A DNA stretch of 64,000 nucleotides from Pempheris klunzingeri. Its lineage: Eukaryota; Chordata; Actinopteri; Acropomatiformes; Pempheridae. Both the position numbers and the translations under genes were made by a program. The stretch's first letter is position 1; every line of letters begins with the position of its first letter. The stretch covers positions 5,363,501-5,427,500 of the forward strand of contig NC_092020.1 of assembly GCF_042242105.1 (NCBI RefSeq), written 5' to 3'. This document shows positions 1 to 64,000 of the stretch, piece after piece. The notes beneath the pieces were generated by a model. It saw only the letters and a list, made by a program, of their open reading frames with translations, ran no database searches and was not told the DNA's origin.

Positions 1-432
1 ACAGTAAAAACGTAGTAACGCTCTCCTGCTCCAGCTACAGGGAAACTCTACAGGGATGCATTATTTTGCTCAAATTGCTACATTTTTTTTAGCTTGTCGT
101 TTTGTTTGCAGTTAATCAAATGTGACATGTTTGCCGTAGTGAGGGAAATAGGTAAGCTTTGTACAATTTTTTTGTTAAATGTATAGATGAAGAAGTAGGT
201 ATTTCTTCATAGATTGATATTTCCATTGTTTTCTAAACTTTTAAATGTACTTTTTTTATTTTTTGTGTTTTGCTTTCTGACTCTAAATGTCTCCTAAAAT
301 ACCCCATGAAAAGGGCTCTTACTTGGCCTGTCTGGTAGCTCTGTGGATATTTTCACTGCCTGCGTTTGTATTCATGACAAATACACTGGTGTCCTGACCT
401 CCAATGTTTATTTGTCCTCCGTTGCACCCCAG

Positions 433-3400
433 GCAGTCAGAGAGTGCAGATAGCAGGAGAGCCATCCCGTGGAAGTGCCTCAGCAGGACGTATTAAGCAC
501 CAAGTGAATGGATCCCGACCCCCTCAGACTCCCACTCGCCCCTCTCTTATGGGCCCTCCCGTTACTCCTGCCTCTAGACTAACATGCAAGACGGTGGGAC
601 CCTCCAGGAGCCTAACAGTGCCCAGCATTCACACAGAGGAAAGTCCTGGGAGTACTCAAGGTGAGCCTAGAGAGGATTTGCATTGTTTTTAGTGATAGGA
701 TTTTCAGTCTGTATGGGCTATTAAGTAAAGGTATGCAGCATCAGTTTTATGCAGGCTGTTTTCCAGGGTCAGACGTCAGTGTTCATCATCTGGACATGGA
801 GGGGAGGGGCTTCTCTTTTAAATGGTGACCCACTTTAGGACTGGACTTTGTAAATCTCCCTCAGGGCTGATCTTGCTCTGATTTAACATATCTGCATCTG
901 CCATAGTACAGGAGCTTGGCATCTGGAAAACATTGTGACATTTTTCAGATTTCTTTATTTTCAGCTGTAGGAAAGTGTGAATGAGCTGAACTTTGAACGG
1001 TTCCAATGTGAACTTTGTCATGGCATTTTATTTTCTCACTGCTGTGTTGTATAAAGAGCAGAAGCGCCGTCAGACAGGGGGCTCTTTTCCTCTCAGCTTC
1101 TTCAACAGCATGCAGGTCTGTGATTGGCCGGGGGACCTATTTTCCAAACTGGGGACCCCCCTCCCCTGTGTGGTTGTCATGGCAACGGGTTCTATTCCAC
1201 TCTAGTTCACACACAGCCTAGAGGAAAGAGAGCAGACATACACTACAACTGATGCCGTCTGAGGTGCAGAAAAGGAGCAGTTTCACTATTTTTCTTTTCT
1301 CTTAAATTAAAACCAATGGCTGGTTACACTGGACTTCGGAGCTGCACTTGGACTGAATTTCCTGCTGATGTTTTCAACAATTCCTCTTTAATGGCACACG
1401 GCAGTGCAGCATCTAACTGTGATGTCACCCTCTTGACATGCCTGCTCATTGGATCCTATCGCTTTTGTATCATCCCTTTGTTAGCTGCATTTAATGGAAA
1501 AGATAGAAAGCTCTGGAGAAGTAAGTGAGACTTGAAGTTAAATCACAACTATGGTATCCACGGTGAAGTCTTAAATTTAAAGGACTTCTAGATATTTTAT
1601 TCAGTTTAGCTCAGACTACATAAACATCTGTTGAGCGTGCCAGATATTCGTTCAGCCATATTGTTTGTACATTAGGATCAATGTTTGCCACATCTGGCTA
1701 TGGTGAATTTTGTCAGATAACACCACCTTTTTGTTAATGTGATTAATTTTCATTTACCAGAAATGTCATATTTAATCACATTATTAAATTAATAAAGAAG
1801 AATATGATTTACTTTGTTGCACTTGAGGTTGTGCTTACTTGACTGTCAAACAAATCACTTGCAGTGACTGACTACATGAGGTTACTGGTGACTTACAGTA
1901 GTACTGTATTGAAATGGCTGAGAAATAACCAGCACATCTTTTCTTGGTCAACAGTTTCTGGAGGAGCTGCACATAAACCCACCCCATTAAAAACTGTTGT
2001 GCTGAAAGCTAGACTCATCACAACCCCTGGGAAAAACACTGGACCATGTGAGCTCTCATCTCTCTACACACACTCAAACGCATTTTTGCATTTCAGACTT
2101 GAATCTCTCTTTTGTGTCTCTCATTTTTATACCTTTTTGTTTGCAACCTTTCATTATTTTTTTCAGATAAAATGTTGATCAGATTTAAATCTCTGTCTCT
2201 CCAATTTGTAGAATAGACGTGAGTGAGACCACATTGATCTTTTTTCAAATCCTCGCATTTAAAGGAAATGGCCCTGTTAAAAGGTTTAAAGTGATTAAAT
2301 CCTCCCAAAGCCCTCAAGCACAGAAAAGCCATTATTACTTCTTAATGTTTATATTGTGTGCTAACCATATTTGATCAGGGTTCTTTGATGTTGATTGAAT
2401 TAAATTACTTCTACTACTATCTTTATTTTTTTCAGCTGAACAGTGTGATTGATCAAATCTGTTGAATTACTTGTAGCATAAAAGCTGTCTGCGCTTGTGG
2501 TCAGTTGCCAGTGTTCTGCTTCGTTATGGGTCAGATTAATTCCTGCCTTGTGTCTCACCTGGATCCTCTGCCCGTTACAGCTTTGGCCTCAACATGCAAA
2601 CCTGCCGTGGCCTCCAGCAAAGGAGCTTCCCATTCTACTGTCGGTAGAAGACTGGTTCGTCTAACGTCAAGCGGACCTGGTAAGAGTTTTCTCTCTTCAT
2701 TGTGTTGTCGACACAGCTTGTGCTTCTGATGACGTTGTATCCATTCAGTTTTTTATGTGTATTAGCTCATGTTAATCATGTTTAGTTTTCTTAATAGAGA
2801 CATGATACAAATACAACATGGGCATATTGTACTGACTACAGAGGGCACTGCCCTGTGCTGCATTATCTTTGATTTATGCTGAGGTTTAGTGGGTCTATTT
2901 ACATTTAACTGTAACTACGTCTGTTTTCAGTTGAAAACACTTATGAACTAGCATTCTAATGCTGCTCAGTGCTATATGGAGGTACTTGCGATATGTCAGA
3001 TTTGGTTTGTACTAATTTTGACCAGAGCATTCAAGTTCTCACATCCTTGGTGTTAATCAGTGTTTCCCCTCTGTTTCCTGTAAACGCAGTCATATTAAAG
3101 CTTTGCTCTCTGTTTTATTTGCTTTTGTTGCTCTCTTTTGCTCACACACAATGCTTAAGGCTTATTTTTGGGAGCTTCATGTGTCTTTCCGTCTTTCACA
3201 GTGTTGATACAGTCCGGTCAGGCATTATGTTCTGCAGAAACTAGATGGAAAGCATGCTGCGTTATAGAACCGTCAGTTAGTCAGTACAATGTTTTGAGTC
3301 TTGGACTGTTTACAGCTCAGCTCATCAGACAAACCCTTGCCACAAGAAGTCTGTCATCTCTTGCCATCCCACTGCTGGTGACACAGGGAAAGAGGGTAAA

Positions 3401-6400
3401 TGAGAGGAAGAGTGGGGGTGTTAGATTGAATTCTCATTGGCTGTAGTTATGGTGTTTGCTCCTCCCTCTCCTTTCTCTCCCACCCCACCCCCTCGGCTGT
3501 CTTCCTAGCATCCTGGCTGTGCTACAGCACCGCCATCATCAAGCTTTGAGATGCTGCTTTGCTCTGCTGTGAGTGATTCATATGTTTGGCGAATTGCTGA
3601 AGCCTGGCTTTACCAAGAGGATTAAGGGATTTTTACTTTTGTTCCTGCCCCTGTCACATCTATCAGGCTGTGCCACAAACCACTGGCTAGCCTTTACCCT
3701 TCTCTGCATCCTCCAGCCTTTCACAGCTGGGAATTAGACTTTGACTTGGGAGACCTGCCATGCTGAACTGGGTGCCTTCACTTTTTTCAAGGCTGTTTCA
3801 GCGGTGTGTCACCTACTACTGTTTTTTATTGTTTTATTTATTTTTGTGCCTGTCAGTGCTACAGTCACCTGAGGCATAATACACTGAGGCGCACCATGGC
3901 ATGTGGTTCATAGACAGCATCATAAATCTTTTTTTTTTTTTTTAAAGTAATTTTTGACTAAGAGTAGTGGCGGCCTCACTTTTTGTTTGAGAGATGTTAT
4001 GGTCTCCGAAGCTTTCCCTGTCGAACATCCACGTGCGCCTGACAGCCAAGGGTTTACTCCGAAACATTCAGCTGCTGTCAGGATGCAGGAAGAACACGGT
4101 GGTTTTCCAAGCAGGTCTGTTTCATTGTTAAATATTTCTGCTGGTATTGTTGAGGCTTTCTGTCTCTATGCTGTAATAATTAGACCAAACCTATCAGTGT
4201 TTGTCTCTCACGTAGACCTGTGCGCTTAGCTGTTTCTGCAATCTATTTTTAGGATGGCTGTTTACTAGCCAGGAGGTTCAGCTTTCATTTACCTACCTTG
4301 GTCCTCAAGACATGTGACCCTGGACAGAAGTATTTTCGGAGTATCTTCATGAATCTTGAATAAAGGGACAAAATTATTTGAATAAATAACAGTCATACTG
4401 ACGTCAGGATGGTTTACATTATTTTTGAGGCCACCTTCCATATAACTGTGTGTCAAATTGCTTCTTTCTTGCTCTCTTGCTCATTTGGACACCCACTACT
4501 CCTGTTTCATCCCAAGTTATACCAGGGTTATTTTGGTTCTCGGTCTCTTGGTTGAGGCCTGGGACGCTTGTTGTGATTGTTGAATTAGGACTGTGGGAAC
4601 ACAGTAGCGCCCTGTGGTTCCCACATCTAAAGCATTCCTCAGTTTTGGAAAGGTTCTGACCAAATATGGTAACTTAATTTTGCAGACTCAAATAACTCAG
4701 TGTGATTATTTCCTTATTAAACAAAGGCAGTCATTATTAATTTACATATCAGGTCATTATTCTACTACATACAAGGAGTCACATGAATCAGTTAGTGAAA
4801 ACATTTACTCGTTTATTTGGCAGTAGTGTTCAGTGAATGCTACACTGAGAATTATTGTCTTGTATTGTGTCGACCAAGTGCTATAACAAGTGCCTGATTG
4901 TGAAGGGTCTCATCAGTCATCGTGCTTTGTGCAATGGTGTGACATCTCCTTCCAGCAGCAAACCACTGTGCTGTGGAGTCCCCAAATCACTCAATACTTG
5001 ATGTTAAATTGGTACAAAATGATTCTTTGATCCTGGGAGGAAGTATGAAATAGAGGGTGACATGTGTCATCAACTCAGTGTTCAGACAGTTTGATGAAAA
5101 TAGCTGCAGGTCCTCTGTTGCCATGGAACAGCAGTGAAATGGAGAGACAGCTTATGAGCTTACATAAAGTCAAATTCATTTAGAAAGTGCAGATTATGGA
5201 AAACAAAAAACACATTACAGTTAAGAATAAATTCAAAATATGATAAAACTAAAGGTTAATAAATGCTAATAAAAGAAACGAATCTCTAGATGAAACAAAT
5301 GCAGGTTTTATTCATTGATTGGATCTGTGAATCATTTCCTGAATGTCAGCTTTTCTCAGGTCTGGAATGAGACCACCTCTTTAGACCATTTTGAATTATT
5401 TAAAAAGGTGAGAGCATGAATTTTTCAAATTCACCAGAAAGCTGTTGCATAATGTCCACTTCTGTCCATGGAAACAAGCACTAGATGATGGCTGGGGGGA
5501 AATAAACATGTATGGGAAGATTTCTTTCAGCCAGTTCCTCTTTATATGGACATGTTAAAAGTGGCACCAGTGAACATATGATCCCACTATTTGTTTAATC
5601 GTCCCAAGAGGTCAAGCGAACAGGAGTCAAAGAAATACATTTGTGAAAACAAAATAAACAACAGTCACATACTATTACTTAACAGAGTAATAACATGCTA
5701 TGATGTGTACAAGATGATGTGAGCTGTTTGCTTCTCTGCAGTAGCTCAACAGCCAGACTGTCATGGTGATTGGCTGTATTTTGTCTGTTTGTGGTATGTG
5801 TTGGTTGTGATGCAACTTAAGATGGCTTCTCTGTGTTCTTTGCACAACCAGCAGAGGGCATCCTAATGTAAAGAAACCCTTTTTAGATTTAGCAAAGTGC
5901 AGCATCATCAAAATGATTAAAAGCCTAAGTGTCTGTTTGGATCAAGGCTTTTCTGTTTTCATCCTTCTTATGCTTTACTGATGAACTGTACTTGCTACAC
6001 CTAGTGTAAAAGTCATTGTATGTAGATTTAGGGTGCAGTCAGCTGAAGTAGACAGTAAGCTGTTTTTCTGGTCTTGAATACTCTGTCCCATATTACAGTA
6101 TAAAAATTTCCCAAACAATATTAAAAGCATAAACTTGTGCTACGGTACAAGCTCAAGAATGTGTACGTCACGAAGTGAAAGCAGTAGAGGTGATCAAATG
6201 GATCTAAATGGTGTGCTAAGGAGTGTGCTTGCTTTGTCAGTTGTACCGTCCGTTCAGGTGCAGTTTAATGTTAATATTTTGTTTGTCTTAGAGGCTGCGT
6301 CGAACTGCTGAACTGTTTGCTTTGGCTGTAAAAAACTGAGAAGCCACAGAGAAACTAGTTTTGACATGAAGTGCACATCCGCATACAGAGCTGTGTAAAC

Positions 6401-9400
6401 TCCACTCAGTCTGTGGTATGAATGCAGAATACATTGTTATTCAGATGTGACTGATCTGGCCTTATTTATGGGGTCTTTGTTGTTCTTCCTTGACTCCGTA
6501 GTTGGGTGTTTGTTGTGATGGACTCAGTCTGTCAGCTTGGCCATTCCCAAGTGTTTTTATCAGCAGTATCATGTTGCCCTGATCAGGCCAGGGTCCAGAG
6601 AGCTGTCTGCTCTGCAGCTCCTGGATCAGCAGTCTACAGTCAGAGGGGAAGACACTTCGTCTCTTCACTGCCAGAAGAAACTTGGGTGTTTTATTTTGAA
6701 AGGCATCCAAGTAAATGCAGCATCTTGCATTATCTTATTTTGCTCAGAAAGCTGTCTGTATCCCACAGTTGCTGGTGTTATTCTAGGATGTTATGTTATT
6801 CTAAAATGATACTCTGCTACGTGCATCTAAATTTAACTTGAATATGCTCCAGCTTTTGTGGTTCATAAAGGGCATGATTACATGTTCAACACTTCATGGG
6901 ATGGAGTTGTGCATAGATCGTGTTACGAGAGCACACTTAGGTGAATTGAACTACAGCTTTAAAGTAGATTTTCATTGGTTCCAAATTCACTTGTGCAACT
7001 ATATCGATATTTGGTTTTTGCTCAGTAATTTACTCTAACAGCTGTTATCTAAAAGAGCAGACAGAGCTGAGAGAGTATCCCCCACAGGCCTGTAGTGGTA
7101 CAGTATATTCCACTCACTGGCATTCCCCATGTCTCAGGCTATTCTCACTGCTGTTACGTAACACTCTCTACAGTCTCCTCATAGACAAACTGTGAGAAAC
7201 AATTTTTGCACAGGTGTCCAATATCACCAATAAGTCTTTCTCCACGGTAACACTCAGTGTTAGCGACTTTGTTTGGTGTTCCTCTACTCCGGCTCTACTC
7301 TGTGTTGTAGCAGGGTAAAGTATGTAGTAGGACTGACGTAAGGATTGTATGGTGGTGATGTATTTATAAAGCTGATGTAAATCAAAACTACAGTAGCACG
7401 GCCTCGCTAAAATAAGTTGTCCTTGGTGACCAATGCCTGCAGAGCACTATATTGAATTAGGATACGGAAAACTAATTGTATTTAGAGGATCCATTTTTAT
7501 GTCTGAGCTGACAGAGGAGCAGCACTGGCACTCATCAGACTGGCTGATTGGACAGACCAGTTCCGGACGGCAGAAATATCCAGGGCTGTGACACTGGAAC
7601 TTGCTGTGACCCTGACATGAGTGTGTAGGGTGGGTGGTACTGCCATCAGACCTGCTGCAGCGGCTATGGAGGGGGGTATGATGATGATCAACGTTGTCAC
7701 GACACTCAACACATGTTCTTTCACAGTGGACAAGAACAAACCCAAGGCCAGCTCCCGCCAGCAACACCCTCAGCAGCAAGCATCCCAACCACACCAGAGT
7801 AACAGACCTCCGGATGTGGTACCAGCGAGTGTCGCCAAGGCTGGGAGAAAGGACCCGAGCATCCAGCAGCTCAGAGGACTCCTGGCAGCCAGTAACTGCA
7901 GATTTGAGGCAGTCGCCATCGTCTTGCAGCAAACTTTGGCTGAGGTATGAACATTTTTATTTATGATGGGAGGTTAATGTTTTAGATTTTATGTTTATTA
8001 CAACATAGACTCTTCAACATTTCCTAATGAATGCAACAGGAGGAAATGCAGTTGGTACTGCAGTTTGTAGCCCAAGCAACCTTTATTCAGAAACAATATA
8101 GAGAGTTGAGTGTTGCTTTAACATACAAATTAAAAACAACCTTACAGTGGAAAAGCACAGGAATGCCAACAGAGCAAAGATGTTCAGAGTAAAAGACGGA
8201 TATTCTTGAGGTCTGAATTTATCTTATGATTGATCACCTTGCAGTATCACTACATGTGCTGTAACATCAAGTCCTGTTGATAGAAGGCAAACCCACTGGT
8301 ATTTCTATTTACGGCAGCAGCAACAGGAATGATTGTAAGGGAGATACTTGGAAACTGTCCAACATGTAACAGCCCTGTTGTTGTCATCCACTGAACAACT
8401 GAAGCAATCCTGGATCAAAGAGAAAGTCTGCTCAATTGAAAATTTCATCGTAATTGCAGCACGATTTGCATGTTCTTGTAAGTCTGAACTTATTGCAACT
8501 ATTATCTCAAGTCTCACTGCAAGTAGATTCATAGGTCATTCAGGTAAGCAAGCATGACCCTGAGAGCCTTTTTAAAATATGGATGTTTAAGCTTGCTGTT
8601 TGTTTTTGGATCTGTTTTAATAGTGGTGCCATGTGATTGGCTTCCAGGAACTGGATGCCCCAAGGGATTATTCTTCCCACAGTGCAGTACACACAGGCTT
8701 ATCCTATCAGCTACCCTCCGCCCGACCCCAGGCATCATACTCCCTCCTTTAGTCGTTGTCAGAGCAAAATTCTGATATGGAGCCTGGGCTGTATTAAATA
8801 CATTTACATCAGAAGTCTTACAATCTAATGTGAGTGAATCATACGATTACATTAAATCTGCCAAATGCAGTTAGTAAAGATGTATATCTGTGTTTTCCTG
8901 TAAACCTATAGGAAAAAACGAGATACCCTGTTGGAGTACATAAAATGTCAGTCTATTTCAGTCCCTCTAGTTAACTTTAGAAATGTCCCTGTCAAATATT
9001 TTCACACCATATGTGTTGATTGAGTGAAACAACTGGAATATACCATCCAAATATAAATTGATCTCCCATTAGATTGTATAACCCTGTCTTCACTTCATAG
9101 TATCTGATTTATGAAAGGTCAAAAGGTTGAGTGGTGCAGTCCTTAGTGTGTCACTGCCTGGACGTCTTAATCAGGTGACTTTGTCTTCTTCTTTTAATTT
9201 CTTAGGTTTTAGTCATTTTCAAAAAGAATAGTTACAGTTCTTGTTTTGAATTTACAGATTTAAGTGAGAAACCACAACACACTGTTTTACGTTTGTATAG
9301 AATATAAACTTATAGTTCAGTGCTGTGAATTTAATACCTGTGAGCAGTAGCCTGATGTCCAGATGGGATTAATGACATAAGTGACACTTGATCTTGTCCT

Positions 9401-12400
9401 CCACTCCTCATTACTGTTGTCAGACATTAGCAGCATTCAGCCAGCACACTGAAATAGTGGAGACAATAATTGTGGACACCTTGTTGAACCAAGGTAAATT
9501 TGTTTCCAGATATATTTTCTGCTCAGTAAATTTCCCCTGCCAAACCTCCTGTTTGTGTCAACATATGACAGTCTATTGAGTTGTCGTCTTTTTTCCTTTC
9601 TTACTTTGTGTTTGTAAGTCAGTTTTATGTCATTGTCAGATGAGGTCTTATTCAGTGGCACAAGGGGCAAACATCACTTCTGCCAGGAATTTCCTCTAGA
9701 GGCCGCTGGGACCTCGTCATCATTTCTCTGCATCATGGCTCCACCAGACCTTATCTGTTGTTGAGGGTCTGGGTGCTGCCAAATCCATTAAACTCACATA
9801 TTCATGTATGAGATTGTAAAAACACAAATCTTCATTCAGCCTAGCATCCGTCCTAGTAGATTCAGAGGACATCAGCACGATGCAGAGAAAGAACACATTA
9901 GTGACCCTATTTCAAACTGTACTGTAGCTGTGGTGCTTCAGCTTAGCGGTGCGTACCATCACACACTATTAAGCAGTGTTTGACTGAGGGATCATATACT
10001 TGTTGCTGCTGTAGTGATTCCTTCTGGTTGGTTGAGGCACCTGGGTAGGACAGGTGGGTTCTGGTGTTAATCTCAATAAAACGTCACATGGTCTTGGTGA
10101 GATTTGTTGCCGCCATGTAAAAAAGCGGCTGGTGACTTCATCAATGCGCTAAAAAGTTCTTAAACAGGATGTTGTTTCCAATCAGTGTGCTATTTAATCT
10201 ATTACCACGTTGTTTTATCGTTTTTTTTTCCTGTCTGAGTCTTGTCTCCTCACACAATTTCTTAGTTTCTAACTTGAAGCATGTGGCCAAGAAACAAATG
10301 TGTGAAAGCTCTCTGCAGCTGAGACCTATTTCAGAAAATTAAATTGCTTTTCTCAGTTGTAACATAAAAAGCCACTCATACATTTATTTCCTTTGGCCTA
10401 GATTGCAGCAACTCCCTTCAGTCCTGCCTTGCTCCAGAGTTTGACACCAGACAGATCCCTCGTGGCAGTGCTCTGGATAGTTGCAGTTGTGACAGTTCAT
10501 ATCAATCCAATTTTAGCCTCAGTGAGCTTCAGTGAGTGCTGTTGTTTCTTAACTCCTGCTTCCAGTTGCAGTCGAGTGTCTAAATTATTTTGACATTTGC
10601 TCTTCAGATGCTCAGGAGTCATCTTGGGAACGTTCTTGCCTGTTGTGACTTGAGTGAACATTCCAGGTTTTCCAATGCTTTTCCAATTATATAAGCTGTC
10701 ATAGAAAACAAAGCTAGAGAAAAATTAGTATCAGGCGATGGTCCTTGTAATTTGCTGGTATTTAAGGCACAGCATGTGATCTGCAGTCACTGACATTTGA
10801 CTCATATCCCTGTGTTTGAGTGGTCGGGTTGTGAAATAGATTGCATCAACGGTGTTAAAAACATAACATGTTTGTTCCTCTCTAATAGAAAGGTGGCTGC
10901 CTCACTGGGCCAGCTTTAACTACACCATGTCCAGCTGCTTTTCACCCCAAATAATGCCCACATTATCTTAAACACACTACACTGTTATTGACAAAACATC
11001 AATTCAATACACAAAAATAACAGATAATATCAGGTGTATTCGTGGACTAGTCTGTTTGCATGCAATGTACAGTGGAATCTAGTGGCCACCCATCAGACCC
11101 AGAATAGGAGGCAGGTCCTTACCATCATGGTGTGAGAATGTCCCAGCTGTTGACTTGATATGGTTATGAACAGCATCCAAACACTCGACAAGAACCGAGC
11201 ACTGTTTCTTATCATCTGTTTGGATGGAGTGTGTAAGCACTGGACCTGGTTTGACATACCCTCTCTCAATGAGAACACGTTTGATTTCAGTGTAGGAATG
11301 CAAGCACGCTCCCAGATAACCAGAGAAATGATTTACAATCTCTCTTCGCTTCACTTTCTTTCTGATTGTCACAATATTTCCAGGAAATTGTAATTTGATC
11401 TAAAGCTATTAGTTATTGATCTTAGTCTAGCATCAAGTGTTATCCTACACCTGACATGGTATCATATTGATACACTGGGGACATGTCTTCTCTTTGCACC
11501 CAGTTAGATGTCCCTTAGAGTTACATGGGCTGGATATATAAAGTTAAAATGCCAAAAACATGCACAGCCTAACAAGGACATCTGTGATTACAATTTTTAG
11601 AAATGTAAAGGTCTTATGCAAAGAAATTTTAGTATAGGGCTGCATGGTAGCTGTTATTTTCCACAATTTTAATTGACAGATACTCTCCCCAAAAAAGCAT
11701 GCAGCATGTTTTCATGAAGGAATGTTTGAATCTAAAGCCACCAAGAAGAGAGTGCCACAATTTTGTGTGTGTGTGAGACAGTGGAGATGGGTAAATACAG
11801 CCTGTCATCAGTGGCAATTACTGGTTAAGAGATGCTGTTTCTAATACAGTCTCTGATTATCAAGGCGTTTGCTTTGTCAACAGGTGACATATCTTTTTCT
11901 TCAGTTCTGTACATTTACTGTAACGACCTGTGCTCATACAGAAGCTGGAAATGTGATCTGTGTCAGCATTATGTCATCTTGTGATGGAGAGATTGTACCC
12001 ATGAAGCCCCTAGCCACACAGCAGACTGTAAGGTAATGGTGCAGAGGGGTGAGGGGATGATTTAATGTAGGTTTGGGTGAGTAGTGGGGGATGGTGGTAA
12101 TGAAGCCTCTCCATGTATCCCCTGGGAAGGTCACTGCACAGCACAAGTCCTGCTCCATCAGCCTGATGTCAGACAGCTCTGTGCAATTTATCTGTTTGCT
12201 CCTTTCCGGCTGCCTTTAGTGCTGCCTTAAAGTGACCTCACCTCACTGTGAGGAGGCTGCTCTTATGCACACTGTAGCCTGCCCCTTTTTAGGTGTAATA
12301 CGGTAATGCAGTCTGCAGTCACTCACCACAGCCAGTGAAGCGGCTTTTTCAGTCCTGCCTCAGATGTAGTCAGAGCAGTCTGGGAGGAGGTGTGTGGAGG

Positions 12401-15400
12401 TGGTTCGTCCACCTGGACCACTGTTTGTCCTGGAGCTCAGGGTCGTCTCCCTAGCTGGGGTGGGGCTCCAGCACCTACGCCTCAGGCTGAGGCTGGATCA
12501 TGGGCTGTTCGGGCAGCAGAGCGTGCCTTGGTGCTCCCTGCGCTGCAGAGAAGGTAACTGGCTTCTACATTGTTCTACACTGCAGTGAGGAATAGATGCA
12601 GTTCTGGGGTACAGCAGGACAGGATGGACTATATTTGCTTTTGTAAACCGATCAGTGAAGTGATATTTGGCTCGTCTTTCTTAGCCTAGGTTCATGATTG
12701 AATTATGCAAGCTGGGTGATGTTGTGTTTTGTGTGTCAAGTCGTTAATGTGAATCAGCAAAGTAAGACAAAGGTATTGAATGAGAGGTAAACAGTTTTTG
12801 GATCATCTATGCGTCAGTTTGAAGTCTGGAGAAGCACTGCAGCTACAGTGCACCCTCCTCTTTACTGCAAAACTGAGTCAGAAAGGGAGAAGTAAAGGAG
12901 TTAGGCTGACTGAACACGAGAGACGTCAAGTTTCCTTAATCCCCCTCCCCTCATCCCTGGTAATGTTTTTCTTTTGTTAGCTGCTGCTGCTGTGGTGTCA
13001 GTGTGTTTACATTTAGCCTTCAAACACAGTGTCTTGGAAGGAAGACCCGTATTCATTATGTGTCAGGGTGTTTCCCTCACAGAACCTCCCTCCTTTTAAA
13101 TTCATAATGCTGGAAACTGTGCTCATTTGTGGTCTCGCCTGTGATGATGCTTTCTGTGTCAAATCTTCTTCAGGAGCATGTGTGTAACTGTTTACTTTTT
13201 TTTATTTCTCTCTCTCTCTGCAGCGTGATGAAGCTACAAAGCATTGCAGGGAGCTGTCCCAGGAGCTGGTCAACCTTCAGGGAGAGCTGGGTAAGTTAGG
13301 TCACCTTGGTCACACACACCAGCTCTGTTTTTAAAGTTGTTATCACCAAAGTACACACTCCTGGTACTGGGTCTGCTTTTAGTTTACATGACAAGTCAGG
13401 AAACCTTTGGGATCATGTTGGTACAGATAATTAGGACAATACAGTTTTCCTGTTTTGGCTATTGTATGTTTTTGTTATTTTTTTTCCCCATTAGAAGTAT
13501 TTAATTTTTTTTTCTTATTATCTATTCTATCCATTTATCATTAATTTTGATGTTTATGGCATATGGTAGACATTATTCTATATTAGTGAATCACCCAGTG
13601 TGTGAATTCCTCCGGACTGACAGTCATGCAGTTTACATTGTTTATCAAATAAATTAATCTGTATTTAATAATGAAATAGGTCAGTGCTGTGCCTTGAAGT
13701 GGTTTGTGCCGTGATGGGTTATCATCTCTCATTTGATGGAACTGCCATGTCCCAAAATTGTTTTAAAGAATGAAATGTTATCATGTCTGATCAGAGAACG
13801 TCCCCTGTGGCTCCTCCTCCACTCGTTAATTGCTTTGTCCTCCCCTGTAAATCAGATAGCTGTTTGTAAAGGCATGTGTGTGTCAAAGTGTTGCATAGTA
13901 GAGTGGTGGCAGCTCATTCCCCAGGGAGTGGCAGGCTGACCTCTGACCCCACACAGGACGGGCTCCCAGTGCTGGAATGCCACAGCACCTGAGGCCTTGT
14001 GAAGGCTTGGGGACAACGGCCCATGTTTCATGTCCAGCCGGAGCGCTGTCACACTGAATAGCCTTACAGGCACAGGCACATGCACGCTCAGACACACCAG
14101 CTTTCATCTCTCTCACTTAAAGCAGCAGTGGTGTTTTGGCTCCTCCCTCGCAGCCTCGGGACTTCCACATGACTGCTCTTATATGCTGAGCGCTGTTACA
14201 TCTGCGCTTTAACACATTCTTCACTTCAGGGAGGCCGTGAGACCTGCGCTGAACTCAGCAGCATCTTTTTGTATTATGTGTAGTAAGTTTGCTTTTAGTT
14301 TATTTCCTCCTTCGGCTGTGTCCCTGCCTGCTTTTCCAATGATCTCAGTCCTCATACAGCAATAAATTACAGTCTTGGGCCACAGCCAAAATTTTGATAC
14401 AACCACACCCCCCTCCCCGTTATCATTCCTCGCACGGAAAATTCTGTCTGCCTTTATTCAGCATCTGCATTATCTGTGACACTTCCAAACCTGCTGACGG
14501 TGGGCCAAAATACAGCTAACTTTAGATTAACTGGGCCCTCCTCCCCTGTAAGAGGCATGAGGTGTTTGTAAGGGGTGGATTTGGACTAGAAAGGCTCATG
14601 TGACCAGATCTGTTGCATATAGTCGCGTAGTGCTGGGCTCTGTTTGTTGAGTTGTACGGACCAAAGCCTGATAGATAGTCGCTATGTCAGCTTGGCCTCT
14701 GTTCCTGGATCAGCTGCCGTTATTCCACTCTGTAAGTGAATCTTGGGGCTCACACACTGCAGTGCTGTTCCTTCACACTGTAGGTCAGTACTTAGCTGCA
14801 CGAAATCACAGACTCTTCATGATTTAAATTGCAACAATGCACAGTGCCAACTCGTAGTTGGATCAAATGCAGCATGTGTCCATCACATCTAACAAGGGGA
14901 ATCTTCATATGTGTGAAAGATGCTAAAAAGAGCTGTTCATGAGTTCTTTCACTATTACAACATTATATTGTGGTCACCACATCTGTTGTAGAACGCCCAC
15001 CACTGAAGTCCCACTGTTTCCAGTTGTGGTCTATTGTCATTCCCTGTATGTGAGACCAAACCTTTTAAAGAAAATCACCTGCTTAAAGGAACGACCGACA
15101 TTCTAGATGTGCACAGCTGTCTTTCTTCCCCAACACCATCAGTGACCTCACTGGTGAGTTGAAGTTCTCATCGGCTGGTAACTCTGGCTGCTGAGTGTCA
15201 ACAGTGTTTGTGCTCAAGCACTTAAACTGGAGACAGGTTATGGAGTTGGTCCCTGTCACCCACTCCAGAGCCGATATAAACACTTGGCCAAGGAAAGAGT
15301 TGGAAAATACTTAACAGAATAAAAACAAAACCCACCAATTTCTCCAACTTACAAATGGCAAATCACCAGCTGTGGAAGAGTCTGTTTTAAGAATCAGTTA

Positions 15401-18400
15401 CCTGTGTTACCGATTTGAAGATATTGTAAAATAAGACTTGTTACCGTATTCCCATCTGCCTATAAATATCTGCAGTGTAGTTGGCACACGCAGTCAAGTG
15501 CAAGAGGAACCTCCCCTACAAAGTCATTTTTTCCATTCCTTTTTGGAGCACATGTAGTGTCACATTTACTCCAAGGGAGGCCTTTGCTGAACAGAGATTC
15601 CTCAACAGATACCGTATTTATTACACAAGCAGCTACTCACAGAATTCCACATCTGCCCTATTCCCATGAATGACGGTCTGCACATGCAGCACACAGTCAC
15701 TGAACACCATGCAAATGTCCTGTCACCCTTTCAGCAGCTTTCTGTTTCTTCCTTCCAGTTTGCTCCATCGGTTCATCTGAACGCTTGGAGAAGGAGAAGG
15801 ATGAGCTGCGCGTCGCTCTGGAGGACGCCCTGCAGACGCTGCAGGAGCAGCACCAGAAGGACCTGGCCGAGCTGGAGCAGAGACTACAGGCCTTCTACCA
15901 GGCCGAGTGGGACAAGGTCCACCTCACCTACCAGGAGGAGGCTGACAAGTGCAAGACTCTGATGGAACAGCAGGTTTACTTTCATGCATAAACTCTTCTA
16001 TTATTGAATTACTTTACTTTGAATTGATTTGATAAAGGTTCAGACACCAGTGCGGGGCGGGTGTTCTGATGCCATATATCTTTAAAATGTTTGTTTCTGT
16101 GCTTCAGAAGGGAATGACTGGAAACATCTTAATGCAAAACAGCACTCAGTGATGGCCTAAGATCAGTAATGCTGTGGTTTTAAATCAAGATTATCCTGTG
16201 TCCTCTTTAAAGATGGGAGAGCTTAAAGCCAATCATGAAGCCATGAAGCTGGAACTAGAGAACAGCCATACAGAGCAGCTGCAGTGTGTTAAACAGCAGT
16301 ATGAGATGTCACTGGAAGGTGAGTGACTGGACCAAATTATTGAGACTACATCTTTGTAGAGCTACATTTTAAGGGTTTGTTTGAAGCTGACTCAAGATAA
16401 GAAAGCCCTGGGTGATATTCTACCTCAGTTAACAGATGCATGTATGATTTTCTTTTTTTTCACTCCACCATAACGTGACATTGTGATTAGCCTTGATCTT
16501 TGTTGTGCAGTTTCCCTGAAATATTTCTGATGTCATAATATCCTTTTAAACTCTTCAGAGCTCAGCAAGCTCCACAGTCAGGAGCTGCAGTCTTTGGAGA
16601 AAACTTTGAAAGATTCGGAAGCTGCTCTATCTGTAGGTTTGACTTTTTCAAACCTTTTGCAAAGAAATTGTTACATGTAAGTCATGGATTGATGAACCAG
16701 GGTATGAAAACATCCCCCCAAGTGACTAGATTGTGTTGTGTTCATCTACAGGATCAGATTGAAGAGCTGACTGTGGAGAACAATGCCCTAATTGAGAAGC
16801 TCACTGCAGAGGAGAACAGGAGAAAAGAGCTGGCCGATAAGAGTCAGGTAGTCTTATCTGTGTGCTCCACTTTAGAAACACCTCATGACTCCAGTGTTGC
16901 TTGCCTCTAAGCATAAAAGACCACAAGCCAACGATTACCAGAAAGATACGTTTTCAGCCAAAACAAAAAATCAATACACACTTTTTTTTAAAAGACCTCA
17001 TTCTGACCATGAAATATCCTCTAGCATGTGAAACGGTGTGAACAGGAGTGAGTTAAACTCGACTGAGTCGACTACAGCACTGCACAGAGTGTAGATTTAA
17101 ATTTTTCTAGAGTGCTGTTACAGTAGTGAGGCTGCCACTCCTCATCAGTATTAAGTGGCTGCCACATGTACTCTGCATGCTGCCCTGGCACAGTAGAGTA
17201 ATTAAGGTAACTACCTCACATCAGCTATTAATAGATTAGTGATAGGAACAGCATCAGCTCAACAGCTCAGTGTTACATCATTAAAAGTTTAAAAAGGAGC
17301 ACAAAGCATTATTTGCATGTTTGTCATTTTTCTGTAATTGTGTGTGACAACAACATTTCATTGTCCCTGTGAGCCCGCAGCAGCTAACATTTTGTACGTG
17401 ATGCATGGCGCCCTCTGTTGTGTGCTTCTGGATTTATAGCTACATGACATTTACAAGGCCGGCTGCTCTCATTTTCAAAGTCTTCAACAGTCTCTGAGCA
17501 TCCTGGCACTAATTTATTTGTCCCTGCAGAAGGACTCCCACACCCTGTATCTGGAGCAGGAGCTAGAAAGCCTCAAAGTGGTGCTGGATATCAAAAACAA
17601 GCAGCTGCACCAGCAGGAGAAGAAGCTGATGGAGATCGACAAGCTGGTGAGACCGGAGGCAGAGGAAAATGATAGCCGGGCAACAAGACGATGCTGCGGA
17701 CATTAACAACACATGGAGCACTCATCAATCATCATTTCATCATTTTGTATTTTTTTCTTTTCTTTCCAGAAAGAGAAAAATGTGAAGTTGGATGAGAGCC
17801 ATAAAAAGGTCCAGCAGGAGAATGAGGACCTCAAAGCCCGCATGGATAGACATGCTGCACTGTCGAGGTAAGAGTTCACCGTATGAGCTCATGTAGAGTG
17901 ATGGAAACCAGGCTGAAGCCCATAAGCACCTGTCTCAGCTCAGACTGCTTTACGACTCTCTGAACTGCATTATTATCTGTTAATCATGTTCCTTTCAGAA
18001 GATGAGTGTACGTACACCTGCTGTTTAGCACTGGGCGCTAAACATGAAACTATATGATTGTAATCTGTTCTTAAAAAATCATCTTCAGTAGGAACTGATG
18101 TTACATAGCCAGTGTGATCCTTTATCCTTTCCAAAATAACTCTGCAATCATAATTACCGTTTAGATGTTTATTTCTTTGGGTCGTTGCCTAAAGCAGTCT
18201 GACACCAGATAAACCACATAACTCATATATTCTGTATTCTGCAGGTGTCTGTAAAGCATTTCTAACCTGCCTGTCGTGTCCATGTATTACAGACAGCTGT
18301 CGACAGAGCAGGCAGCGCTGCAGGAGTCCCTTCAGAAGGAGTCCAAGGTGAACAAACGTTTGTCGATGGAGAACGAGGAGCTGATTTGGAAGCTCCACAA

Positions 18401-18521
18401 TGGAGACCTGAGTAGCCCCCGCAAGGCGTCCCCCAACTCCACCTCCCCCTCCCACTCCTTCAGCCTCCAATCACCCCGCAGCTCCGGCCTGTGCTCCAGC
18501 ACTCCCGTCTCACCCAGATAA
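433..18521 (+). CDS. mtus1: Microtubule-associated scaffold protein 1 (MTUS1/ATIP), 3' part, 11 shared exons
   Basis: MTUS1/ATIP proteins bind microtubules and interact with the angiotensin AT2 receptor; the coiled-coil C-terminus mediates dimerisation. Exons by frame and splice sites: 433-660, 2581-2679, 7727-7944, 13224-13290, 15759-15973, 16213-16318, 16559-16632, 16752-16847, 17530-17646, 17770-17867, 18293-18521 (TAA at 18519). All phases join, giving about 514 residues. The first two exons are Ser/Pro/Thr-rich and basic, as in the microtubule-binding part of long ATIP3. From 7727 on the protein is heptad-rich coiled coil with the family signatures [31 protein letters not shown] and [22 protein letters not shown], ending in a Ser/Pro tail SPR. 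The N-terminal exons of the long isoform lie left of the window. The donor after 15973 (GTTTAC) is weak. The family identity is very secure; which teleost paralogue (a or b) is unknown. Confidence 0.95.
1316..1520 (+). CDS. Candidate alternative first exon of mtus1 with a hydrophobic segment
   Basis: An ATG at 1316 opens a 68-codon frame that runs without a stop into a strong donor, GTAAGTGA, at 1521. The exon would end in phase 1, exactly what the acceptors at 2581 and 7727 need. The peptide contains a membrane-like stretch, [20 protein letters not shown]. Upstream lie a TATAAA at 1050-1055, an inverted CCAAT box (GATTGG) near 1120 and GC-richer DNA, consistent with a promoter. MTUS1 is known to use several promoters with different first exons, but I cannot match this peptide to a remembered isoform, so this is inference. 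It could be an unexpressed open frame. Confidence 0.45.
3430..3568 (+). promoter_or_regulatory. Possible ATIP1 promoter and noncoding leader exon
   Basis: An inverted CCAAT box (ATTGG, about 3437) is followed by a C/T-rich stretch (3460-3505) and by a plausible donor GTGAGT at 3569. A leader exon ending at 3568 could splice to the T-tract acceptor just before the ATIP1 start exon at 3994. Only the motifs are seen; the transcript start and splice are inferred. Confidence 0.3.
3994..4114 (+). CDS. mtus1: ATIP1-type alternative first coding exon of mtus1
   Basis: Forty codons plus one base beginning at ATG 3994. The peptide starts [20 protein letters not shown] and continues with [10 protein letters not shown] and NTVVFQA. 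This matches the remembered N-terminus of mammalian ATIP1 (MLLSPKFSLSTIHIRLTAKG...) almost residue for residue. It ends in phase 1; joining to 7727 gives a Val at the junction, as in the human isoform. The resulting protein would be about 446 residues, against 436 for human ATIP1. The donor (CAG|GTCTGT) is weak. A T-rich tract ending in AAAG at about 3928-3946 could be an acceptor for an upstream noncoding leader exon. The exon is too short to show as an ordinary long ORF. Confidence 0.88.
4115..7726 (+). other. mtus1 intron between ATIP1 first exon and shared exon at 7727
   Basis: About 3.6 kb of AT-leaning intron. Open frames here are short, lack splice-compatible conserved peptides and look like chance. 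No convincing exon, RNA gene or bounded repeat was seen. Confidence 0.6.
7945..12380 (+). other. Large mtus1 intron upstream of the 12500 candidate exon
   Basis: About 4.4 kb of intron. I see only short chance open frames. No exon with conserved peptide and matching splice sites, and no transposon with clear ends, was recognised. Confidence 0.55.
12500..12553 (+). CDS. Candidate alternative first exon of mtus1 encoding an N-myristoylation-type start
   Basis: ATG at 12500 sits in a good initiation context (A at -3, G at +4). It encodes 18 residues, [18 protein letters not shown], and then meets a GTAACT donor at 12554. It ends in phase 0, the phase required by the next mtus1 acceptor at 13224 (Arg-Asp-Glu...). 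Gly2 with Ser6 fits the N-myristoyltransferase pattern, and Cys3, Cys9 and Cys14 could be palmitoylated. The locally GC-rich 12390-12550 would serve as promoter or 5' UTR. The product would be about 351 residues, a membrane-anchored coiled-coil form. This is inferred from sequence alone. Confidence 0.5.
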
Positions 18522-19475
18522 CGATGGGCACCTGCTTCCACGAAGCAGACCCCCTCTTCTGAGTTGTCCCTCTGGAATTAAGAGCCATGTTTGTTTCCTC
18601 TTTGCTTAGCAACAGAACAGCTCCTTCGGGATTGGATGAACTCTGACGCTTCCTGTACAGAGACGCTACAGACTGTAAAACAGGAAAAAAGTTGCACAGA
18701 AGCACTTAAAAAAAAAAAGCAAGGTCACCTTGTTCTTTGCCTTTCACGTCTGATAGTATGGATGGGAAAAAGGAAATCTCAGGACTTCTATGTAATGATA
18801 CAGTAATTTTGTTACTTGTTGCCAGAGGGTTCCTGAAGCTCAACGCACGCACACGTCTACAGTACATGCAGTAGAAAATACACGCATGCATGCATATGTC
18901 ATCAGATACAGCTCTGCTGTGAGAGCGAGGGCTTCTTTGTGTCTCTGGAGACCACAGCCATGGAAAGTCTGAATGCAGAATAGTTATGAATACAGAAGAC
19001 ACTGTCCCTGCTCAGAGTGCATTTGATTTGAAATGGGGAGTTCCTTCTGTCACCATCTCTCACAGCTACCTGGCACCAGTGGCAAACAGTCATATTCCTG
19101 ACATCCTGCTGGTAGTCAGTTCACCAGAGCTGTGCAGGTCTCAGTCTATGTTCAGAATTTCTTTAAGATTACTTTTCTTTAAAATATCGTTTGTGGCTTC
19201 AAACATGTTCTGATTTTCACGTTTGTTTGTTTGACCATGGGACCAATTAAGTCTTTTGCATGTGTTTGAGTCTTATTAATCACCCCTCACTGAACCCTCC
19301 CAGTGCAGCTTTAAAGTCGGGGTCTTTGCAAAGAGTTGACCAGAAAAAGCTTTGCTTGTACTTGTCGGAGACACTGCCTCTTGGAAATGTCTTTTTGCGT
19401 GGAATTGGTGTTATCAGTGTGTTGGCCCTGATTGAAATATGCAATTAATAAAGTCATGTATTAAATCTGGTGTAT
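18522..19475 (+). other. mtus1: mtus1 3' UTR with polyadenylation signal
   Basis: Noncoding tail after the TAA at 18519-18521. An AATAAA at 19447-19452 is the likely polyadenylation signal, placing the transcript end near 19470. The UTR is about 950 bases. Confidence 0.65.
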
Positions 19476-20370
19476 TATAGTTTTATGCGACTTGATCACA
19501 GCTGATGAAAATCTACTGGTTACTTTTTCAAGAGGTATATTCTAAAAAACTCATCATGAGACTGGAAAACTTGATGTCAGCAGGTTGATACCTGTCCAGG
19601 CTTGTGACGGAGTTGAATATCCTTAAATGTGTCCTAAACCGCAAACATTCATTTCCTCAGCTAAAGTATATTCCAAAATCTTTTTTTTTTTTAAAAACCC
19701 ACTGACTATTGAGCAAAGTGGAAACTGCAGCAAGTGTTGCATCGGACCAAAAGAAGTTCTGGGCCTGCAGATCACATTCCACATACGGAGTGCATTAGTG
19801 TGTCAGCCTGGCACACAGCTCGGCTTCGAAACACATTCTGCTTTTCACAACAAGCTACAAAGCCAGAGCAACTCTCTGATGGCTGCTGCTCTTAGCCAGC
19901 ATCATTATTTCATCTAAATGTAGCATAAAGGCTAACTGATGAGTCAGAGTTTGATTAGGTGTCTAACACAGCAGAGGGCCAAGGTTTACAGCAGTCCTGG
20001 TTCTCCATAGAGACGCTAAACATCTCACTCACCTACCCGGAACTCTTGTTAAAGTGAATATGTATTTTTTTTTTTTATAAATGTAGCACTTGTGTTGGTT
20101 ACAACTTTCTGCAGACTTTAAGAGTCTATGTTAAAGTCATGCTCCTGTAGAGCTTCTGATGCAGCGTGTTATGAAACCATTTTGGCTTCTCTCATGAGAA
20201 ATATTCCCAGAGATGTTCAGCAGATTTGAGGTCTGGTGACTGGACTTGAGGTAGTCTGGATTCATGTTTAGGCTCATTGTCCTGCTGCAACACGAGTCAT
20301 CTGCACAACCAGACCCCCAAAATGACGTCATGTAGACAAAGCTCCACTTTTTGAAATGAACTCTTCAACA
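19476..20370. other. Intergenic gap between convergent mtus1 and pdgfrl
   Basis: Less than 1 kb separates the two 3' ends. It contains the Tc1-like transposase relic and otherwise only T/A-rich tracts. No gene is seen. Confidence 0.7.
20130..20300 (-). pseudogene. Decayed Tc1/mariner-like transposase fragment
   Basis: On the minus strand from 20293 the frame reads VLQQDNEPKH, a short interval, then QSPDLKSAEHLWEYFS, followed by a stop at 20194-20192 and further related frame. These are the (Q)QDN-PKH and QSPDLNPIEHLW landmarks around the second and third acidic residues of Tc1 transposases. The usual residues between the two blocks are largely missing, and the stop breaks the frame. It is a short relic in the mtus1-pdgfrl gap; no terminal inverted repeats were found. 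Confidence 0.72.
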
Positions 20371-20386
20371 AAAGGTGTAGCAAGTC

Positions 20387-20392
20387 TTTATT
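20387..20392 (-). terminator. pdgfrl: pdgfrl polyadenylation signal
   Basis: TTTATT on the plus strand is AATAAA on the coding strand, 126 bases past the stop codon. This gives a very short 3' UTR ending near 20370. Confidence 0.6.
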
Positions 20393-20517
20393 ATGTTATT
20401 ACAATCTACAATCTAAAAGGAAAACACCCATTTCTAAGTATATACATGTCGAGCTGGTCTCATCTGGTGTGTTACAGTTACATCTCAAACTCGGCGCTGG
20501 CTTCTCTGCTGGGGCTA

Positions 20518-23500
20518 TTAGGAGATGTTGATCGTTACGATTGTCTCACCGTGCTGGTTCTTGGCTTTACATACGTAGTGTCCAAAGTCGATGGTCTCTA
20601 TGTCCTCCACAGTCATGACGCTCTGGGAGACCCGTGTGGTGTAGCCCATTCCTCTGTTAACCAGCCTCCAGGAGCTTTGGATGTTAACTGGACGGTCGGC
20701 CTGCATGATTTAGTACCATTATGTTATTTTTTTGGTGGCAATGATGGCAGGAAAAAAATCCACTCATGATGGTTAGGTACATTTTAAAGGCATTATTATG
20801 CAAATTCATTTGAATTGAATCTTTTCCCATTTAAAAGATAGAATAATGAAATTAAGACAATTATTATCAATTAGTAAATTCAATTATCACTTTATATCCT
20901 TTATTTGATACCCTACTTTCTTTTAAAATGATTTTTAACAGTGTGATTTAATTGTCACATTCGAGACTCCATAGACTTCCATCAGAACACCGTCTGCACT
21001 TCTAATTATTGTTGTTGTTTATCTACTTTAATCAACCCAGAGTGAGGCTCCTCCTGTCATTCTGAGCCCAGTATTCCTCTTACCTGACCGGGATAAGACC
21101 AGGCGAAGCTCACGTCCACCTCTGGCTCCCCCAGCACTGTGCAGGTCACGTTGACATTGTCCCCTCCCCTCACAAACTCCGGAGAGACTTCAAGACTTAC
21201 AAACGGTGGCCCGCTAGGAACTATCAACAAGAGCCAGTAAACAATATGTATTACCAAATATCATACAAGCGCTTTATGTACAAGGTAGTAACATTTCTAG
21301 GTGAAAGCTGGGTGGTGTTTAAACAGTTAAACCATCACTCTGCTTCCCTCCACCTGTCAGCTAAACATGCCAATGGAGCTTAATTTTACCACACAGTTTC
21401 CATTTCATAAATCCAGACTGCGTTGCTTTTTCAGTTGGCCACATAAACCAAGATCAGCGGTGAGGAGAGAGGAGGCTTTTGAAATATAGGACCTTTTCCT
21501 GGAAGTAACCTGCACTTGATTCATGACTTTGTGAGAATGCATCTTTTAAATCAATAAGGCGACACGTAATGCAGTTATTTTCTCTTCCCTACCCTCCACG
21601 TAGAGCAGCTGGTACTTAGTGGAGATCTGAGGGGTGCCCCTGGTCACAGCCTTGCAGTAGAACACCCCCTGATGCTCTGGGCTGGGGTTCTGCAGGACGA
21701 AGCCCTTGGTGGGGTCACTGGTCACCAGCGTCCCGTTGGCTGTGATCTCCTCTGGAGGGACTTCTCTGTGCAGGGACATCTTGGCCTGCGGGTCGGTCAC
21801 GCGGCAGGGCACCACGGCGGGCCTGTCTGGGCGCAGGTACACGATCTCAAAGTGGATGGCAGAGGGGACGAAGAGGTTGTCTTTGTCTGTTTGAAGGGAC
21901 ACATGCGTGACATTAGATAGTCAATGCTTCACTGCAAATGTCCTCTGTGACACTTAGAAAATAAAAAATACACCGCAATGAAAACAGGTCATCGTGCCAT
22001 AAAGGCGGTCAGTGTGTTGGATGGACGGCTGTGTGTTTGTGAGGAAGATATTAAACCCTCATCACTCACACATTAGCGTCTTTAAACACTCACATGTGGC
22101 ATCACTAATGCTTGGTACGAGACATGTTTATTGCTTGATGATGATACAAGATGCCGATGCTCTGTGCAACAGAGATCCAACCATCACATTAACCGATTTT
22201 CTGACCACTTGGTGCCAAAAGAATGAGATCTAAACACACTGACCTATGATCATAGTTGATATGTGAACATGCTGCCTATTTACACATTTAGCAGACACAC
22301 ACACACATTAGCATTCTTTTGGAATCATGCCTCAGGCCACCTGGGAAAAAAAGTCCACTCTCTTTTAGCTTTATTTTGGTCTCCTCCAACTCCTGCAGGA
22401 AATATCAGGAACTACGTGCTCCTCTATGCTCATATTTTGCTGAAATCAGCTGCTGTTGTGACTGAAAACAAGGCTGATGGGAACTGCAAGAGTGAATCAC
22501 AACAGTAAGGCTGTGGGCTGCTATATGGGTTCAGCACTGGATCTGTTGTTCATGTCATAAGTGACAACATGCACTCTTTGTAAATGTCCCTTATTGCTAA
22601 TTTTAGAAAATAAAAAAGGTACAATGTGCTCTGCTGCCCCCTATTTTATTCACCTGAGAAGTAGATGTATGAGATATAAGTGCGGTCGTGGTCCTTCTCA
22701 CACTCTGTGCCGTCACACACGATCACCCAGCAGCTGAAGGCCCCCGTGTCGGCGGCAGAGGGCGACATCAGGACCAGCTGGCTGTACTTGTCACTCTGCT
22801 TGATGCTGGAGGCGGGAGACAAACACATAAGACCTTCACATCCACATCAGCATGACAATGAGCCGCTGTCTGCTTCCAGCACCTGAGGCGTGAGTCGTTG
22901 AAGGTGTCCAGGTAGGCCGGGTATGACCATCCGATGGAGTTGCCTTTGCAGCGCAGCTCCATGTTCTTCCCAGGAGTCAGAGTTGTGCTCTGGCCCAGGC
23001 GCACGAAGCGTCCTTTATCTAAAACCTGGGTCAACAGGGACTGGCCCTTCCCTCCTCCATCTTTTAGTTTGGGGTGTCGGATCTTCACCCGTTTCCCCCC
23101 TGGCCGGATGCGGTTCTCTCCTACGTCTTTTCTCCGCTTGACTTGCTGGCAGGCACCTGGATACCCAGAGGCACAGGGGAAGGGTGGGTTAAAGGCAAGA
23201 GAGAAAGGGAGGGGGGGGGTGAAAACAATAAAGGTAACAGAGATAAGTCACAAGTCACATCAGCTGTTACTGTCCTGTGGCCTGATTCTGCACAGAAACA
23301 GTGTCCAGTGTGCTCATCTGGAAAGCTTCTCTCTGTGTTTCTCCCAGCTGTGACAACAGTTGAACAGGAAGGGTGAAATCCTTATTATTGGCACAAGATG
23401 TCCAGAACCCAGCCTCTCTTTCGGCTGCATGCTCTGCATTTCTCAGTGGGCACATAAGCCATCGTAGACCAGAACAAAATAATCGGTCTGTAGTGCAGAC

Positions 23501-24019
23501 TTCCAGGGTTTGTTGTTGTATTCTTCAGTGCAGCATTAATGGGAGAGGTCAGCAGTAAAAGTCCAGTTAATTAGAAACGCCTGTGTGGGTGCGTCAGGCG
23601 CAGCTGGTTTGAGTTGGTCTGCAGAAATACTTTGCAAGAACTCACACAAGTTCATGCAACTCTTATGCAAACATTTACACTTTACATGCGTTGCATTTCG
23701 CCATAGCAGACTGGTTACAGTGTGCCACAAAATGACTAAAAGAAAAAGTATTTGGCTCATGTGAATAAGATTTTCTTTTTCCACCTCTCATTCTACGCCC
23801 ATTCCAGAGACTGCTGCCCCCCAGCCAATATTTATACAGCCTCAGGTTATCTAACCCTCCTACTACTCCCAGGTTACACTCCAAATTCTCATAATGACAT
23901 TAACAGTAATTTTGCTTCACTCAAAAATCTACGTGACAGATGTGGAGACACAGACTTTACTCACCATTTTGGAGCTCCCCCCAGAGCAGCGCCAGGCAAA
24001 GCACGACCCAGAGCTTCAT
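20518..24019 (-). CDS. pdgfrl: Platelet-derived growth factor receptor-like protein (secreted Ig protein)
   Basis: Six coding exons on the minus strand: 24019-23965, 23156-22883, 22805-22654, 21886-21593, 21220-21084, 20700-20518 (stop TAA at 20520-20518). The joined frame is 364 residues; human PDGFRL is 375. Exon 1 encodes a signal peptide (MKLWVVLCLALLWGELQ). Exon 2 is a basic linker leading into the family hallmark ELRCKGNSIGWSYPAYLDTF. Two Ig-like domains follow: the first with Cys in LRCKG and FSCWV, the second with VTCTVLGEPEVDV and the Tyr/Cys signature YVCKAKNQHG. There is no transmembrane or kinase segment, consistent with a secreted protein that resembles the PDGF receptor ectodomain. 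In mammals it is discussed as a tumour-suppressor candidate; the ligand is unclear. The exon 2 donor (GTGCTG) is weak. Confidence 0.95.
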
Positions 24020-24300
24020 AGTGTGCTGACGGGATGGTGAGAGAGGCGACGGCTCTGCAGGACCACACGGATCAGGGAGGTCTGATGAGGGGCTCAGCAG
24101 GAAGGGAGGTCAGGCTCGGAGCTTCGCTGGAACTCTGCAGGCTCCGGCGCCCTGTTCAGATTTCCAGCTCCATCTTCCTCCCAGACTGAGAGGAAAAGGG
24201 AAAATAACTCCAGAGCCCTTCTGATCACTCTCTCTCTCCTCAGATCTGAGGAGCGCAGATGCATACTCTGGAGCCCTCTGCTGAATCTGAATGGGAATCA

Positions 24301-24485
24301 TTTTAAAGGACTGGTTCACCTCTTTTCAGGTTAAACTGAAAACAGTACTGACATGCTCGTATACACATTGAAAGAGTTATTATCAGGTGCAACAAGTGCA
24401 GAGACCAATCACTGTTTCAGTAGAGGTATGGGCGTGTAAGTAGTTTTAAGAAGGGCTTGAAAAAATGTGAACCGACCCTTTAAAA
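24301..24485. mobile_element. Short MITE-like element upstream of pdgfrl
   Basis: The ends are inverted copies of each other: TTTTAAAGGACTGGTTCAC at about 24301 and, reversed, TTTTAAAGGGTCGGTTCACA at about 24485. The unit is about 185 bases and noncoding. It lies roughly 280-465 bases upstream of the pdgfrl start codon. The target-site duplication is not clear, so the superfamily is not assigned. Confidence 0.5.
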
Positions 24486-24825
24486 GGGAACAGAAAGCCA
24501 CTGCTGTGCTGCTCTGGGTGGTTTCTTCATTTCAGGTGCTGCACACTGTCCAAAGGCATAATTAGTGACGTCTCAGCAGGTGTTCTGTCCATGACCACTC
24601 ACGGCTAACCAGTGCTATGACATCACTAAAGGGGGTGTGTTGCAGTGCACATGGTCCTGAATGCTGCTGCTGCTGCTGCATCTGGTTCCAGCTCCACATG
24701 AAAACACACGCAGTGATAGAAAAGTGCAGTTTGGCTGATGGCAGCACTGCTGTTGTGGGAAAGATGTGTGAAATATCAAAGAACAGATTCATCTTTTTTA
24801 GACTTTGAATGAGTGGTTCCCTACA

Positions 24826-25905
24826 GTGGTGGAGAGTAACTAAATATATTTACTCAGGTACTGGACTTTAGTACAAAACTTGGTTGGGTATTTCCATTTA
24901 CTGCTAATTTATTCTTTTACTTTACATTTCATTGGAAATATTGTACTTTATACTGGACTACATTTATCTGACAGCTAATAGTGTCATTAGAATCAGTTAT
25001 AAGAGACATTTATCAGCCCAATAAGTTAGTTTACCTTTGATATTGTACATCATATATTTTTAGCAATAATACTTACACTACTCACAAAAAGTTAGGGATA
25101 TTCGGCTTTCGGGTGAAATTTCAGGATGAACCTAAAATGCATTCTAACCTTTCCAGGTGAACTTAATGTGACCTTCTCTAAACTTTTGAATGCACATGTC
25201 CAACTGTTCAGTGTTTCAGTACTTTTTGCACAAGTTGCTGTTCTCTAACAAGAAGCTTAACAGCAACATTCAAAACAGGTTTGATCCATGAATCGACCAA
25301 TACATTTCCTGCTTCAGTTAGAATTGGTATTTAAACAGTCCTCCTCATCATGCTGTTCACATTCTGACATCATGAGACCAAGACGACACCTAACAGTTGA
25401 TCAGCAGCACCTCAACACTGGAGGCTTCAAACAGGAAGTCCTCAGACGGAGGTGTCATCAGGAGGTTGTAACAGTGATACAGAGACTGGAAGAGTCACAG
25501 AAAGGAGAGGAGTGGACGTCCTTTGGCCACATCCCAATTTATTGAGACACTGAACATTTTTTGTTGTGGTATACCTACCACTGTTGGTAGCTTTTCTTTC
25601 AATAAATTGTTTAAAATGAAGAAATGACCATTGCATGCTTCTACTTAAATGCCCTTCTTTCATGATATAATATCACTGTCGCATCAACTTTTTCCATTTT
25701 CCATATATTTCACCTGAAAGTCCCTAACTTTTTGTGAGTAGTGTATGAACCTTTACTTAAGTCAGTTTTTGAATGCAGTGGTAATGGTGGTAGCAGTGAT
25801 GGTATTAATAGTAATGTTAGTAGTAGTAGCAGCACCTGTAGTGCAGTATTTTTACATTGCAGTATTGGTATTTTGACTTGAGTAAAAGATCTCAGTACTC
25901 CCTTT
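24826..25905. repeat. Dispersed teleost repeat split by a later transposon
   Basis: The left part (from GTGGTGGAGAGTAACTAAAT at about 24828) and the right part (TTTACTTAAGTCAGTTTTTG... to about 25905) resemble the two halves of a very common fish repeat that begins GTGGTGGAAAGTAACTAAGTA and ends with AGTAAAGGATCT-like sequence. The halves are interrupted by the 25076-25743 element. Family recognition is from memory; boundaries are approximate. Confidence 0.55.
25076..25743. mobile_element. Non-autonomous Tc1/mariner-like DNA transposon
   Basis: A 668-base element with 23-base perfect terminal inverted repeats (CACTACTCACAAAAAGTTAG + GGA at 25076-25098; reverse complement at 25721-25743), extended imperfectly inward (CTTTCGGGTGAAAT against CTTTCAGGTGAAAT). 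It is flanked by TA on both sides (25074-25075 and 25744-25745), the Tc1/mariner target duplication. An internal frame from 25288 (85 residues, containing MRPRRHLTVDQQ) may be a remnant of a transposase N-terminus; there is no DDE catalytic region. It is an internally deleted, mobilisable-only copy. Confidence 0.85.
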
Positions 25906-26104
25906 CACAGTTCAGGGGTTTAGGAGTGAAAGCTTTCTAAATGACCACATGGTGGCGCCATCTGCTGTAAAAATGAATCAGTTCTTTTAAGGCCAATTTT
26001 CCACCAGATTTCATAGAAATGAGCTCCATATTTTTTCAGACATCATTCTAACTACCAGACGAGAACAAACATACACACAATAAAAAATTAAACACCAAAC
26101 ACTG

Positions 26105-27666
26105 TCTTACTGGAAAATACATTTATTGTTTTTGTCTGTGCAGTTGGTAACAAGTGATATCATGACATCATGGTTACTTCTGTGTGCTTTATCCTGTAAG
26201 CTCTCTGGAAGACTCTACACTGGTAATGTAGAGGTTCGGTAATGTAGAATACCTGCTTTGCTCCGACTGAGTCGACCCTCTGCTCCACGTTCGTTTGAAC
26301 CACTGCGCTGCACACATGAATCACAATCAGACAAGTTTCTACTGTAAACTACAGCTCACTGAGCCTTACAATTCATAGTACTGTACAAGGAAAACAGGTG
26401 GGGGGGGCACTAAAAGCCCAGAGGAAAAATGAAAAGTTTAAAGGGTTGAATTTGCATGTAGTTCAGCACAAAAGGTCTCTTCAAAGCAGTTAGAAAGCAA
26501 CACAGAGTCCAGGCTTTAAAGAAACACTGAACACAAGAGAACCAACCTGGAAAAGTTCATCTACATTATGCGGCGAGACAGAACTCATGTAATGGCAATG
26601 GTGTGAAGAGAGAATAGCTTCATTAAGGTTATATTAACAGCATGTCTGAAACTGTATCAAAATAGCACAAAATAACAGACAAACAGGAAAATACAGCATG
26701 TCACAATCTGATAGTGAATAAAGACACTGCAAATACGTTTTGAGTAGAGTTCTGTATCAAATATCAACCTTCATATTTAGATTGTAACAGTTCATAGATA
26801 AAACACGCCCGAGCAAAAATAGAAAAGTAGATCTGTGCTGAATAAAACCACCACACCAGCAGCAGATATCTCAATAACTACAGCAAAGATGGATGTGATT
26901 CGTTACAAAGAACCTACAGAAGCCTGAAACTTCCCACCAGCACTCTCAGGTCTCTGACCGAGTCACCTCATGACATGTTAAGTGCCTACAAAACCATGTT
27001 TGATATATTGTACTTTGGTCTAAATGTGGCAGCGCCTTTAACATCTTTCTATACAGATATCACAGTTTCACATTTATGCACAAAATACCTCTAAGATATA
27101 TTTCAACTGTAGAATTACCAACACGTCTTTAACCTAATGTTGGTCTTTTCTCATCATTGTACTCTTATGTTGAAGAAGAACGAGTGCTTTTACCACAAGC
27201 TACCATTACTTTTAATACTAGTACATGAATCGAAATGAGTAATGTCCATACATTAAGTGAACAACACAGATTTCCAAGACTTTACAATTACAAACCCACC
27301 TGTACAAACGCTTAATATGCTTAAAAAGTAAAAATGAAAAGAACGTGTGTCGAGCACTAAAAAGTCTATAATGAAGCAGAGAAACTTTGCTGCAGTCTTG
27401 AATTGACTGCGTCAGTGTTAAAGGAAATGAACATCACTCTCCAGTGTGTTACCTGTCCTTTCAGTTCTGCCTTCATGCTGTCCATAAATCCCAAATGACC
27501 TACAGGATGTGGTTCCATCACAGTGATAGAGCGGCTCCCCGTCATGATACAGAATACTGACGCTGCCTCCCAGGCACAGACGGTGAAGCTGTACAAACAG
27601 GGCAGAGCTGCTTTGTGCTTTTATGCATCTGTGGCCTCACAGAGTCAGTGAGCGAGCTGGTAAACT
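26105..27666 (-). other. slc7a2: slc7a2 3' UTR
   Basis: Noncoding tail after the slc7a2 stop at 27667. TTTATT at 26122-26127 (AATAAA on the coding strand) is the likely polyadenylation signal. The region is AT-rich with no conserved frame. The UTR length of about 1.55 kb is an estimate. Confidence 0.55.
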
Positions 27667-30600
27667 TTAACACTGGCTGGTCTTTTCTGGGCAGCTGAAA
27701 CGCTCCTGGTCTTTTCCGACTGCGTCCACGCCAACCTGCTTCTCCTTGCCAGTCTTGTGCTCCTGGGTGCTGCTGCTGCTGCTGTTTAAAGGACCCTGCA
27801 GTTGGCGCTGGCGCTCCAAACTGTGCCACATGCCGTAACCGAAGTAGATCAGGAAGCCTGATAAAAGTGTTGGGAGAGATATGAAATGGCAAAAACAAAA
27901 CATTTCGGACAATGTTTGAATCATTGATGAGAATTTTGACGAGAAGATCAATACGACTCTCATATCTGCCAAGACAGAGCACCAGAGCCAGGCTAGCTGT
28001 TTCCAGACTTGATGCTAAGCTAAGCATCGCTCTACCTTCAGACTTTCCATACGCATGAGAGTGGTATTGATCTCCTCATCATTATCTAGACATAAAGAGA
28101 GTAATCACATTTCCCAAAATATTCACAGTGGTGTCTGTAATTCTTTGGGTTAAAGGCACTCACCCACAGCCATCCACACGGAGAAACGTATCCATGTGTC
28201 TCCACTCAGCTGAACCATGAGGTAAATATTGACAAATATGCTCAGAATAGGCAGGAACGGCAGAAGGGGAACCTGTCATGGCAACAAACACAAAACCTAC
28301 CATCAATTTATCTGTCCTGGATCGGTCTCAGTCCATAATGCATGACTTAGTATGAAAGTAGGTGACTCTTTTTGCTGCTACGCACCATGAAGGAGACCTT
28401 CTTGCTCGTCTGAGGCTGCCTGCAGATCATGAAGATGCAGCCGCTGAACATGAGGAGGCACAGGGACAGAAACGCCAGGATCCACGCTTCCATACCGAGG
28501 ATGGAGCCAATGTGGTACGTGGTGAGATAGCTGATCACACACACTACCAGCACTGTGGTGTGCAAACACATGCTTAATTCTCAAGTCAATTAAGCATAAA
28601 TCATCATCATCATAAAACGGGATTTTAACTTGGCCTGCTTACCCAGCATACAGACGGACATGTTGACCACACTGGAGGAATGCTCGGAGGGTGAGAGGGG
28701 AGGGTGTATGACGGCCTGCAGGGTGGAGCTGCCGCCCTTCAGCATGTTGAGGTGGGACTCTGACTCTGTCAGATCAGACTCACCCTCCTCAGAGGACAGG
28801 TAGTCCCTCTCAGTGGTGCCCGCCCGCCGCTCCATGGCTCCATCAGGCTGGTACCTGGACCACAGAGAGGATTAAGGTTACTAGTTTGTATTTTAGTACG
28901 GTTCAAAATCAAATGTTTAGTGTTTCCATTGCCTGGAAGTAGCACCTGTTTGTGTACTGTACAGTCACACAGCTACAAAATACTTTCACTGTGAAATAGT
29001 TACAGGTGTTTCATTTTACTTGAAAAAAACCTGTAAATCATGTTCAAACCAGAGAAGGAACACTGTGTGTGTTTCCTGTGCCTGTGCTGATGAGTCATTT
29101 TGGTGCAGCCAGCAGAGGTGTACAGCATGTTCAGAGTTCAGCAAGTACAGAAAACACCTTCATTCACTCAATCAGCCACTTCACATTCACACAATTGGAC
29201 CATTCACAGCTCTTACATCACCGGTATGATGCAATAGCATGAGGCGTATGTAGCACCAGGGGGGTAATAATACCTGTGGGTTTTTGGAGAAGCTATAAGG
29301 GGAGCTGTTTCACAATGTCGCACAAATAAGGTTTCTTTCATGCCGTATGTTTTTCTGTTTTAGTTCAGTTTCATTTATAAATGTACCCACCTGAGAATCA
29401 GAACACACACCGCAACCAACGAGTAGGCCAGCAGAGTGCCAATGGACATCATGTCAACCAGCGCTTTGAGGTCGAACAGGAAAGCCATGATGGCTACAGT
29501 AGGCAAGAAAAGTACAATTAACACAAACCTTTGAAAGAACGTTTAGCAGAAAGAGGATCATTACTGGAGCGACCATTTTCACAAAATATGTAAAAACACC
29601 CATTTACACCCACAAATTTAAATTACGAATAGAAAAGCAGTTTTCTTTCGATGCACCATCCAACAAATGCACAGGAACATAAACAGATGCAAATCAAATT
29701 ACATGCAGACATGTTTTGACAGTAGTACGAGCTGAATGTTTCCCTGGGCTGACAGCTGTGATCATGTCCATAAGAAGCGTCGTTTGATGTGAGACACGCT
29801 GTGGCGTTCCCTCTCTTGTATCTCAGCGCCACACTCCAGTATGGAGCGGATCTCAGCAGCATGACTTCAAACACAGAGCGGTGGTATGTCCGCTGCTCCT
29901 CACAACATTACACTACAACAAGGATAACAAAGAAAGCTCCCCTGCCCAGCTCTACCACTTGCTCAGTACACGGCCTGTTCTCTGGCTCACACAGGGGCTG
30001 GTGTGCTCGGTCCCTCCCAGGGTTTACACCAGAGTACACTTCTACATCACTGCAGCGAGGCCAGAAGTGAAACCACCGGAGGTCAGCAATAACAGAGATT
30101 AAAGGAGAGAGAAGATTAAAGGAGGTATTAACTCGCTTTGAATATCTTCAAGTGAGGAAAGACTACAGTACCTGAGCAGAAAAGAAAATGTTTTAAAGTG
30201 GCAGAAATCTGATGATCATGAAAAGTCTAATGTGATTTCCAGATGTGATGATTTCAACATGAATACAACCACTAACCAACACCGCTCTGGTGCAGTGATG
30301 TTCTCCAGTGTGGTGACTTCTTCTTTAAATAATAAAGCTCTCTTAGAGAAAAGTTAAAGAACAACCTCCTGCTCATTCCTCTCTAACAGCAGAAATGTAC
30401 AGAGGACCAACGCTGGCAACTGGCAACCACACAGTGCCGAGGCAACTCCAGGAAGTTACTGCCAGCGGCCAATTCTCTCTTTTTGTGTTTAGAAAAGTGA
30501 CTAAAAGCCAGACGCACTGAAGTAAACATCATTCATAATTCCTCGAATGGTAAAACATGTCCATGAATTTATCAGCCTTGATGATGTGTTAATTGTTTTC

Positions 30601-33600
30601 TCACATGCTTTTGGAACATGCAGCCACCACCACCACCACCATGTGCACAGATCAAACCCCAACACAAGTCCACGATACACCCCCATGATAGGCGAGTCCT
30701 TGTCTCAGGAGCTTACCCGCAGTGGTACCTGCTGCCATGGTGGCAGCCACGGGCGACTGGCGCTTACTCACTTTGGACATAAATTTGAACAGAATACCAT
30801 CTCGTGCCATGGCAAAGAGAATGCGCGGCAGAGGGAACATGGAGCCCAACAGGCTAGGGAGAAGAGGGTTCATGGTTAAGTTGACAGCATTCTGGGAAAG
30901 AAAACATGACACCTGCACAACTGTGAAAGGACAACGTGCAAATATGGAGGGAAAACCTCCTAAAGTGGAGTAATTTAAAGCAGAGAGTGTAAACAGGTGG
31001 GCCAATTTGAGGAAGACAAGAACCAAATGAGTATCTGCATCTTTGACTGTGTTTCACAGTTGATTGGTGGAGAAAGATTAGCAGGAGTGATCTCACTGGA
31101 CTCTCCCCGGCTCTCACCTGCAACTACACCGGAGGTCATAGTGGCAATAAGTGGGGTCTTCGTCTTAGGATTGATTCGGGCTAAGACTTTGAAAAGCACC
31201 CCATCCTCTGCCATAGCATAGATTACACGAGGCATGGGGAAAATGGAGCCCAGCAGACTGCATGAGACAGCAGAGACATGCAAGACCAACACGTTAGTCA
31301 AAAGCCCCAAACACACACACACACACTTACACCAGTCACATCTTTGAAGCTTCAGAGCATTATTTAAGTGTCTTTCTTTCCTGTTGGCACACCAGTACCA
31401 TCATTTTCTTCATTCATTTTCGTAAATTTAAATGAAAAGAACAAAATAGATAGTGGCTGTTTTTAAAGGCAAATTACACATCACGGATGTCTTTAAAAAA
31501 TCGTATCTCTGTGTTTTTCTAGTTGTTTTTCTCCATTTTGAGAGAAGGTTTAGAGCAGGATTTAATTTGGGTTTTCATGGGTCTTTGAGTAACTGCACTC
31601 CCTGGGGTGTAAACATTTCGTTCAAACATATAAAAACACCTAAATGTGCGTTAAAGGGTTTTCACAACTGGTGACATCGTGAAAACAGCTGCAAAAGGGC
31701 GGAGCCCAAAGTAACCTCCTAAGCACTGATTACAGGCACTGACATATCCAAAATGTAATTGGTTCCAGTCAAATTTGATAATATTGCACATGATGCAGAT
31801 CATGACATACGGAGGTGCCTGACATCCAGCAGGGACTGTTGACAGAACACTGATAAAGAAAACCACCAGGGAAGAAAGACAGAATTAAGTCACACCAAAG
31901 TACTGTTTCGAGACAAATTTGCCCACCATATTTATGATACTTAAATTATAGATAGTATACTGAAGTACAAAGACATGCAGGTATCTGAAAACAGAGAGAA
32001 TTAAGTGCCCACTATGTCCCATTAAGCAACATGAATCAATCCAATAACAAGACATGGAGATATGGGGTCAGGGTTTTTGACCAGATCTCACCATTATCAC
32101 CCATTTATGACATGCACATCAATCACAAACTAAAGTCATATTATGAATCCCACTGACTCAAATACAGTAAATCTAACATTTTAATGCTACCATTACTATC
32201 GATATTTTGTCCTCAGATTGTTCTACAAAAGCAGTTCCAGCGGTTACCTGGTGGAGAGGGCACACAGTGAGCCTGCAGCGACCACGTATTTGGCGGGGCC
32301 CCAGCCCACATACTCAAAGGCCATGGGCAGAGGGCTCTTCTCATCCAGCAGGTAATAGGGCATCATCAGTGTGAGAGCAGCTGACACACCGAAGTACGCC
32401 AGGAAACACACGGTCAGTGACACCACGATGCCGATGGGAATGGCTCTCTGAGGGTTCTTCACCTCCTCACCTGCCACACGCAGACACAAATACCTTTACA
32501 TTTAGGCCTGATGACATTAAATCACAACCAATCAATGGCTCACCTGTGGTCGCAATGCAGTCAAAGCCAACAAAGGCATAAAAGCAGGTGGCGGCTCCAG
32601 CTAAGGTCCCGCTGAAGCCGAAGGGCATGAATCCTCCAACTCCGTAATCACTGCTCACATTGGCCGTCACTGACAGGTTCCTGAAACATATCAACTGTCA
32701 CTTCCTACCAACACTTGGACTTGTAGAAATGTAGATGACATGAGGAAGAAAAGTAGAAACAGCACTGCTGCCACGTGTGTCTGATAGGGAACATAAACAG
32801 CAGCAGTAACACTGCCAGCGATGCTGTGTGTGCTGTTTAGGGGGCAGCTTTGCATTAATGAGCTCTACAGACATACAACCAGCTAACACACGAAGAAACA
32901 CTTACCTTGTGACTATGGTGACATTTATAAGGGACTCTTCGGTTATCTTCCAGTTGTGCGTGTCTCCTTTGACGAAGCCGGAGATGATGACAAACAATAG
33001 CACGAGCACGTTGATAGAGGTGAAGACTTTATTGACCCAGGCGGACTCCTTCACCCCAAACGACAGGAGTCCTGGGAAGCACAAAAAGTAACGTAATAGT
33101 TACTATGTGTCTTTGCCCACATCAATATTATTATTCATCATTAATTGTTGATCATTATTAACCCTTTCATGCATGAATTATGATAACCTCAGTCAGTTTT
33201 TAAATTTTTTTTTTAATGTTTTTATTCATCTTTAGGTGTGAAAATCAACCCAAATTTTATAAAGATATTTTTACATGTCCAGTAGTTGAAATATAGCCAG
33301 TGATGCATGATGTACAATTCAGTGGACATGTGATTAATCATAATTTCCTCCCAATATAAAATCAATACTTGCAATCAAATTTTGCAATTGCATGACTCCT
33401 TAGACGTTACGTGATGTCACCATATTTTTCTTTCCTGCAAGGGTTTCTTTTTATAGAAGGTTTGAACAGAAGAAAATGAGCAGCTTAGTGTTTCTGGCTG
33501 TTTGGCGGCTGTCACTCTTTTGTTTTTTCACTTGCAATGGCTATGAGATGATGCAGTAGCATCTACTGTAGTGGCTGATGTGCAACTATGCCATCAAAAC

Positions 33601-35049
33601 TCATGCACATACAAGAAAACAGCTTTTGAATAGCTGTACACTGTAGTGACCTCTATGCATGAAAGGGTTAACATATGTCACTTAACCCAAAAAGAACTCT
33701 CAGGACATGACAGACAGACACCAGCTGCATACTTTTTGACCTGCTGATGTCGGGAATTTAATTGCATTTACAAAAGAATTTGTTAAAAAGGATAAATGTT
33801 CACATAAAATGTTCAGGAAATAATTTGGGATGTTTCAGACCTCAGCAAAACCACTATTTTTCTTTTAATTTGGTTTTGGCAGATGGACATTGCATAAATT
33901 CTACATCTGTGGTCCTTAAAAACAACCAAACACTAGTGGATTGTTTCTGGGTCACACTGACTTAATGCAATCATTGCATTGGCAGACCATTGGATAAAAC
34001 ACATGATAAAGTTTTCAGTTTTCGGGTCATGAAGGTGGAATTTAATCAAAACATGTCCCGTTTGAATCCCTGGGCCGTCGTGAATCTGACCACGGCTAAA
34101 TGAATATGGACTATGGTGTAAAGAAACTACTTGTCCTGAGCAGCTCCCAGACGTGATTGTGTGTGACTGTGGGAAAGAGAAGCAGGGTGCTGCTGAAAAG
34201 TAGCAGAATGACCGGGGGGAGTTTTTCATTTTATTTGTGGGCTCTCAGTGGGCTCACGCTGCCCTGCCCTATTAAGCGCACAATGTCCGTGCCATTTCTT
34301 TATTGGGTCATACCAGCTGTGGGTCATGAAAGTTGTACAATCCTAATTTCCACTAATTTCCACTCTTTCTCTGCAGCCACTGTACCAACATGTCAACATG
34401 AATCATAAGATTCTCTGCCTTTATTTGCTGCCTTACCAGAAAGCAGCAGTATCAGGCAGACTGCGAAGAAGTCCGGGTACTGAGCCAAACCAGGAGAGTT
34501 CATGCTGAAGTAGGTCTTACAGAATACCTCTATGTGTCCCCCTATCATTTCATCAAATGTGCCACTCCAAGCTCTCGCAACTGAGGAGGTACCTGTGAGA
34601 AAGCAATAAAAAAAACACACCATGAAGAATCAGGATCTTCTTTAAATAACGTGTAAATCAAAGACTGTCACTGACTCACCAATCACGTAGGAGAGGATGA
34701 GGTTCCAGCCAGTGATGAAGGCCCACACCTCTCCCACAGTCACATAGCTATAAAGGTAAGCAGAGCCAGTCTTGGGGACGCGCGCGCCAAACTCAGCATA
34801 ACACAGGCCGGCCATGACGGAGGCGAGGGCGGCTATTAGGAAGGAGATGACGATGCTGGGGCCTGAGTCGCCCTTGGCCACCTCGCCGGCCAGGACGTAG
34901 ACGCCAGCACCCAGAGTGCTGCCCACCCCCAGGGCGATGAGGTCGACGGTCCCCAGGCAGCGGCACAGCTTTGAGTCCTCCAGGGTGCTCAGGTCGACCA
35001 CTTTCCTGCGCACCAGGGAGCGGCCGAATGACAGAACCTGCTCCAGCAT
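27667..35049 (-). CDS. slc7a2: Cationic amino acid transporter 2 (CAT-2), sodium-independent arginine/lysine/ornithine carrier
   Basis: Coding exons on the minus strand: 35049-34680, 34592-34437, 33071-32906, 32680-32544, 32470-32248, then one of 31257-31118 (2B type) or 30853-30717 (2A type), then 29493-29391, 28854-28643, 28552-28386, 28272-28164, 27857-27667 (TAA). The 2B form is 657 residues and the 2A form 656; human CAT-2 is about 658. The protein is a multi-pass plasma-membrane APC-superfamily carrier. Signatures include [60 protein letters not shown] and [14 protein letters not shown]. It takes up arginine, lysine and ornithine and so feeds nitric oxide and polyamine synthesis. The C-terminal tail contains a short AGC-repeat-encoded Ser run and differs from mammals. 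The start ATG is preceded by a good acceptor at 35058-35059, so the first exon is noncoding. Confidence 0.96.
29494..30716 (-). other. slc7a2 intron downstream of the alternative exon pair
   Basis: About 1.2 kb with no further SLC7A-like exon. Open frames around 29620-30100 show no conserved peptide. Nothing else was recognised. Confidence 0.6.
30717..30853 (-). CDS. slc7a2: slc7a2 alternative exon, CAT-2A (low-affinity) type
   Basis: Encodes [20 protein letters not shown] and then [19 protein letters not shown], matching mammalian CAT-2A. It has Arg in AMARDG and lacks the one-residue Asn insertion, so it is 3 bases shorter than the 2B exon. Its splice phases are the same as the 2B exon; including both (277 bases) would shift the frame, so use must be exclusive. 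Confidence 0.93.
31118..31257 (-). CDS. slc7a2: slc7a2 alternative exon, CAT-2B (high-affinity) type
   Basis: Mutually exclusive exon encoding [20 protein letters not shown] and then [20 protein letters not shown]. It enters in phase 2 and leaves in phase 1. It carries Glu in AMAEDG and the extra Asn in ARINPK, the two features that in human CAT-2B give high affinity. It lies 264 bases upstream of the 2A exon in transcription order. Confidence 0.93.
33162..33667. mobile_element. piggyBac-like non-autonomous element in an slc7a2 intron
   Basis: The element begins CCCTTTCATGCAT and ends with its exact inverse ATGCATGAAAGGG. It is flanked by TTAA on both sides (33158-33161 and 33668-33671). TTAA target sites with CCC-starting termini are the piggyBac signature. 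It is 506 bases, noncoding, and sits in the intron between the second and third coding exons of slc7a2. Confidence 0.75.
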
Positions 35050-36461
35050 GTCTCCACCTGCTCACAGAGGGGGAGAGAGAAGGAAAGACTGAAAATGCCT
35101 GTGCAGGGTAATCCTGACCTACTTTACTGTGTGTAAAGTAAGAATGCTTTTGTTTCGTTGCCCCCTTCGACATGAGAGACATTTTACTTCTAGCGGTTTA
35201 TGTGGCTAATTTGATTGGATTAATGAAAATGTGTAGGTGTATAGGTACATGTGCACACAGCATGAGGGCCTCTGAGGTGAGACATCATAAAGTTTACATA
35301 TCATTTGAAAATATTAAGTCATAGTGCAACAGATAGGGGCAGATCAGCCAGCGTATTTTATTTGTTTCTCATTACTACTATTTTTCTATGTTGGAATCAA
35401 TATTTGCATTCAAGAGAAGCTGCAGGTGTTGTGAAACCAAAGGTCAGGTTTGACTGAACTCCACCTGCTTTACACTTTCAGGGGCTCTTGCAGCTTGTTC
35501 TCTTGAAAAAATGCTGAAAAGTCAGTTGCATAACATTGGGTGGGATCAGAAGTGTTGAGAGGGATATTAACCCTACAAACTATGACGTGCATTTTAGGAA
35601 TGTTGCCAAGTGCCGTAGCGTGGTAAGGCTCATACAGCAGTGTCCCATTAAAATCTATTGTTTGGGGTTATGGTGCAGATCCAAGTGCTCAAAGAGCTGC
35701 ATTCATAAGGGGTCCATGAATGCACCACTAAAACACAATAAAGACATTCCAGCATCTCTCTTTACTAATTAGACAAAAAAGGACATAAAAAGAAAAACTG
35801 CAAAGTTTTCTTTGTTTTCATTGTCCTTTCATCTAAAACGTCTCTTTTCATTAGTCAGATTGCTGGGGACCCTGCCGAAAGTATTTGCATGAATACAAAA
35901 TGATAAAAGATGAATGAAATATGCTCTCCAAAGAATACGCTCTAGCTTGCTTTTGAAGTTAAGGCGTCTTCTTCTTTTATCTTGACCGTAAATTAACACT
36001 GACGACCGTTCAAATATGCATTGATCTCTGTTTGAGTGTGGCTTTTTGGGCCAAGAGAAATGAGTTTTGGACGTGACAGCTCATTAGCATTACAATGTGG
36101 GCCGTATTACAGCGTCTCCAAGACTACAGTGGGCAAAACGTGAAGATCGTAAGACCAAAATCAGATTTTGACGAGTGAAAATTCAGTTTTGTAAAATTAC
36201 AAAAAAACACTACAGTAATTTAGCCTGTCAGGATGTTGCCTGTATCATCATTTTATACTTCGTGTGTTTCATATCATACAGCAGCATCTACGTCATGCCT
36301 TCATTTGAGCATGTAGAATTTCTCTGCAAAGAGAGAACACAAACAACTCAGAGCTACTGCAAAAGTTTGATAATACCAGTCCAGCATTGGTTATTCTAAG
36401 TGTACGCACAACTGCTGTACAAAGTTATATTTAATGTACTTCATTAAAGACATGCACCCAC

Positions 36462-36700
36462 CTGTTAGAATGACACCGTGTTGATATGAGACGTCTGAGT
36501 TCAGACACAGAAAAGAGAAGGCTGTTGCAACTGTCGGCTTGCCTCTGCAGGGAGCCACAGCAGATCAGCGACACACCAAGTGCAGGTAAAACTTAAATTA
36601 CATCCACTGATCCCATGAGCTGCTGCCGCGAGCCTCTGCCTCAGCACTGTGCTCAGCGCTAGTTCATATGCTGGCATGTACACTGCGCAGAGCAGAGCTT
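36462..36700 (-). promoter_or_regulatory. slc7a2: Likely slc7a2 noncoding first exon and promoter region
   Basis: On the minus strand a good donor (AACAG|GTGGGT, exon end at 36462) follows GC-richer DNA, and the coding exon at 35057 begins with a strong acceptor. A noncoding first exon here is the simplest model. The transcription start is not visible; the flanking 36740-36870 is G/C-rich without a TATA box. Confidence 0.45.
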
Positions 36701-39700
36701 TTTCACCTCCCCTCTGTCACCAGTATTTCTTCATAGGATCTGCCCTCGCCTTGCCCCTCGACTCAGCCTCCAGTCTGCTGCAGCCAGGGGAGTGACGTCC
36801 CTTCCCTTGAGAGGGGAGGCATGAGGGGAGGAGGGGGCCCCGGGGAATTGGAAGGGGGTGGGGGGGCTTTTCACCTCCATGCTTGTGGTTTGGGGGAATA
36901 AAACTCTACGGAGACAACACTGGATCACACAACAGCACAGACAAGAAAAGGAAGGAATCTTGAAGGTAGAATTAGTGATTTCTAATGCACACTCAGGCCA
37001 AATAGATCCCAGCTGCCCAGACGCTTACTGACTACTGATAAATGGTTAGGCAACTGGCATTGACAAACATTGAGGCAGACACTTGTGTTTACCCAGTGCA
37101 GCCCACAGGAGTGCTGCTAAAAGCATGGGTGCTGATTGGTCAATGAAGGGTGGACGAGCTACAGTACTGGGGGGTTAAGTCCTCCTAATGGAAGACAGGT
37201 ATTGCTCAATGTTCCCTGAGCTATTGGACCCACGGACATTACAAAATCAATAGCACAGCTCACTGTGGTACACCACCAAAAGCCTGGCATCTCCACGGCA
37301 ACTTCAGTTACAAGTTTGAGCTCTTGGAGGGATAAAAAAGTCACATTTTTTGCCTGTGACTTAAAACTATGGATGAGTTTGCAGTGGAGAGAATCTGAGC
37401 CAAGACCAGCTCAAACCAGCTTGAGACCTCAGTGGGAAGGTGGCAGCTGGCAGCTAGTACCGCCGTCCAACCCACAGACCAGAGACTCAATGGCATGAGA
37501 GCAGCCAGCTCTCTCTCAGAGTGTCCATCCAGCAAAGCAGCGAAATATCATGGCCCATCGCCCACCAACCCTTGGCTGCAGGGGCTGATTATCTGACCTG
37601 CATGCTGATGGGAAAACCAATGTGTTCCTTGGTGTTATGGCAGGCTGGAGACACTTCTCTTCATACTGGATCAGTGAAGCAGATTGTTACACTAATGTAG
37701 CTTTAAATATTTATTAACAAACATAATAAATAACAGTAACCGTTGCCATATGAACTGTGCAATAACTGAGAGCAGCTTTTTCTATATTACACATTTCAGT
37801 AGCACTTAAAAATGTCAAATAAATACTTTTTCAAATAATTTTTACACATCTGAAAATCCCATAATATCCACCTGGCCTACAAAAATACTTGTTTTTGGAA
37901 CGTGCATCGAGTTTTTTTCACGTGCAGGTCGTCACTGTAACCATGGAAAGGATGGAAAGGAGTCACTGGCTCACCGTGTCTCACTGTTGACATGCGCTAA
38001 TTCTGTGAAGCCAATTGAATGCATTTGCCCTCCAATGGCTGAGTGACATAGCTTCAAAATGTGGATATGGTCAACAGATTGAGTGGTGTTTGCCTTGCGG
38101 ACACTGGGACTGCTCGCTCCAGTTAACACTGGTGTCACCAGGAAATGTTAGAGTGAACAATTACTGATAAAGCAGACAACAGCTCTGAGTAGGATGAAGA
38201 CAGAGAGAGGGACCTCCAGATTAAAAAGACAGCAGTCTTTGGGCCAGAGACCTGACATCAATTTGACCAAAATATGACTAGTTTATGTGGATGTACCAAA
38301 GTCAAATAAAACACAGAGCCAAAGGTAACTAAGGGTGACAAGGACAATTAATCAATTTTGTACACTTTAAAGAATAAATATTATATATAATATAGCTCAA
38401 TAAATATTTTAAAAGTTGCATTCGAATAAAAGCTTAATGCCCCAGTTCCATGTTAAGACAGATTGGCTTTAACTTCAGCAATTCCATTTATTTCAGTGTA
38501 GCTCATTGGGAAAATGTAAAGACAAAGTTTAAAAATAGGTTAAAAATGTGTTTAGGAGGCCGGTATTAGCCCTGGTTTAGAAGCTGAATTTAATGTAATG
38601 ACCCAAAGCCTCTTCATATTACATTTTAAGAACAGTCTGGGGACTGAAGCCTGAAGACATTACCTGTCCTTAGTTTGACTTAATGCTCTTTTTATTAGGT
38701 AGGAGGATGAAGTATTATCTATGGATGTATCCTCATTAGACACTCCCTCTCCCTGCTCTGCTAAAAGTGAGCTCCTGCCTTTATCTAGGTCAGTGTACAA
38801 AGCTTGTACAGTACAGATATGGCAGTTTTTCGTGTCATTGGTCTAAAAAAAAAAGTTACATTTGCACAAATTCAAATGTAATCCAATGACCTTGGATGGT
38901 TTCGGAAGCTACGCTGGCCAAAGCTTGTAGTGTAAAATGCCATCAATCTTTTGTTTTTTGGCAACAGTAACAGATTCCTTTAAATATGATCTGTGATGTC
39001 CAACAATCTTTTGGCCTGTGGGTTAATTGTGGCCTTAAAAAGACTTAACATGAAGTCCCTCGAGATACACTCATTTCCAAAAAATGAATTCCACCCTGAG
39101 CGGAGGCTAAAACGTGGTTTACCATAAAACTGGCTGATATGCATGAGGGATTTCACAGGTTTACAACTCTAAATAAATATTTGGTTTTAAAGCGTCCCTC
39201 TGCATTATCATGATCATTTCATATCTTTTATATGAGCCAATTACTGCCACAGGACATGTACCAGTGACAAAACACATAATTCTTAATTAGTGTATGCATA
39301 TAGTATGATTGCTCATCTAAGGTGATATTATTAGAGCCAACTTGGTTTTTATAATCATCGAACAATCTAGCCTTTTTTGGTTCCTGGTGCATGAATGCAG
39401 CGCAGTACGAGAGGACGTGCAGGGCTGCCAGGCGTCAGTAAGTCAATCACTTCTGCTTAGTTTAACTAACTACTTTTATTGTTTTTTTCTGTCTACTGTC
39501 CTGCAACAGATGGTTCCTCTGCTCACTGGTGTGTAAAATACCACTGAATATAAAAAAAAAAACACATTTTGTACGACTTGCTGAAACTATGAAGATGTCA
39601 AAAGGACTTGATAAACTATAGCAGTTCAGAGTGGGTGCACAGATCAAATGTGTATCCATCCAGTTTAAATCTTGCGGGATCCATCTGTGTTTGCACTAGG

Positions 39701-40990
39701 GAGCTTCTCAAAATAGCTTTCCGCTCTGTTTAACGGTGCGACAATCACTTAAGTAAACTCCAGATATTTTATGCTCACTGCCAGAATGTGCAATGCTATA
39801 TCGTATAAATTTAGCCTTTAAATAACATTTTAAACTGTCTGCTGACCTACTTTGGGACACACCCCTTGTTGGTTGCACAGATGATACCAGTTCTGACTTG
39901 TGCAGAGCAAATAAAGTTTTTAAAAACAGAAGCACTCATTTCAAACCAAAGCTTAGCCAGGTGCATCTCAAAACTAAGAGCTGTGTCCCTGAATGTCTCC
40001 CGCTGATAGCTTAGAAAAAAATGCTGTGGAGCAGGAAATGAGAGGGGAAAGCTTTCAAAGAAAGCAGAAACCGTATCGATGTTTTGTCTGTATCTGTTTT
40101 AACAGTAAAATGTCAATGTAACTGAAACTCTCCGATGAGCAGCTCTAACTTGTTCATTGTCGGCCAAGTTTTTCTCTTTTTTTTTTTTAGTGTGCAAGCA
40201 ATTCATTGTGAATACAGAGTGAATCAGTCAGAGCCCACTGTTACACCCACATGGACATTTCCACCTGAGTTGCCAGATTAAACCTCTCTTCCTGACTCCC
40301 TGCGTCTCCTGTCAACTGGTGTTATTGTTAATGAGGGGCTTCCTTTTTTTATTTCATTTTTGTTACAATATCTTGCTGACTTTGCCCCGAAGTGAACCTC
40401 AGCAGGTCTAATCAGCCAGAAAAAATGGAAGCAGTTGTGTGACTGTGCAGGTGTTTAAAACATAGTGTGGAGTCTGAAGTATTTAGTCTATGAGTGGGTC
40501 CCCGTTTTAACAACCCTCTGAAAGCTTTTTATACCATCTTTAAATGTATAAAAACCTTGATAAACTATATATACGTACACACACATTAAGTAATCCAGAA
40601 CAAAAAAAATGGAGGGTCTGTCTTTACCAGGCAGCTAACTGGATTAAACTATCAATTTCAATATAATTGAGAAACTTTAAACTTTATAAATTCAAATAAT
40701 GATAATTAAAACCTAATGACTGTAATGAAAACTCGTATAGTGTATTGTCTTTTTTTGTAAAAAAAACCAAAAACATTTCTCTGGACAAAGCCAACTACAC
40801 CACGGTTAGCTTAGCTCAATTTTAAGCTAGCTGATTTATCCATAAACCACTTCATTAACCATTATGTCTCATTAGTAACTTAAGGCCGCATGTCACACAT
40901 TCCTCTTAGTCTAAAGTGACTTGGGGTCAACAAATGTCTTGATTTTACTCACTTTTGGCTTTTAAACAAGAGCTCAGTGACCTTGGTGAG
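36701..40990. other. Gene-free interval between divergent slc7a2 and mtmr7
   Basis: About 4.3 kb with no conserved coding frame on either strand. It is mostly AT-rich with short homopolymers. Open frames (for example 39342-39536 and 39708-39935) are short and look accidental. It may hold regulatory DNA for either gene, but nothing specific can be named. Confidence 0.6.
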
Positions 40991-41234
40991 CAGCAGCCCC
41001 AGATGCTCTATGACACTTCACACAGCACACACAGGCCGGAGCGGGTCGGGCTTTAGGACCCAGCGGCGCGGCTCCGATCAGGGCAGCAGTGGAGACAATA
41101 TGGCAGGTTTACCTGAGCAGCAGCCTCAGCCTGCAGCGGACTGTGCCTCCACCGTACACATGCTCCACTCTTGGTAGTTACATTGTGACAGGTTCAGTAA
41201 TCACAGGAAGCTGCGGATCACCTCTCAGCTGCTG
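40990..41234 (+). promoter_or_regulatory. mtmr7: mtmr7 promoter/5' UTR with a possible upstream ORF
   Basis: This is a locally GC- and CpG-rich stretch (41030-41100) just before the mtmr7 start. An ATG at 41100 opens a 25-codon frame closed at 41177, 57 bases before the main start; it would be an upstream ORF if transcription begins before it. The exact start site is unknown. Confidence 0.45.
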
Positions 41235-44200
41235 ATGGAGCACATCCGACTCCCAAAGGTAACGGAGGGCCTGACTGCAGTGATTAGCTACAGTTTCCGC
41301 ACTGTACCACCAGTGTCGTGTCATCACAAGCCGCCCAGTGCGCTAACCATGGCTGCAGAGCCTCCACACACACATTAAACACGTAGGCAGCCGGGGTCCT
41401 CCTGCTGCTGCCCTCAGCCATCACATCAGACGGCAGGGTGTGTTAGTGTGTGTGTGTGTGTGTGTCAGAGCTGCTGTATGAGTGGATGACCACATGTGAG
41501 GATGAGGCTGATTGTTTCTTCCTCCTCCAGGTGGAGAGTGTCAGGCTGCTTGACAGAGTCTCCCCCAGAAGAAGCAGGGTGGGCACCCTCTATCTGACAG
41601 CCACTCACACCATCTTTGTTGACAACGATGCAGGAGTGCGCAATGAAACATGGGTAGGCAGCAAATCAGTGCATTAGTGAAGCAGAGATCAAGTACAGAA
41701 TATGTTTAGACATGTGTCTTGGTGAATAAGGCCTCAAATAGAGTGCTAACCACGATGTGGGACACAGGCTGTTGATAATACATGAGTTTGTCTTTGAGGA
41801 GATTCTGTGGTCACTGTGCATTCATGCACTATGGTGCACAATGTGCAATATAAAACAGGCCTTTCATCGGTCTTACCAGGTGCTTCACAGTCTGGTGTGC
41901 AGCGTGGAGAAACGGGCCTCGTCCGCCTCAGGATGTCCTCTAGTCATTCACTGCAAGAACTTCCAGGTTCTTCATTTTGTCATACCTCGAGAGCAGGAGT
42001 GCCATGATGTTCACCTGTCCCTGCAGCGCCTCTCCCAGCCAGGTGAGCTGTCTTATCGTGTCAGCAAAGGATCAGTTCTGTGTTGTTAGTGCTCAGAACC
42101 GGACCGTTACATCAGAAGTTCAATATTATCGCCCACTATGGGCTTTTTTTTTCCTTTTCCTTTCTTCGCTGTAAAAAACGTAATCAGACATATTCAGATA
42201 TTAGTATATGTATCTATACATACACCCACACATTTACATGTATACATATACATATGTCACTATGGGCTTTTTACAGCTGCATCGATTTCTGTGTTGGATT
42301 TCTGCGTGAGTATAAAATATCCAGTATCAATCATTTGATGGATCCTTGTTAATCATTTAACAAAGGTATCTTCAAAAAATAATACCAGCACATACGTTGC
42401 TAACATGTTTTCTCCCAATTATTTGTATGAGTCAGCCTCTGGTTTCAATGTTTTTCTTTCCTTTTAAACACTTTGTTCTGTTTCACTCACACAAATTGGA
42501 GGTTTTGCACACCAAACGTTAGCTGTGAGCCAGTGTTGTGCCTTGCAGAGAGTCATGAGGAGCTGTACTGCTTCTCCTATAAGCCCAACGTTGGTGAGGA
42601 GGAGAGACGGCAGGAATGGGACTTGTTGGACCTCAAGGCTGATTACAGCAGAATGGGACTCCCAAACTCCCTGTGGAAATTCTCCCCCGTCAACCGATAC
42701 TACAAGGTCAGTGAGCCGAACCCTATGACCACTCGAACCGTTTTATCCTAATATGGGCATGGCAGCAGCTCAGACTTTAGTTATGTTATTTTTTTCTCAA
42801 AGGTGAGTGACACTTACCCCGCTGAGCTGTTCGTGCCTGAGTCCGCCACACCACCGGTCATAGTGGGCAGCTCCAAGTTCAGAAGTAGAGGGAGGTTTCC
42901 TACTCTGTCGTACTACTCCAAAGAAAACCATGTAAGTTGACTGCATACATTTATTTTCCACCTGCTTCCTTTGACAACTCGTGTTAATTCAAGGGACAGG
43001 AGGTGTTGGTAACTCAGATATGAACAGGGATCATAGCAACGCTGACACAATCAGGCTCTCTGGCTGATGCCTGTTAATGGAAAGCCTATCAAAGCCAATA
43101 TTTGTCAGAAGACTGTAGATAAGGGATGATTTATTTAGATTTAAAATGTCACGATGGCAATACTTTCATTTTTTCTTGCTTTGCTTGGCTGGTTTTTGTT
43201 GTCACGCTGGTCAGTCATCTTCTGCACCGCCCTCCTTCTTCAAGCAGCCAAAGATTTCACAGAGAATTCAAGCAAGAAAGTGACTTTTGAAATCAAACTC
43301 AAGTGCCCATAGTAAACAAAGTCACTCCTGTTTAGTTATTGATACCGCATGCAGATAAAATATTGTTGATTTGAAACCAGATTTTTTTTAACAATCTTTT
43401 GAAGTTTACAAACAACTGAAATTGAAATTGACATAGAAACTGAGCCTGAAATAAAATAATCATGTTCTGACGGCACCAGAGAAGCACCACATTCTTGATT
43501 TGGTTTAATTTACTCTGATTGTGTTCAGGTGATCACGTGGGTTAAAGGTTTTCTTCTTCTATTTTAGTTGTTAGTGATTTTTTAAAAATGTCTTGCTTGT
43601 TCCATGGCAACAAGCAGATCCTCATCATGTTTTGATCAGAGGAGTCGACATTCCTCAGAGACATGGAATAGATAGATAGAAAGAAAATAGGGAACACATC
43701 CAAAAGTACAAGATTCAGTCAACAATAAAACAGAATGGAAAGAGAACCATTCACAGGAGAGTTTTAGCCATGAAAAGTAACCAGGCACTTTGTCAAGGTC
43801 CCATGAGGTTAAGTCCCTTCTGTCATTAAATCAAAGGATGAACTGTTTTCTGTGTCCGAAGCCTGAACATCCATAATCTGTTCCATTAATCCTTGACTGG
43901 ACAGTTGGGAGTGCTTTATGTGTGTGAGGTCAGCTTCCCAGGGTTGAGGGTCCAACAAAGGAGCCCCACTCTGGGTCATGAGCCAGAAGGGAGAATCACA
44001 CAACGGCCTCTGGCTCTTTCCCTCGTGACCACTAAACGGAGATTTGATAAACTGTGTGGTTGATTAATTCAAATTGAACATGCAAGGAAAGAAAAAGTAC
44101 TGTGAATTTGTATTCACCCCGATTCTCACATGTTGGATTTGTTTTGTCCTTGATGCTATCCAAAGTAATAATTCACTTACAGTGAACTGTCAGATGAGTA

Positions 44201-47200
44201 AACAGTCCTGTATGAAGCCTGAGTGCCTCTTGCCTCCTCCCAGGCTGCCATCTGCCGTAGCAGCCAGCCGCTGTCAGGTTTCAGCGCCCGCTGCCTGGAG
44301 GACGAGCAGATGCTGGAGGCCATCTTGAGGTCCAATCCCCGCAGCGACTTCATGTATGTGGTGGACACCAGGCCTAAGGTGAGCCCTTTGTGCCTAATGA
44401 ACAGCATGTGAAAATAAAAGCCTTACAGCACCACGCTGTATGTTCAGGTGGGCTTTTTTCCATACTGCGTTTTGCCAGCTGGATGTGCTCACAATGAAAG
44501 CCTTGAGAACAGTATGTGAAAAAGTATGTTTTGACGATTAATCAAATGTTTTCTAGCTGAATGCAATCGCAAACAGAGCTGCAGGAAAAGGCTATGAAAA
44601 CGAGGACCACTACTCCAACATCAAATTCCAGTTCATCGGCATCGAGAACATCCATGTCATGAGAAACAGCCAACAAAAAATGCTAGAAGGTAATTACGTC
44701 TTGTTGAGATTTACATTTATTTACTGTAGAAACAAATTGGAAGCCGCAGCAGTGCATTCATCACTGTCAGAAATGTTTCACCATATCAGTGTTTGTGGAA
44801 TGAAATGTATATTTTCTGGCATTGTCTGTTTTAAGTCTGCTGCCTCTTCACATTACTAAAGCAGAGCGGGAGCCCATGCTACCCCTGTGGCTTTCATATG
44901 CACTCATGCAGACCGGACTGTGCTGCAATCAGGCCTCAAATGAGCCCACAGGAGAATTTCTGGGTATTGTGCAGGGGTGCTCCTAGGAAGACTTTGAATC
45001 CATCTGGATTTTATTTCTGAGCTATTTTGGTTTCCCGGAGTGGACAATCCGGGACCTTATCCCCCAAAGAGAGGCCGAGGGCGTGAGAATGATGTGATTT
45101 CAAGTCTGAAAAGTTATAGCTGTTCTTAGTTGTGATAACTCTTTGCCCCCTGGCAGCACAAGGGAAGTCTTCAAATGCTGGAGACAGCGCCTGCCCCTCA
45201 GAGCCTGCCTGACTTTCTCTGCCCGGTTGCACACTTGAATAAGATTTGGAAGACCCCCCGCCTGGCAGCATTAGCTCAAACATCCCCTCTAAGTGGCAGC
45301 CTGGTCAGCTCAGAGTGTTATAAAAGGTTGAATGAACCCATTCACCTGCTCGCTCTCCTATCAGTGCCCCCAGGGCGCTCTCTTACAGGTCACCACACTC
45401 ATGAAGCGTCAGCAAAAACCACTTTGTCACCTCTGTCAACACCTTAATGGCTGAGGAGCCAGCAGATGTTTTCATACACTTATCTGAAAGTGTGTCTGAA
45501 TTATGAACGTTAATGTGATAAATTGTCCAGAGCAGATGAAATGTCGGGTTCATGTCTCTCGGCCCCTCTGTGAACTCCAAAATGTTTATGTTGGAACCTG
45601 AAAATGGAAAAACAAATTTTAGATTTAGTTTTACAGGATAAACAAACGTAATGCAGGAAGCTTTATGGCACTGAAATAGATCTGTACTGAACCGTCTGCC
45701 TTGCCTGTGCTATTGTCTTTGTCGTACATTCATTATTTAAAACGCACAATGACGAAGAGTCTACAACCCTGCTAGCTGTTCTCAAACCACAAATGAGCCT
45801 CATGGTGGCGCTACAGGAAATATTAGATATCTGCAAAGTCATTAGGATACATCATCTGGGAACCATGAATGTTTGCGCGAGTTGTTGTGCCAATATATGT
45901 TGAGAATGTTGACCTGATGGTGGCGCTTGAAGAAAGGTCAGGCAATCACCCAAGTCAGTAGGATTCATCCCCAGGGGATCGTGAATGCCTGAAAGTTTCA
46001 TGCGAATCCATCCAACAGTTGTTGAGGTATTTCAGTCTGGACCAAAGTGTTGGACATAGCCACGCTGCTAACATGACTAAAAACATTGATTGGGGTCCAA
46101 ATGAACCATCACATGAGAAGCAGCAGGAAATGCATTTTGAAAAACAAAATACACTATTGTGATGCATATTTTCTCGTGCCATACACAGATTCCCCATGAA
46201 TTCAATGTCGTGAGTGTTGTTGGTGATGTGAAAGTGCTTGCGAGGTTTAATAAAGTCCAGTGATCAGGTATGCTCCATGTTTCCTGCCAGTGAGACAGCT
46301 GTGTTGTGGTTACAGTGTGTGAGCTGCGTTCCCCCTCCATGTCCGACTTCCTGGAAGGTCTGGAGAGCTCAGGCTGGCTGAGGCACATCAAAGCTGTTTT
46401 GGATGCAGGCAACTTCATCGCTAAGGTCAGTCTGGAGGTTAATCCCCGCTGTCTGCCTCACCGCTGCACTCAATATTAGCTTAGGTGTATGTGGGTGTTT
46501 GTGTTTGTGTGTGTGTTCGTGTGATCCAGATATTGCCTGCCTGTGTACGCTCACTTGCCTGTTATGAGGTACACCTACAAACTAATGCCGTCTGGTACAT
46601 CAGTCCTGCATTAAATCCTCTGGACTACCCTCATATGTATGAACTGAGTTGACAAAATAATACACACACCTGACAGTATAACAGCATCATATGATCATAT
46701 GACAGCATCAAGGGATTAGGCCCTGTTTTTTATTTATTTTTTTACTTATTTGGGTTTGAAATGACTGGTAGGTACAAAAGGTATTGGTACTAGTCCATGG
46801 TATGGACTGCTGGTGAGCTACAGTAGCTGTAATGTAATCTTTGAGCCAGTCAAAGCATGTACACTAAATCATTTTTGCCACTGACAGGACTTACATTGTG
46901 TCTGACAACATTATGGAAAGGGTCCCTGCAGAAATAATTTTCCTTTTTGTTTAACCAGAAATGGTCATTATATTGCTCGGTTCAAAGCCACCAGACTCCA
47001 TTGACAAAAACAGTAATTTTACCTTGCACAACACAGGTGCTGCTAGCCTGGTTGGTGAGAGTTCAGATCAGAATTAACTTTTTGAAATAACACAGACCGC
47101 TTGAGGCAGAAATAGACTAGAGAACTCCCATGCTGTGAGATGTAAAATTATTGTTTTTGTCATTGGAGTCTTGTGGCTTTGAACTGAGTGATGAAACAGC

Positions 47201-48251
47201 TGTTTCTGGTTCTAATCACTGTTTTCTAAATGTGAAAATAGGGTCCAGGTTTGAAAAAAACAGATTCATCCTTTAAGGTTGCACACGGTTAAGCTTAGAG
47301 AACACCCATGGTTAAGGTTAATTAATTCAACAGACAGAAGCAGCCTAACTGGAAGTAATGAGTGTTAGTCAGCTGATAACCAGCAGTTTCCCTCTCAAAA
47401 CTTCTCATTTGCCAGAGAGCTTTTAACTGATGATTAACAGAAAAATGTTCAATCATACAGAAACACAATGCAATCTAATCACAATAAAAGCACAACACCA
47501 GTATCTGTTTCCCTAAACTACTGCAGCTATTTGAGCTGTTTTCATTGTTCATTGCTTGTTTGATTTATTATAGGATTTAACAGGTAAACCAAACAGGTAA
47601 AACAGGTAACACATTTCTTCATTGGTCACCTTTTATGTACTGATTCATTTTAAAGCACAGATATGTCTGGCTCCAGGCTCTATCTCAGATCTGTGAACAT
47701 GTTGTGGTGTTAGCAGTCTTCTCCTTACCTGCCTTTTATGATATAATGCTATGTTTTTGACATGTGACCGCCACAAACTGTCTATCGGTGGGGGAGCACG
47801 ATAGCATGCTTGATATACATGCCAGGGGCCGACTTATGAAAAACGTATTGCATTGCACTGTGCATTACTTCCTCTGTTGATATATTTTTTTAATCATTTC
47901 AATGGATAACAGGCAGAAAACCTGGATTTATTTTCATTTTTGAAATATTTCCATCACAGATGCAACATAATGAAGTAAAATGGGAAAATATTTGTGGAAA
48001 ACATCTCCAACACATTTCAGCACACAGAGTGATTTACCAAGATTGCCAAACGTAGCTCGCTACAGATGTGTGTACTCTGCTCCATTTGGCCCTTGAAAAT
48101 GACATTTCTGCCATAAGAAATCCACACCTACTAAAGGGACGAACCTTCTGGCTACAATTTTTGCACAAATTAATGCTGAACTTTGCATTTTGAGTACAGT
48201 AGATGTTTCTAAATGTATTATTTCATCAGCTTGGGCTGTGGCACTGCACAT

Positions 48252-48282
<31 letters not shown>

Positions 48283-50361
48283 GCTGTTGCAGAGGAGGGT
48301 GTCAGTGTCCTGGTTCACTGTTCAGACGGTTGGGACCGCACTTCCCAGGTGTGCTCAGTGGCCTGTGTGCTGCTGGATCCTTACTACAGGACCCTCCAAG
48401 GACTCATGGTAGATACTGAGCCTTTGCCTTTTTATATTAAGTTATATTGAGCCTTTTTGTATAAGTAACAGTGTGAAATTCAGCCTTTTAAGTAGCACTG
48501 TGGATGTCTCATAACTCTCTGGTGGTCTGTATCATATTCATGCATCCAGTTACATTCTGACTGATGGTAGTCCATATTGGGCTCATGAGGCTTGTTTCTT
48601 TGATCAGAAAGATTTGTGCACACTAACTTTGAATCCACCAAGAGCCACTGTGGAAAATAAATATCATAGAGAAAGTCTGCTTTTGGGAATTGGCCCTAAA
48701 GTCCGAGGAAAATGACCCCACGCAGAGGGTGAAGAGGTTCAGTCATTCTGCAGGGATTATCTGTGCAGCATGTCTGAACCTTTAATCAGGACATACTGAA
48801 ATTCATCATGTACAGAAACTGTTTTTTTTCCACTCAGGTTCTCATCGAGAGGGACTGGGTCTCATTTGGACACAAGTTCTCTCACAGGTTTGACTCTAAA
48901 ATATGTCTGTCATAGCATCCATGATTTAGATGTTTTGTTTGGACATAACTGTCCTCACTTCCTCTCCAGGTGCAACCACCTGGTGGGAGACCCTAAAGAG
49001 GTATCTCCCATCATCGATCAGTTCCTGGAGTGTGTGTGGCAGCTCATGGAGCAGTTCCCCTGTGCCTTTGAGTTCAACGAGAGGTTCCTCATCACCATTC
49101 ACAGCCACGTCTACTCCTGCCAGTATGGCAACTTCATTGGCAACAACCAGCGGGAGAGGATAGAGCTGGGGTGAGATTTACACCTGCAGCCGCCATCAGT
49201 TTCTTTCCCTTTTCACAGCACAGACATCAGCTCAGAGCCTCTGCTCTGAGAGAAGACTGACCACTGAAGAGAAGTGACAGCCAGCAGTATATTACATTAC
49301 CAGGCCTGTGCAAAGGGAGATGACTCTATGCTAGAAATACAAAAAACATTATCTTAAATCAATTACTTTTTGTATCAGAAGCCAGTTAATCACATTTTCC
49401 TATTGTCCTGCCCTGTCTGTGATTCTTCACTGCCACTTGACATTCATACAGATTGCGTGAGAGGACTCACTCCTTGTGGAGTTACCTTTGGACGAACCGT
49501 GCAGACTACATCAACCCCCTGTACCGAGCAGACCACAGCCAGACACAGGGGCTCCTCCGGCCATCGACCTCCCCCTACAGCTTTAAGTAGGTTCTCACAA
49601 ACAGTAACAACACAAGCAACTTTAGTTTAAAATCAGTGTAGAAATTTGTATCACCTATTACACATGTTGTTTATTAGACTGTTGTTTTTAATAAATCCAT
49701 ATAAATGATACAAGGAACAAAAGGAAGGAATAAGAGTTGATGATATGTGAGGTAGAAATCTTTTGCTCTGTGTAGGTTTTGGAGGGGGCTGTACAACCGT
49801 TTTGACCGAGGGATGCATCCTCGACAGTCTGTAGAGGATTATCTGAGTGCCATCCAAGAGGAGACGCAGCAGCTGGAGGAGCAGCTGGCTTCACACAAAC
49901 AGGTAAGACAGGGCTATAAATTCATACTGCTCATCATTTCTCATGAAAATAAATCTACTTCGGTGTTTTTCCTGGTGGTAGAAGGTGATTGTAGTCTTCA
50001 TGCCTAACATTATCAATAGAAAATTGCTCAGCTGGAGCAGGAGCAGGGGTGGAGTGGCACCCAGAAAGCAGCCGCCTTTGATAAGAGCCCCACAGCGTGG
50101 GCTCGTGGTAATGACCTCTGCCTGGCCAACACCCCCCAGGACTACACTGGGGGCTTCATCACCAGCAGCCCCTGTCAGCCTAAAACACCAGACAGCAGCC
50201 TGATCCTCCTGCCCCAGGACTTGAACAAAACATCGGAAACGAGCCTCTCCAACGGCAGCGACCAGGAGTCTGGGATTGCAGACCTCAGCTGTCGCTCACC
50301 GCTCAGTGAGGACAGTTCCAAGGACCAAGACTCTGACGAAGCTGTCTACTCAGCTGCCTGA
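41235..50361 (+). CDS. mtmr7: Myotubularin-related protein 7, phosphoinositide 3-phosphatase
   Basis: Fourteen coding exons: 41235-41258, 41531-41653, 41880-42042, 42549-42706, 42803-42931, 44244-44378, 44557-44689, 46316-46425, 48283-48408, 48838-48887, 48970-49170, 49452-49586, 49776-49902, 50020-50361 (TGA). The joined frame is 651 residues; human MTMR7 is 660. The N-terminal PH-GRAM domain (starting MEHIRLPK) is followed by the myotubularin phosphatase domain. The active-site loop HCSDGWDRT has the catalytic Cys at residue 338 and is intact, so the enzyme is predicted active on PI3P/inositol 1,3-bisphosphate. A coiled coil follows ([15 protein letters not shown], used for pairing with MTMR9). 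The tail ([24 protein letters not shown]) matches MTMR7 rather than MTMR6 or MTMR8. The exon at 48283 has an unusual (GT)n tract right before its acceptor. Confidence 0.96.
41446..41465 (+). repeat. (GT)n microsatellite in mtmr7 intron 1
   Basis: A short GT tract about 65 bases before the second coding exon of mtmr7. Confidence 0.85.
42932..44243 (+). other. mtmr7 intron 5
   Basis: About 1.3 kb of AT-rich intron. No conserved exon, RNA gene or bounded repeat was recognised. Confidence 0.6.
45795..46073. repeat. Dispersed fish repeat, two diverged tandem copies
   Basis: Two related units begin near 45795 (GAGCCTCATGGTGGCGCTAC) and near 45912 (ACCTGATGGTGGCGCTTGAA), each followed by GTCA(T/G)TAGGAT(A/T)CATC. 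The second continues with GCGAATCCATCCAACAGTTG and TTGAGGTATTTCAGTCTGGA, a phrase I recall from many fish genomes. It is noncoding and in mtmr7 intron 7. Confidence 0.55.
46953..47211. mobile_element. Foldback/MITE-like palindromic element in mtmr7 intron 8
   Basis: The left arm (46953-47025, AACCAGAAATGG... GGTTCAAAGCCACCAGACTC) and the reversed right arm (47211-47138, AACCAGAAACAG... AGTTCAAAGCCACAAGACTC) match over about 70 bases, leaving a centre of about 110 bases. No coding capacity. The transcript of this intron could fold into a long hairpin. Confidence 0.65.
48252..48279 (+). repeat. (GT)14 microsatellite forming the 3' end of mtmr7 intron 8
   Basis: A pure GT tract ends directly in CAG at the acceptor of the phosphatase active-site exon (48283). 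It replaces the normal polypyrimidine tract. Confidence 0.9.
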
Positions 50362-51965
50362 GCAAATGTAGCATTCGGTCGGTGGAGGGCGCAGCACCAA
50401 CCAGCCATCCACGTGGCCTCTGAAATACACTACCTGTACCTGTTTGTCCCGGCTGTTGGCTGACTCCAGTGAAGAGTCTTATTTGGGTATTAACATTGAC
50501 TTGCACTTTTGTTTGCATGTGTTGTGGCAGACTCTCCCTCTGATCACATTCATACTTCACAATAGCTGACCACATTTTACTCCTTACACAGAAATGTAGA
50601 TTCTTAAAGTAAAGCTGAATATTGGTTATGTCATGACTGTGATGCTGGTGGCAGAATTATAACCCATAACAGTGTGCTCAGAAAGTTAAAACTGAAATGC
50701 TTCCAGGGTCGCAGCAGCCTGTTTAATGTTGGAGACATTTTAACCCAGATTCTGCTGAGGTCTAATATCAACAAAAACTAAGCACATGTAAGCAGTAACA
50801 TGTAAGTGTGTCAACTCATCAAATGAATGATGAGCCCTCTAGCTGTGTGTGCTTGCTTTTTACTATGGTCGTCCTCACACAGTGTGTATTCATTAGGCAT
50901 TTGGCTTTACAATGTAAACACTTAATGGGAAAGGACATGAAGTAGTCAGTTTTCAAACGAACATGAAACAATTAACAGAAAAGACTTAAATCATCAAGAT
51001 GACTTAAGTGCATGCTGCTAAATGGCATTCAGAATGACTCATCTTTGTAGTACTGACTGCAAATATGTCTCTCCTCAAGTCCTTTTCCATTAAGTGTTTT
51101 GGTCATTTTGCGTAACACCTGATTTAAATGCTGTCCTTATGGTCGCTGCTTCTCGCAGGCTGTCTTAATTCAGGATTTCGGTCTGAATGCACAGCAGTAA
51201 TCTTGTTCTACCCAAAATGTAGTTCAAATGGTAATGTAGCTGCGTTTTAACCCCAAAGGACATTAAATGAAACACAGTGACCTCAGCTGGGGTTTGGAGA
51301 CATTACACTGCTGTAACCAGTGGTTAGCTGTGGTTGTTTGGCACCTTGTGGGCCATGCTGGAGTATTTCACCTCGATACACATCATGTCATGTTTACAGT
51401 AGAGGATATGAAAAATAAGCTTTTACAATAATCTGTATACATTTTTGACCAGTTCTGTTGTGATCAAACCAAAATTTGTACCAAAGGGAAACGAGTGTAT
51501 GCTGGTATAAATAGTAAGTGATAGAGCTACTGAATACTGGACCACCTGAACACAAATATACATATTACCAACTAATCTGAGTATATGTGCCATCTCAGCT
51601 GTAAAATAAGCATCAAAACTGCTGACTTTATTAGCGTAGTACACATTAGGTGAATACGAATACTGCAAAATACTGCAAATGAACAATGCAGATATTATCA
51701 AGCAAAGCATGTTATAATTATTTTTGTACTATGACTTTTTTTGACCACTGTATTCTTGCTTTAATGCATGTTGTTTTTATGTGTATCAGAGTGTCTAAAA
51801 TGTCTTGTCATAATGAATTCTGATCTTGTATGAAAGACGGAGCTTTATGTTGTGTTTATTTGTTCAGATGGAATAAGAGCCAAATTTGTTAAACTGTTCT
51901 AAATGTAAAGTTGTGTCATTTGTGTCAGTTTTCATTTGAAATAAATTCGCTACTGTTAATCGCAT
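50362..51965 (+). other. mtmr7: mtmr7 3' UTR
   Basis: AT-rich noncoding tail after the TGA. AATAAA at 51940-51945 is the likely polyadenylation signal. No conserved frame on either strand. Confidence 0.6.
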
Positions 51966-51994
51966 TGCTCTAATTTGACTGTGTTCTTGCCTGA

Positions 51995-52260
51995 TCTTTA
52001 AAGGGTCAGTTCACCCAGTTTGCAAAACAAAAAAAACAGATTTTCTCACACATCCCTAGTGGTGTTTAGTAATGCAGTGGTTTGAGGTTTTGTTCTGGAT
52101 AAAATAAGGATTATTCTTTCAGGAGGAAGAAATCCACTAAAAAATGTTGACTGTGAGATCTCCCACAGTAACTGGAACATTGACTGCAGAAATATTTTTG
52201 ACTGCTCCATTGTTTTGGGGTGTATGCAGTATTTTCAGACTAATATGTCAATCCCTGGAC
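51995..52260. repeat. Probable dispersed repeat between mtmr7 and cnot7
   Basis: It begins TTTAAAGGGTCAGTTCACCC, very close to the terminal repeat of the element at 24301-24485. The following sequence (TTTTCTCACACATCCCTAGT) is a phrase I recall from fish repeats. No matching right end was found, so limits are approximate. Confidence 0.35.
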
Positions 52261-52979
52261 AAATAAAACCAAAACTATCTGGCTAGAGAGAGGGGTAGAT
52301 ACCACAAGGGACCAGATAGAAACAGGCATATAAAAGGCAAAATCAAGGACGCTAGGACAGCTAGAAACCCATATAAGTTGACCAAAGGGCCACTTTTTGT
52401 CATTCTCAAGAATCCTAGTTGCCAAATCATCTTAACTCACAAACAATATGTGTCATTTTGACTGTTACTAGGTAAACCTCTACCAGAGTTTATGACGTTA
52501 TCAGTCAGATTCAGTCAGTGGCAGCAAAGACCATTCCTCATTGCTGGGATCAGAGCTCCAGTCCCTGTTGCTGATGAACATCAGTCCAGCTGTATTGGCC
52601 ATGAGCCAGAGCCAGACCCTGAAGCCCTGTGGGCACCAGTGCTGCTGCTCTGTGGCTCATCCAGCTGTCTGCTTTCACTTATTATCTGCAAGCACAGAGG
52701 ATTTTACTGTGAGGATCAACAATGCTTTTGTGTTTTCTTTTTTGTGTCTTTGTCACTATATTGTTTTTAGAAAATGTATTAGTCTTAAACCAAACTGCCT
52801 AAGTGAAAAATAGAACTACAAGAGATTATGTTATCCACATATTTTCCACAGTGAGAAATTCAATTTTTAAATCTCTACAACGTTTAAAGGTTTAATTTGC
52901 TTTTGTAAGGATTAGGGTGAAGGAGAGGGTCACATGTAGTAGTTTGTCTTAACCCTCCTCTCTGTGGACACTTGTCAAA

Positions 52980-53211
52980 TCAATATGACGTAGGCCACAC
53001 GGCCGTGCACACGCACATGACGTTTGTGTTTTACGTGATGACGTCGTGTTGTAGAATCAGCTATGATGGCAGCTGTAGGTTGACATCGATACATTACTGA
53101 ATATAAACTATTTAAAAGTTAGCGGAAAACCCCCGACACAATAACGTAGAACAAATATACAGTTTCTAGATAGCACACACTTAAAACACACACCGCCCGG
53201 TTTGGGGAACG
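52980..53211 (+). promoter_or_regulatory. cnot7: cnot7 promoter and noncoding first exon
   Basis: Three TGACGT (CRE/ATF half-site) motifs lie at 52986-52991, 53018-53023 and 53039-53044, the last as TGACGTCG, with TTACGTGA at 53031. They are followed by an ATGATGGCAGC (YY1-like) motif and a donor (G|GTAAGT) after 53211. No TATA box is visible. The first exon (about 53060-53211) is noncoding and splices to an exon holding the ATG at 53916. Confidence 0.6.
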
Positions 53212-53915
53212 GTAAGTTCACGAGGCTGCAGTGAGCTTTGCAGTATCAAAGTGGCGCCGAGTGTGTGTGTGTATATGCGTGTGTGTGAGCGCGCCCTGCT
53301 AGTTACTCACCTCTTTCATGTCCTGCACACACTCTTCGTCATCTGTGGAGCGAGCCGTCTGCCTGAGAGGTGTGTTTAATGTGTACACAGCCTCCCACCT
53401 GAGAGCCTCCACTGTCCTGCTACTGTTCGCTAACTCTGTAGCCGGCTAGCTGCTACAGGTAACCTAGCTAAAGTGCAGCCTGCGACGAGCTAATGTTCAC
53501 AGGGCCAAGCACACACGTCCTGCATATGTTAAACAGGCTGCTGCTGTTTGCATGTCTGATGCTTTTACGTGACTTTAGCAGTTAACGTGAAGTATTGCAG
53601 TGGAGAGGACGTACAAACCTCTCCGAGACTGAACTAGCTTCCCCAATGTTGACACTGACATTGACATATCAGTGATTTGATACCCTGAGCAGGTTGCATT
53701 TCCTGCAGTTACTATTATAACGTTATATATTGTCAGCCAAATGGGTTGTCAGCATTTCTTGGGTATCTGGGGATCATGTGTTCTGTGCCTTTCTCCTCCC
53801 ATCTCTCATTATTTGGTCTGTCACAGGTCAGCAGATTGGAGGTCTGTGAATCAATTGTCTTCTTGAAGTCCTTTTTTGTTGTGCTGTCTCTCTCTTTGCA
53901 TGGTGAAGTGGCACT

Positions 53916-56681
53916 ATGCCCGCAGCTACTGTGGATCACAGCCAAAGAATATGTGAGGTTTGGGCCAATAACCTGGAGGAGGAGCTGAAGAGGATCCGAC
54001 ATGTCATTCGAAAATACAATTACATTGCTATGGTGAGTGGTGCTCGCTGAGAACAAGAACGTGTCCGACACAACCAGATTTCCGTTGTGCATAATGAGTT
54101 ATCTGTCTTCATACAGGACACGGAGTTTCCAGGTGTAGTAGCCAGACCAATCGGAGAGTTCAGAAGCAACGCTGACTATCAGTACCAGTTACTGCGCTGC
54201 AATGTGGATTTGCTCAAGATAATCCAGCTTGGCCTCACGTTTATGAACGAACAAGGGGAATATCCTCCGGGAACATCAACATGGCAGTTCAATTTTAAGT
54301 TTAACCTCACGTAAGATGACTTTTGTGCTTGAGTCGTTCTTATGTGGCGTTCGAATTGGAGTGCTCGGTGCCGTGTATTCTGAGATAACTAGAGTTTGCA
54401 CGATGGTTTTAGCCATCATTTGAATGTACTCACTAATTAGAACTGGCAGGTTTTGTTCATGTATTTTCATCGAAGGTAAGAGAGTCTCAGCTTGCTAACA
54501 GCACATAGAGATGAGACGTTAGGGAAGGTTACACATTTAACTACAGAAAACAAAGACTAGATGTACAGTTGGTCATTACTCACACAGCCCTGTCAAAATA
54601 CATCTTGTCGGTTTGTTGATGTTTGAGGATAAATTCTTTCAACTGCGTGCACTTGCTTGATTGTCTTTTGTGGTTAAAATAATAACAGTGTGACGTGTGT
54701 CTGTTACCAGAGAAGATATGTATGCACAGGACTCCATCGAGCTCCTGACCACTTCAGGGATTCAGTTCAAGAAGCACGAGGACGAAGGCATCGAGACGCT
54801 GTACTTTGCCGAGCTGCTGATGACGTCAGGAGTGGTGCTCTGCGACGGGGTCAAGTGGCTGTCTTTTCACAGGTAATCTGCCTATGTAGCTAGTGTTTAA
54901 TGCAGTCAGTTACGTTTTTCATCGTGGCAGCTTTGCCGTAGACGGCCCTACTGCTGCCTGGCAACAAGGCTCAAATACATTGTGCTCTGAGCGTTCAGAA
55001 AAATTGATATTTTGTGTTTTGTTTGTTTGTTATTCATTTGATTGTTTTCTTTCTTTATTTTGTCTTTAGTGAGAGGTAAGGTGATCTGTGATCACCTCTC
55101 TTTCAAACATGTTAAAACAAGAAAGTGTCCTATGATGCAATGAACACTTGTGTTGTGGTATTGTGGTCTGTAATGACGAAGCAAGCCTTTGTTCCACTGG
55201 TATTTTCTGCACTCTGCTTCTTAACATCTTCATTTCATACTCAGTTTCCCACTGTGTCTCCATGGCAAACTGAGGCTAAAGATAACCCGGCTTTGGAAAA
55301 AAAAAAACAAAGCTTAGGTTTGAAACATCACTGTCATCTGTTTCAGGTATTTAGAACACACCTTTACCAACAGGCTTTAATGTCATGTTGATTTTCTGTA
55401 GAGTCTTTGTTGTATGTATGTTTTTATCACGTGCTCCTTTTAATTCACCCTCTTTTCCAATCCAGTCTTAACTTTGATAGATAATTGGTCTGTTGTGATC
55501 AAACCAAGCGTCTTATTCATCTTTTTTCAGTTCCTATTAGCTATTGATTAGTAGGGTACTCATCCAAATCACAGGCTCCTTTCTGGGACTTTGGGAGTAG
55601 TTTCTTGTCATTACATGTGCAGTAGTCTTGTGTACTTAACATAAGGTGAAGCAGGTACAGGTGAAAGCCTGTCGTCCTTTCTTTAATTACCTCTGTGTCA
55701 TGGCAGATTGGAAGTGACAGAGTCTCTTGATCCTGCTCCTGTGTGTGCTTTAAAATCAATGTTAAAAGGTGTGCATGTGTGTTTGTGTGTGCGTGTTTTG
55801 CAGTGGTTACGACTTTGGATACCTGATCAAGATTCTGTCCAACGCAAACCTGCCTGAGGAGGAGGTGGACTTCTTTGAGATTCTCCGCTTGTACTTTCCA
55901 GTCATTTATGATGTCAAGTACCTCATGAAGAGCTGTAAAAACCTGAAGGTACATCAATAAATATTTAAGCAGGTAGCACAGGGTATCTCTTGTTTTATTC
56001 ATTTATAGCTTCACACCTTGTTGTGATCGCTCGTTAGTGTGGCCTTCAGGTTTTACTTTGACCAGAAGCGTGCAAATGGAGTGACCGACGGCGTTTTGTT
56101 CTCAGGGCGGACTGCAGGAGGTAGCTGAGCAGCTGGAGCTGGAGAGGATCGGACCGCAGCATCAGGCTGGCTCGGACTCTTTACTCACAGGCATGGCTTT
56201 CTTCAAGATGAGAGAGGTACGCTTCTCAAGTGAGAGGGGCCCCTCAGGGGGCACAGACCAATGTTTGCAGAGGATGTGATCAGCTTTTAACCAGTTAACT
56301 GATGAATTGAAGAACTCCGCTTCACAATTGATTTTCAAAATTGTTGATTACGAACAATCAATCACTTAATTGAAAATCATATTTGCCCCAAAATCCTTCC
56401 TAATGAATGAAAGTGGACTAATGCACTCGTCAGCATCCTCTCATTGGTTCTGGCTTCAGATTTACTGTTTAGTACAAATATTGTGGCTCTCTGGAGACTT
56501 TCCACTGAAACTTGTTCTCAGTATCGGGTGTTTTTATTTTCCCCCACAGATGTTCTTTGAGGATCATATCGACGATGCAAAGTACTGTGGTCACTTGTAC
56601 GGGCTCGGCTCCGGCTCGGCCTACGTCCAGAACGGAACAGGGAACGCTTACGAAGAGGAGGCGAACAAGCAGCAGTCGTGA
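53916..56681 (+). CDS. cnot7: CCR4-NOT transcription complex subunit 7 (CAF1 deadenylase)
   Basis: Six coding exons: 53916-54032, 54117-54310, 54711-54872, 55804-55948, 56106-56216, 56550-56681 (TGA). The frame is 286 residues; human CNOT7 is 285 and nearly identical. It is the DEDD-family 3'-5' exoribonuclease of the CCR4-NOT complex, shortening mRNA poly(A) tails in the cytoplasm and used in microRNA-mediated decay. Catalytic Asp40 and Glu42 are seen in MDTEFPG, and the [11 protein letters not shown] and [19 protein letters not shown] blocks are intact. The C-terminus [19 protein letters not shown] identifies CNOT7 rather than CNOT8. A 6-base microexon is possible in the intron after 54872. 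Confidence 0.97.
55070..55075 (+). other. cnot7: Possible 6-base microexon in cnot7
   Basis: TGAGAG is bounded by a long pyrimidine tract ending in TTTAG and by a strong donor GTAAGG. Inclusion keeps frame and would turn FHS-GYDF into FHSESGYDF. This is inference from splice consensus only; the match may be chance. Confidence 0.25.
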
Positions 56682-58290
56682 CATCACTCTGAAACTCTCC
56701 CATCCTGTGGTTCACGTGCACAATGAGTGCGGCGCCGAAGCCAAGCTTCGCTTACCGGATGATAATAACGGAAGAAACAAAACAAAAACATACACACATC
56801 ATTTAGCAAGCTGCTTCTCATAGGCTCTGCTCACCTTAGACGACTGAATACGATGGTCAAAATAGGAAAAAAAAGAATCCCAGATGTCTTCACACAAGCC
56901 CCTGCTGGCTGTGTGCGTATGTGTGTGTGTGTGTGTGTGTGAGTGAGTGCGTGCGTGTGAGTTTAGTCTTTTATTCCTACGACGCTTTGCAGGCGGCCCT
57001 GGTTGGATCAGTTCAATTTAACATGCTTGAAAAGACGGGATTTTAGTTTTCCTAAAACGTTCTGTAGAAATGTTTTGCACTTTAAAGCTCTAACCTGATT
57101 TTATATGGAAAGCTGAAAATGTTTCTGGTGTCTTTCTCCTCTTTGTTGCCTTCTCTTCGTTCCCATTGTCACATTGTGAACATGTAAATGTTTTCGATCA
57201 CACTCAGCCTTAACATTAGCTGCATTCTTTATATTTTAAACTTTAATTTATTGAGCCGCCAGTCTGACATTGACCAGACGGCGCGGTCAACACTAAAACG
57301 CTGCATGTCAGTGCGCTTGCCCCTCAGGCGTTGGATTCTTTGTATGATTATGAGAAAGGGAGCTCTCAGTGAGTGTGTGCACATGAATATCTCATTGAAG
57401 TGTTTTTTTTTTTCTGTTCATTTAGAGAGAATATTTCTAATGACCTGAACAGGCTCTAACCCCACTGTGAAAAGCCTTTAACTAACGAGCCGGAGTGTTC
57501 CGCTCACACAGGGATGGGATACTAGTTTCGTCCTCATTATTTATTAGTTGCTGTTTGCTGTTTTCCTGTCGGTCGCATACGAGGATATATACAGTATGTA
57601 CCAGATGCATACTTTTCATAGGAGGAATGCGTATTATTTGTGCATGTAAACACCCTCGCTGACACCGAGCACACATGAACACAGACACATCACCGCTCTA
57701 CTTGGTCCTGCGCCAATTTCAAATTCATCAGACCTCAAAATAAAATGAAAAACAATTCAAAAGTATTAAAAAAAAAAACGCTCACCTGCTGTAGGACACC
57801 CTGAACTACTCTGTTGGGAGTAAATTTTCATTTTTAAGTAAAATGGAGGTTTTGTAGAGTTTTAGTGTTGTAATAAAAGAAGAAAAACACTTTTACGCAT
57901 TGGGAAAAAGAACAATAACGTTGCTTTTTAACACATCTTTTTGTTCCAGTGAAGTTAATTTCACTTGTAGTTCTGGCCTTTTGAATGACTTTTTTTTTTT
58001 TTTTGTATTGCTTTCCAGTTCATTCATGCTGCGTAGAACAGCCGCATGTACTAAAACGTTTGAATAAATGCTGTGTTGTTGAATAGTATCCTGAACTATC
58101 ATAGGTGTGTGTTGAAGTGTAGGTTTACGACTTATTAACCTCCGTCAGTGTCAGAAACTGACAACTGAAACTCTTCTTTCGTTTCTTTCTGCAGCACATA
58201 TTTCACACTGTAAAGGGGTAAAAGAGGAATATGCAATATACAAGAGGATTGTTTTTAGATTATTTTGTAAATAAAGGCTTGAAACTTTTC
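56682..58290 (+). other. cnot7: cnot7 3' UTR
   Basis: Noncoding tail with a GT-rich microsatellite (about 56911-56960) and AATAAA motifs at 58064-58069 and 58270-58275, either of which could end the transcript. Confidence 0.55.
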
Positions 58291-58364
58291 TACCATGAAG
58301 TGCTTTTGGCCGTGAATGAGTCCAGCTTCCTCTCAGCACGTAACAAAGAGACGAGTGAAGAGGC

Positions 58365-59749
58365 TGAAGATGAGTCCGTTTTATTCGTATAAGGCATCAC
58401 AACTGTACAGTACGTTACCTCACACATCCATATTGTCTCTTGAGTCACACAGACAGAAGAATAGAAAAATATAGATTGACACTGTCACCATGGAGCTTTT
58501 TTGAAACAAGCATACATTCTTCCAACTAATTTTCAGTGATGGTTTATTAGTTTCCAGCCAGAGACGAGAAGAGACAGAATCCTCAGAAGGTGAAAATATT
58601 CTGTACAAAGCGGCTGGAGCTGCTGTCTGCCTTTTTTTATTTATTTATTTTTTTCTGTTGTTTTTTGCTCTGCAGTACATCCACAACATCGTGTTGCGAG
58701 TTAGAAAAACACCCAGCGGTATCTGCTTTTTGGTGGTGAACACATCTGCAGCATTCCACAGGGGCTTTGCTGTGCACGGTGCAGTTTGATGTGGACCGCA
58801 GGCTACAAGACAGCACTTCACATATTTGGCAGGGACAGGCGCTGTCGCAGCTCTCAGGTGTTCCAGTGTGGCAGCAGCGTCCTCACTCATGCCATAATGA
58901 GTCAGAAGAGCCCTTATTCAAATTACTAATTAATACACTTCTTTTGTTGCTGTTGCTTCCGAGCAAAGGGGAGAACATGTTGTGGTTCAGTCCATTACAA
59001 CAAGGTGTGTTTGTGTTGACATCCTGAGATGAGAGCATGCATCAGTTCAACGTCCACGACACTCAACATGGTGGGTGGAAAACCTGCCCCTCCCCCAACT
59101 TAAAAAAAAAGAATAATTAACAAAAGAAAAAAAAAACTTGGCTAAAGGAGCATCAGTTACACCACATTAACACCACTACTAATCTATACTCAATGTGCAA
59201 ACATTTGGCAAACTTACGACAGCATTTCTTTATGTGCTAAGCTAATATAATAACACAAAACAACTGAACTTGGAGATAATCCTACTGGAACATACAAAAG
59301 CAGCTCACACTGATCCCCTCGTATACAAAGTGCAAAAACATCTCTTCCATTGCTGCTCTGTGCTTATTCATGTACAAACAAAAGAAAATGCTATTGTTGG
59401 AATGCAGTTTTCATTTCCACCTGCTCTGAAGCCCCAAACGCTCTCAGACAGCAGCAGGTACAACAGTAATACTGAGGATGATAATCATTCATTTTTCTCT
59501 GGTTTGCATGGGATAATCAGTCATTTAATCCTCTCAGAAGCAGTGAGGAGAACAACAGATATTGATGATGTCACCACCACGTCGCGTTCTGATAGGCACA
59601 GACACCGAGGAGGGGGCAGCATAGACCTGTCGGGTAAATCACACACAGAGATATCGATTTAGCGTGTTTAAATGTGGAGATGTGTTTATATATGTGAGTG
59701 TCAACGTACTTTTCTGGGTTAAAGGTGTCACCTCTGACTGTGACTCTGT
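58365..59749 (-). other. zdhhc2: zdhhc2 3' UTR
   Basis: Noncoding tail of zdhhc2 after its stop at 59752-59750. TTTATT at 58380-58385 (AATAAA on the coding strand) is the likely polyadenylation signal. The end comes within about 100 bases of the cnot7 3' end. Confidence 0.55.
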
Positions 59750-60024
59750 TTACGCCTCATTTTCTATGGTCATGCCGGGGTTGCTGGCACCTGAACAAAG
59801 AAGAAGAAGAAGAAGAAGAAAAAAACTCCATCATCTTTAAAAGTGTATTTCAACAATGTGTTTTGTGTTGCGTGAACTGAATGATGAGGAGGAAACATGA
59901 TCTCACCCTTCTTGTCTTTGTCTGTTGCACTGTCACTCTCTGTCCAGGAGGGGGTGCTGGTGAGCAGGCGACTCTGAGACTCCCTCAGCGGCTTGGAGGG
60001 GAACTGGCGGCCCTCTGCTGCACT

Positions 60025-60059
<35 letters not shown>

Positions 60060-63000
60060 AGCGGGGTCCAGACCAGGGACCATGGTCCCCACTGAGGACT
60101 GTTTCTGGGCTTTAAAGAAAATAGTCCTAAATCCTGTAATCCTGTGATCTGAATTATTCATTTAAAACCGTGAGGTGGTTTTTCCTGCATCATTAAACCT
60201 ACAGGGCTAATAAACCACTAGGGGCTGACTGCAGTTGTACAGACTCTTTTGTTTCCACCTGGCTCTACTATCTTAACGTGCTCTTCATGTTTCTTTACTC
60301 ACCTCTTGTTGGCGGGGTTGGAGCCCGTGGGCGACGAGGGCTGCTCGGGGTCCAGATTCACCAGACAGGTTGGGAACGAGCAACCGTCCCCTGAACTGGA
60401 AAACCAGCAGAAAACGCAGTAAAATGAACAGCTTGATGTTTAAATAACTAGCTGTTATAAATCAGGTCAATGCAGCTGGTATTATGAACATCAGTATATT
60501 TAATTGTTATGTATTCTCTTTCATGTGCGTGGACATGATGGCTATCAGAGTTATAAATGCTAAAGCACAGTGTAAATACGCTGTACAGTAACCAGCTGTT
60601 CAAAGTGATTGAACAAAATGAGCTTCTGTGTATAATTACAGCTGAATTTGTTGTTCACAGCAGCAACTTTTGTTCACACGTTCAAAAATGTAAAGTTTGG
60701 GAAGTTAATGTTTGAATAATGAACCCAGAGTTATATATTTATGATATTTTCCAGTATGAATGACTAATGCTGCAAAGCTGGAGCTTCTGCATTAATTCAC
60801 AGTGTTGATGTTGTTTACTGAATCTAATTCTTCCTCGTCTCCGCTGGGTGTTTTTCCTCTTTTGAAACGTTTAGTTTCAAACTAAGTGACAGAGGGCTCT
60901 AATCCCTGAGTTTAGCACTGACTGACTTCTTTCAGCACTTCTCTGAGATCCTGAGTGAGATTATCTGAACCACAGAAGTATTCTCTGAGGGGAATGTGTG
61001 CCATTGCTGTGCACATTGACGCAGATTTTCTAATTAATATGAACACTCATTGCCTCACATAATTATAGATGCAGTGGGAGTAAATTGGGGCTTTAAATCA
61101 CTTAATATTAGGTTTTAATACTATAGGATATGTATCCTAAAAACTGTACTTGTCCAGTTGATCAGTGTGCGATAATAACCAAACAATTCACACATTCTCT
61201 CCCTCAGATTTCTTCAGCATAACTTTTTATTCATATATTTTTTGACCATTTTATGCTTTTATTAGATAGAAGGGGGTGAAAGGATGCTGTTGTCATCATG
61301 CTTAGACACATTATAACCAGGTTTCAGCCAACAACACCAATCTAAGACACTAGAAAACCCAAATCTCTTCTTATTAGTTGGACTTGATGCTGCAGAGTCG
61401 TGGTTGTAAAAGCAGAGCCTGAAGTTTTTGACCTGATTGTCCTTCAGTCTAGACTCAAAGCTGCAGGCCATTGTGGCTCCTAAACTGTCAAACAACCTGC
61501 CAGGGGAAGTAATGAATCATTTCTAAACGCACAGACTTGCTTTATTGGATTTGTTTGTCTAGTTTGCCCTCCTTGAGTCCAATGTTTCATGTCATTTTAT
61601 TTGATAGGTGATTTTCTTCTGATTTGCCTTCGGTTAAAGCCCATGGGACCTTACCTGGAGAAGATGGGAATGGGCCAGTATTTCACCTCATCACCAAAGA
61701 CCTGGTGGAAGTTCTTACTGAAGCCCAGACTGAAGCCGTTCTTATCCGTGCCGTGGCGAAACACTGGAGCGCGCACAGCCTCTGAGAGGACACACACACG
61801 GGGGGGGGGGGTTAGTCTGACATGAGGATGAATAAATACAGCACTCCCTCTCAGCCTTTACACAAACCATCACTCAGACTATTAACAGGGGCTCATTCAG
61901 ACAGCAGATCAACACGAACGGCTCCTGCTGAATGGAACGACTCTCAATGAAAGTGTCTTTGTCGTACAGGAAAAGCAGATCTTGGGCCACTCTGGCCATG
62001 TGTGACTTCTCTTCCTAGCAGTGTCTGTTACTAAGCTGCTTACTGCCCTGAGCCTTGTGTCTTTGCATTACACTGTAACATACTCCTCTGGATAATCCAC
62101 TCTCCTCGACACACAGACAAAGTGTGCCACTGTGCACGCATAATGAGAAAGAGCTCCGTCTGATAACAGCCAAGAGAGGCTCACCAAATCACCGCACTGA
62201 TGAGGATGCTGACTGACGATGGGAAAAATGCAATGAAACATCCTTCATCATTAGCGCAGAGACGACGCTGTGCAAACTGTGGGCACACTGAGAGCTGATA
62301 CTGTGTAACTACTGCATCCGCAAACAGAACAAACACACACATAGGTGCCGCTTACCCAGTGTGGACCTGTTCTTGCAGACCAGCCAGCAGTGGTAGATGA
62401 AGAGCGAAGCCAGGCTGACTGAAAACATGGAGGCCGAGAAGAAGAGGAACAGGATGTGGAACTTGGCCTGAGTGTCCGGGAGGCCGTTCTGAGGGGGAAA
62501 CAACGACCAAGCAATCAAATAAATGCACAGAAACACTACGAGAAGACGCTACGACTCTCTGAGACTGAGTGGGATCTGAGAGATTTCTACTCAGGTCTTG
62601 TAGGGGAGCTCATTAAACTGTCTCTATGTCAGTGCCACTAACTAGCTGGTTGGCTCATACCAGGTATTCTCTCAGGCGGAAATGTGCTCTACCTCCAGCC
62701 TTGTGAAAAAAAAACAAATCAAAACACCACATATTTAACTCAGACTTCAATGGAGATATTTTGTGCAACCCAACAGTTTTGAGGAGGAAAAAAATATGTT
62801 CATGTTGTGGTAAAAATACTTACCAACCAAAATTTAATGAAGTATTGAAGATCTGTAGCAGTTATAAAAAGGCAGTAGAGTAGCGAATATGCCAAGAACA
62901 GCATGAAGTACTTGTAGTTGGAGAATCCTACACAGTTGTTCACCCTGCAGCGACAGTGACAGGATGTTAGTGTGGGAAAATGTTGTCATTAGTGCATGTT

Positions 63001-63944
63001 AAGATCTTCTTTTTTTTTTTTTTTAAATGAACCAGGACTTGGGAAAATGATTTAAAGCAGCTGAGCAGGAGAAGAGTAAACAGTGGGAATGAGATGGCGG
63101 GCGAGTTGCTACAATAAAATGTGACTGCAGCAATATGTGGCAGTTCTTTTCCTTCGTGTAGATAGATAGAAAAACATATGCATGGAAATTTGACAAGAAA
63201 GCGTTCAACCAGCTGCTTTGTTTTGTGTGAATTAGAGGGACATGGCACAGTACGGCACAGCACAGTACAGTACAGCACAGCACAGCACAGTACAGCACAG
63301 CACAGTACAGTACAGTACAGTACAGTACAGTACAGTACAGTACAGCACAGTACAGTACAGTACAGCACAGTACAGTACAGTACAGTACAGCACAGTACAA
63401 TATTGTATGTTAGTTTTTGGCTCAGGACACGTTCATGACAGGCATTTTTGGAGAGCATTACAGAAAACAACTCCTGGATCCTGTTGCTTTATACTCCAGT
63501 GGCAAATTACATTATGACTTAACCCTATATTCATATTTTCTTATATTTCTCCCTGGTCTGAACACCAGACGTGATGAGGTACATGATTGCAGAGAGAGCA
63601 GACAAACGGTCACGTTTAACAAGAAGATAATAATGTCAGTAAAAATGGAACCGACTGGAGTTAAATTAGATTTGTCTCCCTCTGCTGCCAAAATCAGCAT
63701 CTGGCATGATGAGAGATCATAATGTCAAACAGTGTCCAGCAAACAAGCTCTTTGCTCTTCCGTGTGATGTGTGTTTACGAAGCCTGTTAGCTAAAGAGAC
63801 AAGAAGCACCCTTTACCATGAAACCGTGAAAACATGGAAGGGACACGATACGATCACAAGGATGAAACACTTGTTGAAAATCCAGTTTAATGAAAGAGCG
63901 TCAGTACATACCAGGGGCAGTGGTGATCCATCTTCAGGATGCAT
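59750..63944 (-). CDS. zdhhc2: Palmitoyltransferase ZDHHC2, 3' seven coding exons
   Basis: ZDHHC2 is a four-pass membrane S-acyltransferase of plasma membrane and recycling endosomes (substrates include PSD-95). Exons on the minus strand: 63944-63912, 62944-62824, 62488-62356, 61781-61655, 60395-60303, 60022-59907, 59790-59750 (TAA). The 33-base exon carries [10 protein letters not shown] with Trp split across the next junction, so the catalytic DHHC Cys is present. Next come [12 protein letters not shown], two membrane segments ([16 protein letters not shown] and [19 protein letters not shown]), then [18 protein letters not shown]. The cytosolic tail keeps the dileucine signal SQSRLL and [11 protein letters not shown], like the human endocytic signals. 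The 5' exons, including the first membrane spans and most of the cysteine-rich domain, lie beyond the right edge. Confidence 0.95.
59798..59822 (-). repeat. (TTC)n tract in the last zdhhc2 intron
   Basis: AAG repeats on the plus strand are a TTC polypyrimidine tract in the transcript, just before the last acceptor. The intron is only 116 bases. Confidence 0.85.
60027..60057 (-). repeat. (TG)n microsatellite just upstream of a zdhhc2 acceptor
   Basis: AC repeat on the plus strand, TG on the transcribed sense strand, ending in TCCAG at the acceptor of the 60022 exon. Confidence 0.9.
63246..63400. repeat. Pentanucleotide (YACAG)n minisatellite in a zdhhc2 intron
   Basis: About 31 copies of a 5-base unit that alternates between TACAG and CACAG in an irregular order. 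The unit lacks stop codons in several frames on both strands, which explains the apparently long open frames there. Confidence 0.95.
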
Positions 63945-64000
63945 CTGTAACACAGCAGGGTCACACATCAGTGTCATTGAATCTCAGCCACAAAGCAGTA

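Follow-up and report, generated by a model that had tools for sequence, protein, structure and literature searches.

The question raised by this locus is whether an intron of mtus1 holds a further first exon, from which a short, lipid-anchored form of MTUS1 could be made. An exon of this kind, opening with ATG at 12500, was proposed in a first-pass annotation of the window, i.e., the whole 64 kb stretch of DNA analysed here. The gene was identified as mtus1 by tblastn with human ATIP1 as the query (436 residues), which matched a start exon at 3994, a shared exon at 7727 and, between 13224 and 18518, the exons of the coiled-coil part; exon ends were placed by hand. The features needed for the argument are the following.

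1316..1520, forward strand: ATIP4-like first coding exon that includes a hydrophobic stretch, found by eye; it resembles the published description of ATIP4.
2581-2679: intervening mtus1 exon, placed by eye.
3994..4114, forward strand: ATIP1-type first coding exon, 74% identity over 38 residues with the human ATIP1 start.
7727..7944, forward strand: common exon, absent from the proposed short isoform; it corresponds to the point where the 395 residues common to human ATIP1, ATIP3 and ATIP4 begin.
12300..12499, forward strand: presumed 5' UTR and core promoter, the promoter role being putative.
12500..12553, forward strand: candidate first coding exon, 18 codons (54 bases) ending in phase 0, recognised by frame, start context and splice phase.
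12554..12559, forward strand: candidate 5' splice site AAG/GTAACT, with C in place of G at +5; donor score 4.49.
13224..13290, forward strand: common mtus1 exon of 22 residues, in which the coiled-coil part begins, placed by tblastn and splice sites.
15759-15973, 16213-16318, 16559-16632, 16752-16847, 17530-17646, 17770-17867 and 18293-18521, forward strand: seven further common mtus1 exons, placed by tblastn and splice sites.

The last of these exons ends before or inside the stop codon TAA at 18520-18522; it found no relative among prokaryote genome contigs and viral contigs, as expected. An in-frame stop lies just 5' of the ATIP1-type first exon, and a TATA-like box was seen at 1050, upstream of the ATIP4-like exon. 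The sole Pfam match to a 135-residue ATIP1-type stretch was ATG16 (E 4.5), below the cut-off. Between 21546 and 50361 of the window, single open frames matched in Pfam an Ig-like domain (reverse strand), an amino-acid permease (reverse strand) and a myotubularin-like phosphatase (forward strand). These fit pdgfrl, slc7a2 and mtmr7 as neighbours of mtus1, in agreement with the croaker locus, where the available text lists mtmr7, slc7a2 and pdgfrl together with mtus1a (PMC12066304). The genome is taken to be that of a fish on the strength of this gene order and of the first-pass annotation. Two overlapping open frames with repeated residues at about 62967-63488 on the reverse strand probably reflect no more than a simple repeat in the DNA.

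The candidate exon was considered for its anatomy. ATG 12500 stands in a strong start context, with A at -3 and G at +4, and an in-frame TGA precedes it by 12 bases, at 12488. From 12201 to the start there are three other ATGs (12265, 12306 and 12364); none is in frame, and all are ended within 13 codons. The earlier claim that ATG 12500 opens 18 codons, running to a phase 0 donor which suits the exon at 13224, was confirmed when coordinates and phases were checked: the acceptor of that exon is pyrimidine-rich, tatttctctctctctctgcag/CGTGAT, and its phase 0 matches that of the donor at 12554. Joined to the eight downstream mtus1 exons (13224 to 18521), the candidate gives a frame of 351 residues with no internal stops, i.e., a predicted product of about 40.2 kDa, and the predicted spliced product can be aligned along its whole length with the coiled-coil part of human MTUS1. 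By matrix score, the candidate donor beats 5 of the 11 other mtus1 donors scored and stays below the remaining 6; it is within the range of the gene's own donors. Two other readings of the frame were rejected. As a cassette exon it would carry the TGA at 12488 in frame, which would halt translation from upstream, and as a retained intron the unspliced frame ends after 31 residues. The 40-residue start gave no match in Pfam and one meaningless match in PDB (E 0.49).

In the stretch 12400-12553 the G+C content is 64%; 0.5% of equally long pieces of the intron are this rich in G+C or richer. One Inr-like site, TCAGTCC, was found at 12349 within the presumed promoter region (12300-12499). No TATA box was found in that region, no CpG island at 12300-12560 (observed/expected 0.35 vs. 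a window average of 0.37), and no tandem repeats from 7900 to 13300. The lack of a TATA box and of a CpG island counts against the exon being real, as does the donor without G at +5.

Dual acylation follows a rule: a Met-Gly start, a permissive residue 3, Ser or Thr at position 6, no Pro at position 7, and Cys near the start. Gly2, Ser6 and Arg7 combined with Cys3 make up the dual-acylation start of the Src-family and G-alpha type. The candidate exon encodes the N terminus MGCSGSR with Cys3, Cys9 and Cys14, which fits this pattern in a scripted match to the rule. The dual-lipidation pattern named in the first-pass annotation, Gly2 and Ser6 with Cys residues nearby, is there, made up of Gly2, Cys3, Ser6, Arg7, Cys9 and Cys14. 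An N terminus with these residues would most naturally be read as a site of myristoylation plus palmitoylation. In openly licensed PMC papers, taken without their supplements, no report of a lipid anchor on MTUS1 (KIAA1288) was found, which is weak evidence of absence.

Two approaches were used to judge how easily such an exon arises by chance. Firstly, the 11 stretches between mtus1 exons, comprising 15,561 bases, were filtered for ATGs with a purine at -3 and G at +4 that are followed by 8 or more open codons and an in-phase donor of at least 3. Only two starts passed, at 6901 and 12500. A control speaks against the candidate, as neither of the two recognised mtus1 start exons passed: the ATIP1-type exon at 3994 fails because of the base at +4 and a donor of 1.6, and the ATIP4-like exon at 1316 because of the base at -3. 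The filter therefore shows rarity, and not what real start exons look like. The start at 6901-6940 on the forward strand has a strong context, 13 residues and a fair donor, in phase 1 to exon 7727. Secondly, expected numbers for both strands (128 kb) were obtained from two models, one of third order for the window and one of second order for the G+C-rich kilobase. One MGCxxS/T start with a donor of at least 3 was observed, while 0.043 and 0.064 were expected from the two models, respectively; on the strand of the candidate's own intron the expectation is about 0.002-0.003. With the same donor limit, the myristoyl pattern plus a Cys anywhere among residues 1-20 was observed once (expected 0.043 and 0.448), and a looser myristoyl pattern twice, at 12500 and 42653 (expected 0.128 and 0.875); the looser pattern is not telling on its own. 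A stricter scan of both strands returned four starts, 12500 included, whose donors score at least as high as that of 12500. The start at 42653, on the forward strand, runs for 18 residues to a donor of 4.42 and is probably chance. The exon anatomy and dual-lipidation pattern at 12500 are rarer than simple chance models predict, with figures that are guides and not P values, since all cut-offs were fixed after exon 12500 was known.

These figures bear on the alternative of chance, in which an unused ATG and a GT in a G+C-rich stretch of intron merely mimic a start exon. We give it a considerable probability, although below even. All 64 kb were scanned for oddities, so rare patterns are to be expected somewhere, and the G+C-rich model gives 0.448 starts of the myristoyl plus Cys type per 128 kb and 0.875 looser ones, the latter set against two observed; both figures speak for chance. 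The same holds for C at +5 of the donor and for the start at 42653, another one of the myristoyl type with a fair donor and no known meaning. Against chance stands the coincidence at one place of start context, upstream stop, phase, donor, G+C peak and MGCxxS, as well as the promoter usage of the human counterpart gene. The available text of PMC2706840 gives human MTUS1 the promoters P1, P1', P2 (variant 4) and P3 (variant 5), of which the internal ones make short forms; with several promoters in the gene, one more would be in character.

Other starts of the gene show where the candidate would fit. According to the accessible part of PMC3566609, ATIP1, ATIP3 and ATIP4 share 395 C-terminal residues, and ATIP4 has 36 residues followed by 24 hydrophobic ones, being brain-specific and predicted to be transmembrane. 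The exon at 1316-1520 likewise encodes some 35 residues and then a hydrophobic stretch, and this mtus1 gene appears from this to keep the brain-type, predicted transmembrane ATIP4 form described in human. The candidate is located 3' of the 7727 exon and would be spliced to 13224; without the 7727 exon its product would not contain the full 395-residue shared part, and would be none of the named forms ATIP1, ATIP3 and ATIP4. The first-pass reading, partly supported overall, is to be corrected in that the ATIP4-like exon is a further start of the gene. In mouse heart, RACE recovered only variant 4 (ATIP1/ATBP50), as given in the accessible text of PMC12071853. Both primers printed there (R1 and R2) translate to GRQKNP and VVIQH, motifs of the human exon matching 7727. 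Since the primers appear to sit in this exon, a form entering at the next exon would be missed, and the RACE result is weak evidence against a short form that would lack the very exon targeted.

A possible human counterpart was found among forms that carry no ATIP name. The table in PMC3994487, citing UniProt, as far as available, lists MTUS1 isoform 4 (Q9ULD2) with 342 residues and 38 kDa, and isoform 7 with 415 residues, both without one. In human ATIP1, with 436 residues here as in that table, 324 residues are left from the junction matching 13224 (REEALKQ), so that isoform 4 would have 342 - 324 = 18 private residues, the length encoded by exon 12500-12553. Residue 95 of human ATIP1 is Gly and not Met, so the 342-residue isoform is not a case of simple internal initiation. 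Its mass is a poor fit, as 324 residues plus the 18 encoded by the 12500 exon are expected to give about 39.6 kDa vs. the 38 kDa listed. Isoform 7 would need about 20 private residues at the junction matching exon 7727. Quite possibly, then, the short isoform is already annotated in human as isoform 4, and the lipid anchor may be the new part. Calling the isoform hidden was perhaps too strong, since the 342-residue human form in PMC3994487 may be its ortholog, while the exon anatomy behind that claim holds.

For the exon count the open 351-residue frame, the donor within range, the start context, the upstream stop, the G+C peak and the rarity in the filter, and likewise the rarity of MGCxxS/T starts, the internal promoters in human, the unnamed isoforms of 342 and 415 residues and the 18-residue remainder. 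We consider that exon 12500-12553 is probably a real alternative first exon of mtus1, and put the chance that it is real and also has a lipidated N terminus at slightly better than even. A real exon with an unlipidated N terminus, whose short product might, e.g., pair with longer forms of MTUS1 as a decoy in the cytosol, is improbable: the exon anatomy does not depend on how the lipid motif is read, and having a motif does not prove modification, but the exon has the Src-family and G-alpha start, whereas the other in-phase strong start, at 6901, is without the dual-acylation motif.

The explanation we prefer is a real first exon with a lipidated N terminus. An internal promoter of its own would drive the 12500 exon as an alternative first exon, and splicing of 12553 to 13224 would give the 351-residue protein, composed of an 18-residue lipid-anchor peptide and the coiled-coil half. 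Once Met1 is removed, N-myristoylation would take place at Gly2, favoured by Ser6 and Arg7, and palmitoylation at Cys3, perhaps at Cys9 and Cys14 too. The dimerising coiled coil would thereby be held on the plasma membrane or Golgi. Such a form would be without the microtubule-binding region of ATIP3, the hydrophobic segment of ATIP4 and the start of ATIP1, and is predicted to keep most of the coiled-coil region. In the available text of PMC8147298, ATIP3 binds microtubules via its central basic region, and the coiled-coil region of MTUS1 is said to mediate homo- and hetero-dimerisation. As the most likely mechanism we infer that the lipid-anchored coiled coil would pair, at membranes, with further forms of MTUS1 or with partners. 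More speculatively, and with a probability of roughly one in three, a dual-lipidated mini-isoform consisting of the coiled-coil dimerisation half alone, old enough for fish and mammals to share it (in human as the 342-residue isoform), could draw microtubule-bound ATIP3 to membranes or sequester it there.

Research on MTUS1 deals with it as a tumour suppressor, and also in heart and brain. In the accessible parts of the literature, its products are placed on microtubules, Golgi, plasma membrane (not mitochondria) or nucleus, and the forms named are ATIP1-4 only. A lipid-anchored short form, if true, would offer a simple molecular reason for the membrane pool of MTUS1, and would join AT2-receptor-bound ATIP1 and ATIP4, predicted to be transmembrane, as another form directed to membranes.

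The candidate may be set beside three known forms. Human MTUS1 isoform 4 would, if it uses the same junction, also have 18 private N-terminal residues, the two being compared by length and mass; it differs in that its given mass of 38 kDa is below that of the model, and the count of 324 residues refers to the ATIP1 sequence used as the query. ATIP1, made from promoter P3 (exon 8) in human, is likewise a short form with an internal promoter and the same coiled-coil half, but begins with 41 residues of its own, without Gly2 or an MGC motif, and includes the exon matching 7727. ATIP4, made from promoter P2 (exon 5), likewise has a first exon by which, as far as the text of PMC3566609 is available, the coiled-coil half is presumably placed on a membrane; its predicted anchor, however, is a hydrophobic segment and not fatty acids, and its likely counterpart in the window is the separate exon at 1316-1520.
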